Origin: Candidatus Rokuibacteriota bacterium
GTDB taxonomy: Bacteria > Methylomirabilota > Methylomirabilia > Rokubacteriales > CSP1-6
Reading direction: 5' to 3'
Length of the DNA stretch: 55,996 bases
Assembly (NCBI GenBank): GCA_003220435.1
Contig: QHSL01000082.1
Coordinates: 1 to 55,996 of the forward strand
In this document: piece after piece, positions 1 to 55,996 of the stretch
Numbering within the stretch: position 1 is the stretch's first letter
Layout of the letters: each line of letters begins with the position of its first letter
Position numbers and translations under genes: made by a program
The notes under the pieces: model-generated
What the model was told of the DNA's origin: nothing
What the model saw: only the letters and a program-made list of their open reading frames with translations
Database searches by the model: none

Positions 1-741
1 GAGCTCCTTCTGGATCGCCTTCATCTGCTCGCGCAGATAGTACTCGCGCTGGGTCTTCGACATTTCGGAGTGCACTTCCGACTGGATCTTCGAGCCGAGC
101 TCCAGGACCTCGGCCTCCTTGGTGAGGGCGGCCACGAGGCGCTGCAACCGCTCGGCGACCCCGAGCGTCTCCAGCAACACCTGGCGCAGAGTTGTCGGGA
201 GGGTCGGGAGCGACGCGGCGATCAGATCTGCGAGCGCGCCCGGCCCCTCGGCCGTGCCGAGGACGCTCGCGAGCTCGTCGGGCAACGTCGGCGAGAGCGT
301 GACGACCTTCTGGAACAGCGTGGTCGCGCTGCGCGCCAGCGCCTCGACCTCGAGCGTCGCCGACGAATCGTCGGCGATGTGCTCGATCCGGGCGCGAAGG
401 AACGGCACCTCCTGGATACCCTCGACGATGCGAAATCTCCCTAGGCCCTGGACGATCAGCCGCAGGGAGCCGTCGGGCTGCTGGAGCGCCTTGTGGATGA
501 CGGCCGCCGTCCCGATGGAGTGCAGTCCCTGGATACGCGGCTCGTCCTCGGACGAATTGCGCTGCAACACGGTGCCGATGATCCGACTGCCCTGGAGCGC
601 CTCCTGGATGAGCCGCACCGACGCGGGCCGGCCGGCCGCGAGAGGCACCACGGCCTTCGGGAAGACCACGGTCCCCCGCAGCGGAAGGATCGGCAGCACG
701 TCGGGGATCGTGAGATCGCTGATGTCGCGCTCTGCAGCCAT
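1..741 (-). CDS. lon: ATP-dependent protease Lon, N-terminal part (cut by window start)
   Basis: Lon degrades misfolded and regulatory proteins in the cytoplasm using ATP. Only the first ~247 residues are in the window. They match the LON substrate-binding domain: an early LPILPLRGTVVFP segment, a middle GLGRF-type segment, and the coiled region with SEMSKTQREYYLREQ leading towards the AAA+ domain, which lies beyond position 1. The ATG at 739-741 follows a good purine-rich ribosome binding site (AGGGAAGGAG). The gene is last in the hsp20-dnaK-J-hspR-lon run, 36 bases after hspR, so it is probably heat-shock controlled. The family call is firm; ATPase and catalytic residues cannot be checked here. 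Confidence 0.95.
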   Translation of the reverse strand, partial: MAAERDISDLTIPDVLPILPLRGTVVFPKAVVPLAAGRPASVRLIQEALQGSRIIGTVLQRNSSEDEPRIQGLHSIGTAAVIHKALQQPDGSLRLIVQGLGRFRIVEGIQEVPFLRARIEHIADDSSATLEVEALARSATTLFQKVVTLSPTLPDELASVLGTAEGPGALADLIAASLPTLPTTLRQVLLETLGVAERLQRLVAALTKEAEVLELGSKIQSEVHSEMSKTQREYYLREQMKAIQKEL

Positions 742-777
742 GGGACTCCTTCCCTGAGCCCGCGGTTCGGGCTCGAA

Positions 778-1164
778 CTAGAACAGATCGACCGGGGCGA
801 GCTGGCCGGAGGCGGCTCGGACCAGCGCCTCGCGGGGCTCGCGCCCCTGCGCAGCGGCCGTGGTGCCGCCGTCCTCACGGAGGTACGTGACCAGGTCCTC
901 GATCTGCTTCTGCATGTCGATCATCCGGCGCCTCATCTTTAGGATGATCTCGATGCCCGCGAGATTCACACCGAGGTCGCGCGAGAGGCGGAGCAGGCGA
1001 GCCAGGTCATCGACGTCTTCGGTCGAGTACATACGCGTGCGGCCGACGGTCCGGCTCGGACGCACCAGTCCCTTCTTCTCGTAGAAGCGCAGCGTCTGCG
1101 GGTGGACATTCAACATCTCCGCGACGACGCCGATCATGTAGAGCGGCTTGCTCCGGTCGGTCAC
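778..1164 (-). CDS. hspR: MerR-family heat-shock repressor HspR-like
   Basis: This 128-residue protein is a small DNA-binding regulator. Residues ~8-80 form a MerR-type winged helix: [26 protein letters not shown] followed by the R-T-x-G-R-TRMYS wing. A short helical tail ([19 protein letters not shown]) suits dimerisation. In other bacteria HspR represses dnaK operons and uses DnaK as co-repressor. Its place between a J-domain gene and lon, inside a dnaK operon, fits HspR better than a metal-responsive MerR protein. No cysteine effector site is seen. The GTG start (1162-1164) overlaps the TGA of the upstream J-domain gene (GTGA), so translation is coupled. Function is inferred from family and context. 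Confidence 0.85.
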
Positions 1165-2051
1165 AGTGCTCCTCCCCGGTAGCGCTCGAGCGCAGCGCGG
1201 CTGTCGATCGGCATCAGCCGCTCGAGCTCGCGCACGAGCTCGTGCGTCCGCGCGTCGAGGCCGCTCGGGACTTCGACGCGCACCGTCACGTACAGGTCGC
1301 CCGTCGAATCACCGCTGAGCTTCGCCAACCCCTGGCCGCGCAGGCGGAACACCCGGCCGCCCGTCGTCCCGGGCGGCACGACGAGCGCCGCTTCTCCCGT
1401 CGGCGTTGGGACGCGGATTCGGGCGCCGAGGAGCGCCTCCCACACGCTGATCGGCACCTCGCAGTGCACGTTGTCGCCCTTCCGGGTGAAGAACGGATGG
1501 TCACGCACCCGGGTGCTCACGATGAGATCGCCGCGCGGCGCGCCGAAGGGGCCGGCGCTGCCCTCGTCGGCCACCCGGATCTGCGCGCCGGAGTCGACCC
1601 CGGCCGGGATCGCCACGTCCACCCCGTCGACGACGCGGCGCACGCCGCGACCGAGGCAGGTGCCGCACCGACGCGCCCCGATCGCGCCGCTGGCGCCGCA
1701 GTCCGCGCAGGGCGAGAAGCGCTGGACGTCCACGCGGACCCTTGCCCCGCGCGCCACCTCGGCGAAGGACAGCTCCACGACGGCGTGGACGTCATCGCCG
1801 CGACGGCCCGCATCGAGCGCGTTGCCCGCGCCCACCGCCTGCCCGAACCGATCGTACATGGAACGCGCGGTAGGATCGGCGAGCACCCGGTACGCCTCGG
1901 CGATCTCGTCGAAGAGCGCCCGAGCCTGCGCGTCCCAGAAGTTGACGTCCGGCGAGTACTGCCGCGCGAGCCGCTGGTACGCCCGGCGGATCTCGCGCGG
2001 CGGAGCCGTAGCCGCGATGCCCAGCACCGCGTAGTAGTCGCGCCGCATCAC
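1161..2051 (-). CDS. J-domain co-chaperone (DnaJ/CbpA-like) with SPD instead of HPD
   Basis: The protein has 296 residues. Residues ~4-70 are a J domain, followed by a short Gly-rich stretch, a reduced zinc site (C115, C118, C129, C132: two CxxC pairs rather than the four of full DnaJ) and two C-terminal substrate-binding beta domains (~140-280). J-domain proteins stimulate DnaK ATPase through the loop tripeptide HPD; here residues 33-35 read Ser-Pro-Asp within RQYSPDVN. The codon is TCG, so two base changes separate it from a histidine codon. The start is GTG at 2049-2051 or the next codon, ATG 2046-2048. It lies 3 bases after the dnaK stop. It may be an altered or inactive partner of the damaged dnaK upstream. 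Confidence 0.88.
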
Positions 2052-2054
2052 GCC

Positions 2055-3919
<1,865 letters not shown>

Positions 3920-4021
3920 GTCGAGTCTCCCTTCCTCTCCCGGTTCCTTCTTTGGTCGCATCGCGGCGGAGCAGGTCGCTGCGCCCGCTCCGCCGCCTCG
4001 CCGATATGTAAGCCGGACAAC

Positions 4022-4474
4022 TTAGACGGTGTCGATCTTGATCTCCCGGGGCTTCACCTCTTCGGCCTTCGGGAGTCTCACCTCGAGCACGCCGTCGCGG
4101 TAGGTCGCCCGCACCTTCTCGGGCTGAACCGCCATCGGCAGTTGCACGCTCCGCTCGAACTTCCCGAAGACGCGCTCGACCTGGTGGTAGCTGTCGTCCT
4201 TGACGTCACGGTCGAACGTGCGCTCGCCCTTCAGGGTGAGCAGGTCGCCGGTGATCGACAGGGTCACGTCCTTTTCGCGGACACCTGGAAGCTCGAAGTT
4301 TAGGACGATGTCGTCCTTGGTCTCGTACACGTCGAGAGCGGGAGCCCACGTCCGCTCGCCGTTCCCGGCCGACATGTCCGTAGGCTTTCCGAAGAAGCCG
4401 TCGAAGAGGCGACTGACCTCCGAATCCCACCCTGCAACCGACCCGAACGGACGCCAACGCTCAATCGCAATCAT
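4022..4474 (-). CDS. Small heat-shock protein, Hsp20/alpha-crystallin family
   Basis: This 150-residue protein binds unfolding proteins without ATP and holds them for refolding by DnaK. The alpha-crystallin domain runs from WAPALDVYE (43-51) through ELPGV (61-65) to DGVLEVRLPK (127-136). A C-terminal I-x-I motif (145-147), used for oligomer assembly, is present. The ATG (4472-4474) follows a strong AAGGAGG site. It is the first gene of the stress operon. dnaK follows after 102 bases without an obvious terminator, so a single promoter upstream of hsp20 may serve hsp20, dnaK, the J gene, hspR and lon. The family assignment is secure. Confidence 0.95.
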   Translation of the reverse strand: MIAIERWRPFGSVAGWDSEVSRLFDGFFGKPTDMSAGNGERTWAPALDVYETKDDIVLNFELPGVREKDVTLSITGDLLTLKGERTFDRDVKDDSYHQVERVFGKFERSVQLPMAVQPEKVRATYRDGVLEVRLPKAEEVKPREIKIDTV

Positions 4475-4536
4475 AAAACCTCCTTGGTTCCCTCGCCTGA
4501 GACTCTCTGTCTAGGCAATTATCTTAGCATGATGTT

Positions 4537-4565
4537 TATATATCAGATGAGTATTGAGCTGTCAA
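4537..4565 (-). promoter_or_regulatory. Sigma-70-like promoter of the hsp20-dnaK operon
   Basis: Read on the minus strand, TTGACA (4560-4565) and TATATA (4537-4542) are separated by exactly 17 bases. This is close to the housekeeping consensus and stands out in GC-rich DNA. It lies ~63 bases upstream of the hsp20 ATG. The -35 hexamer sits inside an inverted repeat, suggesting repression by a bound protein. No sigma-32-type consensus was recognised. Confidence 0.6.
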
Positions 4566-4582
4566 TACTAGACGAGAGTATT
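4550..4582. promoter_or_regulatory. Operator-like inverted repeats overlapping the hsp20 -35 box
   Basis: Three alternating half-sites occur here: AGTATTGA (4550-4557), TCAATACT (4562-4569) and AGTATT (4577-4582). The first two form a perfect 8-bp inverted repeat with a 4-base spacer. The last two form a 6-bp inverted repeat with a 7-base spacer, the spacing of HspR-type HAIR operators but not their CTTGAGT sequence. Overlap with the -35 box suits a repressor. HspR from the same operon is the obvious candidate, by inference only. Confidence 0.5.
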
Positions 4583-4633
4583 CTGGGAACGCAACCTGGA
4601 AGCCCCTGATAGTCGGAATGATAGGGTGACTCG

Positions 4634-5266
4634 ATGCGGCTAGGGTGTGGGTGTCTGGTGGTGGCCGTCCTCGGCCTTGGGCTGGTTGCCGTGGTCGCCT
4701 GGGGGGCCGTCCACAGCCTCCAGGAACCTGAGGTCCGGGTCGACATGCCGACCGCCGATGATGGGTTCCGGGGACAGCAGAAGATCTACAGTGTCTTCCG
4801 CTCCGGCGTGGGCCGACCGAGGGGTCGCACTCTCGAAGTCGCCCTGTCGGAGCGGGAGCTCAACGGCTTCCTCTCGCGCCATGTGGCTGAAGCGGCAGAC
4901 TTTCCGCTGACGTCCGGCACCGTCAAACTGCTGGGTGATGGGAAGGTCGAATTCAAGGGACGACTGGCACTCCGCCACGTCATGCCCCGGCCCGATCTAC
5001 TCCTCCCTGCCGCCTGGCTCGATCGGCCCGTCTGGCTCCACATCCAAGCGCGGGCCAGTCTCGAAATTGAGGCCGCACGTGGCCATCGCCGCTACCTTCG
5101 CCTCGACGTCCAGCAATATGCGCTCGGCCGCCAGTGGCTGCCGGGAGTCGTGGTTGGGCCTCTCCTGAGCCGCGCCGTCCACGGCCTGGTCCGCTGGCCG
5201 CTTCCCGGAACGGTGGAGGCGATCACGATCGACAGCGAGAAGATCGTCATCAGGACCGCTTCGTGA
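4634..5266 (+). CDS. Membrane-anchored protein of unknown function
   Basis: No family is recognised. The 210-residue protein starts with a hydrophobic segment (~7-25, GCLVVAVLGLGLVAVVAWGAV), either a signal anchor or an uncleaved signal peptide. The rest is soluble, predicted mixed alpha/beta, and should face the periplasm. A central LSERELNGFLSRHV stretch and alternating hydrophobic strands (VKLLGDGKVEFKGRL, RRYLRLDVQQY) recall periplasmic lipid-binding or anchor proteins, but that is weak. The ATG at 4634 is divergent from the hsp20 operon, whose regulatory region it shares. Its last 17 bases overlap the 3' end of the convergent DUF1844 gene. Confidence 0.75.
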   Translation: MRLGCGCLVVAVLGLGLVAVVAWGAVHSLQEPEVRVDMPTADDGFRGQQKIYSVFRSGVGRPRGRTLEVALSERELNGFLSRHVAEAADFPLTSGTVKLLGDGKVEFKGRLALRHVMPRPDLLLPAAWLDRPVWLHIQARASLEIEAARGHRRYLRLDVQQYALGRQWLPGVVVGPLLSRAVHGLVRWPLPGTVEAITIDSEKIVIRTAS

Positions 5267-5672
5267 CGCGCACGTAGCGAAGCTGCAGATCGTAGATCAG
5301 CTCCTCGAGAATCTGGCTCTCCTCGCCCGACCGGTGGCTCTCTGTCTTCTCTCGAAGCAGCAGGAGCAGGTCGATCGCATCGGCCGCCTGGGCCAGATCC
5401 GTCTGGCGCTGGCCGGTCATCGGATCCGGAGCGTCACCCAGCGCAACGACCGCCGAGCTCGCGAGCATCATGAACAACCCGGCGAGACCTCGCTCCGGCC
5501 CCGACATCGGATCCGCTGGCGCCGACGGCGGTGCGGCGGACGGCGCGGCGCTCGACTGGACGGCCCGTGGCGACTCGGGAGCCGAAGCGGGTGGGCGGGA
5601 CGGCTCCTCCGCGTCCTGCCGCCTCCGCCTGTCGGTGACCTTGAATGTGTCTTCGGGCTCGCCAGGCGCCAT
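5250..5672 (-). CDS. DUF1844 domain protein
   Basis: The protein has 140 residues. Residues ~1-58 are a low-complexity Pro/Ala/Ser-rich leader. Residues ~60-135 match DUF1844: FMMLASSAVVALGDAPDP, an aspartate-rich loop (MTGQRQTDLAQAADAIDLL) and ILEELIYDLQLRYV. The family is small, mostly helical and of unknown function, and is common in Deltaproteobacteria, Acidobacteria and related lineages. The start at 5670-5672 is 62 bases from the divergent mazG start, so the two may share a control region. Its 3' end overlaps that of the convergent gene by 17 bases. Family call firm; role unknown. Confidence 0.85.
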   Translation of the reverse strand: MAPGEPEDTFKVTDRRRRQDAEEPSRPPASAPESPRAVQSSAAPSAAPPSAPADPMSGPERGLAGLFMMLASSAVVALGDAPDPMTGQRQTDLAQAADAIDLLLLLREKTESHRSGEESQILEELIYDLQLRYVRVTKRS

Positions 5673-5707
5673 CGGGCCGAGCCTAGCACACGCGAAAACC
5701 CTTGCGG

Positions 5708-5713
5708 TATAAT
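5708..5713 (+). promoter_or_regulatory. -10 box (TATAAT) of the mazG promoter
   Basis: A perfect TATAAT lies 21 bases before the mazG ATG at 5735. The -35 region (about TAGCAC) is weak. The box shows why the TTG at 5702, upstream of and overlapping it, is not the translation start. Confidence 0.45.
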
Positions 5714-5734
5714 CGGTTAGCCCCAGGAACGGAC

Positions 5735-6544
5735 ATGACCGAGTCCCCCGGTGTTCTCTTTGAACGGCTCCTCGACATCATGAAACGCCTGCGCGCCCCC
5801 GAAGGCTGCCCGTGGGACCGCGAGCAGACGCGGATATCGCTCAAGCCGTACCTGATCGAAGAAGCGTATGAAGTCCTGGAGGCGATCGAGTCCGGCGCGG
5901 CCGATCCGCTGCGGGAAGAGCTCGGCGATCTTTTGTTCCAGGTCATCTTCCACGCGCGCCTCGCCGACGAGCTCGGCGAGTTCACGATGGACGACGTGCT
6001 CCGCCATCTCATCGACAAGATGATCGGTCGTCACCCGCACGTGTTCGGCGATGCATCGGTCGCCACGCCCAAGGAAGCCCTCGCGCAGTGGGAAGCGATC
6101 AAGCAGCGCGAGGCCGACGCCCGCGGGCAGGAGCGATCCGTGCTCGACGGCGTGCCGCGCGCGCTGCCGGCGCTCCTGCGGGCGCAGCGCGTCCAGAACA
6201 AGGCGGCCCGCGTCAACTTCGACTGGCCCGATGCGCGCTCGGCGTGGGAAAAGGTCGAGGAGGAGATTCGCGAGGCCGCGCGGGCCATCGCCTCGGGCGA
6301 CTCCGGACGCATCCAAGAGGAACTGGGCGACGCGCTGTTTTCGCTCGTGAACGTGGCGCGCCTGTCGGCGCTCGATGCCGAAGAGGCGCTGCACGGGGCG
6401 ATCGAGAAGTTCCGCCGGCGCTTCACCGACATGGAAGCGGACCTGATCGCGCGCGGCAAGTCGGTCGCCACCGTCGCGCCCGACGAGCTCGAACGTTCGT
6501 GGGAGGCGGCCAAGGCCCACGAACGCGGCGAGAGGAGGTCATGA
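5735..6544 (+). CDS. mazG: Nucleoside triphosphate pyrophosphohydrolase MazG
   Basis: MazG hydrolyses NTPs and dNTPs to monophosphate and pyrophosphate, cleaning damaged nucleotides and influencing the stringent response. The 269-residue length and the two tandem MazG domains match the E. coli type. The first domain has RLRAPEGCPWDREQT (~18-32), EEAYE (42-46) and EELGD (61-65), the acidic metal-binding pattern. The second is around NKAARVNFDWPD and EELGDALFSLVNVARL. The ATG at 5735 follows an AGGAACGG site and a TATAAT box. Its stop overlaps the macro-domain start (ATGA), so the two are co-translated. Confidence 0.95.
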   Translation: MTESPGVLFERLLDIMKRLRAPEGCPWDREQTRISLKPYLIEEAYEVLEAIESGAADPLREELGDLLFQVIFHARLADELGEFTMDDVLRHLIDKMIGRHPHVFGDASVATPKEALAQWEAIKQREADARGQERSVLDGVPRALPALLRAQRVQNKAARVNFDWPDARSAWEKVEEEIREAARAIASGDSGRIQEELGDALFSLVNVARLSALDAEEALHGAIEKFRRRFTDMEADLIARGKSVATVAPDELERSWEAAKAHERGERRS

Positions 6545-7077
6545 GACTCCGGATCGGCCAGGCGTCCGTCGCGATCGAGCGTGGTGACATCACCGACTGG
6601 GAGGTCGACGCGATCGTCAACGCGGCGAACTCCACGCTGGCGATGGGCACCGGAGTCGCCGGTGCCATCAAGCGCAAAGGCGGCGTCATCATCGAGGAAG
6701 AGGCGATGCGGCAGGGCCCGGTGGAAGTCGGCGAGGCCGTGCTGACCACCGGCGGCAACCTCGCCGCGACGCACGTGATCCACGCCGCGGTCATGGGACC
6801 AGACCTCAAGACGGACGGCCCGCAGATCGCGGCAACCACCCGCGCTGTCCTGGCGTTGGCCGCCAAGCATCGCATCACGTCGCTGGCGCTGCCCGCGCTC
6901 GGCACCGGGGTCGGCCACGTCCCGCCCGGGACGTCGGCCGATGCCATGCTCAACGCGGTCGTCGCCCATCTGAAAGCGAGCCCCACCGGCCTCAAGCGTG
7001 TGATTTTTGTGCTCTACCAGGACGACGCGTACCGGGCCTTTACCGATACGTTGAAGCGTCTGGGTGGGGTACAGTAA
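6541..7077 (+). CDS. Macro-domain protein (ADP-ribose/nucleotide-derivative binding)
   Basis: The protein has 178 residues and is almost entirely a macro domain. It has the signature GDIT (15-18) followed by VDAIVNAAN, the glycine-rich GTGVAGAI loop, a central HVIHAAVMGP segment and the LALPALGTGVGHVPPG ligand loop. Macro domains bind ADP-ribose, and some remove it from proteins or hydrolyse ADP-ribose 1''-phosphate or O-acetyl-ADP-ribose. A strong AGGAGG site precedes the ATG, which overlaps the mazG stop by four bases. Coupling to MazG suggests a shared nucleotide-housekeeping role. The exact substrate cannot be read from sequence. Confidence 0.9.
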   Translation: MRLRIGQASVAIERGDITDWEVDAIVNAANSTLAMGTGVAGAIKRKGGVIIEEEAMRQGPVEVGEAVLTTGGNLAATHVIHAAVMGPDLKTDGPQIAATTRAVLALAAKHRITSLALPALGTGVGHVPPGTSADAMLNAVVAHLKASPTGLKRVIFVLYQDDAYRAFTDTLKRLGGVQ

Positions 7078-7086
7078 AAGATTACA

Positions 7087-8823
7087 ATGGCTCAGCAGGT
7101 GAAGCTTGGGCAGCCTGTGAATCGGCGGCTCGGCGACCTCCTCGTCGCCGACGGCCTGCTCACCGCGGAACAGCTCAAGAAGGCGCTCGCGGAGCAGAAG
7201 GGGTCGCCGGAGAAGATCGGCTCGGTTCTCATTCGCCTCAACCTCATCAACGAGGACCAGCTGATCGGCTTCCTGTCTCGGCAGTACGGCGTCCCCTCGA
7301 TCACGCTCGCTCAGCTCGACATCAATCAGGATGTCCTCAAGCTGGTGCCGGCGCCCATCGCGCGGAAGTACGAGGTGATCCCGGTCCGGAAGATGGGGAA
7401 CTCGCTCGCGCTCGCGATGGCGGACCCGACGAACGTCTTCGCCCTGGACGATATCTCGTTCATGACGAACCTCCAGGTCCTGCCGCTGGTGGCGTCGCAG
7501 ACGGCGATCAAGAAGTCGATCGACCGCAACTACGACTCGAAGACGGAGGCGATCACCAACGTCCTGTCGGACATGCAGACCGACCTCGCAAACATCGAGG
7601 TCGTTGAGGACGGCGAAGAAGGCGCCAAGGTCGACGTCTTCGAGCTGAAGGAGTCGGCCGACGAGGCGCCGGTCGTCAAGCTCGTCAACATGGTGCTTGT
7701 CGACGCGATCCAGAAGGGCGCCTCCGACATCCACTTCGAGTCCTACGAGAAGGTCTTCCGCATCCGCTTCCGGATGGACGGCGTCCTGCACGAGATGTTA
7801 GCGCCGCCGAAGCGGCTCGAGGCGGCGATCCTCTCGCGGCTCAAGATCATGTCCAACCTCGACATCGCCGAGCGCCGGCTGCCGCAGGACGGGCGCATCA
7901 AGCTCCGCTACAACAACCGCGAGATCGACTTCCGCGTCTCCACCCTGCCGACGATCTTCGGCGAAAAGGCGGTCCTCCGAATCCTCGACAAGGAAGCGTT
8001 GAAGCTCGACCTCACGCAGCTCGGCTTCGACGAGTGGAGTCTGGAGAAGTTCAACGCCGCGATCCACCAGCCCTACGGCATGATCCTGATCACCGGGCCG
8101 ACCGGCTCCGGCAAGACGACCACGCTCTACTCGGGGATCCACACCATCAACTCGCCGGACGTCAACATCATGACCGCCGAGGACCCGGTCGAGTACAACT
8201 TGAAGGGCGTCAATCAGGTCCAGATCAACGAGGGCGTCGGCCGGACGTTCGCCGCGGCGCTCCGCTCCTTCCTCCGCCAGGACCCCGACGTGATCCTCGT
8301 CGGGGAGACGCGCGACCTCGAGACCGCACAGATCAGCATCCGCGCCGCGCTCACGGGCCACCTCGTGTTCTCCACCATCCACACGAACGACTGCCCTTCG
8401 ACGATCGCGCGGCTCCTCGACATGGGGATCCCGCCGTTCCTGGTCGCGTCCTCGCTCCTGCTCGTCCTGGCCCAGCGGCTGGGGCGCAAAGTTTGCAGAC
8501 AATGCCGGGAGCCCTACGACGCCGACGAGGAGAGTCTGGTGGCGTATGGCCACGTTCCGTCCGGCAAGGGCAAGGTGCAGTTCTACAAGGGCAAAGGCTG
8601 CGCGACCTGCAATTTCACGGGGATGAAGGGCCGCGTCGCGATCTATGAAGTTATGCCCGTCACCGAGGAGATCCGCGCGGCCATCCTCAAGAACGTGGCT
8701 ACCGCCGAATTGCGGTCGATCGCCCAATCGCAAGGCATGAAGAGCCTGCGCCAGAACGGCCTCATGAAGGTTCTTGAAGGAACTACGACCATCGAGGAAG
8801 TGCTGCGGGTTACCCTGTCATGA
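7087..8823 (+). CDS. pilB: Type IV pilus extension ATPase PilB
   Basis: PilB powers pilus assembly from the inner face of the cytoplasmic membrane. The 578 residues contain an N-terminal MshEN/GspE_N region (~12-150), then the ATPase core: Walker A GPTGSGKTT (337-345), an Asp box around TAEDPVEY (363-370), Walker B DVILVGETRD (401-410) and a His box (~HLVFSTIHTND). A four-cysteine zinc site, CRQC (470-473) and CATC (505-508), is typical of PilB/GspE and absent from PilT. It starts the pilus operon, 9 bases after the macro gene. GspE is the alternative, but the pilT, pilC and pilMNOPQ neighbours settle it. Confidence 0.96.
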   Translation: MAQQVKLGQPVNRRLGDLLVADGLLTAEQLKKALAEQKGSPEKIGSVLIRLNLINEDQLIGFLSRQYGVPSITLAQLDINQDVLKLVPAPIARKYEVIPVRKMGNSLALAMADPTNVFALDDISFMTNLQVLPLVASQTAIKKSIDRNYDSKTEAITNVLSDMQTDLANIEVVEDGEEGAKVDVFELKESADEAPVVKLVNMVLVDAIQKGASDIHFESYEKVFRIRFRMDGVLHEMLAPPKRLEAAILSRLKIMSNLDIAERRLPQDGRIKLRYNNREIDFRVSTLPTIFGEKAVLRILDKEALKLDLTQLGFDEWSLEKFNAAIHQPYGMILITGPTGSGKTTTLYSGIHTINSPDVNIMTAEDPVEYNLKGVNQVQINEGVGRTFAAALRSFLRQDPDVILVGETRDLETAQISIRAALTGHLVFSTIHTNDCPSTIARLLDMGIPPFLVASSLLLVLAQRLGRKVCRQCREPYDADEESLVAYGHVPSGKGKVQFYKGKGCATCNFTGMKGRVAIYEVMPVTEEIRAAILKNVATAELRSIAQSQGMKSLRQNGLMKVLEGTTTIEEVLRVTLS

Positions 8824-8851
8824 GTAGGGGAATTGCGACGAGGGAGGCACA

Positions 8852-9970
8852 ATGGCCGCGAACATGGCCGATCTGCTGCAGCTTATGGTGGACCGCGGGG
8901 CGTCCGACCTGCACATCACGAGCGGTACGTATCCGCAGCTCCGCGTCAACGGCCGCCTGACGCAGCTCACGCAGTTCGAGGTGCTGACACCCCAGGACAC
9001 CCAACGGCTGTCCTACAGCGTGCTGAACGAAGGCCAGAAGCAGAAGTTCGAGGAGGACAACGAGCTCGACCTCTCGTTCGGCATCCAGGGACTGGCGCGC
9101 TTCCGGTGCAACGTCTACCGGCAGCGCGGCGCGGTGGGCTCCGCGATCCGCGTCATTCCCTACAAGATCCGCACGTTCGACGAGCTCGGCCTTCCGCAGA
9201 TCATCCAGCAGCTCGCCGATCGGCCGAAGGGGCTGATCCTCGTGACCGGGCCGACCGGGTCCGGGAAATCGACGACGCTCGCCGCCATGATCGACAAGGT
9301 CAACAGCGAGCGCCACGAGCACATCATGACGATCGAGGACCCGATCGAGTTCGTCCACCCGCACAAGCAGTGCCTGGTCAACCAGCGCGAGGTGTTCGCC
9401 GACACCCACTCGTTCACCAGGGCCCTCAAGTCGATCCTCCGCCAGGATCCGGACGTGGTCCTGGTCGGTGAGATGCGAGACCTGGAGACGATCGCGGCCG
9501 CGCTGACGATCGCGGAGACCGGCCACCTGACCTTCGGCACTCTGCACACCAACTCCTGCGCCCAGACGATGAACCGCATCATCGACGTCTTCCCGACGAC
9601 CCAGCAGGCGCAGGTCCGCGCCCAGCTGTCGCTGGTGCTCGAGGGCGTGCTGTCGCAGTCGCTCATCCCGAAGGTCGGCGGCGGGCGCGTGATGTCGCTG
9701 GAGATCATGGTCGCCACCCCGGCCATCCGCAACCTGATCCGCGAGGAGAAGATCCACCAGGTGTATTCCTCGATCGCGACCGGTCAGAAGTTCGGCATGC
9801 AGACGATGAACCAGTCCCTGGCCGATCTCGTGAAGCGCCGCCTCATCACGAAGGAGGACGCGCTGAACCGGTCGACCCTGGTCGAGGAGCTGCTCCAACT
9901 TCTCGCGCACGAGGGCCCGGCGGCGACCGCCGGCGCCGGCGCGGGCGCATCACCGTTCGCCAAGCGGTAG
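8852..9970 (+). CDS. pilT: Type IV pilus retraction ATPase PilT
   Basis: PilT disassembles the pilus fibre and powers twitching motility. The 372-residue protein has the short PAS-like N domain (MADLLQLMVDRGASDLHIT), Walker A GPTGSGKST (133-141), an Asp box TIEDPIEF, Walker B DVVLVGEMRD (201-210), the His box HLTFGTLHTN and the PilT-specific C-terminal AIRNLIREEK (291-300). It lacks the PilB zinc cysteines. The last ~20 residues are an Ala/Gly-rich tail. The ATG at 8852 follows GAGGGAGG. It sits 28 bases after pilB and 12 before pilC in one operon. Confidence 0.96.
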   Translation: MAANMADLLQLMVDRGASDLHITSGTYPQLRVNGRLTQLTQFEVLTPQDTQRLSYSVLNEGQKQKFEEDNELDLSFGIQGLARFRCNVYRQRGAVGSAIRVIPYKIRTFDELGLPQIIQQLADRPKGLILVTGPTGSGKSTTLAAMIDKVNSERHEHIMTIEDPIEFVHPHKQCLVNQREVFADTHSFTRALKSILRQDPDVVLVGEMRDLETIAAALTIAETGHLTFGTLHTNSCAQTMNRIIDVFPTTQQAQVRAQLSLVLEGVLSQSLIPKVGGGRVMSLEIMVATPAIRNLIREEKIHQVYSSIATGQKFGMQTMNQSLADLVKRRLITKEDALNRSTLVEELLQLLAHEGPAATAGAGAGASPFAKR

Positions 9971-9982
9971 GAGGCTCGCACC

Positions 9983-11185
9983 ATGGCTTTGTACTCGTAT
10001 CGCGGCCGGTCGGGGGGAGGCCTCGTCTCCGGCGAGATCGAGGCGGACGACCGTCCCGGCGCCATCTCGCAGCTGCGTGCGCGGGGCGTCATCGCCCTCG
10101 CGGTCGAGGAGCGCCCGACGAAGGTCACGACCGTCAAGAAGATCGGCGGCAAGGTCAAGGACAAGGATCTGGCGATCTACACGCGCCAGTTCTCCACGAT
10201 GGTCGACGCCGGCTTGCCGATCGCGCAGTGTCTCGCGATCCTGTCCGAGCAGAGCGAGTCGAAGTCTCTGCGGGACGTCACCGGCAAGATCGCCCGCGAG
10301 GTCGAGGGCGGCGCCACCCTCGCCGAGTCCTTCCGGAAGTACCCCAAGGTCTTCAACGACCTCTTCACCAACATGCTCCAGGTCGGCGAGTCGGGCGGGG
10401 TGCTGGACGTCGTCCTGCAGCGGCTGTCGGGCTACATCGAGAAGGCCGCGAAGCTGAAGGCCAAGGTCAAGGGCGCGATGGTGTACCCGGTCACGATCAT
10501 CAGCGTGGCGGTGCTGGTCATCGTCTTCATGATGATCTTCGTCATCCCGACGTTCGCCAAGATGTTCCAGGGCCTCGGCGCGGACCTCCCGCTGCCCACG
10601 AAGATCGTCATGTTCATCTCGGAGTTCACGCAACGCTACATCCTGGTGATGATCGGCGCTGGCGCCGGCATCATTTACGGGATCAAGCGCTACTACAACA
10701 CCGACAAGGGCAGCACCGTGATCGACGCGTTCCTCTTGAAGGTGCCCGTCGTCGGCATGCTCATCCGCAAGGTCGCGGTCGCCCGGTTCACGCGGACGCT
10801 CGGCACGCTCATCTCCTCCGGCGTTCCCATCCTGGAGGGGCTGCTCATCACGGCCCGCTCGGCCGGCAACCGGATCGTGGAGCGCACCGTGATGCAGGCG
10901 CGCACCGCCGTCACGTCGGGCCGCACGCTGTCCGAGCCCCTGAAGGGCAGCACGGTCTTCCCGCCGATGGTCGTGCACATGATCAGCGTCGGCGAGAACA
11001 CCGGCGCCCTCGACCAGATGCTGTCGAAGATCGCCGACTTCTATGACGACGAAGTCGACACCGCGGTCACCGCGCTCACGTCGTTGCTGGAACCCATCAT
11101 GATCGTCTTCCTCGGTGTGGTGGTCGGCGGCCTCGTGGTCGCGATGTACCTGCCGATCTTCCGTCTGGTCACCTTGATGAAGTAG
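9983..11185 (+). CDS. pilC: Type IV pilus inner-membrane platform protein PilC
   Basis: PilC is the polytopic platform on which PilB and PilT act. The 400 residues show two T2SSF domains (~65-190 and ~270-392). Each carries the family pattern (FTRQFSTMVDAGLPIAQCL and FTRTLGTLISSGVPILEGL) and is followed by hydrophobic segments (~168-190, ~215-235, ~370-395). The ATG follows AGGAGG. The stop codon shares its last base with the GTG of pilS (TAGTG), so the platform, sensor kinase and regulator are co-transcribed. The length is normal for the family. Confidence 0.96.
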   Translation: MALYSYRGRSGGGLVSGEIEADDRPGAISQLRARGVIALAVEERPTKVTTVKKIGGKVKDKDLAIYTRQFSTMVDAGLPIAQCLAILSEQSESKSLRDVTGKIAREVEGGATLAESFRKYPKVFNDLFTNMLQVGESGGVLDVVLQRLSGYIEKAAKLKAKVKGAMVYPVTIISVAVLVIVFMMIFVIPTFAKMFQGLGADLPLPTKIVMFISEFTQRYILVMIGAGAGIIYGIKRYYNTDKGSTVIDAFLLKVPVVGMLIRKVAVARFTRTLGTLISSGVPILEGLLITARSAGNRIVERTVMQARTAVTSGRTLSEPLKGSTVFPPMVVHMISVGENTGALDQMLSKIADFYDDEVDTAVTALTSLLEPIMIVFLGVVVGGLVVAMYLPIFRLVTLMK

Positions 11186-12801
11186 TGAAGGCGCTCAACG
11201 TCGGCCGGCCGCTGCGGGGGTTCTCCTGGGCACGGCTCGGCGTCGCGCTGGTGTTGCTGGGGCTCGGACCGTTCATCTCGCCCGGTCTCATGCCGGGCGA
11301 GGGCGCAATCCTCGCGCTGGCCCTGGGCATCGCCATCGCGTCGTCGGGGGCGTTGCTCTTCGTCGGCCCGCCGGCCGATCCCCGCCGGCTGGCTTGGTTC
11401 ATCTGCCTGCTCGACACCGCGCTCATCACCGCGGTCGTCGCGGCGACCGGGGGCGCGCGCTCCGTCTTCGCGTTCCTGTACGTGCTCTGCGTCACCGCCG
11501 CCTGCGTGCTGCTGTCCCGCACGCGGGGCCTCGCTATCGCGGCGGCGTCCAGCCTCCTCTACGCGGGCATCGTGGTGGGCCGCACGGTCCTGCCCCTCAG
11601 CGTTTTCTTCGACGCGCCGGAAGAGACGACGGCGTTCGAGCTGCTCACGATGTTCCTCAACGCCGCCACCTTCCTCATCGTGGCGATCGTCGCCGGCGGT
11701 CTCGCCGAGCGCTACCACGCGGCCCGGCGGGAGCTCGAGACGCGCCAGAAGGACCTGCGGGATCTCCAGGCCTTCCAGGATCTCGTCTTTCAGTCCGTCG
11801 GCACCGGGCTGATCGCCGTCGACCGCAAGCACCGGGTGACCGCATTCAATCGCGCCGCCCAGGAGATCACCGGGGTGGCGACGCCGGAGGCGCTGGGCCG
11901 CGCCTGGTCGGCGCTCGTCGGCGCCGCGATTTCCCTCGATTCCATCGAGGCGGCGATCGACGCCAACCCGCGGGCCTCGGTGTGGCGCGAGACGACGCTG
12001 CGCCGCCCCGACGGCACCACGGTGCCGTTGCGCATGACCTTCTCGGCGCTCCGTTCCGGCGAGGGCGAGCGGCTCGGCCTGATCAGCGCCTGCGAGGACC
12101 TCTCGGCGATCCGCGAGATGGAGGCGCGCATGCGTCAGGCCGATCGCTTGGCGACCCTCGGCCGGATGGCGGCCAACATCGCGCACGAGATCCGCAACCC
12201 GCTCGCCTCGCTCACCGGGGCGATCGAGGTTCTCACGAGCCCCCTCGCGACCGACGATACGCGCGAACGCCTGTCCCAGATCGTGGCGCGCGAGTCCGAG
12301 CGCCTCAACCACATCATCAAGAACTTCCTCGAGTATACCCGCCCGGCGCCGCTGTCGATCACCACGCTGGACGTGGCGGCCGCCATCGAGGAGGTGCTGG
12401 TCCTGCTCGAGCACCGCGCCCGCCCCGGGAGCCTCAAGACCGCCCGCGACTTCGCCCCGAGCATCCTCTGGGCTGTCGACGCCCAGCAGTTCCGGCAGAT
12501 CTTGTGGAATCTCTGCCTGAACGCCTCCGAGGCGATGCCGGAAGGCGGCGAGCTGCGCGTCGCGGCCGAGGTCGTGGGTGACCGGCTGGAGGTCTCGGTG
12601 ACCGACAGCGGAGAGGGCATCGGGACCAACGATCTGTCCCACGTCTTCGAGCCGTTCTTCTCCACGAAGCCGGAAGGAACTGGGCTCGGGCTCGCCCTCG
12701 TCCACCGGATCGTCCAGGAGCACGGCGGCGAGATCGATGTGCGCAGCTCGCCGGGCCTCGGCACGACGTTCACCTTCACCCTGCCGTCTCGCCATGCCTG
12801 A
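11185..12801 (+). CDS. pilS: Sensor histidine kinase PilS
   Basis: PilS is the membrane kinase that controls PilR and so pilin transcription; in Pseudomonas it senses pilin in the membrane. The 538 residues begin with about six hydrophobic segments (~14-170), followed by a short coiled region, a PAS domain (~192-300), HisKA with the phospho-accepting His334 (AHEIRNP), and HATPase_c with an N box (NLCLNASEA), DSGEGIG (474-480) and GTGLGLA (498-504). It starts with GTG at 11185. Its end overlaps the pilR start by 8 bases. Adjacent pilR and pilin genes make this the cognate PilS rather than a generic NtrB-like kinase. Confidence 0.92.
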   Translation: MKALNVGRPLRGFSWARLGVALVLLGLGPFISPGLMPGEGAILALALGIAIASSGALLFVGPPADPRRLAWFICLLDTALITAVVAATGGARSVFAFLYVLCVTAACVLLSRTRGLAIAAASSLLYAGIVVGRTVLPLSVFFDAPEETTAFELLTMFLNAATFLIVAIVAGGLAERYHAARRELETRQKDLRDLQAFQDLVFQSVGTGLIAVDRKHRVTAFNRAAQEITGVATPEALGRAWSALVGAAISLDSIEAAIDANPRASVWRETTLRRPDGTTVPLRMTFSALRSGEGERLGLISACEDLSAIREMEARMRQADRLATLGRMAANIAHEIRNPLASLTGAIEVLTSPLATDDTRERLSQIVARESERLNHIIKNFLEYTRPAPLSITTLDVAAAIEEVLVLLEHRARPGSLKTARDFAPSILWAVDAQQFRQILWNLCLNASEAMPEGGELRVAAEVVGDRLEVSVTDSGEGIGTNDLSHVFEPFFSTKPEGTGLGLALVHRIVQEHGGEIDVRSSPGLGTTFTFTLPSRHA

Positions 12802-14179
12802 CCGACGGGTTCTGGTCGTCGACGACGAGCGGAGCATGCGCGAGCTCCTCGCGATCATGCTCAAGCAGGCGGGTCACGAGGTCGCGCTGGCCGAGGGCGG
12901 CGAGCAGGCCGTCGAGGTGCTCAAGAGCGAGTCGTTCGACCTCGTCATCACCGATCTCAGAATGCGAAAGGTCGACGGCCTGGCGGTCCTGCGCGCCACC
13001 AAGGAACACTCGCCGCACACGGTGGTGCTCGTGGTCACCGCGTTCGCCTCCACCGAGACCGCCGTCGAGGCGATGAAGCTGGGCGCGTACGACTACATCA
13101 CGAAGCCCTTCAAGCTCGACGAGATCAAGCTGATCATCGCCAACGCCCTCGAGCGCAAGCGCCTCCAGGACGAGAATCAAGCGCTCCGGACCCAGCTCAG
13201 ACGGGAGCATGGCTTCGAGAGCTTCGTCGGGAAGAGCCGGCAGATGGCGGATCTGCTCGACACGATCCGCAAGACCGCCGACGGCCTGTCGACCGTGATG
13301 GTGACCGGAGAGAGCGGAACCGGAAAAGAGCTGGTCGCGCAGGCAATCCACCAGGAGAGCCCGCGCCGCAGCGGCCCGTTCGTCTCGGTCAACTGCGGGG
13401 CCATCCCCGAAACGCTGATGGAGTCCGAGCTCTTCGGGCACGTGAAGGGCGCGTTCACCGGCGCCGTCGCCAACACCGTCGGCCTGTTCTCGGCCGCCGA
13501 CGGCGGCACGCTGTTCCTCGACGAAGTCACCGAGGTGCCGCAGTCGGTCCAGGTGAAGCTCCTCCGCGTGATCCAGGAGCGCGAGATCCGGCGTGTCGGC
13601 GACACCCGCGACATCAAGGTCGACGTTCGGTTGATCGCCGCGTCGAACCGCGACGTCGGCAAGGCGGTCGCCGACGGAATCCTGAGGGAAGACCTCTTCT
13701 ACCGGTTGAACGTCATCCCCATCCTGCTGCCCCCGCTCCGCGAGCGGCGGGAGGATATCCCGCTGCTGGCGACGCACTTCGTCCGGAAGATCTCGGCCGA
13801 GCTCAGCAAGTCCGTGAGGGGAGTCAGCCCCGAGGCGCTCGCCATCCTCGAGAACTACCGCTGGCCGGGAAACATCCGCGAGTTGGAGAACGTGATCGAG
13901 CGGGCGCTCGTCCTCGGCAGCGGGGACATCCTCGGCGCTGAGGCGCTTCCCCCCGACCTCCAGCAGCCACGCGACCTGCAGGAGGTCCCGGTAGAGATTC
14001 CGTCCGACGGGCTCGATCTCGAGGCGACGCTGGATCAGATCGAGCACCGCTACCTCCAGATGGCCCTGGCGCGCACCGGGGGGGTTCAGACGAGGGCGGC
14101 TGAGCTCCTGCGGGTCAGCTTCCGACAATTCCGCTACAAGCTCCAGAAGCATGGCCAGCGCACTCCCTCCCGCGGCTAA
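12794..14179 (+). CDS. pilR: Sigma-54-dependent response regulator PilR
   Basis: PilR activates pilA transcription with RNA polymerase-sigma-54. The 461 residues hold a receiver domain with phospho-acceptor Asp54 (VITDLRM) and Lys104 (TKPF), a central AAA+ domain with Walker A GESGTGKE (172-179), the sigma-54-contacting GAFTGA loop (219-224) and an R-finger region, and a C-terminal Fis-type helix-turn-helix (~431-452, VQTRAAELLRVSFRQFRYKL). I chose ATG 12794 because MPDRRVLVVDD is the usual receiver start. Two sigma-54 promoters lie directly downstream in front of the pilin genes, and a shared palindrome above each is the likely binding site. Confidence 0.95.
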   Translation: MPDRRVLVVDDERSMRELLAIMLKQAGHEVALAEGGEQAVEVLKSESFDLVITDLRMRKVDGLAVLRATKEHSPHTVVLVVTAFASTETAVEAMKLGAYDYITKPFKLDEIKLIIANALERKRLQDENQALRTQLRREHGFESFVGKSRQMADLLDTIRKTADGLSTVMVTGESGTGKELVAQAIHQESPRRSGPFVSVNCGAIPETLMESELFGHVKGAFTGAVANTVGLFSAADGGTLFLDEVTEVPQSVQVKLLRVIQEREIRRVGDTRDIKVDVRLIAASNRDVGKAVADGILREDLFYRLNVIPILLPPLRERREDIPLLATHFVRKISAELSKSVRGVSPEALAILENYRWPGNIRELENVIERALVLGSGDILGAEALPPDLQQPRDLQEVPVEIPSDGLDLEATLDQIEHRYLQMALARTGGVQTRAAELLRVSFRQFRYKLQKHGQRTPSRG

Positions 14180-14228
14180 CCGGATCTACCGCAGGGCTGG
14201 GCTCGTACACGGTTCGGCCCAGGCCCAC

Positions 14229-14243
14229 TGACGTTTCGCGTCA
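14229..14243. promoter_or_regulatory. Candidate PilR enhancer site of pilin gene 1
   Basis: The palindrome TGACG-N5-CGTCA (arms 14229-14233 and 14239-14243) lies between pilR and pilin gene 1. Its centre (14236) is 104 bases before the GG of the sigma-54 promoter, a normal distance for an activator that works by DNA looping. The same arms, spacer length and distance recur at pilin gene 2, although the surrounding DNA differs. Confidence 0.6.
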
Positions 14244-14338
14244 CTTCGATTGCCCGGGCTCGTCGTTTCCGGCGAATGTCCCCGTGAACTCGGCTCCGAA
14301 GATACTGAAATCATGCGGATCTATCGGTCGATTCAGCG

Positions 14339-14354
14339 TGGCATTCCTCCTGCA
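14339..14354 (+). promoter_or_regulatory. Sigma-54 promoter of pilin gene 1
   Basis: TGGCAT-N5-CTGCA, with GG (14340-14341) and GC (14352-14353) separated by exactly 10 bases, matches the -24/-12 consensus (TGGCAC-N5-TTGCA) at nearly every conserved base. Transcription should begin near 14365, giving a leader of ~50 bases with an AAGGAGG site before the ATG at 14414. Confidence 0.8.
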
Positions 14355-14413
14355 ACAATCCCCTGCCAAGAGTGCAGATGACTCAGTCAGAAGACGCTCA
14401 AGGAGGATTCCCA

Positions 14414-14824
14414 ATGATCCGGTGGTGGACGAAGAAGCGGCTCACGGTTGCGAACCAGCGAGGCTTCACCCTCATCGAGTTGATGATCGTTGTGGCGATC
14501 ATCGGCATCCTGGCGGCCATCGCCATCCCGCTCTACGCCAACGTTCAGGCGCGCGCGCGGATCGCCAAGGCCCAGGCCGACTCCCGAGCCCTCGCCTCGG
14601 CCGTCTCGATCTACTCCGCCCACATGGGTGTGGTCCCGCCCACGCTCGATCCGCTGACGGCGGTGGTTACCAACAGCTTGAACCAAACGGCCGGTCCGTT
14701 CATGGCGTCGCTTCCGACGCCTCCGGCTGGGTGGACGACCCCGTACGTGTACGCGGGCAGCACCGCTGCCGGTACCTTCGTGATCTCGGCGTCGGGCGAC
14801 GGCACGACCGTCTCGCTGCCGTAA
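14414..14824 (+). CDS. pilA: Type IV major pilin PilA, copy 1
   Basis: This gene encodes a prepilin of 136 residues. PilD should cut after Gly17 and methylate Phe18, within RG|FTLIELMIVVAIIGILAAIAIP; Glu22 is the conserved Glu5 of the mature pilin. The 17-residue leader is fairly long. The mature 119-residue pilin is small, with a short globular domain and no cysteines, so it lacks the usual disulfide D-region. The ATG at 14414 follows AAGGAGG; an in-frame upstream codon at 14372 would add 14 residues but lacks a site and lies only ~7 bases after the predicted transcription start. It is almost identical to copy 2: two substitutions in the mature protein (Ser57/Ala, Ala105/Ser) and three in the leader (residues 2-4). 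Confidence 0.94.
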   Translation: MIRWWTKKRLTVANQRGFTLIELMIVVAIIGILAAIAIPLYANVQARARIAKAQADSRALASAVSIYSAHMGVVPPTLDPLTAVVTNSLNQTAGPFMASLPTPPAGWTTPYVYAGSTAAGTFVISASGDGTTVSLP

Positions 14825-14842
14825 CGACTTCCACGCCCTGCC

Positions 14843-14880
14843 GCGCACGGGAAGGGGGTTCCCCTTCCCGTGCGCTTTTT
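14843..14880 (+). terminator. Rho-independent terminator after pilin gene 1
   Basis: A perfect 15-bp GC-rich stem (14843-14857 with 14861-14875), a 3-base loop and a run of five T (14876-14880) form a strong intrinsic terminator 18 bases after the stop codon. Confidence 0.9.
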
Positions 14881-14943
14881 CATTTCACGCGTGCTTGCGA
14901 TCCACAGCACACTCAGTCAGACTCGCCGCATGAAAGGGCTCGG

Positions 14944-14958
14944 TGACGTGTTTCGTCA
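14944..14958. promoter_or_regulatory. Candidate PilR enhancer site of pilin gene 2
   Basis: TGACG-N5-CGTCA (arms 14944-14948 and 14954-14958, centre 14951) lies 104 bases before the GG of the second sigma-54 promoter, the same distance as at pilin gene 1. The five spacer bases differ (TGTTT here, TTTCG there), so it is the arms that are conserved. Confidence 0.6.
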
Positions 14959-15053
14959 GTCGCACGTGCCCATGGATGTCAGCGTGATACGGTTTATCGG
15001 AAATCGAGGGTCGCAAGTATCTGATAAGTTGGGGCTGTCTCGCCGTTCGGCCC

Positions 15054-15069
15054 TGGCACCGAAGCTGCA
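15054..15069 (+). promoter_or_regulatory. Sigma-54 promoter of pilin gene 2
   Basis: TGGCAC-N5-CTGCA has GG (15055-15056) and GC (15067-15068) separated by 10 bases. The -24 element is a perfect consensus match, better than that of copy 1. It lies 72 bases before the ATG at 15142. Confidence 0.85.
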
Positions 15070-15141
15070 TTTCTTGTGGCCTGACAGAGCGAGGCAGCTG
15101 ACGAAATCGCTCAATACAGGCTCAAAATACAGGGGGATCTA

Positions 15142-15552
15142 ATGTATCAGTGTTGGACGAAGAAACGGCTCACGGTTGCGAACCAGCGAGGCTTCACCCT
15201 CATCGAGTTGATGATCGTTGTGGCGATCATCGGCATCCTGGCGGCCATCGCCATCCCGCTCTACGCCAACGTTCAGGCGCGCGCGCGGATCGCCAAGGCC
15301 CAGGCCGACGCCCGGGCCCTCGCCTCGGCCGTCTCGATCTACTCCGCCCACATGGGTGTCGTCCCGCCCACGCTCGATCCGCTGACGGCTGTGGTTACCA
15401 ATAGCTTGAACCAGACGGCCGGTCCGTTCATGGCGTCGCTTCCGACGCCTCCGTCTGGGTGGACGACCCCGTACGTGTACGCGGGCAGCACCGCTGCCGG
15501 TACCTTCGTGATCTCGGCCTCGGGCGACGGGACGACCGTCTCGCTGCCGTAG
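15142..15552 (+). CDS. pilA: Type IV major pilin PilA, copy 2
   Basis: A 136-residue prepilin with the same G17|F18 cleavage site and Glu22 as copy 1. From codon 5 (Trp) onward the two genes differ at only about ten bases, mostly synonymous; before that codon the DNA is unrelated. Leader residues 2-4 are YQC instead of IRW, so this copy has a cysteine in the leader. A CAGGGGG site precedes the ATG. It has its own sigma-54 promoter and terminator, so it is an independent transcription unit and not the second gene of a pilin operon. It may set pilin dosage or allow gene conversion between copies. Confidence 0.93.
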   Translation: MYQCWTKKRLTVANQRGFTLIELMIVVAIIGILAAIAIPLYANVQARARIAKAQADARALASAVSIYSAHMGVVPPTLDPLTAVVTNSLNQTAGPFMASLPTPPSGWTTPYVYAGSTAAGTFVISASGDGTTVSLP

Positions 15553-15568
15553 CGGCTCAACGCCTCAC

Positions 15569-15603
15569 CACGCACGGGAAGGGAGATCCCCTTCCCGTGC
15601 GTG
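15569..15603 (+). terminator. Terminator-like hairpin after pilin gene 2
   Basis: A 15-bp perfect stem (15569-15583 with 15589-15603) and a 5-base loop resemble the terminator of copy 1 in stem sequence, so the duplication included it. The T-run is degraded to TGCGTTTGTG, so termination is probably weaker, which could allow read-through into the downstream glycosyltransferase gene. Confidence 0.7.
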
Positions 15604-15633
15604 CGTTTGTGTCCGCACGCTGAGAGGAGCACC

Positions 15634-17565
15634 ATGCACGGGATCGAGGGCATCGAGGTCGCTGGCGGTACCCCCGCGCGACCGATCGCGGGTCGGCTCA
15701 GTCCTCCCATCGCGCTGCGTGCTCTGCTGACGCCCCGGCTGATCCCGCTGGGGCTGGCAATCGTGACGTTCCTCGTCTTCCTGCCCGCGCTCTGGAACGG
15801 GTTCGTCGAGTGGGATGACCAGATCAACCTGTACGAGAACCCGAGCTACCGGGGGCTTACCTGGACGCACATCCGGTGGATGTTCAGCACGGTCTTGATG
15901 GGCCACTGGATTCCGCTCACTTGGCTCACGTTCGGTCTCGACTACGTGATCTGGGACATGAACCCCCTCGGCTACCACCTGACGAACCTCGTGATCTTCG
16001 CCCTCAACGCCCCAGCCTTCTATTTCGTCGCGCTGCGCCTGCTCCGCAAGGCGACTGGCTTCGCCGACGGCACCCTCCGCCTGTCGGCGCTGGTGGCCGC
16101 GCTCTTCTTCGCGATCCATCCGCTGCGCGCCGAGTCCGTCGGCTGGGCGACCGAGCGGCGGGACGTGCTCTCGGGGCTCTTCTTTCTGCTGACCGTGCTG
16201 ATGTACCTGAAGGCCTGTGACGCGGGCGGGAGGCGTCGCGGGTGGTTGCTCGCGGGCTCGATCGGAATGTACATCCTCGCGCTCGTCTCGAAGGCCAGCG
16301 TCATGGTGTTGCCATTCGCGCTGGTCGTCCTCGACATCTACCCGCTCCGCCGGCTCGGCGGCAGCGTGCAGGGATGGATCGGAGCCCGCGCGCGCGCCGT
16401 GTGGCTCGAGAAGATCCCGTTCCTGGTGCTGGGGGTTGCGGGCGGCGTGGTCACCTACTACGCGCAGAACGCCAACATGTTCATCACGCCGCTCGAGCGG
16501 TATCCGGTGTCCGCCCGGCCCGCGATGGTCTTCTTCAGTCTGTGGTTTTACCTCTCGAAGACCGCAGTGCCGCAGGCGCTCTCGCCGCTCTACGAGCTGC
16601 CGCAGCACGTGAGCCTGCTCGGCGTCCAGTTCCTGGTCCCCGCGATCGTGGTGACCGCGATCACGGTCGCGGTGATCGCGCTCCGGCACCGCTGGCCCGC
16701 TGGGCTCGCGGTGTGGGCGTATTACGCGATCTGCCTCGGTCCGGTGATCGGGATCGTGCACTCCGGCCACCAGCTGACGAACGACCGCTACAGCTATCTG
16801 GCCGGGATGGGCTTCTCGCTCCTCGTCGGCGCGGCCGCCGGCGCCGTTGTCCGCGCGAGCGCGGCGAGGCTACTTCGCCCCTTTCTGGCTCGCGCGGTGG
16901 CCGGACTCGGCGTGGCGTGGTTCCTCAGCTTCGCCTACCTGAGCGCCCATCAGGTGCAGATCTGGCGGGACACCGAGAGCCTGTGGCGATACGCGCTCGA
17001 AGCTGACCCGGAGTGCGCCATCTGCCACGGCAACCTCGGGGTCAAGCTCACGCATCGAGGCGAGATCGAGCTGGCACGCATGGAGTTCGACCGCGTGATC
17101 GCGCTCCGTCCCGACAACGTGAAGGTGCATCAGCACATCGGCTACACCTACGCGGTGCGCGGCGACCGCGCGCGCGCGATCGAGCATTTCAAGGTGTACC
17201 TCAAGCGGTACCCGAACGACGTCGACGCGCTCAACAACGTGGGCGCCGCGCTCCTGAACGACAAGCGTGCCCGCGAGGCACTCGAGCCGCTTCAGTACGC
17301 GATCAAGGTCAAGCCGGGTCACGTCCTGTCGCACGTCAACCTGGGCTACGCGTACGCCGACCTCGGCGACCTGCCCCGTGCCAAGAGCCTGTTCCGCGAA
17401 GCGATCGCATTGAAGTTCGACACGCCCGAGGCGTGGTTCGGCCTCGTCCGCATCAACTACGATTCGGGCGACGTTCGCGGTGCGCGGACGGCGTGGGGAA
17501 TCCTCGGGCAAATCGACGCCAGGCTCGCCGGTCGCTTCGGTCCCGCCTTCGTCCAGACCTGGTAG
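15634..17565 (+). CDS. TMTC-like membrane glycosyltransferase with TPR domain
   Basis: The protein has 643 residues. The N-terminal ~420 residues hold about ten hydrophobic segments typical of GT-C/TMTC proteins, with the acidic first-loop motif WDDQINLYENP (60-70; candidate catalytic Asp61/Asp62) and HPLRAESVGWATERRDVLSGLFFL. The C-terminal ~430-640 is a run of TPR repeats (NLGVKLTHRGEIELARMEF, HIGYTYAVRGDRARAIEHF, NVGAALLNDKRAREALEPL, NLGYAYADLGDLPRAKSLF). TMTC and related bacterial proteins transfer sugars from lipid carriers to protein Ser/Thr. Its place right after the pilins and before pilD suggests pilin glycosylation, which is inference. The ATG at 15634 follows GAGAGGAG. Confidence 0.82.
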   Translation: MHGIEGIEVAGGTPARPIAGRLSPPIALRALLTPRLIPLGLAIVTFLVFLPALWNGFVEWDDQINLYENPSYRGLTWTHIRWMFSTVLMGHWIPLTWLTFGLDYVIWDMNPLGYHLTNLVIFALNAPAFYFVALRLLRKATGFADGTLRLSALVAALFFAIHPLRAESVGWATERRDVLSGLFFLLTVLMYLKACDAGGRRRGWLLAGSIGMYILALVSKASVMVLPFALVVLDIYPLRRLGGSVQGWIGARARAVWLEKIPFLVLGVAGGVVTYYAQNANMFITPLERYPVSARPAMVFFSLWFYLSKTAVPQALSPLYELPQHVSLLGVQFLVPAIVVTAITVAVIALRHRWPAGLAVWAYYAICLGPVIGIVHSGHQLTNDRYSYLAGMGFSLLVGAAAGAVVRASAARLLRPFLARAVAGLGVAWFLSFAYLSAHQVQIWRDTESLWRYALEADPECAICHGNLGVKLTHRGEIELARMEFDRVIALRPDNVKVHQHIGYTYAVRGDRARAIEHFKVYLKRYPNDVDALNNVGAALLNDKRAREALEPLQYAIKVKPGHVLSHVNLGYAYADLGDLPRAKSLFREAIALKFDTPEAWFGLVRINYDSGDVRGARTAWGILGQIDARLAGRFGPAFVQTW

Positions 17566-17567
17566 TC

Positions 17568-18356
17568 GTGACGCCGTTGGGCGAAATCGCCGACGCCTGG
17601 CCGGCCGGAATGCTGATCGCGGTCGGCCTTTTCGGGCTTGTCATCGGCAGCTTCCTCAACGTCGTGATCGTGCGCGTGCCGGAGCGACGCAGCCTCTGGC
17701 GTCCGCGGTCCGGGTGCCCCACGTGTGGTGCCCAGCTGGCGTGGCATGACAACGTTCCGGTGCTGTCGTTTCTGCTGCTCCGCGGCCGCTGTCGGTCGTG
17801 CCGGACGCCCATCTCCTGGCGCTACCCCATCGTCGAGATCGGCAACGCGGTCGCGCTGGTCTCGGCGGCCGTCGCCTTCGGTCCGACGGCCGAGTTCATC
17901 GTCGCCGGCGCTCTGCTCGCCGCGCTCATCGTGGTCGTGGCGATCGACCTGCAGCATCAGCTGATCCCCGACGTGATCACGATCCCCGGGATCGTTCTGG
18001 GTCTGCTCGCCAACCTCGTGACCGGACACGTCTCCTGGCTCGAGTCGGTCATCGGAATCGTGATCGCCGGAGGTCTCTTCCTGACGATCATCGTCGCGAG
18101 CGGCGGCGGGATGGGCGGCGGCGATCTGAAGCTCGGCGCAATGCTCGGCGCCTTTCTGGGATGGAAGGCGCTCCTCTTCGCGTTGTTCGTCGCGATCGTG
18201 CTGGGCGGTATGGTGGCGATCGCGCTCTTGACCCTTCGCCTGCGCGGCAGGAAGGATCCCGTCCCCTTTGGCCCCTTCCTTGCTGTCGGTGGAGCCATGG
18301 GTCTTTTCTGGGGGGCGCGGGTCTTCGCCTGGTACGCGGGCGGATTCGGTCTGTGA
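17568..18356 (+). CDS. pilD: Prepilin peptidase / N-methyltransferase PilD
   Basis: PilD cleaves prepilin leaders at the membrane and N-methylates the new N-terminus. The 262-residue protein has the N-terminal methylase-associated domain with two CxxC pairs (C50/C53 and C75/C78), then a hydrophobic aspartic-peptidase domain with catalytic Asp127 (AIDLQHQLIPD) and Asp186 (GMGGGDLKLG). Eight membrane segments fit the family. The start is GTG 17568, two bases after the preceding stop; ATG 17610 is a less likely alternative because it would trim the first membrane helix. The stop overlaps the next GTG by four bases (GTGA). It should process both PilA copies and the FimT-like protein. Confidence 0.95.
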   Translation: MTPLGEIADAWPAGMLIAVGLFGLVIGSFLNVVIVRVPERRSLWRPRSGCPTCGAQLAWHDNVPVLSFLLLRGRCRSCRTPISWRYPIVEIGNAVALVSAAVAFGPTAEFIVAGALLAALIVVVAIDLQHQLIPDVITIPGIVLGLLANLVTGHVSWLESVIGIVIAGGLFLTIIVASGGGMGGGDLKLGAMLGAFLGWKALLFALFVAIVLGGMVAIALLTLRLRGRKDPVPFGPFLAVGGAMGLFWGARVFAWYAGGFGL

Positions 18357-18802
18357 ATGACCGCGGCGTCACGCTGGCGGAGCTCATGTTGGTCCTGGCG
18401 CTCGTCGGGATTCTCTCGGCGCTCGCCGCACCGACGCTATTGACCTACGTCCGGGTGTCGGCCCTCCAGGCGGGCGCTCGGCAGCTCGCGACCGTGATCA
18501 ACCTCGGACGGCAGATCGCGATCTCCCAGAACACGGCGGTGTGCGTCGAAGTGGTCGACGCAAATGTTCGGTTCCGGAGAGGCGGATGCGGCGGCGCGAT
18601 ATGGACGGGACCCGGGACCGACGGCGCCGGCGTGATCAGGATCTCGGACGGAGGCGAGCTCGTCATCAGCGCGACGGCGGATGTCGTCTTCAGCAACCTC
18701 GGCGCCGCCAGCCCGGCCGGCACCTACACGGTCAGGAACGTGGTCGACGGTCGGGAGCGGAGCGTGATCGTCGCCGCCACCGGACGCATCAGCGTCCACT
18801 GA
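18353..18802 (+). CDS. FimT/GspH-like minor pilin
   Basis: The protein has 149 residues. The prepilin signal is unusually short: only V-N-D-R-G precedes the cut, then VTLAELMLVLALVGILSALAAP, with Glu at mature position 5. A GspH-type globular domain follows, with ARQLATVINLGRQIAISQNTAV and two cysteines (in AVCVEV and GGCGG) that could pair. Minor pilins of this type prime pilus assembly and sometimes bind DNA (FimT). The GTG start overlaps the pilD stop (GTGA), so it is made together with its peptidase. Confidence 0.88.
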   Translation: MNDRGVTLAELMLVLALVGILSALAAPTLLTYVRVSALQAGARQLATVINLGRQIAISQNTAVCVEVVDANVRFRRGGCGGAIWTGPGTDGAGVIRISDGGELVISATADVVFSNLGAASPAGTYTVRNVVDGRERSVIVAATGRISVH

Positions 18803-18810
18803 GGAGTCCG

Positions 18811-20127
18811 ATGCGCGAGGAGCGCGGTATGGCGCTCGTCCTCACCCTGATGGTCCTCCTGACCCTCACCGGGCTCGTGCTGGCACTCCTCTCGGCGAGC
18901 GGTTTCGAGCCCCAGATCTCGCGCAACCACAGCCACGCGGTTCGCACGAGGTACGTGGCCGAGGCCGGTCTCGAGTACGCGTACGACGTGCTCGCGACGA
19001 ACGTCGGCGCCTGGAACAGCTACCTCGTCGGCGCGAGCTGCTCGCAGGGTGTCGTGCTCGGCGCGGCGCAGGCGAGCTTCCCAGGGCTCGCGAATGTCTA
19101 CGGAACCTTCACGGTCAGCGTCCGCAACGACTGCGGCGCCGGCGACTCCCTGCTCACCGGCGTGGGTCTCGACGCGACCACCGGCCCCTGCGACCCGAGC
19201 GCCGCGGGCGGAGCCAGGCGCGACGCGAATTGTAGAATCATCGTCACCTCCACCGGCACCCTCGGCGGTATGACGCGGGCGATCACCGCGGTCGTCTCGA
19301 GGACCGTCCTCCCGCTGATCAACGGGGCGCTCGCTTTTCCCGGTGTCCAGGCCGACGTGAGCATCGGGGGCTCGGGGCTCTCGATCGACGGGCGGGATAC
19401 GACGATGGCCGACCGTCCCGGCTCACCGACGGGCACCGCCCCTGCCGTCTACGGCATCTCCGTCAACGGCACCCTCCCCGTCCTCGAGGCCCAGGTCGAG
19501 AGCGCGCTGGCGCGCGGCGGAGCCGAGGTACGGGGGAAGGACGAGACCACCTCGAGCGCGACCGGATCGGGGACCACCACCGTCCGCTCGGACGGGGCGC
19601 TGACGTCGCGGGCCGTTCTCGACTTCGTCGTGGCTGTCATGCCGAAGGCCGATGTCGCCATCAGCGTGGGTCTCGGCCAAACTTACACAGTCGACAACCT
19701 CGGCTCGGCGTGCGCGACCGACCTCAAGAGCTCCCGCTGCTGGGGCACGACGTCGAGCCCGAAGATCGTCTACGTCGGCGGCTCACCCGCCGAGGCCGGG
19801 CGAGTCTCGCTCCAGATTGAGGGAGACAGCGGGGGAGCGGGCATTCTCATCGTCGAGAACGGGGCCGCAGAGATCGGCGGGAGCTTCAAGTGGAACGGCC
19901 TGGTCATCGCCACCGGCACGAACGTCGGGATCCGATATCTGGGTGGCGGCAACAAGTGGATCTACGGGGCCACCATCGTCAACGAGCTGCACGGCGGCGC
20001 CGTAGCGAGCTTCACGAGCGATGGTTCCGGAAACGAAGGCATCCTGTACAGTCGGGAGGCGCTCGACCTCGTGCAAAGCGCGCTCTCACGCCGGCTCGTG
20101 ACCGTCTACCACTGGGCCGACCGGTAG
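18811..20127 (+). CDS. PilX-like minor pilus protein
   Basis: The protein has 438 residues. The N-terminus (EERGMALVLTLMVLLTLTGLVLALLSASGFEPQISRNHSHAVRTRYVAEAGLEYAYDV) is the PilX_N pattern: a Gly-Met junction in place of Gly-Phe and no Glu5, as is usual for PilX. The remaining ~370 residues form a large Gly/Ser/Thr-rich exported domain with repeated beta-strand stretches and paired cysteines (GASCSQG/RNDCGAG, GPCDPS/DANCRI, GSACAT/SSRCWG). This is longer than typical PilX (~170-200), so the C-terminal domain may carry a tip-adhesin role. It follows the FimT-like gene by 8 bases with GAGGAG. No pilV, pilW, pilE or pilY1 is adjacent. Confidence 0.8.
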   Translation: MREERGMALVLTLMVLLTLTGLVLALLSASGFEPQISRNHSHAVRTRYVAEAGLEYAYDVLATNVGAWNSYLVGASCSQGVVLGAAQASFPGLANVYGTFTVSVRNDCGAGDSLLTGVGLDATTGPCDPSAAGGARRDANCRIIVTSTGTLGGMTRAITAVVSRTVLPLINGALAFPGVQADVSIGGSGLSIDGRDTTMADRPGSPTGTAPAVYGISVNGTLPVLEAQVESALARGGAEVRGKDETTSSATGSGTTTVRSDGALTSRAVLDFVVAVMPKADVAISVGLGQTYTVDNLGSACATDLKSSRCWGTTSSPKIVYVGGSPAEAGRVSLQIEGDSGGAGILIVENGAAEIGGSFKWNGLVIATGTNVGIRYLGGGNKWIYGATIVNELHGGAVASFTSDGSGNEGILYSREALDLVQSALSRRLVTVYHWADR

Positions 20128-20302
20128 ACGCGAAGGCTGGGCGCCCCTGCCAGGCGTCGACAAATGCCAGGGCGGTATCCGGATTTCCCCGGGGTAGGGG
20201 GCACCCCTTGCCAGGGCACCTGATGTAGTGCGTGGGAAAATATTGTCCCCCCACAGTGCGCGCCGCCTATACTACAAGCCACCAGGGAGAAAGGCGTTTA
20301 AT
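20128..20302 (+). promoter_or_regulatory. Intergenic region before pilM with three TGCCAGG copies
   Basis: Three direct copies of TGCCAGG lie at 20148-20154, 20165-20171 and 20209-20215; the last two extend to TGCCAGGGC. A TATACT box (20268-20273) with TTGTCC 19 bases upstream is a possible but weak promoter for pilMNOPQ. A GGGGT-N7-ACCCC hairpin lies at about 20193-20209 without a T-run. Confidence 0.3.
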
Positions 20303-21352
20303 ATGGCGTTCTTCCGCAAGACTCCGGAAACCTTCGGTCTCGACATCGGCTCGAGCGGCGTGAGGGCCGTCCGCCTGAAAGAAGGGGGAGGATCCTACAC
20401 GCTCAACGCCCTCGGGATGGCGGCCCTGCCTCCCGACGCGATAGTCGACGGCATCATCAAGGATGCGCCCACCGTGGCGGAGGCGATCCGCACGGCCGTC
20501 TCCCGCGCCGGCGTGCGGAGCTCAGATTGCGCCATCGCGGTGTGCGGCCGAGAACTGATCATCAAGAAAGTGCAGATTCCGGAAGTACCGGCCAAGGAAG
20601 TCCACGACGTCGTCCAGCTCGAGGCCGAGCACCACGTGCCGTTCGCGATCGACGAGGTGTTCCTCGACTACCAGAGCGTGGCTAAGCACGACGGCGTGCT
20701 GGACTTGATTCTGGTCGCGGTCAAGAAGTCCAAGGTGCTCGAGTACGCGTCCGTGGTCGAGGAGGCCGGTCTCGTTCCTTCCATCGTTGACGTCGACAGC
20801 TTTGCGCTCGGCAACCAGTTCGAGGTGAACTATCCGGGCGAGCGCGGTGAGACCGTTGCCCTCATCGATATCGGCGCCTCGATCATGAAGACCAACGTCG
20901 TGCGCGGCGGCTCGACGATCTTCGCGCGCGACATTCCGTTCGGCGGCAACAACTACACTCAGGCCATCGCGCAGCAGCTCAAGATTCCCTTCGAGCAGGC
21001 GGAGGCTGCGAAGCTCGGGCGCGACGTCGGCGTTCGGTGGGAGACCGTCGTGCCGGCTCTGGAAGCGGTGTCGCGCGAGCTGTCGCTCGAGATCCAGCGG
21101 ACGTTCGACTATTTCGCGTCGACGGCTGAGTCCGAGCGTATCGGGAAGATCGTCCTCGCCGGCGGCTGCGCTCAGCTTCCGGGTCTGGGCGACTACCTGT
21201 CATCGAACTGGGGCATTCCCGTCGAGCTGACGAAGCCCTTCCAGCGCATCGACGTCGACCGGGCGTACGCAGATGATGTCAGCGCCGCCGGACCGGCGCT
21301 GGCGGTCGCGGTCGGTCTGGCGTTGCGGCGGCCGGGAGACAAACAGAAATGA
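20303..21352 (+). CDS. pilM: Type IV pilus assembly protein PilM
   Basis: PilM is a cytoplasmic actin-like protein that binds the N-terminus of PilN and links the cytoplasmic motor to the periplasmic alignment complex. The 349-residue length is typical. It has the ASKHA phosphate-1 loop GLDIGSSGVRAVRL near the N-terminus, a second VALIDIGAS loop (~195-203), and the adenosine motif KIVLAGGCAQLPGLGDYL near 285-302. The ATG at 20303 follows AGGGAGAAAGG; an upstream in-frame codon at 20228 would add an unrelated 25-residue extension across the promoter-like region. Its end overlaps pilN (ATGA). Confidence 0.95.
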   Translation: MAFFRKTPETFGLDIGSSGVRAVRLKEGGGSYTLNALGMAALPPDAIVDGIIKDAPTVAEAIRTAVSRAGVRSSDCAIAVCGRELIIKKVQIPEVPAKEVHDVVQLEAEHHVPFAIDEVFLDYQSVAKHDGVLDLILVAVKKSKVLEYASVVEEAGLVPSIVDVDSFALGNQFEVNYPGERGETVALIDIGASIMKTNVVRGGSTIFARDIPFGGNNYTQAIAQQLKIPFEQAEAAKLGRDVGVRWETVVPALEAVSRELSLEIQRTFDYFASTAESERIGKIVLAGGCAQLPGLGDYLSSNWGIPVELTKPFQRIDVDRAYADDVSAAGPALAVAVGLALRRPGDKQK

Positions 21353-21906
21353 TCAGGATCAACCTCGCCCCCGAACGGGGCCGACGGCGCGTTCCCGGGT
21401 TGAAGTTCGCCCTCCCGGCCTTCAACCTCGGCTGGGCCTTCGGCATCGTCTACCTGCTCGCGCTGCTCGCGATCGGCGGCTACTGGTGGGGGCTGATCAG
21501 CTCGAAGGCGGCGCTCGCGGCCGACATCGAGCAGGCCGAAAAGGACCTCACGGTGCTGAAAGCGCAGATCGGCCAGGAGAGCCGGATGAAGGACCTGGCG
21601 ATCGAGCTGCGCCAGCGGGTCGAAGTCATCGACGGGCTGACCCAGGCCCAGGGACGGCCGATCGCTCTCGCCGACTCGTTCTCGAGCGTTCTCCCGAACG
21701 ATCTCTGGATCACCGGGTTCGAGGAGAAGAGCCTGCAGCTCAAGATCACGGGCTCGGCGTTCTCGACCACCGCGATAGCGGACTTCATGGCGAACCTTCG
21801 CGCGTCCGGCAAGTTCAAGGACGTCGACCTCGTGATCTCCCGCCGGGACCTGGCCCGGCCGACCCCACTGGTGACCTTCGAAGTCACCTGCCGGTTCGAG
21901 GGCTGA
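21349..21906 (+). CDS. pilN: Type IV pilus assembly protein PilN
   Basis: PilN is a bitopic inner-membrane protein that pairs with PilO. Its cytoplasmic tail starts with MIRINLAP, the conserved PilM-binding motif. One membrane segment (~26-48) is followed by a coiled-coil stretch (~50-100, SSKAALAADIEQAEKDLTVL) and a ferredoxin-like periplasmic domain. The 185-residue length is standard. The start overlaps pilM by four bases, and pilO follows after one base. Confidence 0.94.
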   Translation: MIRINLAPERGRRRVPGLKFALPAFNLGWAFGIVYLLALLAIGGYWWGLISSKAALAADIEQAEKDLTVLKAQIGQESRMKDLAIELRQRVEVIDGLTQAQGRPIALADSFSSVLPNDLWITGFEEKSLQLKITGSAFSTTAIADFMANLRASGKFKDVDLVISRRDLARPTPLVTFEVTCRFEG

Positions 21907-21907
21907 C

Positions 21908-22504
21908 ATGCCGCTGCCTCCCATCTTCGACCCGATCGTCAACGCCCCGCGGCCGCAAAAGCTCGTGGCGGGGGTGGCAGGGCTGATCATCATCGCCGCG
22001 GCCGGATACTTCCTCCTCCTGGCGCCGGCCGAAGCCCAGGTCTCGCAGCTGCGCGCCCAGCTGACCGCGCTGCAGCGCGACGTCGAGCGGAACCGTGCGA
22101 TCGTCGCCGACCTGGCGAAGTACCGGCGCGAGGCGGCTGAGCTCGAGGCGCGGCTCAACGCGTTGAAAGACCGGCTGCCGGGCGAGAAGGAGATCCCAAC
22201 GCTCTACCGGACGGTTTCGGACGCCGCCAGCGCGTCGGGCCTGGGCGTGTCGCTCTTCCAGCCGCGCCCGCCGGTGGTTCGTGACTACTACAGCGAGATC
22301 CCGATCACGCTGAACGCCGAAGCGGGCTATCATCAGATCGGCGAATTCTTCGAGCGCGTGGCCAAGATGGCGCGTGTCGTGAACGTCACAGAGATCAAGC
22401 TGTCCGGCGTGAACCGACCGCGGGCGCCGGTACGCGCCGAGCTGGTGCTCGCGACGTACATGTATCGTCCAATCGGCTCGCCGCCGCCGCCGAAGCCAAA
22501 ATGA
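21908..22504 (+). CDS. pilO: Type IV pilus assembly protein PilO
   Basis: PilO (198 residues) forms the periplasmic alignment subcomplex with PilN and PilP. It has a short cytoplasmic start, one membrane helix (~19-36, KLVAGVAGLIIIAAAGYFLLL), a coiled coil (~40-95, QVSQLRAQLTALQRDVERN) and a C-terminal ferredoxin-like domain with PITLNAEAGYHQIGEFFERVAKMARVVNV, the typical PilO core. The Pro/Lys-rich end overlaps pilP by four bases (ATGA). Confidence 0.94.
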   Translation: MPLPPIFDPIVNAPRPQKLVAGVAGLIIIAAAGYFLLLAPAEAQVSQLRAQLTALQRDVERNRAIVADLAKYRREAAELEARLNALKDRLPGEKEIPTLYRTVSDAASASGLGVSLFQPRPPVVRDYYSEIPITLNAEAGYHQIGEFFERVAKMARVVNVTEIKLSGVNRPRAPVRAELVLATYMYRPIGSPPPPKPK

Positions 22505-22986
22505 GGGTCCGAGCCATGCGCGCACAGTGGACGGTGCTCTCGTCGATCGGCCTGGCGACGATGCTGGCTGCGTGCGGGAGTTCTCCGTCGCCGACCCCGC
22601 CGCCGCCGAAGCCGGCCGCCGCGCCCGTCAAGCCGGCCGCGCCCGCGGCAGCGGCGCAGCCGGCGCCGCCGGTCCCCGAGGTGAAGGCCGACGTTCCCAA
22701 GTACGATCCGCGCGGTCGCCGCGATCCCTTCGAGGCCCTCGAGGTGCGCGAAGGGACTGGAGGACTGACAGTGGTTTCGACCAGGCTGACGGGAATCGTT
22801 CGCAGCAATCGTGCGGCGCTCGCGCTGGTCGAAGCGCCCGACGGTATCGGGTACATCCTCAAACCCGGGGACACGCTCGGGGATGGCCGCCTGCTGGAGA
22901 TCGGCTCCGACAGTGTGGTGTTCGTGGTGACGGCGAAAGCCGGCGCACCCTCAAACCGCGTGGTTCTCAAACTGGCGACAAACTAA
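22501..22986 (+). CDS. pilP: Type IV pilus lipoprotein PilP
   Basis: PilP connects PilNO to the secretin PilQ. The 161-residue precursor has a lipoprotein signal ending LAAC with Cys25 as the lipidation site (22-25). A Pro/Ala-rich linker (~28-62) and the PilP beta-sandwich domain follow: YDPRGRRDPFEAL, LTGIVRSNRAALALVEAPDGIGYILKPGDTLGDGRLLEI. Two starts are possible, ATG 22501 or ATG 22516; both keep the signal peptide. pilQ begins at the base after its stop. Confidence 0.93.
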   Translation: MRVRAMRAQWTVLSSIGLATMLAACGSSPSPTPPPPKPAAAPVKPAAPAAAAQPAPPVPEVKADVPKYDPRGRRDPFEALEVREGTGGLTVVSTRLTGIVRSNRAALALVEAPDGIGYILKPGDTLGDGRLLEIGSDSVVFVVTAKAGAPSNRVVLKLATN

Positions 22987-25227
22987 ATGAACGCTGACAG
23001 ACGGATCCCCATCGTCCTGGTCGTGGTGAGCCTTGTGCTCATGCTGCTCGTCCCCATGGACGGCAGGGCCCAGACCGAGCCCGCACGGCTCAACGACGTC
23101 ACCGTGACGCCGCAAGCGGACTCCGTCACGGTGTTCGTGAAGACGTCGCGCGAGGCCCAGTACAAGGCCGATCTGGTGGATTCGCCCACCCGGCTCGTCA
23201 TCGACCTCGAAGACACCGTGTACGCGTGGCGCAAAACGCCGCTGGCGGTCGGAAAGGACCCGGTCAAGCAGATCCGCGGCAGCCAGTTCCGAAAGGGCAC
23301 GGCGCGCGTCGTCCTGGACCTGACGCGGACCGTGGGCTACGCGATCCGCGAGGAGCCCAACGGCCTGGCGATCGTGATTCCGACCGCCGCGCCTCCGATG
23401 GTGGCGGCGGCGCCCGCGCCCGCGGCGCCTGCGTCTGGGGCGCCCCCGGCGCCCGCGCCGGCAGAGCCGGCACCGGCAGCAACGGCGACGGCACCCGCGC
23501 CGGCGCCCACGCCGGCCGCGCCACCGGCCCGGCTCGCTCAGGCGACGCCCGCGCCGCCGCCGGCCGCGCCGGCGCCGACCAACGGCCAGCGCCTGATCTC
23601 GTTCGACTTCAAGGACGCGGACGTTGTGAACCTCCTCCGCATCCTGGCGGCGGAGTCCAACAAGAACATCGTGATCGGCGACGACGTCAAGGGGAAGATG
23701 TCGATCTCGTTGCGGAACGTTCCGTGGGATCTCGCCCTCGACATCATTCTCGAGACCCGCGGTCTCCGGAAGCTCGAGAAGGACGGCGTGATGCGGATCG
23801 TTTCCAACGAGCAGCTGATCAAGGAGCGCGAATCCGTGGCGCGCGTCGAGGAAGCACGGCTCAAGGCCGAGAGCGACGTGCGCACGAAGGCCGCCGAGGC
23901 GCAGCTGAAGGAGCAGGAGGCGATCGACAAGAAGCGGGCCGCGGAAGCGGCGTATGCCGAGCTCCAGGCCCGCGGACCGCTCCGCGAGGAGACGATCCGT
24001 CTCTCCTACGCCGACCCCGAGGAAATCGCGAGGACCCTGCAGGGCATCCTGGGGATTCCCCCGGAGGGCATCCAGGCCCAGGTCGCCCCGGTCGGCTTCC
24101 CGCCGATCGCCGAGCCGCCGTTCTCGGCCCTCTACGGCACCCAGCCGCCGCAGGCGCCCCGGCCTCCGGCGTCGCCGGCGTCCGAGGTCCTGGCCAAGGG
24201 CATCACGATCCGCGCCCACAAGCCCACGAACTCGATCTTCATCAGGCACTACGAGGCCGACCTGGAGCGGATCAAGAAGCTGATCCGCGAGAAGCTCGAC
24301 GTACGGCTGCCTCAAGTAAAGATCGAGGCCCGCATGGAGATTCTCGATCGTGACGATCTCTTCGCCATCGGCGTCCAGTGGGGCGGCGGCGGCGTGCTCC
24401 AGAGCAACCAGAACACGGTCATGGTCGGCCGCGGGTTCACCAGCTCGCCCGGCAACACGACCACGTCGGGCGGTATCGGTGTGAACGACGTGATCATCCC
24501 CAACAGCAACCTGACGCTGGGCACCCTGCTCCCCGTGACGTCCACGACGGGTCTGCCCCTCGGCGGGAACGTGGTCAACCTGCCCATCGGCGGCGCGCTG
24601 GGCGGCGGCGCGGTCTCGGGCGGTGGCGCCGGCGGTATCGCGTTCGGCATCACCGGCAGCCGGTACAACGTCAACCTCGCGCTCGAGGCCCTGCGCCTGC
24701 TGAGCAAGACGCGGACGCTGGCGCGCCCCGAGGTCGTGACCGTGGAGAACGGCACCGCCTCGATCTCACTCGGTGAAGAAATTCCCTACGCAACGGTCAG
24801 CTCGGCCGGTACACAGATCCAGTTCAAGGAAGCGGTCCTGCGGCTCGAGGTCATCCCGACCGTGATCAGGGAAGGCGACATCACCAAGATCAAGATGAAG
24901 GTCACGATCGAGAACAACTCGCGGAGCAACACGACCGTCAACCTCGGAACCACCGCGGGCGCCCCGCCGGTCATCAACAAGCGGCGCGCCCAGACCGAGG
25001 TCCTGATCAAAGAAGGCGAGCGCCTCGTGATCGGCGGCGTGACGACCAATCTCGACTCCGACGAGACACGGAAGATTCCGCTGTTCGGGGACATCCCGGT
25101 GCTCGGCTGGCTGTTCAAGACCGTCGCGTCTCAAACCACGGGCCGCGAGCTGGTCGTGTTCATCACGCCGTCGGTTCTGAAGGCCGACGTCGCGCAGGCG
25201 ATGCCGTCAGCTCAGCCCACCAGGTGA
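22987..25227 (+). CDS. pilQ: Type IV pilus secretin PilQ
   Basis: PilQ forms the outer-membrane channel for the pilus. The 746 residues start with a signal peptide (cleavage near GRA28|QTEP). An AMIN domain (~32-135) binds the cell wall, followed by a long Pro/Ala linker (~137-195), an STN/N0 domain (~203-262, DFKDADVVNLLRILAAESNKNIVIGDDVKGKMS), a charged helical insertion (~283-335), an N1 domain and the secretin core (~540-735) ending with VIGGVTTNLDSDETRKIPLFGDIPVLGWLF. A Gly-rich stretch near 520-550 lies at the gate. The helical insertion between N0 and N1 is longer than usual. The complete pilMNOPQ run confirms identity. Confidence 0.95.
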   Translation: MNADRRIPIVLVVVSLVLMLLVPMDGRAQTEPARLNDVTVTPQADSVTVFVKTSREAQYKADLVDSPTRLVIDLEDTVYAWRKTPLAVGKDPVKQIRGSQFRKGTARVVLDLTRTVGYAIREEPNGLAIVIPTAAPPMVAAAPAPAAPASGAPPAPAPAEPAPAATATAPAPAPTPAAPPARLAQATPAPPPAAPAPTNGQRLISFDFKDADVVNLLRILAAESNKNIVIGDDVKGKMSISLRNVPWDLALDIILETRGLRKLEKDGVMRIVSNEQLIKERESVARVEEARLKAESDVRTKAAEAQLKEQEAIDKKRAAEAAYAELQARGPLREETIRLSYADPEEIARTLQGILGIPPEGIQAQVAPVGFPPIAEPPFSALYGTQPPQAPRPPASPASEVLAKGITIRAHKPTNSIFIRHYEADLERIKKLIREKLDVRLPQVKIEARMEILDRDDLFAIGVQWGGGGVLQSNQNTVMVGRGFTSSPGNTTTSGGIGVNDVIIPNSNLTLGTLLPVTSTTGLPLGGNVVNLPIGGALGGGAVSGGGAGGIAFGITGSRYNVNLALEALRLLSKTRTLARPEVVTVENGTASISLGEEIPYATVSSAGTQIQFKEAVLRLEVIPTVIREGDITKIKMKVTIENNSRSNTTVNLGTTAGAPPVINKRRAQTEVLIKEGERLVIGGVTTNLDSDETRKIPLFGDIPVLGWLFKTVASQTTGRELVVFITPSVLKADVAQAMPSAQPTR

Positions 25228-25228
25228 G

Positions 25229-25405
25229 ATGAGCGGGGTGTTCCGCTTCCTCACCGCAGGCGAGTCCCACGGTGAGGCTCCGGTCGCCGTCGTCGACGGC
25301 GTCCCGGCCGGCGCGGGCGACTTCCTCGAGAGGTTCGACCGCGACGGATCGCGGAGATCCGTCACCAACTGCCTGGCCTATCTCGCCAGCCTGAAAACCT
25401 GGTAG
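25229..25405 (+). pseudogene. aroC: Remnant of chorismate synthase gene (aroC), interior deleted
   Basis: A 58-codon frame starts one base after the pilQ stop. Residues 4-27 (FRFLTAGESHG followed by EAPVAVVDGVPAG) are the unmistakable start of chorismate synthase, which normally has ~360 residues. The match then stops. The last ~28 residues (FLERF...D...N..AYLASLKTW) resemble the usual AroC C-terminus, and reading another frame across 25346-25370 gives A-E-I-R-H-Q-L, as in AroC ends. So both gene ends seem to survive with ~300 codons lost. Location beside aroB fits an old aroC-aroK-aroB cluster; aroK is also absent. A working aroC must lie elsewhere if the pathway is used. Confidence 0.7.
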
Positions 25406-25452
25406 CCTGAACGGCAGGCCCTCCCGGTGTCGGGGGGGCAGAGCATCCGAAA

Positions 25453-26535
25453 ATGGTCATCAAGGTCGATCTCGGTCCGCGCTCGTACAGCATCGTCGTG
25501 GCCGCCGGCGCGCTCGGCGACGTCGGGCCGCGTCTGCGCGAGCTTCCCCTGGGCTCTCGCACCGCGCTGGTGAGCGACGCGACAACCGGCCGGCTCTACC
25601 GCAAGACCGTGACCGCGAGCCTCGAGTCAGCGGGGTTCTCGGTGGCGGCGATCGAGGTCCCCGAGGGCGAAGGGGCGAAGACCCTGGAGGTCGCTCAGCG
25701 CTGCTGGAACGAGCTGCTGGCGGCCGGCCTGGACCGGACCTCAACGGTGCTGGCCCTGGGCGGCGGCGCGGTCGGCGACGTGACTGGCTTCGCAGCGGCG
25801 ACCTACATGCGCGGCGTCAATTTCGTCCAGCTCCCGACGACGGTGCTCGCCCAGGTCGACGCATCCATCGGGGGCAAGACCGCGATCGACCATCCCCTGG
25901 CCAAGAACCTGATCGGGGCGTTCCACCAGCCCCGGCTCGTCATCGTCGACCCTGCCGTGGCGCGCACCCTGCCCGAGCGCGAGTTCCGATCGGGGCTCGC
26001 CGAGATCGTCAAGCATGGGATCGTGCTGGACACCGGGTATTTCGACGAGCTCGAGCGCGACCTCGCGCGGCTGCGCGCGCGCGAGCTCGGGGTGCTCGAG
26101 GCAATCATCGCCGGATCGTGCCGGCTGAAGGCTTTCGTCGTCGAGCGCGACGAGCGCGAGGCCGAGTTGCGCCACGTCCTCAACTACGGCCACACGATCG
26201 GCCACGCCCTCGAGGCCGCGACGGGCTATGCGCGCCTGCTTCACGGCGAGGCGGTGTCGCTGGGCATCGTCGCCGAGGCCCGCCTCGCGCGACGGCTCGG
26301 CATCGCCGGCGACGAGACGGTCGCGCGGCAAGAACGGATGCTCGAGGCGCTCGGGCTTCCTGTTCGCGACGGCTCGATCGACGTCGAGCCCGTCGTGGCG
26401 GCGATCTCGCGGGACAAGAAGGCGAAGGACGGCCGCGTGCCGTTCGTGCTGGCGCCCAGGATCGGCGCCTTCCGCCTGGTCTACGACGTGCCGGCTGCCG
26501 ACGTGCGCGCGGTCATCGACTCGCTGCGATCGTGA
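25453..26535 (+). CDS. aroB: 3-dehydroquinate synthase AroB
   Basis: AroB converts DAHP to 3-dehydroquinate, the second step of the shikimate pathway, using NAD and a divalent metal. The 360 residues contain the NAD-binding LALGGGAVGDVTGFAAATYMRG segment (~100-121), the substrate loop ASIGGKTAIDHPLAKNLIGAFHQP, and the metal ligands in GLAEIVKHG, HVLNYGHTIGHALE and LHGEAVSLG. The ATG at 25453 has only a weak upstream site. It follows the aroC remnant by 47 bases. Confidence 0.97.
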   Translation: MVIKVDLGPRSYSIVVAAGALGDVGPRLRELPLGSRTALVSDATTGRLYRKTVTASLESAGFSVAAIEVPEGEGAKTLEVAQRCWNELLAAGLDRTSTVLALGGGAVGDVTGFAAATYMRGVNFVQLPTTVLAQVDASIGGKTAIDHPLAKNLIGAFHQPRLVIVDPAVARTLPEREFRSGLAEIVKHGIVLDTGYFDELERDLARLRARELGVLEAIIAGSCRLKAFVVERDEREAELRHVLNYGHTIGHALEAATGYARLLHGEAVSLGIVAEARLARRLGIAGDETVARQERMLEALGLPVRDGSIDVEPVVAAISRDKKAKDGRVPFVLAPRIGAFRLVYDVPAADVRAVIDSLRS

Positions 26536-26549
26536 CATCCGAGGCGGGG

Positions 26550-26579
26550 TTGACAACGGAAACGACGGCTCCGTATAAC
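26550..26579 (+). promoter_or_regulatory. Possible sigma-70 promoter before the TPR gene and efp
   Basis: TTGACA (26550-26555) and TATAAC (26574-26579) are spaced by 18 bases. The predicted start of transcription falls within a few bases of the ATG at 26589, so a leaderless message is possible. If the TPR gene instead starts at GTG 26532, the match is coincidental. Confidence 0.35.
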
Positions 26580-26588
26580 CGGCATGCG

Positions 26589-27215
26589 ATGCCCGGAGAC
26601 GATCAGTCGATCGCCGACGCCATTCGCCGCCACGAGGAGCGGCTGGCCCGGGCTCCCGCGTCGCTCGCGTTCGCTCAGCTGGCGGATCTCTACCGCAAGG
26701 CCGGGCGGACGCGGGACGCGGTGGCGCTCTGCCGAGACGGGCTGGCGCGCTACCCGCACTACACCACGGCCCGGCTCATCCTTGCGAAGGCGCTCGCGGC
26801 CGCCGGAGACCTCGACGCGGCGGCGATCGAGCTCGCGGCAATCCTGACGGTGAGCCCGAAGGATGTCCAGTGCCTCCGCTTGGCGGCGGAAGTCCATCGG
26901 CGGCGCGGCCACATCGACGAAGCCGTCCAGCACCTGGAGACGGCGGTCGAGCTCGACCCGGGTGACCGCGAATCGCGCGCCCTGCTCGCGCTGTTGCGCT
27001 CGGGCACGCCGGCGGGCGACGTCAGCGGGCTTGCACGGATCCTGAGCGACGACACGTTCGCGACGGTCGCCTTCGGCTCACTCTGCCTTCAACAAGGATG
27101 CGTCGAGGAGGCGGCTCAAGTATTCACGCACATCTTGAGAAAGGATCCGGAGCATCGCGAGGCGCGCGAGCAGCTGGAGACCGCGCTCCGGGCCCGCCAG
27201 CGACGGAAAGGTTAG
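26589..27215 (+). CDS. TPR-repeat protein
   Basis: A 208-residue soluble protein made of tetratricopeptide repeats: ASLAFAQLADLYRKAGRTRDAVALCRDGLARYP (~25-57), ARLILAKALAAAGDLDAAAIELAAIL, LRLAAEVHRRRGHIDEAVQHLETAVELDP and a final FGSLCLQQGCVEEAAQVFTHILRKDP. TPRs bind other proteins; the partner is unknown. The start is uncertain. ATG 26589 gives 208 residues, while GTG 26532, overlapping the aroB stop, gives 227 with an N-terminal extension of no clear structure. efp follows after 5 bases. Confidence 0.8.
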   Translation: MPGDDQSIADAIRRHEERLARAPASLAFAQLADLYRKAGRTRDAVALCRDGLARYPHYTTARLILAKALAAAGDLDAAAIELAAILTVSPKDVQCLRLAAEVHRRRGHIDEAVQHLETAVELDPGDRESRALLALLRSGTPAGDVSGLARILSDDTFATVAFGSLCLQQGCVEEAAQVFTHILRKDPEHREAREQLETALRARQRRKG

Positions 27216-27220
27216 AAGCG

Positions 27221-27790
27221 ATGCAGGTGTCGACCGCGGAGTTCAAGAAGGGGCTTCGAATCGTCTTCGACGGCAACCCGTACACGATCGTCGACTTCCA
27301 GCACGTGAAGCCCGGCAAGGGCGGGGCCTTCGTCCGCACGAAGCTCAAGCACATGAAGCTCGGCAAGGTCATCGACAACACCTTCCGCTCCGGCGAGAAG
27401 GTCGAGCTCGTCGACTTCGAAGAGAAGCATATGCAGTTCCTCTACCGCGACGACCGCTACAACTTCATGGACACGGAGACGTACGAGCAGCTCTCCCTCT
27501 CCGCCGACGAGGTCGGCGACGCGCGCGAATATCTGAAGGAGAACACCGAGGTCGACGTCCTTTACATCGCCGGTGCGCCGGCCGGGGTCGAGCTGCCCAA
27601 CTTCGTCGACCTGGCGATCGCCCGCACCGACCCGGGCGTCCGCGGCGACACCGCCCAGGGCGGCACCAAGCCGGCGACGCTCGAGACCGGCGCCGTCGTC
27701 CAGGTGCCGCTGTTCCTGAGCGAGGGCGACGTCGTCAAGGTGGACACGCGGACCGGCGAATACCTCGGTCGCGTCGCGGTGGCGGGTTGA
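27221..27790 (+). CDS. efp: Elongation factor P
   Basis: EF-P enters stalled ribosomes and restores peptide bond formation at polyproline stretches. The 189 residues contain the three beta-barrel domains of the family. The tip loop reads HVKPGKGGAF with a lysine at the position that is beta-lysylated by EpmA/EpmB in some bacteria; no modifying enzyme is in the window. The ATG at 27221 was chosen because MQVSTAEFKKGLRI is the normal start. EF-P would matter here since PilP and PilQ have proline-rich linkers. The stop overlaps accB by one base. Confidence 0.97.
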   Translation: MQVSTAEFKKGLRIVFDGNPYTIVDFQHVKPGKGGAFVRTKLKHMKLGKVIDNTFRSGEKVELVDFEEKHMQFLYRDDRYNFMDTETYEQLSLSADEVGDAREYLKENTEVDVLYIAGAPAGVELPNFVDLAIARTDPGVRGDTAQGGTKPATLETGAVVQVPLFLSEGDVVKVDTRTGEYLGRVAVAG

Positions 27791-28275
27791 TGGCGGTGGG
27801 ACGCAGGCGCTCCGGGCCGGGCGACGGCGGCGCCGTGGAGCTCGCGCGTCGGCTCGGCGTCCTCCTGTCGGAGCTCGGGCTCTCGGAGATCGACGTGACG
27901 GTCGGCGGAGTCCGCGTGCGACTGCAGCGCGGCGGCGCTGCGGCGCTCCCGACGGCCGGGGCCCTGGCCCCGGCCGCGGCGCTGGTGCCCACCGAGCGTC
28001 CGGTACCGGCCGCGTCCGAGGCGTCCGGCTCCATGATCACGATCGAGGCGCCCATGGTCGGCACGTTCTACCGGGCCTCGTCCCCGACGGCGGAGCCGTA
28101 CGTGCACGAAGGCGATCTCGTGAAGGAAGGCCAGATCCTCTGCATCATCGAAGCGATGAAGCTCATGAACGAGATCGAGTCGAAGGCGGCCGGTCGGGTA
28201 ATGAAGATCTTCGTCGACAACGCCCACGGCGTCGAATACGGCCAGCCCCTCTTTCTGATCGACCCCGCCCGCTGA
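27790..28275 (+). CDS. accB: Biotin carboxyl carrier protein of acetyl-CoA carboxylase
   Basis: AccB carries CO2 on biotin between the biotin carboxylase and the carboxyltransferase in fatty-acid synthesis. The 161-residue protein has an N-terminal helical region (ELARRLGVLLSELGLSEIDVTV), an Ala/Pro-rich linker (~55-80), and the biotinyl domain with the EAMKLMNEI motif; the Lys is the biotin site. The protruding thumb (SPTAEPYVHEGDLVKEGQ) is typical of AccB. The ATG at 27790 shares a base with the efp stop. accC lies 1.3 kb downstream, separated by a peptidase-like gene. Confidence 0.95.
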   Translation: MAVGRRRSGPGDGGAVELARRLGVLLSELGLSEIDVTVGGVRVRLQRGGAAALPTAGALAPAAALVPTERPVPAASEASGSMITIEAPMVGTFYRASSPTAEPYVHEGDLVKEGQILCIIEAMKLMNEIESKAAGRVMKIFVDNAHGVEYGQPLFLIDPAR

Positions 28276-28283
28276 GCACCGGC

Positions 28284-29570
28284 GTGGCGCCCTCCCGCAA
28301 CGTGCGACTGGTGACCCTCGCGCTGGCGCTGCTCGGCGTCGTGACGGCGCTGGCATTCGGCTGGCGTGAGGGCCGCCGTCAGGAGCCCGCCGACGGCGGC
28401 CGGACCGTCCTCTTCGTGTCCACCCGGGCCCGTGACGCGCACGCCGTAGCCGAGGAGGCCGTCCGTCTATACGCCGCCGGGCAGTTCGCACGGGCGTGCG
28501 AGCGTTTCAGCCACGCCGCCGCCGACGAGCCCACCAGCGGGCCGCGCCGCCAGGACGTCGTGCGCTGCTTCGAGGGCTGGGGCTGGCACGTGCTTCGAGA
28601 GGGGCGGCCGGACGAGGCGGCGCTGCTGTTCCGGCGGGGGTTGGCCGAGACGCCCGACGATCCGGCGCTGTTGAAGGGACTGGGGCTCGCGGCCGTCCAC
28701 TCCGGGCGCCCGCAGGACGCGCTCGGGCCGCTCGAGCGAGCCGTGCGCGCCGAGTCCGACCCGGACGTGCGCCTCCTGCTCGCCCACCTGCACGACCACC
28801 GTAACGATCCGGCGAAGGCGATCGGCCACCTACGGGCGGTGCTCGAGCGCGAGCCGTCCCACGAGGCTGCTCGGAGGCTGCTCGCGAAGGTCGAGCGCGA
28901 GCGGCGGGCGGAGGCCGGCTTCCAGCGAGAAATCACGCCCCGCTTCGTCGTGAAGTACGCGGAGACCCGCGACCGTGAGGCTCGACGTGCGATCGTCGCC
29001 CACCTCGAGACGGCCGCGGAGCGAGTCGGGCGGCTGCTCGGCTACACGCCCCAGGAGCGAACGACGGTCGTCCTCTACGAGCACGACGAGTTCCGTGACG
29101 TGACGCGCGTCCACTCGTGGGCCAGTGGGCTGTTCGACGGCAAGATCCGGCTGCCCCTGGGCCCGAGCCTTCCGCCCGCCCGCGAGCTGGAGCGGCTCGT
29201 CGTCCACGAATACGCCCATGCCGCCATCCACGATCTGTCGCGTGGCCGGGCGCCGCGCTGGCTCCACGAGGGACTGGCCCAAGTCCTCGAGGGCACGGCC
29301 TCGGATCCGATGCTGCAGGTTCCCGGCGGCCTCACGCTGGCGGGCGTGGAGGCGCTCGCGGGTGAGTCGGACCCGTTGCGCGCGCGGGCCGGGTACGACA
29401 TTGCGCTCTGGATCGTCCGCGACCTCCTCGACCGCGGCGGGATCGAGGCGCTGCGCGAGCTGCTGACCCGGCTCGGGGCCGGCGAGAGCGTCGCCGATGC
29501 GATTCCGCGTGTCTACGGCCTCCGGCTCGGCGAGCTCGAATCCCAGTGGCGGCGGGTCCTCGGCGGCTGA
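28284..29570 (+). CDS. Membrane-anchored TPR protein with gluzincin (peptidase MA-like) domain
   Basis: The protein has 428 residues. A hydrophobic N-terminal segment (~8-26) suggests a signal peptide or anchor. Residues ~52-205 contain TPR-like helices (AEEAVRLYAAGQFARACERF, PALLKGLGLAAVHSGRPQDAL). Residues ~215-425 form a zinc-peptidase domain with HEYAH (308-312) and a downstream Glu in WLHEGLAQ (E329) as third ligand, the gluzincin arrangement. It is probably periplasmic; the substrate is unknown. The GTG start lies 8 bases after accB, and accC follows 23 bases downstream, so it is embedded in the acetyl-CoA carboxylase operon. Confidence 0.82.
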   Translation: MAPSRNVRLVTLALALLGVVTALAFGWREGRRQEPADGGRTVLFVSTRARDAHAVAEEAVRLYAAGQFARACERFSHAAADEPTSGPRRQDVVRCFEGWGWHVLREGRPDEAALLFRRGLAETPDDPALLKGLGLAAVHSGRPQDALGPLERAVRAESDPDVRLLLAHLHDHRNDPAKAIGHLRAVLEREPSHEAARRLLAKVERERRAEAGFQREITPRFVVKYAETRDREARRAIVAHLETAAERVGRLLGYTPQERTTVVLYEHDEFRDVTRVHSWASGLFDGKIRLPLGPSLPPARELERLVVHEYAHAAIHDLSRGRAPRWLHEGLAQVLEGTASDPMLQVPGGLTLAGVEALAGESDPLRARAGYDIALWIVRDLLDRGGIEALRELLTRLGAGESVADAIPRVYGLRLGELESQWRRVLGG

Positions 29571-29593
29571 TGCGACGGCGCGCGGGCTGAGCC

Positions 29594-30937
29594 GTGTTCC
29601 ATAAGATCCTGATCGCCAATCGCGGTGAGATCGCGTTGCGGATCATCCGCACGTGCCGCGAGCTCGGTATCCGCTCGGTGCTCGCGCACTCGAAGGCCGA
29701 TGCGCACTCGCTGCCCATGCGCATGGCTGACGAGACCATCTGCGTCGGGCCCGACGCCGCGCGCCTGAGCTATCTCAACATCCCGGCGATCATCTCCGCG
29801 GCCGCCGTCACCGACAGCGAGGCGATCCATCCCGGCTACGGGTTCCTGGCCGAGAACCCTGCCTTCGCCGAGGTGTGCCGGGCGTGCTCCATCACGTTCA
29901 TCGGCCCGTCACCCGAGGCGATCCGCCTCATGGGCGACAAGGCGCAGGCGCGCCAGATCGCGATGCAGGCGGGCGTGCCGGTCGTGCCGGGCAGCGAGGT
30001 CGCGCTGAAGGATTCGGCGGACGCGCTCGCGGCCGCGGACCGGATCGGGTATCCGATCATGTTCAAGGCCGCCGCCGGCGGTGGCGGGCGCGGCATGCGG
30101 ATCGTCCGGGAGCGGGCCGAAGTCGTCAAGGCGTTCGACACGTGCCAGTCCGAAGCCGGCGCCGCCTTCGATTCGTCGGAGGTCTACTGCGAGAAGTTCA
30201 TCGAGAACGCTCGCCACGTCGAGGTGCAGGTGCTCGGCGACCGGAACGGCATCCGAATCCACCTCGGCGAGCGCGACTGCTCCGTCCAGCGGCGCCACCA
30301 GAAGCTCCTGGAGGAGTCGCCGGCGCCGCTGCTCGCCGCCGAGACGCGCGCCGGCTTGCGGCGAGCCGCACTCACGGTGGCGGCGGCCGTCAACTACGTC
30401 AGCGCGGGCACGGTCGAGTTCCTCGTCGACGGAGACGGACGCTTCTACTTCATCGAGATGAACACGCGCATCCAGGTCGAGCATCCGGTGACCGAGGCCA
30501 TCACCGGCATCGACCTCGTGCGCGAGCAGATCCGGGTCGCCGACGGCGATGCCCTCGGCTACCGGCAGGACGCGGTGCGGCTCGACGGGCACGCGATGGA
30601 GTGCCGCATCAACGCGGAGGATCCCGAGACCTTTGCGCCGAGCGCGGGCCGCGTCACCGCCTGGGTGCCCCCGGGAGGCTTCGGCGTCCGGGTCGACAGT
30701 CACCTGATGGCGCCGTACGCGGTGCCACCGTTCTACGACTCGCTGCTGGCCAAGATCATCGTGCGCGGCGCCGACCGAGCGGAGGCGATCGACCGGATGC
30801 GACGGGCCCTCCGGGAGACCGTGCTGGAAGGCGTCAAGACCTCCATACCGTTCCATCTGAAAGTACTGGACGACCCGGCGTTTCTCGAGGGTCGCGTCGG
30901 CAGCGTCGAAGTGGTCCGGCGCCGCGGAGGCTCGTAG
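29594..30937 (+). CDS. accC: Biotin carboxylase subunit of acetyl-CoA carboxylase
   Basis: AccC uses ATP and bicarbonate to carboxylate the biotin of AccB. The 447-residue protein has the biotin carboxylase N domain (KILIANRGEIALRIIRTCRELGI), the ATP-grasp domain with the Gly-rich loop AAAGGGGRGMRIV, the RHVEVQVLGD and ERDCSVQRRHQKLLEESP segments, and the catalytic FIEMNTRIQVEHPVTE. The start is GTG (29594), since MFHKILIANRGE is the family start. The length matches a free AccC subunit rather than a fused pyruvate or propionyl carboxylase. Paired with accB upstream. Confidence 0.96.
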   Translation: MFHKILIANRGEIALRIIRTCRELGIRSVLAHSKADAHSLPMRMADETICVGPDAARLSYLNIPAIISAAAVTDSEAIHPGYGFLAENPAFAEVCRACSITFIGPSPEAIRLMGDKAQARQIAMQAGVPVVPGSEVALKDSADALAAADRIGYPIMFKAAAGGGGRGMRIVRERAEVVKAFDTCQSEAGAAFDSSEVYCEKFIENARHVEVQVLGDRNGIRIHLGERDCSVQRRHQKLLEESPAPLLAAETRAGLRRAALTVAAAVNYVSAGTVEFLVDGDGRFYFIEMNTRIQVEHPVTEAITGIDLVREQIRVADGDALGYRQDAVRLDGHAMECRINAEDPETFAPSAGRVTAWVPPGGFGVRVDSHLMAPYAVPPFYDSLLAKIIVRGADRAEAIDRMRRALRETVLEGVKTSIPFHLKVLDDPAFLEGRVGSVEVVRRRGGS

Positions 30938-30947
30938 CGCGTTATAA

Positions 30948-31592
30948 ATGGACCCCTCGCTGTACGTCGTCCTCGACCGCAGGGCCTCCGGCGGGCGCGA
31001 CCTCGAGGAGATCCTCGACGCCACGATCGCCGGCGGCTGCCGCATGATCCAGCTCCGCGAGAAGGAGTGGCCGTCCGGGCGACTCCTCCCGCTCGCCGAG
31101 CGACTGCGCGACCGGTGCCGCCGGGCTGGTGTCACCTTCATCGTGAACGATCGCGTCGACCTGGCCGTGGCCGTCGGCGCCGACGGCGTCCACCTCGGCC
31201 AGGACGACCTGCCGCCCCGCGCTGCGCGGCCGCTGCTGCGCCCGGGCATGGTCCTTGGTCGCTCCACCCACAGCGTGGGCCAGGCGCGCGAGGCGCAGGC
31301 TGAGGGCGCGGACTACATCGCGGTCGGCTCGATGTTCCCGACCCGCACCAAGCCCGACTTCCAGCTCGTCGGGCCCGAGCTGATCCGCGCAATCCGGCCC
31401 GAGACCCGATCGCCCCTGGTCGGCATCGGGGGCGTGACCCGCGAGAACGTCGCCGAGGTCATCCGCGCCGGCGCCGACGGCGTCGCGGTGATCTCGGCGG
31501 TCTGCGGCGCGCCCGATCCGGCCGCCGCGACGCGCGAGTTCCTCGCCGCGATCGGCGCGGCACGTGACTTGACGGGGCGCAGGCCGCTATAA
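30948..31592 (+). CDS. thiE: Thiamine-phosphate synthase
   Basis: ThiE joins the pyrimidine (HMP-PP) and thiazole phosphate halves of thiamine. The 214-residue TIM barrel has the expected signatures: IQLREKEW (~31-38), FIVNDRVDLAVAVGADGVHLGQDDLP (~64-89), the phosphate loop STHS, DYIAVGSMFPTRTKP and the second phosphate loop GIGGVT. No other thiamine gene is nearby, so it may simply ride on the acc operon. Its stop codon lies within the -10 box of the livK promoter. Confidence 0.94.
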   Translation: MDPSLYVVLDRRASGGRDLEEILDATIAGGCRMIQLREKEWPSGRLLPLAERLRDRCRRAGVTFIVNDRVDLAVAVGADGVHLGQDDLPPRAARPLLRPGMVLGRSTHSVGQAREAQAEGADYIAVGSMFPTRTKPDFQLVGPELIRAIRPETRSPLVGIGGVTRENVAEVIRAGADGVAVISAVCGAPDPAAATREFLAAIGAARDLTGRRPL

Positions 31593-31593
31593 T
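31588..31593 (+). promoter_or_regulatory. -10 box (TATAAT) of the livK promoter
   Basis: A perfect TATAAT overlaps the thiE stop and lies 53 bases before the livK ATG. No good -35 at 16-18 bases is seen (TGACTT at 31565-31570 is the nearest), so activation by a regulator is possible. Confidence 0.4.
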
Positions 31594-31646
31594 GCGGACG
31601 CGCCGAATCGCGCGCACCACGTGATCGAACTCCAAGGAGGGCACCG

Positions 31647-32852
31647 ATGATCCGTCACAGGGTCTACCTCGTTCTCGCGCTCGTCGCCGTGCTGGCCGCG
31701 GCGCTGGTCCCCGTCGCATCGGACCTGGCCGCGCAAGGCAAGGGGACGATCAAGATCGCGACTCAGAGCCCGCTCAGCGGCGGTCAGGCGGCGCTCGGCG
31801 AGGGCATCAAGCTCGGCGCGCAGCTCGCCATCGAGAAGTCCAAGGGGGCGCTCGAGAAGCAGGGATTCAAAGTCGATCTGGTTCCCTTCGACGATCAGGC
31901 CAAGCCTGACGTCGGCGTCGCGAACGCGAAGAACATCATCGCCGACAAGGACATCCTGGCCGTGATCGGCCACCTCAACTCCGGCGTGGCGATCCCGTCC
32001 TCGGAGGTCTACAAGGAAGTCTCGCTTGTGATGATCTCACCGGCGAACACGAACCCCGTCGTGACCGACCGCGGCTATCCGAACGTCAACCGCGTCTGCG
32101 GGCGCGACGACGTCCAGGGCGTCGTCGGCTCGGAGTTCGCGCACGGCACGATGAAGTCGAAGTCGGTGTACATCATCCACGACAAGACGCCGTACGGTCA
32201 GGGCGTGGCCGAGTTCTTCAAGGCCGACGCCGAGAAGAAGGGCCTCAAGGTCCTGGGCTTCGAGGGCACGGAAGAGAAGTCGAACTTCGATCCGATCATC
32301 ACCCCGATGAAGGCCAAGAATCCCGATGCCATCTACTTCGGCGGCATCTACGATCAGGCGGCGCCGTTCTTCAAGCAAGCGCGCGAAAAGGGCGTCAAGG
32401 GCAAGTTCCTCGGCCCCGACGGGATGGACTCATCGGACCTGACGAAGATCGCCGGCAAGGCCGTGGTCGGGATGTACTACACCTCGGCCGCGGGGCCCGC
32501 CTCGGCGCTGCCCAAGGCCAAGGCGTTCTCCGAAGAGTTCAAGAAGAAGTTCGGCAAGAACCCCGAGCCGTACGCGGCCGAGGCCTACGACGCCGCCACG
32601 ATCGCGGTCAAGGCGATCGAAGCCGCTGCGAAGAGCGGCAAGGTGCCGAGCCGCGAGGACGTGGCCACCGCGGTCCGGAAGGCGAAGCTCGCCGGGATCA
32701 CCGGGGACATCGAGTTCGACGCGAAGGGCGACCGGAAGAAGGCGCTCTACTTCGTGCTGCAGGTCGCCAGCGACGACCCCGCGAAGTGGGGCGACAACAA
32801 GATCGTCAAGCAGCTGACCATCGCCGCCCCCGCCGCCGCCGCCAAGAAGTAA
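31647..32852 (+). CDS. livK: Branched-chain amino acid ABC transporter, substrate-binding protein
   Basis: This periplasmic type I binding protein (401 residues) captures branched-chain or other amino acids, amides or similar small molecules for LivHMGF. A signal peptide covers ~1-30 (Arg-rich start, then LVLALVAVLAAALVPVA). The mature part starts with GTIKIATQSPLSGGQAALGEGIKLGAQLAIE, the typical Peripla_BP_6 opening, and ends in a Lys/Ala tail. The ATG at 31647 follows AAGGAGGGC. These proteins vary in ligand, so leucine binding is not assured. Confidence 0.92.
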   Translation: MIRHRVYLVLALVAVLAAALVPVASDLAAQGKGTIKIATQSPLSGGQAALGEGIKLGAQLAIEKSKGALEKQGFKVDLVPFDDQAKPDVGVANAKNIIADKDILAVIGHLNSGVAIPSSEVYKEVSLVMISPANTNPVVTDRGYPNVNRVCGRDDVQGVVGSEFAHGTMKSKSVYIIHDKTPYGQGVAEFFKADAEKKGLKVLGFEGTEEKSNFDPIITPMKAKNPDAIYFGGIYDQAAPFFKQAREKGVKGKFLGPDGMDSSDLTKIAGKAVVGMYYTSAAGPASALPKAKAFSEEFKKKFGKNPEPYAAEAYDAATIAVKAIEAAAKSGKVPSREDVATAVRKAKLAGITGDIEFDAKGDRKKALYFVLQVASDDPAKWGDNKIVKQLTIAAPAAAAKK

Positions 32853-32860
32853 GCGCGGGC

Positions 32861-32896
32861 GAGAGGGGCCCTCCCCGGGCCCCTCTCACCCCTTTT
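32861..32896 (+). terminator. Attenuator-like hairpin between livK and livH
   Basis: An 11-bp perfect GC stem (32861-32871 with 32877-32887), a 5-base loop and a short CCCCTTTT tail (32889-32896) resemble an intrinsic terminator. It lies directly before livH, so partial read-through would give much more binding protein than permease, as is common in such operons. Confidence 0.6.
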
Positions 32897-32900
32897 GCGC

Positions 32901-33872
32901 ATGGACGTCGCGCTGCTCATCGGAATCTTTCCCCAGGTATTGCTCGACGGCATCACCCTCGGCTTCATGTACGCGCTGATCGCGCTCGGCTACACGATGG
33001 TGTACGGCGTCCTCGAGTTCATCAACTTCGCCCACTCCGAGATCTTCATCGTGGGCGCCTTCGTCGGCGTCGAGGTCATGCTCGGGCTCAAGAGCGCTGG
33101 CCTCCTCGATGGCCTGCCCTGGCCGGTCGTGCTCGTTCTGGTCCTGCTCGCCGGGATGGCCGGCAGCGGCTTCCTCGCCGTCACCGTCGAGCGGGTCGCC
33201 TACCGTCCCCTGCGCAACGCGCCCCGGCTGATCCCCCTCATCTCGGCCATCGGGATCTCCTTCTTCCTGCAGGACATGATCCGGCTCTTCGAGTCGCTCT
33301 GGCGGAACGCCTTCAACCTGGTCTATCCGACGCTCGACGCGCTGAATCTCAGATTCGAGCTGACCGAGACGCTCGACGTCTCAGTGAAGTCGCTCGTCGT
33401 CATCGGCGCCGCGCTCGGCATGCTGTGGCTGCTGCACATGATCGTCAACCGCACGAAGGTCGGCACCGCCATCCGCGCCGTCGCCGAGGACCAGGCGGCG
33501 GCGAGCCTCATGGGGATCGACGTCAACCGGATGATCTCGCTCACGTTCCTGATCGGCGGCGCGATGGGCGGCGCCGCCGGCGTCCTGTTCGGCGTGCAGT
33601 ATGGGCTGATCAATCCCTACAGCGGCTTCATCCCCGGGCTCAAGGCGTTCACCGCTGCGGTGCTGGGCGGCATCGGCAACATCCCCGGCGCGATGGTGGG
33701 CGGGTTGGTGCTGGGGCTCCTGGAAGCGTTCGCCGCATCCTATCTCTCGCTGCTGACGGGCGGCGCGTTCGGCGCGGAGTACAAGGACATCCTGGCGTTC
33801 TCGATGCTGATCCTGATCCTGATCTTCCGCCCCAAGGGGCTGCTGGGCGAGGTCGTGAGGGAGCGCGCATGA
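32901..33872 (+). CDS. livH: Branched-chain amino acid ABC transporter permease LivH
   Basis: An inner-membrane permease of 323 residues with about eight hydrophobic helices. The BPD_transp_2 pattern is clear: QVLLDGITLGFMYALIALGYTMVYGVLEFINFAHSEIF at the start and KAFTAAVLGGIGNIPGAMVGGLVLGLLEAF near the end, the latter contacting the ATPase. ATG 32901 was chosen over the TTG two codons upstream. The end overlaps livM by four bases (ATGA). Confidence 0.94.
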   Translation: MDVALLIGIFPQVLLDGITLGFMYALIALGYTMVYGVLEFINFAHSEIFIVGAFVGVEVMLGLKSAGLLDGLPWPVVLVLVLLAGMAGSGFLAVTVERVAYRPLRNAPRLIPLISAIGISFFLQDMIRLFESLWRNAFNLVYPTLDALNLRFELTETLDVSVKSLVVIGAALGMLWLLHMIVNRTKVGTAIRAVAEDQAAASLMGIDVNRMISLTFLIGGAMGGAAGVLFGVQYGLINPYSGFIPGLKAFTAAVLGGIGNIPGAMVGGLVLGLLEAFAASYLSLLTGGAFGAEYKDILAFSMLILILIFRPKGLLGEVVRERA

Positions 33873-35059
33873 TCCAGGCGCTCGTGGCCGTCGCCCTGGT
33901 CGGCGTCTCGGCGCTCGCCGTCGCGGTCTATCCGCGTTCGGTGCTGGTGTTCCTGCTCTTCCAGGGCTCGATCTTGTTCGCGTATCGCGCACGAATCCCC
34001 GAGTGGCTCCGCTGGAGCCTGCTGGCGGCGGCGCTCCTCGTGCTGATGCCGGTGATCGGCTACTTCAACGGCTACTACCTCGAGGTCGCGACCCAGGTCG
34101 GGATCTTCGTCGCGCTGGCGCTAGGGCTGAACATCGTCGTCGGCCTGGCCGGGCTGCTGGACCTCGGCTACGTGGCCTTCTTCGCCGTCGGCGCGTACAC
34201 CTGGGCGATTTTCGGCTCCCCCCACGCCAACGTCGTCTTCGGCGGCGAGAGCTTCCCGCTGGCCGGCGGGTGGTTCTACCTGTTCCTGCTGGTCGGTCTC
34301 GGCGTGGCGGCCCTCACCGGGGTGCTGCTGGGCCTGCCGGTGCTCCGGCTGCACGGCGACTACCTCGCGGTGGTCACGCTGGGCTTCGGCGAAGTCATCC
34401 GCGTGCTGGCCAACAATCTCGACAAGCCGATCAACCTCACCAACGGGCCGAAGGGCATCACGCCGATCTCGCGTCCCCCGGCGCCGCTGGGACTGCCGTA
34501 CGGCGAGTACTTCTACTTCCTCGCCCTGCTCATCGTGGTCGTGGTCGTCCTGGTCAACCGACGACTCGAGGACTCGCACATCGGCCGCGCGTGGGAGGCG
34601 ATCCGCGAGGACGAGCTGGCGGCGCGGGCGATGGGCGTGCCGCTGGTGCGGATGAAGCTCATGGCCTTCGCCTGCGGCGCCTCCTTCGCAGGGATCATGG
34701 GCGTGCTGTTCTCGGCCAAGCAGGTCTTCATCAACCCGGAGTCGTTCACGTTCCTCGAGTCCATCGGCGTCCTCGCGATGGTCATCCTCGGCGGCATGGG
34801 CTCGATTCCCGGGGCGATCCTCGGCGCCACCGTGGTGACGGTGTTGAACCTCCAGGTCTTGAAGGGCTTCTCGCTCTGGCTCAACGAGCTGAAGAACGCC
34901 GGCGTCACCGTGCTCGGCTTCAGCCTGGCCGATCTGCCCACCCAGTTCGAGCCGGCAAAGTACGAGCGGATGGTCTTCGGCATCATCCTCGTGCTGATGA
35001 TGATCTATCGCCCCCAGGGGATCTTCCCCGCTCGCCGACGCCAGCGCGAGATGCAATGA
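33869..35059 (+). CDS. livM: Branched-chain amino acid ABC transporter permease LivM
   Basis: The second permease subunit, 396 residues. Around ten hydrophobic segments include the family start YYLEVATQVGIFVALALGLNIVVGLAGLLDLGYVAFFAVGAYT and the ATPase-contact loop WEAIREDELAARAMGVPLVRMKLMAFACGASFAG. The C-terminus ends YRPQGIFPARRR, as usual. It starts at ATG 33869, overlapping livH. Its stop codon is followed within 2 bases by the 66-bp repeat array that separates it from livG. Confidence 0.95.
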   Translation: MIQALVAVALVGVSALAVAVYPRSVLVFLLFQGSILFAYRARIPEWLRWSLLAAALLVLMPVIGYFNGYYLEVATQVGIFVALALGLNIVVGLAGLLDLGYVAFFAVGAYTWAIFGSPHANVVFGGESFPLAGGWFYLFLLVGLGVAALTGVLLGLPVLRLHGDYLAVVTLGFGEVIRVLANNLDKPINLTNGPKGITPISRPPAPLGLPYGEYFYFLALLIVVVVVLVNRRLEDSHIGRAWEAIREDELAARAMGVPLVRMKLMAFACGASFAGIMGVLFSAKQVFINPESFTFLESIGVLAMVILGGMGSIPGAILGATVVTVLNLQVLKGFSLWLNELKNAGVTVLGFSLADLPTQFEPAKYERMVFGIILVLMMIYRPQGIFPARRRQREMQ

Positions 35060-35060
35060 A

Positions 35061-35360
35061 GCCGGCAAGCATCTCTCTCAGGCCCCCCCCGGTGGCACCG
35101 ACCTCCCAGCACTCGATACAAACAAAGCCGGCAAGCATCTCTCTCAGGCCACCCCCGGTGGCACCGACCTCCCAGCACTCGGTACAAACAAAGCCGGCAC
35201 GCATCTCTCTCAGGCCACCCCCGGTGGCACCGACCTCCCGGCACTCGATACAAACAAAGCCGGCAAGCATCTCGCGAAACGGGATGTCCGCAGGATCGGA
35301 GCCGGCACGCATCTTTCTCAGGCCACCCTCGGTGGCAGCGGCCTCCTAGCACTCGATACA
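35061..35360 (+). repeat. 66-bp tandem repeat array between livM and livG
   Basis: Three full units begin at 35061, 35127 and 35193 with a period of exactly 66 bases. A shortened, diverged unit (35259-35300) and a last unit (35301-35360) follow. Each unit opens GCCGGCA-GCATC, carries TCTCTCAGGCCACC-type sequence with a GCCACC-CCC-GGTGGC hairpin, and ends ACTCGATACAAACAAA. The last unit runs into the livG start, ACTCGATACA-ATG. Because 66 is 22 codons, frames stay open through it (ATG 35056 to TAG 35349 would encode a 97-residue repeat peptide, K-P-A-x-I-S-L-R-P-P-P-V per unit). There is no usual gene here. A related sequence lies at 55952-55996. Confidence 0.9.
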
Positions 35361-36140
35361 ATGGCTCTCTTCGAGGCCCAGCGCGTCACCAAGCGGTTCG
35401 GCGGCCTCACCGCGCTCCATGCGGTCGACTTCGCGGTCGACCGGGGCATCTCGTCGATCATCGGGCCGAACGGCGCCGGCAAGACGACGCTCTTCAACAT
35501 CTTCACCGGCCTCTACGCCGCCGACGAGGGCGCCGTCACCTTTCGCGGCCGCTCGATCCTCGGCCTGCGCCCGGATCAGATCACGACGCTCGGCATCTGC
35601 CGGACGTTCCAGAACATCCGGCTCTTCGCGAACATGACCGCGATCGAGAACGTCCTGGTCGGCATGAACTCGCGAATCGCGCTCGGCTTGTGGGACGTGC
35701 TCTCGCACAGCCCGAGCTTCCGGCGGACGGAGACGGAGCTGGCGGCCCGCGCACTCCGCCTTCTCGCGCGCGTCGGCCTGCAGGCCAGCGCCAATGACGT
35801 GGCGCGCAACCTCCCGTACGGCGATCGCCGCCGGCTCGAGCTGGCCCGCGCGCTCGCGTCGGAGCCCGCGCTGTTGCTCCTGGACGAGCCGACCGCCGGC
35901 ATGACGCAGGGCGAAGCAGGCGCGCTCATGCGCCTCCTGCGGGGGCTCGTCGCCGATCTGGGGCTCGCGATCATCCTGATCGAGCACAACATGCGTGTGG
36001 TCATGGAGGTGTCCGACTGGGTGACCGTGCTCGACCACGGCGAGCGGATCGCCGAGGGCTCGCCGCGCGAGGTCCAGGAGAACCCGCGCGTCATCGAGGC
36101 TTACCTGGGCACCCGCACTCCGGGACGGCGCCGTGCTTAG
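35361..36140 (+). CDS. livG: Branched-chain amino acid ABC transporter ATP-binding protein LivG
   Basis: A 259-residue ABC ATPase that drives LivHM from the cytoplasm. Walker A is GPNGAGKT (35-42). The Q-loop/FQN segment is ICRTFQNIRLFANMTAIENVLVGM. The signature is degenerate, LPYGDRRRLELARAL, as usual for LivG, and Walker B is LLLLDEPTAGM. The C-terminal YLG motif is present. The ATG sits directly on the last 66-bp repeat and has no visible Shine-Dalgarno sequence, so its translation may differ from its neighbours. The 3' end overlaps livF by 8 bases. Confidence 0.95.
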   Translation: MALFEAQRVTKRFGGLTALHAVDFAVDRGISSIIGPNGAGKTTLFNIFTGLYAADEGAVTFRGRSILGLRPDQITTLGICRTFQNIRLFANMTAIENVLVGMNSRIALGLWDVLSHSPSFRRTETELAARALRLLARVGLQASANDVARNLPYGDRRRLELARALASEPALLLLDEPTAGMTQGEAGALMRLLRGLVADLGLAIILIEHNMRVVMEVSDWVTVLDHGERIAEGSPREVQENPRVIEAYLGTRTPGRRRA

Positions 36141-36834
36141 GGTCCAATCGATCGACGTCGCCTACGGCGAGATCCGGGCGCTCAAGGGCGTGGGGCTCGA
36201 GGTGGGCCGCGGCGAGATCGTCACGCTCCTCGGCAACAACGGCGCCGGCAAGACGACCACGCTCAAGACCATCTCGGGCCTGCTCCACCCGACGCAGGGA
36301 TCGATCACACTGGAGGACGAGTCGCTCGTGGGCGTGCCGCCCCACGCGATCGTCGCGCGCGGCGTCGCGCACGTGCCGGAGGGACGCCGGATCTTCAACC
36401 GCCTCACGGTTCGCGAGAACCTCGTGATGGGCGCCTACCTTCGGAGCGATGGGGGAATCACCGGCGACCTCGACCGCGTCTTCGCGCTGTTCCCGCGCCT
36501 CGCCGAGCGCATCGCGCAGGTGGCGGGTACCCTCTCGGGCGGCGAGCAGCAGATGCTCGCGATCGGCCGCGCGCTGATGGCGAGCCCACGGCTCCTGCTC
36601 CTGGACGAGCCGAGCATGGGGCTGGCGCCGGTCCTCGTGGAGCAGATCTTCGACACGATCACCGACATCAACCGTCAGGGCATGACCATCCTGCTCGTCG
36701 AGCAGAACGCCGCCATGGCGCTCTCCATCGCCCACCGAGGGTACGTGCTCGAGACAGGCTCGATCGTGCTCGCGGGAACCGCGGCCGAGCTGGCGGACAA
36801 CTCGGATGTCCGGCGAGCGTATCTGGGCGAATAG
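36133..36834 (+). CDS. livF: Branched-chain amino acid ABC transporter ATP-binding protein LivF
   Basis: The second ABC ATPase of the transporter, 233 residues. It has Walker A GNNGAGKTTT (34-43), the VPEGRRIFNRLTVRENL segment, signature LSGGEQQMLAIGRAL, Walker B LLLLDEPSMGLAP and the C-terminal NSDVRRAYLGE. It starts with GTG 36133 inside the end of livG. The next gene, a glycosyltransferase, starts 29 bases before its stop, so it may be transcribed with the transporter. Confidence 0.95.
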   Translation: MLRVQSIDVAYGEIRALKGVGLEVGRGEIVTLLGNNGAGKTTTLKTISGLLHPTQGSITLEDESLVGVPPHAIVARGVAHVPEGRRIFNRLTVRENLVMGAYLRSDGGITGDLDRVFALFPRLAERIAQVAGTLSGGEQQMLAIGRALMASPRLLLLDEPSMGLAPVLVEQIFDTITDINRQGMTILLVEQNAAMALSIAHRGYVLETGSIVLAGTAAELADNSDVRRAYLGE

Positions 36835-38362
36835 CGCGGTTGCGGGGCTCCTGCTCCTCGCCGCGCTCCTGATCTTCGCCAACCTCGACGACCGCTATCT
36901 CTGGGACGACGAGGCCGAGACCGCGCTGCTGGCCAGGAACGTCCTCCGCTTCGGCATCCCTGTCGCCTGGGACGGTGCCAGCCTCGTCTCACAGGAGTGC
37001 GGCGTGGACTACGACCGCAACTATCTGTGGCGGCAGACGCCGTGGCTGCCGATCTATCTCGCCGCCGGCTCCTTCGCGCTCTTCGACGCCTCGACCTTTA
37101 CCGCCCGACTGCCGTTCGCGCTGCTGGGCCTCCTGGCGGTGCCCTCGATGTATCTGCTGGCGCGACGCGTCCTCGACGACCGGCTGACCGCGCTGATTGC
37201 CGGGGGCTCGCTGCTGCTGTCGGTGCCGTTCTTGCTGTACGTGCGCCAGTGCCGCTATTACGCGCTGGCGATCCTCGCCGCGATCTGGGTTCTCTACTGC
37301 TTCTTCCTTTTGCCGGCGCGACGGCGCCTCGCCGCCGCCGGCCTGGCGCTGGCCCTCACCGTGCTCCTGCACGCGAGCCACCTCCTGTTCTTTGGCGCCG
37401 TGGCCGGGCTGGCGCTCGGCTCCATCGTCCTCGCGCTCGACGGGGCGGTCCTGGCGTGGCTCACCGCGGCCGTCGTCGCCGCGGTGAGCGTGAACCTTCC
37501 GTGGCTCTTCGCGGCGGGCCTCGGCGAAACGACCGGCCGGCTCCTGGCGCTCGGGTCCCTGAGGTCATTCGCGGCGAACCTGGCCGGCTACGCGGCGCGC
37601 GCTGAGCTCTACGCATTCCCGGCGCTGCTCCTGGCCGCGGCGCTCGTCGCCGTCGCGATCGCGACGCGCTCCCGGCCGGACTGGCACTCGCCGGGCGCCC
37701 GGGTGTGCATTGCGCTCTGCGCGTTCGCCCTCGGCCACGCGCTCGTCGTCGCGACGGTGCCGTTCGTCTTCTTCCGATACCTGATCACGCTGCTGCCGGT
37801 ATTCGCGCTCCTTCAGGCTTGGATCGTTCGGACGCTGGCCACGCGAAGCCGCGTGCTCGCCGCCGCGGTGCTGGCGCTGGCCCTGCTGCCCGATCGCGCC
37901 GACCTCGTCCGCGGCCGGTTCTCCGTCACGCTCGCCAAATACGCCGACGAGATCACGCACCACGTCCCCGGACCGATCGAGGCGATCGTCCGCTATCTCG
38001 CGACGGCCGCGCGCCAGGGAGACCGGCTCTTCATCTCCTACGGCGACCTGCCGCTGCGCTTTTATACCGGCCTCGAGGTCCGCGGTGGGCAGGGGTGCCA
38101 GAGCCTCGCCGGCTGGCCGCCGCCCGACTTCGTGATCGTGCGCTACTTCTTCAGATTCAGGCCGGTGGCGCCGGGAGTCAGGGAAGACACCGAGCGTACG
38201 CTTCACTACCTGAAGTCCGAGATTCCCCAGCACCTCTACCGCCGCGTGGACCTGCCCGTGGCCGACACGGTCTGGGAGAACATCCCCGAGCCCGACCGGC
38301 ACGTTTTCCGCGACGGGGGGGATCGGCCGAAGATCACGGTGTACGAGAAGGTACGCCCGTGA
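36806..38362 (+). CDS. GT39-family (ArnT/PMT-like) membrane glycosyltransferase, copy 1
   Basis: A 518-residue integral membrane protein of the GT-C fold. The first periplasmic loop has the acidic motif YLWDDEAETALLARNVLRFG (~30-49) expected to hold the catalytic Asp/Glu. About ten hydrophobic helices follow, then a soluble C-terminal part (~385-518). Such enzymes transfer sugars from polyprenyl-phosphate carriers to lipid A, glycans or proteins. The ATG lies within the end of livF; the stop overlaps the next GT39-like gene (GTGA). Acceptor and donor are unknown. Confidence 0.85.
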   Translation: MSGERIWANSAVAGLLLLAALLIFANLDDRYLWDDEAETALLARNVLRFGIPVAWDGASLVSQECGVDYDRNYLWRQTPWLPIYLAAGSFALFDASTFTARLPFALLGLLAVPSMYLLARRVLDDRLTALIAGGSLLLSVPFLLYVRQCRYYALAILAAIWVLYCFFLLPARRRLAAAGLALALTVLLHASHLLFFGAVAGLALGSIVLALDGAVLAWLTAAVVAAVSVNLPWLFAAGLGETTGRLLALGSLRSFAANLAGYAARAELYAFPALLLAAALVAVAIATRSRPDWHSPGARVCIALCAFALGHALVVATVPFVFFRYLITLLPVFALLQAWIVRTLATRSRVLAAAVLALALLPDRADLVRGRFSVTLAKYADEITHHVPGPIEAIVRYLATAARQGDRLFISYGDLPLRFYTGLEVRGGQGCQSLAGWPPPDFVIVRYFFRFRPVAPGVREDTERTLHYLKSEIPQHLYRRVDLPVADTVWENIPEPDRHVFRDGGDRPKITVYEKVRP

Positions 38363-39951
38363 GGGCGCGGAGGTGGGCCTGGCTCGCGGTCGCCGTCGTG
38401 GTGGTCGCCGCGGCGGCGGTTCGGCTCAGGCTGCTCGACGTCCCGCTCGATCGCGACGAGGGCGAGTACGCGTACTTCGGCCAGCTCCTGCTGGAAGGCG
38501 TACCGCCCTACGCCGGCGCCTACAACCTCAAGATGCCCGGCATCTACGGCGCCTACGCCCTCGTCCTCGCCGCCTTCGGCCAGACGCCCGCCGGGATTCG
38601 CGCCGGCCTCATCCTCGTGACCTCCGCCACGACAGCGTGCATGTACCTCCTCGGCGCGCGGCTCGGCGGAACCGCGATCGGCGTGCTCGCCGCCGTCGTC
38701 TTCGCAACACAGTCGCTGAACCCGAAGCTCCTCGGCCTCGCCGCCTACGCCGAGCACTTCGCGCTGCTGCCGGTCGCGGCTGGCGCGCTCGCGCTGCTGA
38801 AGGCGTCTACCGCGCGACGGCGTTTCGGCCTCGTGGCCTCCGGGCTCCTCTTCGGCCTGGCGCTGCTCGTCCGGCAAAACACCGCGTTCTTCGTCGCCGG
38901 CGGCGCGCTCTATCTGCTCGCTGCCGCAGCGGACGACTCGGCGCGCTCGTGGACGCGGCGCCTGACCGATGCCGCCATATTCCTGGCCTGGGCCGCCGTG
39001 CCCGTCGCGCTCGCGGCGCTGGGGCTCCTGGCGGCAGGGACATTCGGAACCTTCTGGTTCTGGGTGTTCGTCTACGCACCCCACTATCACGCGGATCTCG
39101 CCACGGGCTGGACCAACCTCGTGCGAACGCTCACGGCCGTCGCGCCCTCCTCGTCGGTGGCGCTTGCCCTCGCCGCCGTCGGCCTCGGCGCAGTCGCGCG
39201 CGACCCTCTTCGCGAGCGGCGAACCATCGTGCTCCTCCTGGTCGCAGCGTCGGCCGTGGGAACGATGGTCGGGCTACAGTTCCGGCCGCACTACTTTCTG
39301 CTGATGCTCCCGGCGCTAGCACTGCTCGCCGGGCTCGGCCTGGGTGCGCTGGGCGACCTGCTGGCCGCGCGCCGCTCACCCGCCCTCTGCTGGGGCGTGC
39401 CGGCGGTCCTGGCCGTCGCCGCCCTGGGCCAGCCGCTCTACGCGTCACGCCCCGTGCTCTTCGAGCTCGGGCCGACCCAGGTCGCGCGGGCCATCTACGG
39501 GCGCAACCCGTTCCCGGAATCGCTGGAGATCGCCCGCTACATCCGGGAGCACAGCGCGGCGGGCGACCGCGTCGCCGTCGTCGGGTCCGAGCCGCAGATC
39601 TACTTCTACGCCGGGCGGCGCTCGGCCACCGGATACATCTATACTTACCCGCTCATGGAGCTCCAGCCCTATGCGTCGGCGATGCAGCGGCAGATGATCC
39701 GGGAGATCGAGAGCGCGGCGCCCCGGTTCCTGGTCTTTGTCAGCGCGACCCGCTCGTGGGTCGTCCGGCCGGGCTCCGATCAGACCATCTTCGGGTGGTT
39801 CGAGCGGTACCAGCGCAGCTTTCGGCGGGTGGGCGTGGCGGACGTTCTGTCGCAGCAGGAGACCGTGTACCGGTGGAACGACGCGGCGCTCGCGTATTCG
39901 CCGCGCTCCGACGTCTGGCTCATGGTCTTCGAGCGAGGGAGACAACCATGA
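38359..39951 (+). CDS. GT39-family membrane glycosyltransferase, copy 2
   Basis: 530 residues with the same GT-C layout as the upstream gene but low visible identity. It has an N-terminal helix, the loop LDVPLDRDEGEYAYFGQLLLEG (~25-46) with candidate catalytic acidic residues, and the NLKMPGIYGAYALVLAAFG segment that in this family approaches the lipid carrier. A polytopic core and a C-terminal soluble domain (~375-530) complete it. The GTG start overlaps the previous stop by four bases and its own stop overlaps the MaoC-like gene (ATGA). The pair may act in consecutive or alternative sugar transfers. Confidence 0.85.
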   Translation: MRARRWAWLAVAVVVVAAAAVRLRLLDVPLDRDEGEYAYFGQLLLEGVPPYAGAYNLKMPGIYGAYALVLAAFGQTPAGIRAGLILVTSATTACMYLLGARLGGTAIGVLAAVVFATQSLNPKLLGLAAYAEHFALLPVAAGALALLKASTARRRFGLVASGLLFGLALLVRQNTAFFVAGGALYLLAAAADDSARSWTRRLTDAAIFLAWAAVPVALAALGLLAAGTFGTFWFWVFVYAPHYHADLATGWTNLVRTLTAVAPSSSVALALAAVGLGAVARDPLRERRTIVLLLVAASAVGTMVGLQFRPHYFLLMLPALALLAGLGLGALGDLLAARRSPALCWGVPAVLAVAALGQPLYASRPVLFELGPTQVARAIYGRNPFPESLEIARYIREHSAAGDRVAVVGSEPQIYFYAGRRSATGYIYTYPLMELQPYASAMQRQMIREIESAAPRFLVFVSATRSWVVRPGSDQTIFGWFERYQRSFRRVGVADVLSQQETVYRWNDAALAYSPRSDVWLMVFERGRQP

Positions 39952-40403
39952 TCGGTCAGGGCCTCACCTTCGAGCAGCACGAGATCGGCGCCACCTTCCG
40001 CACGCTCGGCCGGACGGTGTCGGAGACCGACATCGTGACCTTCGTGAACCTGTGCGGGTTCACCGAGCCCCTCTTCATGGACATGGAGTACGTCGCGCGC
40101 GAGTCGCTCTTCAAGCGGCGCGCGGCGCCCGGCGCCTTGACGTTCGCGCTCTCCGAGGGGCTCATCATGCAGACCGGGCTCATCCACGGGACCGGCATGG
40201 CGTACCTTGGCGGCGAGCTGCGCGTGACGGCGCCGGTGCTCGAGGGCGACACGCTCTCGGTCGAGATCCAGGTTGCCGACAAGCGCGAGACGAAGAAGGC
40301 CGACCGCGGCATCGTCACCTATCGGCACCGCGTCCTCAACCAGCGGGGCGAACAGGTGCTCGAGGCGCGCGTGCAGCGGATGATCCGCCGCGCCGGGTGC
40401 TGA
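39948..40403 (+). CDS. MaoC-like (hot-dog) dehydratase/hydratase
   Basis: A 151-residue single hot-dog-fold protein. It opens with GLTFEQHEIGATFRTLGRTVSETDIVTFVNLCGFTEPLFMD, the typical MaoC_dehydratas start. An APGALTFALSEGLIMQTGL helix and a final strand run to VLEARVQRMIRR follow. MaoC proteins hydrate enoyl-CoA or mesaconyl-type thioesters. The classic Asp/His pair is not clear, so it may be a thioester-binding relative. It overlaps the upstream glycosyltransferase by four bases, though no functional link is evident. Confidence 0.8.
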   Translation: MIGQGLTFEQHEIGATFRTLGRTVSETDIVTFVNLCGFTEPLFMDMEYVARESLFKRRAAPGALTFALSEGLIMQTGLIHGTGMAYLGGELRVTAPVLEGDTLSVEIQVADKRETKKADRGIVTYRHRVLNQRGEQVLEARVQRMIRRAGC

Positions 40404-40488
40404 GCCGCGCGCGCGGCCCCGTGCCGGCCCGGTGACCGCGCTCGCGTACAATTGGGCACGGAGCGACTTTCCAGACGGAGGTTCACAC

Positions 40489-40992
40489 GTGGAGGCCAGG
40501 ATCGTCCAGATCAGCGTGTCGCGCGGTGGAGTCCCGAAGACGGCGGTGCCGGCGGCGCGGGTCACGGCCGACGGGCTCGAAGGCGACGCGCATCGTGACC
40601 TGCAGCACCACGGAGGCCCGGAGCGTGCCGTCTGCATCTACTCGATGGAGGCGATCAAGCGCCTGCAGGCCGAGGGTCACTCGGTCGCGCCCGGCAGCAT
40701 CGGCGAGAACGTCACCGTCGAAGGCCTCGATTGGTCCGCCGTCGTCCCGGACCGCCACGTGCTCCTCGGCCGGACGGTCCTCGTCCAGGTGACGCGCTAC
40801 ACGAGCCCCTGCGTCAACATCATGGGCAGTTTCAAGGACGGCGAGTTCGCCCGCGTGTCCCAGAAGCGCTACCCCGGCTGGAGCCGCGTGTACGCACGCG
40901 TGCTGGTGGAAGGCACGATCCGCCAGGGCGATCCGGTGCGATTGCTCGACCCGATCGAGGCCGCCGAGGTCAGCGCCGCCGCGTCCAGGTGA
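40489..40992 (+). CDS. MOSC-domain protein
   Basis: A 167-residue stand-alone MOSC domain, a beta-barrel fold related to the molybdenum cofactor sulfurase C-terminus. Visible features are EARIVQISVSRGGVPK at the start, GLEGDAHRD, HHGGPERAVCIYS, GSIGENVTVEG and a conserved cysteine in RYTSPCVNI that may bind sulfur or the cofactor. I chose GTG 40489 because GGAGG lies ~9 bases upstream and family proteins begin there; GTG 40432 would add 19 residues. A TACAAT box sits at 40447-40452. The stop overlaps the next gene by four bases. Confidence 0.87.
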   Translation: MEARIVQISVSRGGVPKTAVPAARVTADGLEGDAHRDLQHHGGPERAVCIYSMEAIKRLQAEGHSVAPGSIGENVTVEGLDWSAVVPDRHVLLGRTVLVQVTRYTSPCVNIMGSFKDGEFARVSQKRYPGWSRVYARVLVEGTIRQGDPVRLLDPIEAAEVSAAASR

Positions 40993-42161
40993 GCCGCCGC
41001 GTCGAGGTTGTCATCATCGGGGGCGGCGTCACGGGCGCCTCCATCGCCTTTCACCTGGCCGCCGCCGGTGTCCGCGACGTCCTCCTGCTCGAGCGCAGGA
41101 CCCTGGCGTCGGGCGGCACGGGCCGGTCAGTCGGGATCGTTCGCCAGCTCTATCCGACGTCGGAGACCAGCCAGATGGTCGTCCGGTCGCTGGCCGTCTT
41201 CCAGCGCTTCCGCGAGGCGGTCGGCGGCGAGTCGGGCTACGTCGCCTGCGGCGCGCTGATCGGCGTCTCGACCACGATGCGCGCCAAGCTCGAGGCGACG
41301 GTCAAGCTCCAGCGGTCCGTCGGCGTCCGTGCCGAGGTGCTGGAGCCAGCCGATCTCGCTCGGGTCGAGCCGCGCATCGATCCTGAGAATCTCGGCGCGG
41401 TCCTCTACGAACCCGAATCCGGCTACGGCGACCCCACCGCCGTCACGAACGGGTACGCCGACGCGGCGCGCCGCGGTGGCGTCCGTATCGAGCAAGGCGT
41501 CGAGGTCGTGGCGATTCGGCGAGCCGGCGATCGCGTCACCGGCGTCGAGACCGGAACGGGTGAGCGCATCGATGCTCCGATCGTCGTCAACGCGGCGGGC
41601 CTCTGGTCGCCGCCGGTCGCGCGCCTGGCCGGGGTCGAGCTTCCGATCATCGTGGGCCGCCATCCGGTCTTCGTGATCGAGCGTGACGCTTCGTTCGGGC
41701 GCCCGCACCTCGTGTATCTCGATCTGGCGGGCGGGAGCTACGCGCGTCCCGAGACGGGCGGGCTCACGCTCACGGGGTCGCTCACCGACGACGAGACGCA
41801 GCATCCGATGGAGCCGGAGCTGCTGGGCGCCGACGTGAGCCTGGACGAGGCGACCGAGGTTCTGGAGCGCACCGGCCGCGCGATCCCCCGTCTGGCCGAG
41901 GCGCGCTATCGGCGCGGCTGGGCCGGGGCCTTCGACATCACACCGGACTGGATGCCGATTCTGGGTGAGTCGCCCGTGCGCGGCTTCTGGATCGCGGCCG
42001 GCATGAGCGGCCACGGCTTCAAGCTCTCGCCCGCGGTCGGCGAGATGATGGCGGCGCTGATCGTCGGAGCGACACCGCTGATCAATCCCGCGCCGTTCGC
42101 GTTCGGGCGATTCGCCGCGAAGGCGCCGAGCGGGACATTCGTGGCCTCCTACCTGGGCTGA
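40989..42161 (+). CDS. FAD-dependent oxidoreductase, DAO (glycine/sarcosine oxidase-like) family
   Basis: 390 residues of the D-amino-acid-oxidase/sarcosine oxidase fold. The N-terminal Rossmann motif is VVIIGGGVTGASIAFHLAAAG ending with LLLER (~6-36). Further features are the GGTGRSVGIVRQLYPTSE segment near the flavin, a second FAD contact VVNAAGLWS (~200) and the C-terminal GFWIAAGMSGHGFKLSPAVGEMMA. It should oxidise an amine or amino acid. The GTG start overlaps the MOSC stop (GTGA). Its 3' end faces the convergent kinase gene with 11 bases between. Confidence 0.88.
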   Translation: MSRRVEVVIIGGGVTGASIAFHLAAAGVRDVLLLERRTLASGGTGRSVGIVRQLYPTSETSQMVVRSLAVFQRFREAVGGESGYVACGALIGVSTTMRAKLEATVKLQRSVGVRAEVLEPADLARVEPRIDPENLGAVLYEPESGYGDPTAVTNGYADAARRGGVRIEQGVEVVAIRRAGDRVTGVETGTGERIDAPIVVNAAGLWSPPVARLAGVELPIIVGRHPVFVIERDASFGRPHLVYLDLAGGSYARPETGGLTLTGSLTDDETQHPMEPELLGADVSLDEATEVLERTGRAIPRLAEARYRRGWAGAFDITPDWMPILGESPVRGFWIAAGMSGHGFKLSPAVGEMMAALIVGATPLINPAPFAFGRFAAKAPSGTFVASYLG

Positions 42162-42172
42162 GCGGCCCTCGG

Positions 42173-43711
42173 TCAGAGACGAGCGGCCGGCAGCTCGACC
42201 GTGAAGGTCGTGCCGGCGCCCTCGACGCTTTCGACGCGGATCCGTCCGCCGACGGACTCCACAATCGTCTTGGTGATGGCGAGCCCGAGACCGGTGCCGG
42301 CGATCCCCTGGGTCGCGGTGCTGTTGACCCGGTAGAACTTGTCGAAGACGTGAGGCAGATCGCGGGCGGGAATGCCGAGCCCAGTGTCCGCGACGCGGAT
42401 CGTCACGGTCTCGGCGCCGTCGCCCCCGGCCGAGAACGCCACCGACACGGTCACGCGCCCGCCGTTCGGTGTGTATTTGATGCCGTTGTCGATGAGGTTG
42501 ACGAGCGCCTGGCGGATGCGGATCGGCGCGGCCATGACGATCGCGGCCTCGGGCAGGTCGGCGTCGAGCGCGATCGACTTGCGATCGGCGTTGGGCCTCA
42601 CGATGCGCAGCGCGTCGCTGGCCGCGGGCACCAGATCCATCGGCTCGCGGGCGGCGTCGAGCCCGGCTTCGATCTTGCCGATGTCGAGAAGGTCCGTGAC
42701 GAGGTCCGCCATGTGCTGCGCCGTGTCGCGGATGTCCTGGCAGCGTGACACGAGGTTCGGGTCCCCCGGTCCCGCGATCCGCATCAAGTCAGCCAGACCC
42801 GCGATGACCGTGATCGGGCTCTTGAGGTCGTGGGAGACGGTGGCGACGAAATCGTTCTTCATCTGCTCGAGGTTCTTCAGCAGCGTGATGTCGCGCAGGA
42901 CCACCGCCAGGCCGACGGGCTCGCCGAAAGGGGTCACGGCCTGCACCAGGCTCGCCTGGGCGGTGCGTCCGTCGGGCAACGGCAGCTCGGAGATCCCCGG
43001 GTTTCCCTTCACGAACAGCTCACGCAGCGGGGCGTGGTCGACGACCTCGAGCAGCGGCCTCCCCTCGATGGCGTCGGGTGCCAGGCCCAGCATCTGGCGC
43101 ACGGCTCCGTTCGCCAGCAGCACGAGGCCGCCCTGGTTCATCGCGATCACTGCGTCCGACGTGCTGCCGAGCACTCCGAGCATCGTCATGCGCTCGTCGG
43201 CGAGGGTCTGGTACGCCTGCGACGTTTCCAGCGCGGCGGAGAGCCCCGCCGCCAGCAGCGTGGCGACGTGCTCGTCGTCGTCCCCGTACGCGATCGGCGG
43301 CCGGCCGGCAAACAGCAAGGCGCCCAGCAGGTCGAGCCCTCGACGGATGGGCACCGCGAGCGCCGCCCGCAGGCCCGCCCCGATCAGCACGCCCTCGAGG
43401 TCGTGGACGCCGTCACGGACGAGCGTGAGGTCTTCGACCCGCTGCGCGTGCCCCGTGGTGATCGCCCGCCCGGGAAGCCCCTCATGGAGCGAGAACACCC
43501 GCGGGCTCACGGCGCCGGCGTCCAGACCGGCGAGCGAGTGGACGAGATAGCCGCTCTTCTCCAGATCCGAGAGGCACACCGCGAGGTAGTCGTGGGGCAG
43601 CACGCCGCCCGCGTGGTCGGCGAGCGTGTGGAAGAAATGGGTCGGGATCGGCGAGCGGAACAGCTCGATGAGGACCTCGCTGAGCCGCCCGAGCCGCTCG
43701 GCCTCCGTCAT
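42173..43711 (-). CDS. Soluble sensor histidine kinase with GAF and PAS domains
   Basis: A 512-residue protein without membrane segments. It has a GAF domain (~18-160; SLHEGLPGRAITTG, AALAVPIRRGLDLLGALLFAG), a PAS domain (~180-280; SDAVIAMNQGGLVLLANGAVRQMLGL), HisKA with His294 (VSHDLKSPITV), and HATPase_c with NLIDNGIKY, DTGLGIP and GTGLGLAI. No response regulator is adjacent, so it is an orphan. ATG 43711 was chosen over the upstream GTG because it overlaps the peroxiredoxin-like stop by four bases (ATGA). That coupling suggests a redox or peroxide signal, as inference. Confidence 0.9.
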   Translation of the reverse strand: MTEAERLGRLSEVLIELFRSPIPTHFFHTLADHAGGVLPHDYLAVCLSDLEKSGYLVHSLAGLDAGAVSPRVFSLHEGLPGRAITTGHAQRVEDLTLVRDGVHDLEGVLIGAGLRAALAVPIRRGLDLLGALLFAGRPPIAYGDDDEHVATLLAAGLSAALETSQAYQTLADERMTMLGVLGSTSDAVIAMNQGGLVLLANGAVRQMLGLAPDAIEGRPLLEVVDHAPLRELFVKGNPGISELPLPDGRTAQASLVQAVTPFGEPVGLAVVLRDITLLKNLEQMKNDFVATVSHDLKSPITVIAGLADLMRIAGPGDPNLVSRCQDIRDTAQHMADLVTDLLDIGKIEAGLDAAREPMDLVPAASDALRIVRPNADRKSIALDADLPEAAIVMAAPIRIRQALVNLIDNGIKYTPNGGRVTVSVAFSAGGDGAETVTIRVADTGLGIPARDLPHVFDKFYRVNSTATQGIAGTGLGLAITKTIVESVGGRIRVESVEGAGTTFTVELPAARL

Positions 43712-44346
43712 GCGGGGACCGTCTCGGTGCACCGGGTCCTGGCCAGGTCGGCCAGCTCGGCGCCGCTGGGCACCGGATCGATCGGGCCGACCACCGAGAC
43801 GCTCCGGATCACGCCCTGCTTGTCGACCAGGAACATGCCCTGCTCGTGAGCGGTCATCGCGTGGTGGTGAAGGCGGCGCACGAAGTTCCGGTTCATGACG
43901 TCGAAGAATGCGCCCCGCGTCTGGTTGACGCTGTCGCCGTGCGTGAACGCGTGAGCGAAGCTCACTACCGCGGACCGGGTCGCCTCGAGCACGCCCCGGT
44001 CGCCGAGGCCGTAGACCGCGTAGAGGCGCTTGTCGGGATCACACACGAACGGGTACGGCAGCGGCGACCCACCGAAGTATCGCCGGGCGCTCTCCAGGAG
44101 GTTCGGCGCCACCTGGATGACCTCGGTTTCTGCGCTCCGGAGCGCCTCGTAGTTGGTCCGGATCCCGTCGGTGTAGACGCGGCAGAAGGGGCACGTGAAG
44201 CCCCGTGAGAACCAAACGATCACGTTGCGGCGCTGGCGGTAAGACGCCAGATCCACCATCGGGCCCCTCACGGAGGGCAGCGAGAACAGCGGTGCCCTCT
44301 CGCCGATCGACGGGCGCTCGGATGCCTGCGGCACGGTCGCGTGCAT
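43708..44346 (-). CDS. Peroxiredoxin-like AhpC/TSA-family protein
   Basis: A 212-residue thioredoxin-fold protein. Residues 41-60 (NVIVWFSRGFTCPFCRVYTD) hold Cys52 and Cys55, where peroxiredoxins have the peroxidatic cysteine and thioredoxins a CxxC pair. The leading GERAPLFSLPSVRGPMVDLASY is typical of AhpC/TSA, as is the GMFLVDKQGVIR strand. An insert with paired histidines (RLHHHAM) is unusual. It likely reduces peroxides or disulfides. ATG 44346 was preferred to an upstream in-frame start at 44394. The histidine kinase gene overlaps its stop. Confidence 0.85.
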   Translation of the reverse strand: MHATVPQASERPSIGERAPLFSLPSVRGPMVDLASYRQRRNVIVWFSRGFTCPFCRVYTDGIRTNYEALRSAETEVIQVAPNLLESARRYFGGSPLPYPFVCDPDKRLYAVYGLGDRGVLEATRSAVVSFAHAFTHGDSVNQTRGAFFDVMNRNFVRRLHHHAMTAHEQGMFLVDKQGVIRSVSVVGPIDPVPSGAELADLARTRCTETVPA

Positions 44347-44748
44347 TCGCTCTCGCCTCGGTTCCTTTGGACTTCGGGAGCCTGAGAACCGCAAGAGGTA
44401 TACCAGGGCTCAAACGACTGATATTCCTATAGTTTTAAGCTCGGGTCGTCGCACCTGAGCGGCCAATTTCCGGCCTGGGCGGCCAGAAATCATCCGGCGA
44501 GTGGATCCTCGTGGAAATTCGCGCATCAGCGACAGTCCGGCAGAAAGCTGACCATAGGCGTCATACTTGTCGTTCCGACTTGTCGTTCCGAGACCTGCCG
44601 GGCTCTCACCGTCCACATGGTCTCAAGGAGACTCTTCTTCAAGATCACCTACTTACAGGTCAGTCTCCAAACGGAGAGCAAGACGGGAGGGCTGTCCGCC
44701 GTGGCTCATCGCTTGCATTCTTAGGACGCCCCGGAGGAGTGTGATAGC
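44347..44748. other. 402-bp divergent intergenic region with a 13-bp tandem repeat
   Basis: There is no convincing gene; the short open frames across it lack family features. Base composition is lower in GC than the flanks. A perfect tandem direct repeat of ACTTGTCGTTCCG lies at 44565-44577 and 44578-44590. A GGAGGAG ribosome site (44733-44739) serves the GT2 gene. On the minus strand the peroxiredoxin promoter must also lie here, but no clear -35/-10 pair is seen. Confidence 0.6.
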
Positions 44749-45546
44749 TTGGCCCTCGGGACGCCCCTGATGTCGCCGACACTCGAGAATGCGTCCGGTC
44801 TCGACGCGGCCCGCCCCCCCAAACCCCTTCTTCCTGGGCCGGTCTCGATCGTGATGCTCGTCTACAACGAGGCCGAGGTTATCGAGCATGTCGTGCGCGG
44901 CTTCCACGACGAGATCGTCCGCCGCCTACCGGGCTCCGAGCTCATCGTCGCGGAGGACGGAAGCCGCGACGGGACGACCGAGATCCTCGAGCGGCTGCGC
45001 GGCGAGCTGGGCATCCGGCTGATCCACCGCGACGAGCGCAGGGGCTACACGCGGGCGCTGAAAGACGCGCTCGCGCTGGCCCGGCATGACCTGGTGTTCT
45101 TCAGCGACAGCGACGGCCAGCACGATCCCCGCGACTTCTGGCGGCTCGCGAAGCAGATCCCGTACTGCGACATGGTCATCGGGTTCAAGCAGCCGCGCCA
45201 CGACCCGGCGTATCGCCTGGTCATGTCGCGGGTGTTCAACCGGCTCATCGGCGCGCTGTTCAAGTTCCGGTTCCACGACGTGAACTGCGGCTTTCGCCTG
45301 ATGCGGCGTCGGCTCGTCGAGGACCTCCTCCAGGACGAGTGGCAGATGAAGGCGTGCACCTTCACCGAGTTCACGATCCGCGCGTTCTACCGGGGCTACG
45401 CGATCCGGGAGGCGCCGGTCCGCCACCTGCCGCGGCCGTTCGGGGAGTCGCGCGGCCTCCCGCTCCGGGGGATACCGGGATCGATCGCCCACATCCTGCG
45501 GCAGCTCGCCGACCTCCGGCGCCGGATCACAGCCGGAACGCTCTAG
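44749..45546 (+). CDS. Glycosyltransferase family 2
   Basis: 265 residues of a GT-A fold. VSIVMLVYNEAEVIEHVV (~32-49) starts the nucleotide-sugar domain, IVAEDGSRDGTTEIL carries the first Asp, and FFSDSDGQHDPRDFW is the DxD metal site. HDVNCGFRLMRRRLVEDL matches dolichol-phosphate-mannose-synthase-like enzymes that make polyprenyl-phosphate sugars, the donors used by GT39/GT-C proteins such as those at 36806, 38359 and 52567. I chose TTG 44749 because GGAGGAG lies 9 bases upstream; ATG 44770 is too far from it. It begins the polysaccharide run. Confidence 0.88.
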   Translation: MALGTPLMSPTLENASGLDAARPPKPLLPGPVSIVMLVYNEAEVIEHVVRGFHDEIVRRLPGSELIVAEDGSRDGTTEILERLRGELGIRLIHRDERRGYTRALKDALALARHDLVFFSDSDGQHDPRDFWRLAKQIPYCDMVIGFKQPRHDPAYRLVMSRVFNRLIGALFKFRFHDVNCGFRLMRRRLVEDLLQDEWQMKACTFTEFTIRAFYRGYAIREAPVRHLPRPFGESRGLPLRGIPGSIAHILRQLADLRRRITAGTL

Positions 45547-45558
45547 AGGAGTCACACG

Positions 45559-46251
45559 ATGCCGATCTTTCTCGACACGGGCAACCTCCACGAGATCGAG
45601 CGCTTCTACCGGATGGGGGTCATCCGAGGCGTCACGACCAACCCGACGATCCTGTTCAAGGAAGGCGTGATCGGCGGCATGCGCGGCATCGAGGAGCGCT
45701 CGCGTCTCATCGCGAAGCTCATCGCGCCGCACCCGCTCTCGGTCGAGGTCACCGCCGCCGAGCGCGAGGCGGTGCTCCGGCAGGCCCGCGAGTTCTCGAG
45801 CTGGGGTGACAACATCGTCGTGAAGGTCACGGTCCACGGACCCGACGGCGAGCTCGAGAACATGGAGATCATCCACGAGCTGGAGACCCGCCATGACATC
45901 CGGGTCAACGTCACCGCGATGATGAGCGCCCAGCAGTGTTTCCTCGCCGCGATGGCCGGCGCGACCTACGTGTCGCTCTTCGGCGGGCGCGTCAACAACA
46001 TGGGCTACAACGTCTGCAGCGAGGTCGCGAAGCTCCGCAAGCTGCTGGACCAGTTCGATCTGCGGGCGCGCATCATCGTCGGCTCGACCCGCGAGGTCCT
46101 CAACATCGTCGAGTGGCTCGAGGCGGGCGCGCACATCGTGACCGCCGTCCCGAACCTGCTCGAGGGCATGCTGGTCCACCCGTACACCAAAGAGACCGTC
46201 AAGATGTTCCTACAGGACGGCGCCAAGCTCGAGGCCAAGCTCAAGGCATGA
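45559..46251 (+). CDS. Transaldolase-like protein (fructose-6-phosphate aldolase / TalC type)
   Basis: A 230-residue TIM-barrel aldolase. MPIFLDTGNLHEIERF and VIRGVTTNPTILFKEG form the typical first strands, Lys89 in NIVVKVT is the Schiff-base lysine, and NVTAMMSAQQCFLAAMAGATYVSLFGGRV and IIVGSTREVLNI follow. The family swaps three-carbon units between sugar phosphates. In this locus it could supply sedoheptulose-7-phosphate, the precursor of the heptose made by the gmhA/hddA/hddC-like genes downstream; that link is inference. It follows the GT2 gene by 12 bases with AGAGGAG and overlaps the next gene by four. Confidence 0.9.
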   Translation: MPIFLDTGNLHEIERFYRMGVIRGVTTNPTILFKEGVIGGMRGIEERSRLIAKLIAPHPLSVEVTAAEREAVLRQAREFSSWGDNIVVKVTVHGPDGELENMEIIHELETRHDIRVNVTAMMSAQQCFLAAMAGATYVSLFGGRVNNMGYNVCSEVAKLRKLLDQFDLRARIIVGSTREVLNIVEWLEAGAHIVTAVPNLLEGMLVHPYTKETVKMFLQDGAKLEAKLKA

Positions 46252-47534
46252 ACGTCGGCATCCTGGGCGGCGGCCTGGCTGGGCTCAGCGTGGCCGCCCA
46301 CCTCGATCACGAGTACGAGGTGCTGGAGCGCGACGCGCGCTGCGGCGGCCACTGCTTCACCGTCGAGGAGGACGGCTTCACCTGGGACGGGGGCGGCCCG
46401 CACATCATCTTCTCGAAGAACCAGCCGATGGTCGACTATATGGTCTCGCTGCTGGCCCCCAACGTGCGGCGCGCGCGGCGCAACAACAAGATCTTCTTCA
46501 AGGGCCGCTTCGTGAAGTACCCGTTCGAGAACGGGCTCTACGACCTCGATCCTCAAGACAGGTTCGAGTGCCTGTATCATTACCTCAACAACGACGCCCC
46601 GAAGCCCACCAACTTCAAGGAGTGGCTTTACTACACCTTCGGCAAGGGGCTCACCGAGAAGTACCTCCTGCCCTACAACGAGAAGATCTGGAACGTGCGC
46701 GCCGAGGAGCTCGGGCTCGACTGGGTCGAGGGCCGGGTACCCAAGCCGCCAATCGAAGACGTGATCAAGGCCGCGGTGGGCGTCGAGACCGAGGGCTACA
46801 CCCACCAGCTCTGGTTCCACTATCCGGAGCGCGGCGGCATCGAGAGCGTGCCGAAGTCGCTCGAGCAGCGCGTCCGCAAGATCACCACCGGCTTCGAGGC
46901 CCGGCACATCGGCCGCCGCGGGCCCAAGTGGGTGGTGAGCGACGGACGTGAGGAGCGCGAGTTCGATCGGCTCGTCGCGACCCTCCCCGTCCTGGACCTG
47001 GCGACCCGGCTCGAGGGCGTGCCGACGGCGGTGGTGGCCGCCGTCCGCGCGCTCCGCTACAACTCGCTGATCGTCGTTGCGGTCGGCCTGGCTCACGACC
47101 GGCTCCCCGACTACACCGCGGTGTACATCCCGGACCCGGAGATTCTCACCCACCGGATCTCCTATCCCGGCGCGTTCAGCCCGCACAACGTGCCGCGCGG
47201 CCGCTCGATGATCAACGCCGAGATCACCGCCAACGCCGGCGACGGCGTCTGGGAGCTCTCGGACGACGCAGTGGTGAACCGCGTGATCGACGACCTCGAG
47301 AAGCTCGGGATGCTCCATCGCCGCGACGTCTGCTACGCGCGCGCCGTCCGCGACAAGTACGGCTACGTCGTCCAGGACGCGAGCTATCGCAAACACCTGG
47401 CGATCGCCAAGGCGTACTTCGAATCCACCGGGATCGCGCTCTGCGGCCGCGTGGCCGAGCACGAGTACATCAACATGGACGTCTGCATCGAGCGCGGGAT
47501 GGCGGTGGCCCGCCGCCTCAACGCCGAGGCCTGA
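46248..47534 (+). CDS. FAD-dependent amine-oxidase-fold protein, UDP-galactopyranose-mutase-like
   Basis: 428 residues. The N-terminal dinucleotide motif is GILGGGLAGLSVAAHL with LERDARCGGHCF (~4-38). The GGGPHIIFSKNQPMVDYM segment (~49-66) recalls the GPHIFHT motif of UDP-galactopyranose mutase. KYLLPYNEKIWNVRAEELGLDWV and a C-terminal flavin contact ALCGRVAEHEYINMDVCIERGMAVA complete the fold. It may reshape or oxidise a nucleotide sugar; a protoporphyrinogen-oxidase-like role is less likely in this context. The ATG overlaps the transaldolase stop (ATGA). Confidence 0.8.
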   Translation: MNVGILGGGLAGLSVAAHLDHEYEVLERDARCGGHCFTVEEDGFTWDGGGPHIIFSKNQPMVDYMVSLLAPNVRRARRNNKIFFKGRFVKYPFENGLYDLDPQDRFECLYHYLNNDAPKPTNFKEWLYYTFGKGLTEKYLLPYNEKIWNVRAEELGLDWVEGRVPKPPIEDVIKAAVGVETEGYTHQLWFHYPERGGIESVPKSLEQRVRKITTGFEARHIGRRGPKWVVSDGREEREFDRLVATLPVLDLATRLEGVPTAVVAAVRALRYNSLIVVAVGLAHDRLPDYTAVYIPDPEILTHRISYPGAFSPHNVPRGRSMINAEITANAGDGVWELSDDAVVNRVIDDLEKLGMLHRRDVCYARAVRDKYGYVVQDASYRKHLAIAKAYFESTGIALCGRVAEHEYINMDVCIERGMAVARRLNAEA

Positions 47535-47536
47535 GC

Positions 47537-48280
47537 GTGGGCGAGAAATCCCAGACGCGGATGGACGCGACGTACGGGGAGCGCTACGCGACCGCGTGGA
47601 GCTTCCGCGACAACTGGTTCGGCGACATCTCCAGGCGCTACATCCTGCCCAACTACTACCGATGGACCGACGCGTTCCTGCGCGACCTGCCGCCGTCGAG
47701 CGTGGTCGAGTTGGGCGCCGGCGACGGCGAGATGACCGACCTCATCCGCGAGCGCCGGCCGGCCTGGTGCGCCGCCCTCACGCCCAGCGACGTCGTCGAG
47801 GCGGGCGCCGAGCGGCTGCGCGGCAAGGGCTACGCGACGGCCCGCCGGGCCGACGCGTGCGCCACCCCGTTCGCCGACGGCGAGTTCGACGTCGCGATCA
47901 CCTACGACGTCATGCACCACGTCGCCGACCCCGCCGCGATGGCTCGCGAGATGGTGCGCATCGCCCGCCGCCGCGTGTTCCTCATCGAGGCCAACGGCGC
48001 GTCGCTGATGCGGCGGCTCCTCGAGCTGAGCGACACCTACCGCAAGGCGGGGGAGAATAGCTATCGGCCGGGCGAATACCGGCGGTTCTTCACGCTCCCG
48101 GGCGTGGCCCGGATCGACATCGATCCCCTGCAGTTCGTCCCGCCGAAGTTCCTCAGCCCGTGGATGCCGCTGACGATCGCGTTCAGCGAAACGCTGCAGC
48201 ACGTGCCGCTGTTGCGCTGGCAGTGCTCGGGGGTCCGGATCCGGGTGACGCTCGACAAGGACGCGAGGGCCCGCCGGTGA
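47537..48280 (+). CDS. Class I SAM-dependent methyltransferase
   Basis: 247 residues. The SAM-binding motif I is SSVVELGAGDGEMTDLI (~53-69), and motif IV lies in GEFDVAITYDVMHHVADPAAMAREMVRIA. A C-terminal part follows with RRFFTLPGVARIDIDPLQFVPP. It most resembles methyltransferases of sugar or lipid pathways, but the acceptor is unknown. It starts with GTG 47537, two bases after the UGM-like stop, and overlaps the epimerase start by four bases (GTGA). Confidence 0.85.
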   Translation: MGEKSQTRMDATYGERYATAWSFRDNWFGDISRRYILPNYYRWTDAFLRDLPPSSVVELGAGDGEMTDLIRERRPAWCAALTPSDVVEAGAERLRGKGYATARRADACATPFADGEFDVAITYDVMHHVADPAAMAREMVRIARRRVFLIEANGASLMRRLLELSDTYRKAGENSYRPGEYRRFFTLPGVARIDIDPLQFVPPKFLSPWMPLTIAFSETLQHVPLLRWQCSGVRIRVTLDKDARARR

Positions 48281-49224
48281 AGGTCTTCATCGCCGGAGGT
48301 GCCGGGTTCATCGGCAGCCACTTCGTCGACCACTTCCTGTCGGCGACCGACGCGAGCGTGACCGTCTTCGACAACTTCACGTCGGGACAGTCGTGGCATC
48401 TTCGGGACCACGCGGGCGACACGCGGCTGACCGTGATCGAAGGCGACCTCCAGAAGGTCGACGCGGTGGCGGCCGCCGTGCGCGGCCACGATATCGTGTA
48501 CCACTTCGCCTCGAACCCGGACATCGCGAAGGCGATGACGGAGCCCGACATCGACTTCTGGCAGGGGACCTACCTGACCCAGAACCTTCTCGAGGCGATG
48601 CGGCGCGGGTCTGTGCCACGGCTCGTCTACGCGTCCGGCAGCGGCGTCTACGGCGACACCGGGCTCAAGCCGGTAACCGAGGACTGGGCGCCGATGCTGC
48701 CGATCTCGACGTACGGCGCCAGCAAGCTCGCCTGCGAGGCGCTGATCGGCGCGTATTGTCACATGTTCGGTCTCCGCGCGTCGGCCTTCCGCTTCGCCAA
48801 CGTCGTCGGGGGACGGCAGACCCACGGAGTCGCCTACGACTTCATCCGGAAGCTCCGGCGTGATCCCCGCCGCCTGGAGATCCTCGGCGACGGCACGCAG
48901 AGCAAGTCATACGTGCACGTCTCCGACATCGTGGGCGCGATCCAGCACGTGCTGAGGGCCGGTGCCGCCGCGCCCCTCGGGTACTACAACGTCGCGACCG
49001 AGGATTACCTCGACGTGAAGTCGATCGCCGACATGGTCGTCGACGAGATGGGGCTCGCGGGGGTGGCGCTCCACTTCGCGGGCGGCGATCGAGGCTGGAA
49101 GGGCGACGTGCCCGTGCTGCGGTTCGACCTGGCGAAGATCCACGCGCTCGGCTGGCGCGCGGCCCTGACCTCCCAGGAGGCGATGCGCCGCTCGATCCGC
49201 GAGATGCTGGGAGACCGGCCATAA
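48277..49224 (+). CDS. NAD-dependent epimerase/dehydratase (extended SDR)
   Basis: 315 residues. The NAD loop is IAGGAGFIGSHFVDHFL (~4-20). The catalytic Ser lies in YASGSGVYGD, and the Tyr/Lys pair in STYGASK. The C-terminal domain has RRLEILGDGTQSKSYVHVSDIVGA, the nucleotide-sugar site. It probably epimerises or dehydrates the GDP-heptose or another nucleotide sugar made by the next three genes. The GTG start overlaps the methyltransferase stop. Confidence 0.9.
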   Translation: MKVFIAGGAGFIGSHFVDHFLSATDASVTVFDNFTSGQSWHLRDHAGDTRLTVIEGDLQKVDAVAAAVRGHDIVYHFASNPDIAKAMTEPDIDFWQGTYLTQNLLEAMRRGSVPRLVYASGSGVYGDTGLKPVTEDWAPMLPISTYGASKLACEALIGAYCHMFGLRASAFRFANVVGGRQTHGVAYDFIRKLRRDPRRLEILGDGTQSKSYVHVSDIVGAIQHVLRAGAAAPLGYYNVATEDYLDVKSIADMVVDEMGLAGVALHFAGGDRGWKGDVPVLRFDLAKIHALGWRAALTSQEAMRRSIREMLGDRP

Positions 49225-49226
49225 AG

Positions 49227-49928
49227 ATGCAGGCGGCGATCGTGGCGGGCGGGCTCGGCACGCGTTTGGGGTCGCTGACGGCGCGCGTGCCGAAGTCGAT
49301 GGTCGAGGTGCAGGGCCGGCCGTTCCTGGGCTGGCAGCTCGACCTGCTCCGCGATCACGGCGTCACCGACGTGCTGCTCTGCGTGGGCCACCTGGCCGAC
49401 GTCATCCGCGGCTACGCCGGCGACGGCAGCGCGTTCGGCGTTCGCGTCCACTACAGCGACGAGGCCGATCGGCGCCTCGGCACCGCCGGCGCGCTCCGTT
49501 GGGCCGAGTCGCGGGTCGCCGACGCGTTCTTCGTCCTCTTCGGCGACTCGTACCTGCTGCTCGACTACCGCGCGGTCATGGAGCATTTCCTGGCGCGCGA
49601 CCGCCAGGCGCTCATGGTCGTCCACCGGAACGAGGGCCGCTGGGGCCCCAGCGACGTGCGCACCGAGGGCGGCTTCGTGACCGCGTACGCGTCGCGGTCG
49701 CAGCCCGGGATGGTCCACATCAACATGGGCCTGTCGGTGCTCCGCCGCGAGACCCTCGGCACGCTCGCGCTGGGACGACCGGCGTGTCTTCAAGATCTGT
49801 TCGCGCCGCTGATCGCCCAACGCCAGCTCCTAGCCTACGAGACGGACCAGCGCTTCTACGAGATCGGCTCGCCGGCCGGGCTCGCGGAGTTCGGCCGGCT
49901 GGTCGCCGAGGGAGGCGCCCCGCGATGA
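49227..49928 (+). CDS. hddC: Heptose-1-phosphate guanylyltransferase-like nucleotidyltransferase (HddC-like)
   Basis: 233 residues. The NTP-transferase signature AAIVAGGLGTRLGSLTARVPKSMVEVQGRPFLGW (~3-36) is complete, with the metal Asp in VLFGDSYLLLD and a second in YEIGSPAGLAEF. By sequence alone it could be any sugar-1-phosphate nucleotidyltransferase. Tight coupling to an HddA-like kinase and a GmhA-like isomerase points to HddC, which makes GDP-D-glycero-alpha-D-manno-heptose. The end overlaps the kinase gene by four bases. Confidence 0.82.
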   Translation: MQAAIVAGGLGTRLGSLTARVPKSMVEVQGRPFLGWQLDLLRDHGVTDVLLCVGHLADVIRGYAGDGSAFGVRVHYSDEADRRLGTAGALRWAESRVADAFFVLFGDSYLLLDYRAVMEHFLARDRQALMVVHRNEGRWGPSDVRTEGGFVTAYASRSQPGMVHINMGLSVLRRETLGTLALGRPACLQDLFAPLIAQRQLLAYETDQRFYEIGSPAGLAEFGRLVAEGGAPR

Positions 49929-50914
49929 TCGTCACCCGCACGCCCCTGCGCATCCCGCTCGGCGGGGGCGGCACCGACCTGCCGTCGTACTCGTCGAAGT
50001 TCGGCGGGTTCCTGGTCAGCGCCGCCATCGACAAGTACACGTTCATCACCGTCAACCGGCGCAAGCTCGATCGCATCATCCGCGCGAGCTACTCGAAGAC
50101 GGAGACGGTCGACAGCGTCGACAAGCTGCAGCACCCGCTGATCCGGGAGGCGCTCCGCCTCGCCGGCATCGACGGGGGCGTCGAGATCACCTCGATCGGC
50201 GACATCCCGGGCGGCTCCGGGGCCGGCAGCTCCGCCAGCTTCACGGTAGGGCTGCTCCACGCGCTGCACGCGCTCAAGCGCGAGCAGATCTCGCCGTGGC
50301 GGCTCGCCGAGGAGGCGTGCAAGATCGAGCTCGACATCCTCAAGGAGCCGATCGGCAAGCACGACCAGTTCATCACCGCCATCGGCGGCATCACGTGCCT
50401 GGACATCGACCGGACGAACCACGTGTCGACGTTCCCGGCGGTGATCAGCGAGGACGTGCTCGAGGAGCTCGACCAGAGCCTGCTGCTCTTCTACACCGGG
50501 ATCGTCCGCAAGACCGGCGACGTCCTCCACGATCAGGACCGGGCGGCGAACGAGAGCCACCCGCGGGTGATTGACGCTCTGCACCGCATCAAGGAGACCG
50601 GCTGGGAGATCAAGAGCGCGCTCGAGGCGGGCGAGCTCCGAAAGTTCGGCGAGCTCATGCACGCGCACTGGGAGGTCAAGAAGCGGCTCTCGGGCCAGGT
50701 GTCGGGGAACCAGTTCGACCGCTGGTATGAGGTCGCACGGGCTTCGGGCGCCGTGGGCGGCAAGATCATGGGGGCGGGCGGCGGCGGCTTCTTCGTGTTC
50801 TACGTCGAGAACGGGCGGAAGGCCTCACTGCGCGAAGCGATGGCCGCCGAAGGCCTTCAGGAGCTCCGGTTCCACTTCGACTTCGAGGGTACCAAGGTCA
50901 TGGTGAACCTCTGA
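49925..50914 (+). CDS. hddA: GHMP kinase, D-glycero-D-manno-heptose-7-phosphate kinase-like (HddA-like)
   Basis: 329 residues of the GHMP superfamily. It opens with RTPLRIPLGGGGTDLPSYSSKFGGFLVSAAIDKYTFI, the pattern of HddA and related sugar kinases. The ATP loop is IPGGSGAGSSASFTVGLLHAL (~99-119), the catalytic acid lies in EPIGKHDQFITAIGG, and motif 3 is KIMGAGGGGFFVFYV. HddA phosphorylates heptose-7-phosphate at C1. ATG 49925 overlaps hddC; the stop shares one base with the SIS gene. Confidence 0.88.
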   Translation: MIVTRTPLRIPLGGGGTDLPSYSSKFGGFLVSAAIDKYTFITVNRRKLDRIIRASYSKTETVDSVDKLQHPLIREALRLAGIDGGVEITSIGDIPGGSGAGSSASFTVGLLHALHALKREQISPWRLAEEACKIELDILKEPIGKHDQFITAIGGITCLDIDRTNHVSTFPAVISEDVLEELDQSLLLFYTGIVRKTGDVLHDQDRAANESHPRVIDALHRIKETGWEIKSALEAGELRKFGELMHAHWEVKKRLSGQVSGNQFDRWYEVARASGAVGGKIMGAGGGGFFVFYVENGRKASLREAMAAEGLQELRFHFDFEGTKVMVNL

Positions 50915-51513
50915 TGTCGCACGTCCAGGCGTACCTCGGCGAAGCCGCGGCGATCCTGGGCCGGCTCGACGTCCCCACGATCCAGAAGATGGTGGACCTC
51001 CTGGTCGCGCTGCGCGCCCGCGGGGGCCGACTCTTCTTCCTGGGCGTCGGCGGCGGCGCCGGCAACGCGTCGCACGCCGTCAACGACTTCCGCAAGATCG
51101 CCGGCATCGAGGCGTACACGCCGACCGACAACGTGTCCGAGCTGACGGCGCGCGTGAACGACGACGGCTGGGCCTCGGTGTTCTCCCGGTGGCTCGAGGT
51201 GAGCCGCCTCGAGAGCCGGGACATGGTGTTCGTCTTCTCTGTCGGTGGCGGCGACCTCGAGCGCAACGTTAGCCCGAACCTCGTGGAGGCGCTCCGGTAC
51301 GCCAAGGACAAGGGGGCCACGATCTGCGGCGTCGTCGGGCGCGACGGCGGCTACACCGCCAAGGTCGCCGACGCGTGCCTGATCATCCCCACTGTGAATC
51401 CGGCCACGGTCACGCCCCACACGGAGTCGTTCCAGCCGCTCGTCTGGCACCTGCTGGTGTCGCATCCGGCGCTGCAGGCGTCGGCGACGAAATGGGAGTC
51501 GGTCCGTCGCTAG
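50914..51513 (+). CDS. gmhA: SIS-domain protein, sedoheptulose-7-phosphate isomerase-like (GmhA-like)
   Basis: A 199-residue SIS-domain protein. The phosphosugar loop is LFFLGVGGGAGNASHAVNDFRKIAG (~40-64), followed by VFVFSVGGGDLERNVSPNLVEAL and the C-terminal TPHTESFQPLVWHLLVSHP, where GmhA has its catalytic His region. GmhA turns sedoheptulose-7-phosphate into heptose-7-phosphate. The SIS loop reads GVGGGAGNASH rather than the usual GNGGSAADAQH, so another phosphosugar is possible. It is the last gene of the run; the TAXI gene converges 13 bases away. No gmhB phosphatase is in the window. Confidence 0.82.
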   Translation: MSHVQAYLGEAAAILGRLDVPTIQKMVDLLVALRARGGRLFFLGVGGGAGNASHAVNDFRKIAGIEAYTPTDNVSELTARVNDDGWASVFSRWLEVSRLESRDMVFVFSVGGGDLERNVSPNLVEALRYAKDKGATICGVVGRDGGYTAKVADACLIIPTVNPATVTPHTESFQPLVWHLLVSHPALQASATKWESVRR

Positions 51514-51526
51514 CCCGCCGACGCAG

Positions 51527-52501
51527 CTACCGGGCGATTCCCTTCTCGTTGAAGAACCGCTGCGCCCCCGGGTGCAGCGGCAGGGCCATCCCGGCCAGCG
51601 CCGTCTGCAGCGTGAGGCTCCGCGCGGCCGAGTGGGCGGCGCGAAGCTTGGGCAGGCTCTCGAACACGGCCTTGGTGAACCGGTACACGAGATCCTCGGG
51701 CAGACCGGAGCGGGCGACCAGCATCGCCATCACCCCGGGGCTCACCACCTCCAACTCCTGCCCCGGGTAGGTATTCGCCGCGACCCGCTCGATGGTGTAG
51801 AAGGGATACTTCCGCTGGAGGGTCTCGGCGCCCGAGGTCCCCACGCCCACCAGCGTAAGCCGACCGGATCCGAAGGCGTCGGCGATGACCGGAGACCCGA
51901 GCGACGTCGTGAAGAACGCGGCGTCGACGAGCCCGGCCTTCAGCTGGTCGACCGCGGCGGTAGCCGGGAGGCGCGCGGTCGAGCCGAGATCGCGTTCGTG
52001 GAGCCCGTGCGCCTCGATGATCTGGAGCGCGTTCTGCTCGGCGCCCGAGCCGGGCAGGCCGAAGACGACGCGCTTGCCCTTGAGGTCGCGCACCGCCCTC
52101 ACGCCCGACGCCTTCGTCGCCACGATTTGCACCACCTCGGGATACACGGTGAAGATCCCGCTCATGGTCTTCACCGGCTTCCGCGTGAAAGCGTCGAGCG
52201 TGACGCCGTTGAACGCGTAGTAGGCGACGTCGTTCTGGAGCAAGGCGAAGTCGACCTCGCCCGAGCGTATCAGCTGGGCGTTCATAACCGAGCCCTCCGA
52301 CGATTCGACGCTGGCGCGGATGTTGAGGTCCCGGGCGTCGGAGACGATGCGTGCGATCGCGCCGGCGATCGGGTAGTAGATACCGTCCACAGAGCCCGAG
52401 GCGATCGTCACATGCCGCGGCGCTTCTGCGGCGAGCGGAGCCGGAAGCACCAGCGCGCCCGCGAGCGCGGCCACCAGGACGATAGTACGGTATCTGTTCA
52501 C
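51527..52501 (-). CDS. TAXI-family TRAP transporter solute-binding protein
   Basis: 324 residues. A signal peptide (~1-25: RYRTIVLVAALAGALVLPAPLAAEA) precedes the TAXI domain with HVTIASGSVDGIYYPIAGAIARIV, SEGSVMNAQLIRSGEVDFALLQND and GSGAEQNALQIIEAHGL. These periplasmic proteins bind organic acids such as glutamate or other carboxylates and feed DctQM-type permeases; none is in the window. GTG 52501 was chosen because GGGGGAGG lies 5 bases upstream; an in-frame start 17 codons earlier would place a non-signal extension in front. Confidence 0.9.
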   Translation of the reverse strand: MNRYRTIVLVAALAGALVLPAPLAAEAPRHVTIASGSVDGIYYPIAGAIARIVSDARDLNIRASVESSEGSVMNAQLIRSGEVDFALLQNDVAYYAFNGVTLDAFTRKPVKTMSGIFTVYPEVVQIVATKASGVRAVRDLKGKRVVFGLPGSGAEQNALQIIEAHGLHERDLGSTARLPATAAVDQLKAGLVDAAFFTTSLGSPVIADAFGSGRLTLVGVGTSGAETLQRKYPFYTIERVAANTYPGQELEVVSPGVMAMLVARSGLPEDLVYRFTKAVFESLPKLRAAHSAARSLTLQTALAGMALPLHPGAQRFFNEKGIAR

Positions 52502-52566
52502 ACACACCTCCCCCTGAGCGATGGATGGCGGCCCACGCTTCATTTTACCCACGACGGCGAGACGAC

Positions 52567-54066
52567 ATGCCCCGCCGGGTGATCCTGACGCTCGTCGCCC
52601 TGGCCGCGTTGATCGTGGTCGCGCGGCTCCACACGTACGACGAGCCGCTCGAGCGAGACATCACGGGCGCCGCCGTGATCGGGCACGAGCTCCTGGCCGG
52701 CCGCCCGCTCTATACCGACATGTGGGACCACAAGCCGCCGGCGCTCCACATCACCCACGCCGCCGCGATCCTGCTCGCGGGCTACGGACCCGGTGCAATC
52801 TACGTGCTGAACGTCGTCGCCGCGATCACTTCGCTTCTCGGCGTCTACGCGGGCGCCACGGTCGTCGGCGGGCGGGTGGCCGGACTCTGGGGCGCCGCCT
52901 TTTGGACCTTCGTGTCCGGAGACCTGTGGCTGCAGGCCAACCAGCCCAACACCGAGGTCTTCATCAACGCGTGCGTCGTGTGGGCGTTTGCCCTGCTCCT
53001 TCGCACGAATCGCCCGAGCCTTCTGCGCATGGTCGTGGTGGGCGCCTTCTTCGCCTGGGGCTCGCTCTACAAGCCCGTCATCGTCGCCCCGGCGGCTCTG
53101 CTGGCGGGCGCGCATCTGGCCGCGCCGCCGTGGGGACACACGCGCCGACGCGCCCTCGGCGACGTCGGCGTGATCGCGGCGGTCGGCGCCGCGGTGTGGC
53201 TTGGCACCTTCGCGTACTTCGCGGGCGCCGGCCGGTTCGCGGATTTCTACGGGGCGGTCTTCGTGTACAACCGGTTCTACTCCGGCAGCGTGCTGAACAA
53301 CCTGCGCGCGGGCCTGGTCCCGCAGACGCTGGCCCCGGCGATTCTCGCGATCGCGATCCCGCTCGCGGTGCTCACGCTCGCCGGCGGCGTGCGCGGCGCG
53401 ATCGCCGGCCCGCGCCGCCCGTGGCTCCACCTGCTCGCCCTGGTCGTCGGCACCGAGCTGGCAATCGCGCTGCCCGGGCAGTTCTACCCGCACTACTACC
53501 AGCTCTGGCTTCCGCCGCTGGCGATCGGCGCGGGCTGGGCCATCGGCTCGTTCGCCGGCGTGCGGCCGATTCCGGCGTGGACGCCCCACGCCGTGGGTGC
53601 CGCGGCCGTCTTGATTCTTCTGTCCCAGCAGCTCCCGCTCTACCAGGTGGAAGCCGAGACCTGGGCGCGCCTCAAGTACGGCGAGCTGTTCGTCTCCGAG
53701 GACGGGCTGGGGCGCGAGCTGGGCGCCCTGCTGACGCCGGGCGAGACGTTCTACGAATGGGGCGCCGAGACCGGGTTGTATTTCGTGAGCCGCCGCTCGC
53801 CGCCGAGCGGGGCCTTCTACGTGTTCCCGCTGCTGAACGGTCCAGCCGCGTACCCGCTGGCCGCGCGGGCGGTCGCCGACCTGGAGCGGAGGCCGCCGGC
53901 GATGTTCGTCGTCAACAAGGGCGTGATGTTCGGCGGCAAGATCCGCCATCCCGTCCTGGACTGGGCGGCCCCGCGCTACGTCGCCCTCGCGGGCACCGGT
54001 GACCGCGGCACCTTCGTGCTGTTCGTCCGCCGTGGCAGCCGACTCGACGTGACGCTCGCGAAGTAG
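52567..54066 (+). CDS. GT39-like membrane glycosyltransferase, copy 3
   Basis: 499 residues and about eleven hydrophobic segments. The first loop has YDEPLERDITGAAVIGHELLAGRPLYTDMWDHKPPALHI (~24-62), with the acidic pair and the WDHKPP motif of the ArnT/PMT-like superfamily. A soluble C-terminal part begins near 375. It is divergent from the TAXI gene with 65 bases between them. The ATG at 52567 was chosen over an upstream in-frame start (52525) that would lengthen the cytoplasmic tail. Substrate unknown. Confidence 0.84.
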   Translation: MPRRVILTLVALAALIVVARLHTYDEPLERDITGAAVIGHELLAGRPLYTDMWDHKPPALHITHAAAILLAGYGPGAIYVLNVVAAITSLLGVYAGATVVGGRVAGLWGAAFWTFVSGDLWLQANQPNTEVFINACVVWAFALLLRTNRPSLLRMVVVGAFFAWGSLYKPVIVAPAALLAGAHLAAPPWGHTRRRALGDVGVIAAVGAAVWLGTFAYFAGAGRFADFYGAVFVYNRFYSGSVLNNLRAGLVPQTLAPAILAIAIPLAVLTLAGGVRGAIAGPRRPWLHLLALVVGTELAIALPGQFYPHYYQLWLPPLAIGAGWAIGSFAGVRPIPAWTPHAVGAAAVLILLSQQLPLYQVEAETWARLKYGELFVSEDGLGRELGALLTPGETFYEWGAETGLYFVSRRSPPSGAFYVFPLLNGPAAYPLAARAVADLERRPPAMFVVNKGVMFGGKIRHPVLDWAAPRYVALAGTGDRGTFVLFVRRGSRLDVTLAK

Positions 54067-54095
54067 CGGCGCCGGCTCGGTGTAAACTGAGCGCC

Positions 54096-55996
54096 GTGGC
54101 TGCCCGGCTTGGCGTGGACATCGGCGGCACCTTCACCGACCTGGTCGTCATCGACGAGACCACGGGCGCCGCACGCGTGGGCAAGGTCCTCACCACCTCG
54201 AAGGACCCGGCCCACGGCGTCGAGCAAGGGATCGCGGCGCTCCTCGACGAGTCCCGGATCCCGGCGCCCGACGTCCGCGCGGTCGTCCACGGCACCACGC
54301 TGGCCACCAACGCCCTGATCGAGCGCAAAGGCGCGCGGACCGCGCTCCTGACCACCGAGGGCTTCCGCGACGCGCTCGAGATCCGGCACGAAGGCCGCTA
54401 CGACATGTACGACCTTTTCATCGATCCGCCGGCGCCCCTCGTGCCGCGGCGGCTCCGCCGCGAGGTCCGCGAGCGTCTTCTGCCGGACGGGTCGGTGTTG
54501 CGCCCGCTGGACGAAGCGGGGGCGCGGCGGGTCATTGGCGAGCTGGCGGCCGAAGGCGTGGAGGCGCTCGCGATCTGTCTGCTGCACGCTTACGTGAGCC
54601 CGTCGCACGAGCGGCGCTTGGCCGCGCTCGCCCACGAGATCGCCCCGCAGATGGTGGTCTCCTGCGCGTCGGAGGTCGTGCCCGAAATCCGCGAGTACGA
54701 GCGCAGCTCGACGACCACCGCCAACGTGTACGTGGCGCCGCTCATGGCCCGCTACCTCGAGGACCTCGAGCGGAGGCTGACCGAGCTCGGCATCCCCGGA
54801 CAGCTCTACATCATGCAGTCCTCGGGCGGCATCGCGCTGCCCCCGCTCGCCCGGCGGCTGCCGATCCGGCTCGTCGAGTCCGGGCCCGCCGCCGGCGCCC
54901 TGGCTGCGGCCCACGCCGCCCGGGAGCGCGGCGCGCCGAAGTTGCTCTCGTTCGACATGGGCGGCACGACCGCCAAGGCGTGCGTGATCGACGACGGCGT
55001 CCCGCTGATCGGCCGCGAGTTCGAGGTAGCGCGGGCCGATCGCTTCAAGAAGGGCTCCGGCCTGCCGGTCCGCGTGCCCGTGATCGAGATGATCGAGATC
55101 GGCGCCGGTGGTGGCTCCATCGCGCGCGTGGACCGGATGGGGCTCCTCAAGGTCGGGCCCGATAGCGCGGGCGCCGACCCCGGCCCGGCCTGCTACAACC
55201 TCGGCGGGCGCCAGCCCACGGTGACCGACGCCGACCTCCTGCTCGGCTACCTCGACGCCGGGTTCTTCCTGGGCGGGCGCATGTGGCTCGATCGCGAAGC
55301 GGCGCGCCGCGCGATCGACGAGCACGTCGCCCGGCCCCTCGGCCTCGACGTGACCTCGGCCGCCTGGGGCATCCATCGCGTGGTCAACGAGAACATGGCG
55401 GCGGCGGCGCGTATCCACGGCATCGAGCGCGGGAAAGATCTGCGGTCCTATCCGCTCTTCGCCTTCGGCGGCGCTGGCCCCGTTCACTGCTGGCAAGTGG
55501 CGCGCGTGTTGAAGGTGGAGCGCATCCTGCTTCCGTTCGGCGCCGGGGCGATGTCCGCCTACGGTCTCCTGGCGGCGCCGCTCGCCTTCGACTTCGTCCG
55601 GACGGGCCGCCAGCGGCTCGACTCGGCCGACTGGCCCGAGATCAACCGGCTCTTCGACGAGATGGAGGGCGAGGGGCGTCAGCTCCTCGCGCGAGCCGGG
55701 GTGGCGTCGGGCGGCGTCATCGTCTCGCGCCTGGCCGAGATGCGCTACGTGGGCCAGGGCCACGAGGTCGAGGCCGCGGTCCCGGCGGGCACGCTCTCCG
55801 GCGCCAGCCTCACCCAGATCACCGCGAGCTTCGAGCACGCGTATCGCGCGCTCTACCACCGGTTGCCGCAGGGCGTGCCGATCGAAGCGCTGAACTGGCG
55901 CGTGATCGCGACAGCAGGGACTGCCGTAGCCGGAAGGATCGGGCATGCGGAGCCGGGTCGAGTCTCTCTCAAGCCACCCCCGGTCAAAGCCGACCT
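54096..55996 (+). CDS. hyuA: Hydantoinase/oxoprolinase subunit A (HyuA-like), cut by window end
   Basis: 633 residues are visible. ARLGVDIGGTFTDLVVID (~3-20) and LLSFDMGGTTAKACVIDDG (~290) are the two ATP-binding ASKHA motifs. HGTTLATNALIERKGARTALLTTEGFRD and the N-terminal Hydant_A_N region are typical, and FGGAGPVHCWQVAR marks the C-terminal half. HyuA pairs with HyuB in ATP-dependent hydrolysis of hydantoins, 5-oxoproline or carboxylation of ketones; hyuB would lie beyond the edge. It starts with GTG 54096. The last ~15 codons (EPGRVSLKPPPVKAD) overlap a sequence resembling the 66-bp repeat at 35061-35360. Confidence 0.9.
   Translation, partial: MAARLGVDIGGTFTDLVVIDETTGAARVGKVLTTSKDPAHGVEQGIAALLDESRIPAPDVRAVVHGTTLATNALIERKGARTALLTTEGFRDALEIRHEGRYDMYDLFIDPPAPLVPRRLRREVRERLLPDGSVLRPLDEAGARRVIGELAAEGVEALAICLLHAYVSPSHERRLAALAHEIAPQMVVSCASEVVPEIREYERSSTTTANVYVAPLMARYLEDLERRLTELGIPGQLYIMQSSGGIALPPLARRLPIRLVESGPAAGALAAAHAARERGAPKLLSFDMGGTTAKACVIDDGVPLIGREFEVARADRFKKGSGLPVRVPVIEMIEIGAGGGSIARVDRMGLLKVGPDSAGADPGPACYNLGGRQPTVTDADLLLGYLDAGFFLGGRMWLDREAARRAIDEHVARPLGLDVTSAAWGIHRVVNENMAAAARIHGIERGKDLRSYPLFAFGGAGPVHCWQVARVLKVERILLPFGAGAMSAYGLLAAPLAFDFVRTGRQRLDSADWPEINRLFDEMEGEGRQLLARAGVASGGVIVSRLAEMRYVGQGHEVEAAVPAGTLSGASLTQITASFEHAYRALYHRLPQGVPIEALNWRVIATAGTAVAGRIGHAEPGRVSLKPPPVKAD
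55952..55996 (+). repeat. Partial copy related to the 66-bp repeat, at window edge
   Basis: Over 45 bases about 35 positions match the repeat units at 35061-35360, including a shared TCTCTCTCA block, GCCACCCCCGGT, an opening GCCGG and a closing CCGACCT. AGGATCGG precedes it (55935-55942) as it precedes the last unit of the array (35292-35299). The element is cut by the window end and lies in frame within hyuA. Confidence 0.55.

Follow-up and report, generated by a model that had tools for sequence, protein, structure and literature searches.

The stretch of DNA analysed here (the window, 55,996 nucleotides of contig QHSL01000082.1, from a Candidatus Rokuibacteriota bacterium) carries a tandem array of 66-bp units between livM and livG, two genes of a branched-chain amino acid transporter operon. 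The question raised by this locus is what kind of element the array is, and how neighbouring operon genes accommodate it. An earlier note, made from the letters alone, had offered three readings: a mobile or expanding repeat, an RNA-processing or attenuation element, and a small repeat peptide gene.

The array between livM and livG

Tandem Repeats Finder placed the repeat at 35059-35273 (period 66, 3.3 copies, 95% match) and, read from the sequence, the whole array extends over 35059-35360 (Table 1). The names livM and livG agree with the Pfam matches. The three exact-period units of the earlier note are present in full, while its two altered units are one stump and one diverged unit; the hairpin that it placed in each unit is a GCCACC...GGTGGC palindrome that only units 2, 3 and the last have in full, unit 1 reading GGCCCCCCCCGGTGGC there and the stump being without it. 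The sequence confirms that the last unit runs through ATACA straight into the livG ATG, and we agree by eye that no Shine-Dalgarno-like run is found immediately 5' of livG. The ORF that had been suggested to start at 35056 was also found: it has 97 codons and its stop (TAG, 35347-35349) lies 11 nt short of the livG start.

The overlap between livH and livM is an ATGA (33869-33872; livH stop/livM start), and that between livG and livF is 8 nt (36133-36140) if livF starts at GTG 36133. livM-livG is the sole opened junction of the four consecutive genes livH to livF, since the other junctions overlap.

Table 1 Features of the livM-livG junction and of the second repeat copy in the window.
Feature	Positions	Strand	Remarks
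livM (permease)	33869..35059	+	stop TGA 35057-35059; Pfam BPD_transp_2
left stop/start quartet ATGA	35056..35059	+	livM stop TGA and bridging-ORF start ATG
bridging ORF, 97 codons through the array	35056..35349	+	stop TAG 35347-35349
repeat unit 1, 66 bp	35059..35124	+	
repeat unit 2, 66 bp	35125..35190	+	
repeat unit 3, 66 bp	35191..35256	+	
17-bp stump of a fourth unit	35257..35273	+	
23-bp spacer GCGAAACGGGATGTCCGCAGGAT	35274..35296	+	by eye like the TTGTCCGC leaders preceding some CGGAGCC-type units elsewhere
diverged last unit, CGGAGCC type	35297..35360	+	ends ATACA, directly against livG ATG 35361
livG (ATP-binding protein)	35361..36140	+	Pfam ABC_tran and BCA_ABC_TP_C
second repeat copy, truncated where the contig ends	55948..55996	+	letters the same as those of the copy ending contig C42 (L023)

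The livM-livG junction was compared in eight genomes of the genus (the window being L048). One genome has one unit and one decayed unit (L050), and two junctions were read as eroded repeat remnants (L052, L053). In the four orthologs with an array, a unit or a remnant, the distances are 305, 109, 59 and 58 nt and the bridge stops 10-11 nt before livG. The junction is without the array in L054 (11-nt gap) and L049 (4-nt gap); L051 and L055 have a clean junction, TAGATG, in which the genes do not overlap by 4 nt. L049, the closest relative at livG, looks like a deletion derivative, gains and losses not being distinguishable at this locus.

A lineage-specific family of short dispersed repeats

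The livM-livG array belongs to a family of short repeats that are scattered through the genome and specific to one lineage. Used as a query, it matched 45 places in its own genome, itself counted (E ≤ 0.001; 40 of 58 first-look candidates were scored). The core CAGGCCACCCTCGGTnnnnnCCGGCCTC was found with up to three mismatches at 58 places elsewhere in the genome (reversed control pattern, 0), which supports a repeat that is dispersed and expanding, in line with the first reading of the earlier note; the units of the window are not among these 58 matches because their loop is one base shorter. The same search matched 37 of 99 genomes: 35 of the 57 genomes of the own family, and two of the 42 outside it with one three-mismatch match each, although single matches mean little, since the reversed control matched once in each of three of the 99 genomes. 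With at most one mismatch and two more free bases, the core was present in 31 of the 57 family genomes and in none of the 38 other genomes of the phylum searched (control pattern, 0). Core matches per family genome range from 0 to 108, and their distribution is patchy by genus. A scan of named genomes returned at least 101 stretches, and the 80 among the matches listed all belong to Candidatus Rokubacteria or Rokuibacteriota assemblies. The titles and abstract openings searched in the literature held no account of such repeats.

Some contigs end inside element copies or within about 60 bases of them (the right end of the window, L023, L026, L033); the right end of the window is identical in sequence to the end of contig C42, and therefore the repeats probably broke the assembly.

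Unit structure and genomic position

The units are mostly 65-66 bp long and typically end in ...GCTACA against an ATG. Aligned copies consist of ATGA or CGGA, NGCC..., a CAGGCCACCCNCGG core, a short loop, CCGGCCTC and ...CCGCTACA, the right end adjoining a start codon in many of them; no terminal inverted repeats were seen by eye in the aligned units. Two main forms are distinguished by the left end, ATGA and CGGAGCC, some of the CGGAGCC units being preceded by a CGGGCGTG or TTGTCCGC leader. The right-end consensus is GCTACA (GTAG on the other strand), and the variants TTACA, ATACA and CTCCA occur.

Copies lie mostly upstream of co-directional genes, and often adjoin the start codon. The genome of the window has 41 clusters, of which 39 were assessable: a sense gene lies downstream in 31, and an antisense gene or a tRNA in eight. 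The right ends of 252 parsed units were classified: 79 adjoin a start codon in front of non-repeat DNA (that frame being best-scoring and open in 69), 21 lead into another unit, three are at an edge and 149 have no start codon within 1 nt. What follows these 149 units is another unit (57), a sense gene further on (49), an antisense gene (28), no coding signal (10) or an edge (5). At the left side, where an ATGA end follows non-repeat DNA (20 units), its TGA ends, in frame, the upstream open frame with the best score in 17. TACAAT was considered as a -10 box and rejected: the adjoining start codon was judged, partly from the N-termini of the proteins, to be the true start of mutL, sucC and rplW.

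Several other arrangements were seen. An element adjoins the 3' end of a tRNA-Met gene in antisense at L024 (own genome) and L110 (G019), and another adjoins the tRNA-Tyr 3' end at L045 (own genome), also in antisense, filling the gap before tRNA-Gly. The CCCCGCTACAACA-like right end is itself tandemly repeated a few times after the unit at L047, L020 and L044, and at L017 and L022 the core lies between inverted left-end copies (CGGAGCCGGCTCGC or CGGAGCCGGCAAG), as if able to flip. A second repeat, GGTTGTCCGCGGACCGGAGCC-like, precedes CGGAGCC-type units at L024, L034, L025 and L028 and is tandem in some. At L143 (the same-genus genome G003), the gene upstream of sucC seemingly has no stop and continues through the element into sucC as an open frame of 843 aa, which looks like a gene fusion brought about by the repeat.

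Empty and filled sites at rplD-rplW

The rplD-rplW junction was readable in 49 of the 50 genomes with a match. The 4-nt overlap of coupled gene pairs is present as such at 36 of the 37 sites without a recognised element (13 of these 36 have the start 3 nt behind that of the alignment; the remaining site, G037, has a 97-nt spacer with AGGAGG), and is reached via a bridging ORF at all 12 filled sites, where the ORF opened by the upstream quartet terminates precisely at the TGA within the downstream quartet. The quartet distances of the filled sites are 65, 98, 107, 113, 128, 130, 134 (three sites), 152, 188 and 239 nt, and the 130-nt insert is bridged in two steps through an intermediate ATGA; the 12 genomes belong to four genera (g1, g4, g18, g22) and are not all independent. 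The units reported by a loose pattern match at three junctions with a gap of -4 or -7 (G015, G009, G023) were read as chance matches in rplD, because there is no room for an insert.

Frame and length across many junctions

Unit length was analysed in the ATGA-bounded units (72 of 74 rows; G035 and G036 were left out, judged by eye not to be this element). The length is 65 nt in 59 units and 66 nt in 10, with 59, 62 and 71 nt once each. A length of 2 mod 3, with which the ORF terminates in the following ATGA, is thus shared by 62 of the 72 units; the ten 66-nt units read on in frame and count against this rule. The lengths left and right of the core compensate, being 24/45 in 47 units and 25/44 in 12. 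The CGGA-type units, which are without the left ATG, measure 66 nt in 39 of 56 cases and are 2 mod 3 in only 10 of 56 (Fisher test against the ATGA-bounded units, 2.6e-15); comparison within the same loci gave 19 of 23 for the ATGA type versus 10 of 56 for the CGGA type (9.9e-8), both p-values being optimistic because units share descent. Units with another left end (102 of the 252, 24 of them with a start codon) are partly mis-parsed ATGA units and were kept outside this comparison; 10 of these 24 are 2 mod 3.

At the level of junctions (those listed under several locus ids were merged by their flank letters), 102 co-directional junctions were collected, the upstream stop being ATGA, GTGA or TTGA in 80 and another stop in 22. 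ATGA is enriched as the upstream stop (58 of 102 junctions versus 142 of 658 gene ends, p = 1.5e-12), the background comprising every scored gene end of the window and of the named loci, whether or not in operons. A strict definition of the element kept 73 of the 80 [A/G/T]TGA junctions and 14 of the 22 others (7 and 8 failed). The distance is 2 mod 3 at 57 of the 73 (binomial p = 5.9e-15, orthologous loci kept in) and at 2 of the 14. When the looser set of 80 was reduced by grouping similar downstream proteins and drawing one junction at random from each group, the figure was 39 of 56 (p = 3.5e-8).

The gap is bridged exactly at 63 of the 73 strict junctions (53 in one step, 10 by chained ORFs), against 10 and 11 of 73 in the frame-shifted controls, in which one or two bases were removed in silico. 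As for the other ten, the ORF reads on in frame at five, stops within 11 nt at four (the window locus included) and stops 55 nt short at one. Only exact bridging is informative, since in-frame read-through is easy in GC-rich DNA (44 of 73 in one shifted control); a looser count that adds in-frame read-through and stops within 11 nt reaches 72 of 73 and was set aside as evidence, since it rises to 16 and 55 of 73 in the shifted controls.

Element-free junctions with an upstream [A/G/T]TGA served as a small and imperfect control (n = 37): 8 are in frame 2, 7 in frame 1 and 22 in frame 0, the last being probably mis-called starts whose true start is at the quartet. Among element-free junctions with other stops, 23 of 51 are in frame 2. 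The positions of the copies, the empty sites and the conservation of frame and length are direct observations.

Bridging ORFs and a proposed role in translational coupling

Coupling by termination-reinitiation at ATGA and GTGA overlaps is described in PMC6728339 and PMC10666635; like the junctions analysed here, it involves these stop/start quartets and tolerates very short distances only. As reported in PMC10666635, no spacing of co-directional prokaryotic gene pairs is on average more common than such 4-nt overlaps; in the native pairs of that study, from E. coli and Haloferax, a stop-start spacing of 13-14 nt cut coupling by 40-80% and one of about 20 nt almost completely abolished it. Overlapping Haloferax pairs were strictly coupled in 9 of 9 cases tested (PMC6728339). 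Genes separated at such a site by 61 or more inserted nucleotides would accordingly be expected to lose their coupling if nothing carried ribosomes across. On paper the bridging ORF provides such a carrier, and it stays in frame although its length differs from genome to genome.

We consider it fairly probable that the repeat occupies stop-start overlaps, is kept by host selection where a bridging ORF preserves coupling, and spreads by means of an enzyme. The element often sits at the 4-nt overlaps (ATGA or GTGA) of operon genes, where its insertion is expected to break termination-reinitiation coupling; the upstream quartet would double as the stop of gene 1 and the start of a short ORF, and this ORF would cross the insert and stop in the TGA of the gene 2 start quartet, or pass through further quartets. 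Host selection would keep the frame of the bridge and let its sequence and length drift. From the sequences we infer translation of the bridges, selection on coupling and movement of the repeat by an enzyme. Many copies depart from this simple scheme, among them the 149 of 252 parsed units with no start codon within 1 nt of the right end and the 22 of 102 junctions with another upstream stop, and the clean livM-livG junctions of L051 and L055 also speak against it. At the livM-livG junction the bridge stops 11 nt before livG; translation of livG, which lacks a Shine-Dalgarno sequence, would therefore depend on reinitiation, probably partial. Unlike plain ATGA/GTGA coupling, an added ORF, brought or kept by the repeat, would carry the coupling over a long insert.

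The quartets on both sides of the insert bear on how the repeat may enter. The strict junctions with an upstream GTGA (n = 18) have ATGA downstream in 14, GTGA in three and GTGG in one; no association between upstream and downstream quartets was detected (Fisher, 0.36), later mutation of the start codon being possible. A simple 4-bp target-site duplication thus found no support at GTGA sites. More probably the unit brings the right ATGA with it and enters behind the upstream TGA. The repeats may accordingly be read, though we hold this a little short of evenly balanced, as a new class of mobile or self-spreading repeat which targets the stop/start overlap, inserts behind the upstream TGA and brings a terminal ATGA and a relay mini-ORF.

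Alternative explanations

The family may instead be a REP-like element (GTAG in the reverse complement) spread by a RAYT or another Y1 (IS200/IS605-type) transposase, and the frame rule would then be only host selection on tolerated inserts; as a spreading route, this could be combined with the bridging of coupled genes. REP elements tagged GTAG and associated with RAYT transposases are likewise short, dispersed and palindromic, occur singly or in arrays and often have GTAG at one end, as the short palindrome, the arrays and the right end of the present family (GCTACA often, with variants) recall. We judge this unlikely, in view of the distribution of the transposase: Y1_Tnp (PF01797) is absent from all nine same-genus genomes and, among the 35 family genomes searched, from all 16 that are rich in the element (at least 20 core matches), while the six of the 35 that have Y1_Tnp hold 0 to 3 core matches. 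The present repeats also differ from GTAG REPs in having a larger unit, in often adjoining start codons, in being tied to stop/start overlaps and frame, and in occurring in a genus in whose nine genomes no Y1 transposase was found. REPs are described as 20-40 bp long in PMC3733652, whose abstract places them downstream of coding regions and whose text mentions neither 'start codon' nor 'Rokubacteria'.

A cis-acting RNA element (an attenuator, a processing site or a hairpin) setting the permease to ATPase ratio, the second proposal of the earlier note, appears quite improbable. Across 218 distinct units the CGG...CCG palindrome shows good conservation, a sense gene follows most clusters of the window genome (31 of the 39 assessable), and the two pairings tested, 13-18 (palindrome) and 24-29 (next stem), exceed all 2000 column shuffles; the excess is however small (0.78 versus 0.72 and 0.98 versus 0.96) and several slid pairs showed excesses of comparable size. 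Four folds (one unit on both strands, the last unit and the family consensus) did not stand out from shuffled sequence (z from -1.22 to +0.24), Rfam gave no match up to E = 1 in 34500-35900 of the window, and the frame rule is left unexplained by such an element.

The kept frame and the similar last letters of many one-unit ORFs (e.g. PASRTPLQ) would fit genuine small protein genes selected for their peptide, but variability by codon position is flat (entropy 0.74, 0.60 and 0.72), the frame in which the core is translated differs between units (GHPR in some, RPP in others) and the ORF of the window has no Pfam match. As frame and length are kept while codon-position variability is flat, the peptide does not look selected, and we regard such genes as very unlikely; the repeat peptide gene of the earlier note exists as an ORF and is better read as a bridge.

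Finally, a local slippage or assembly artefact, which near-identical tandem units and contigs ending within or beside copies might suggest, is hardly conceivable and is refuted by differing copies at unrelated genes in 31 of the 57 family genomes; the earlier note had tied slippage to a lack of further copies in the genome and an uninterrupted livM-livG junction in all relatives, whereas 58 further core copies and a junction varying within the genus were observed.

Relation to known repeats and significance

Rickettsia palindromic elements (RPE) are known from inside genes, where they tolerate or keep the reading frame. The Rokubacteria repeats resemble them in keeping a frame, and differ in lying mainly between genes and in opening their own ORF. 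MITEs are likewise small and present in many copies, whereas the present units have by eye no terminal inverted repeat and no parent element was found (the search being that for Y1_Tnp). We place the family among the short dispersed bacterial repeats, with a putative relay function suggested by the conservation of frame.

If this is true, operons can be invaded by a relay repeat without the uncoupling of their genes. The repeat would then be a natural experiment on a debated question, how far a terminating ribosome travels, and would reveal a 'safe harbour' for mobile DNA within operons. It would also mean that in some short ORFs written off as intergenic, selection acts on the frame and not on the product.
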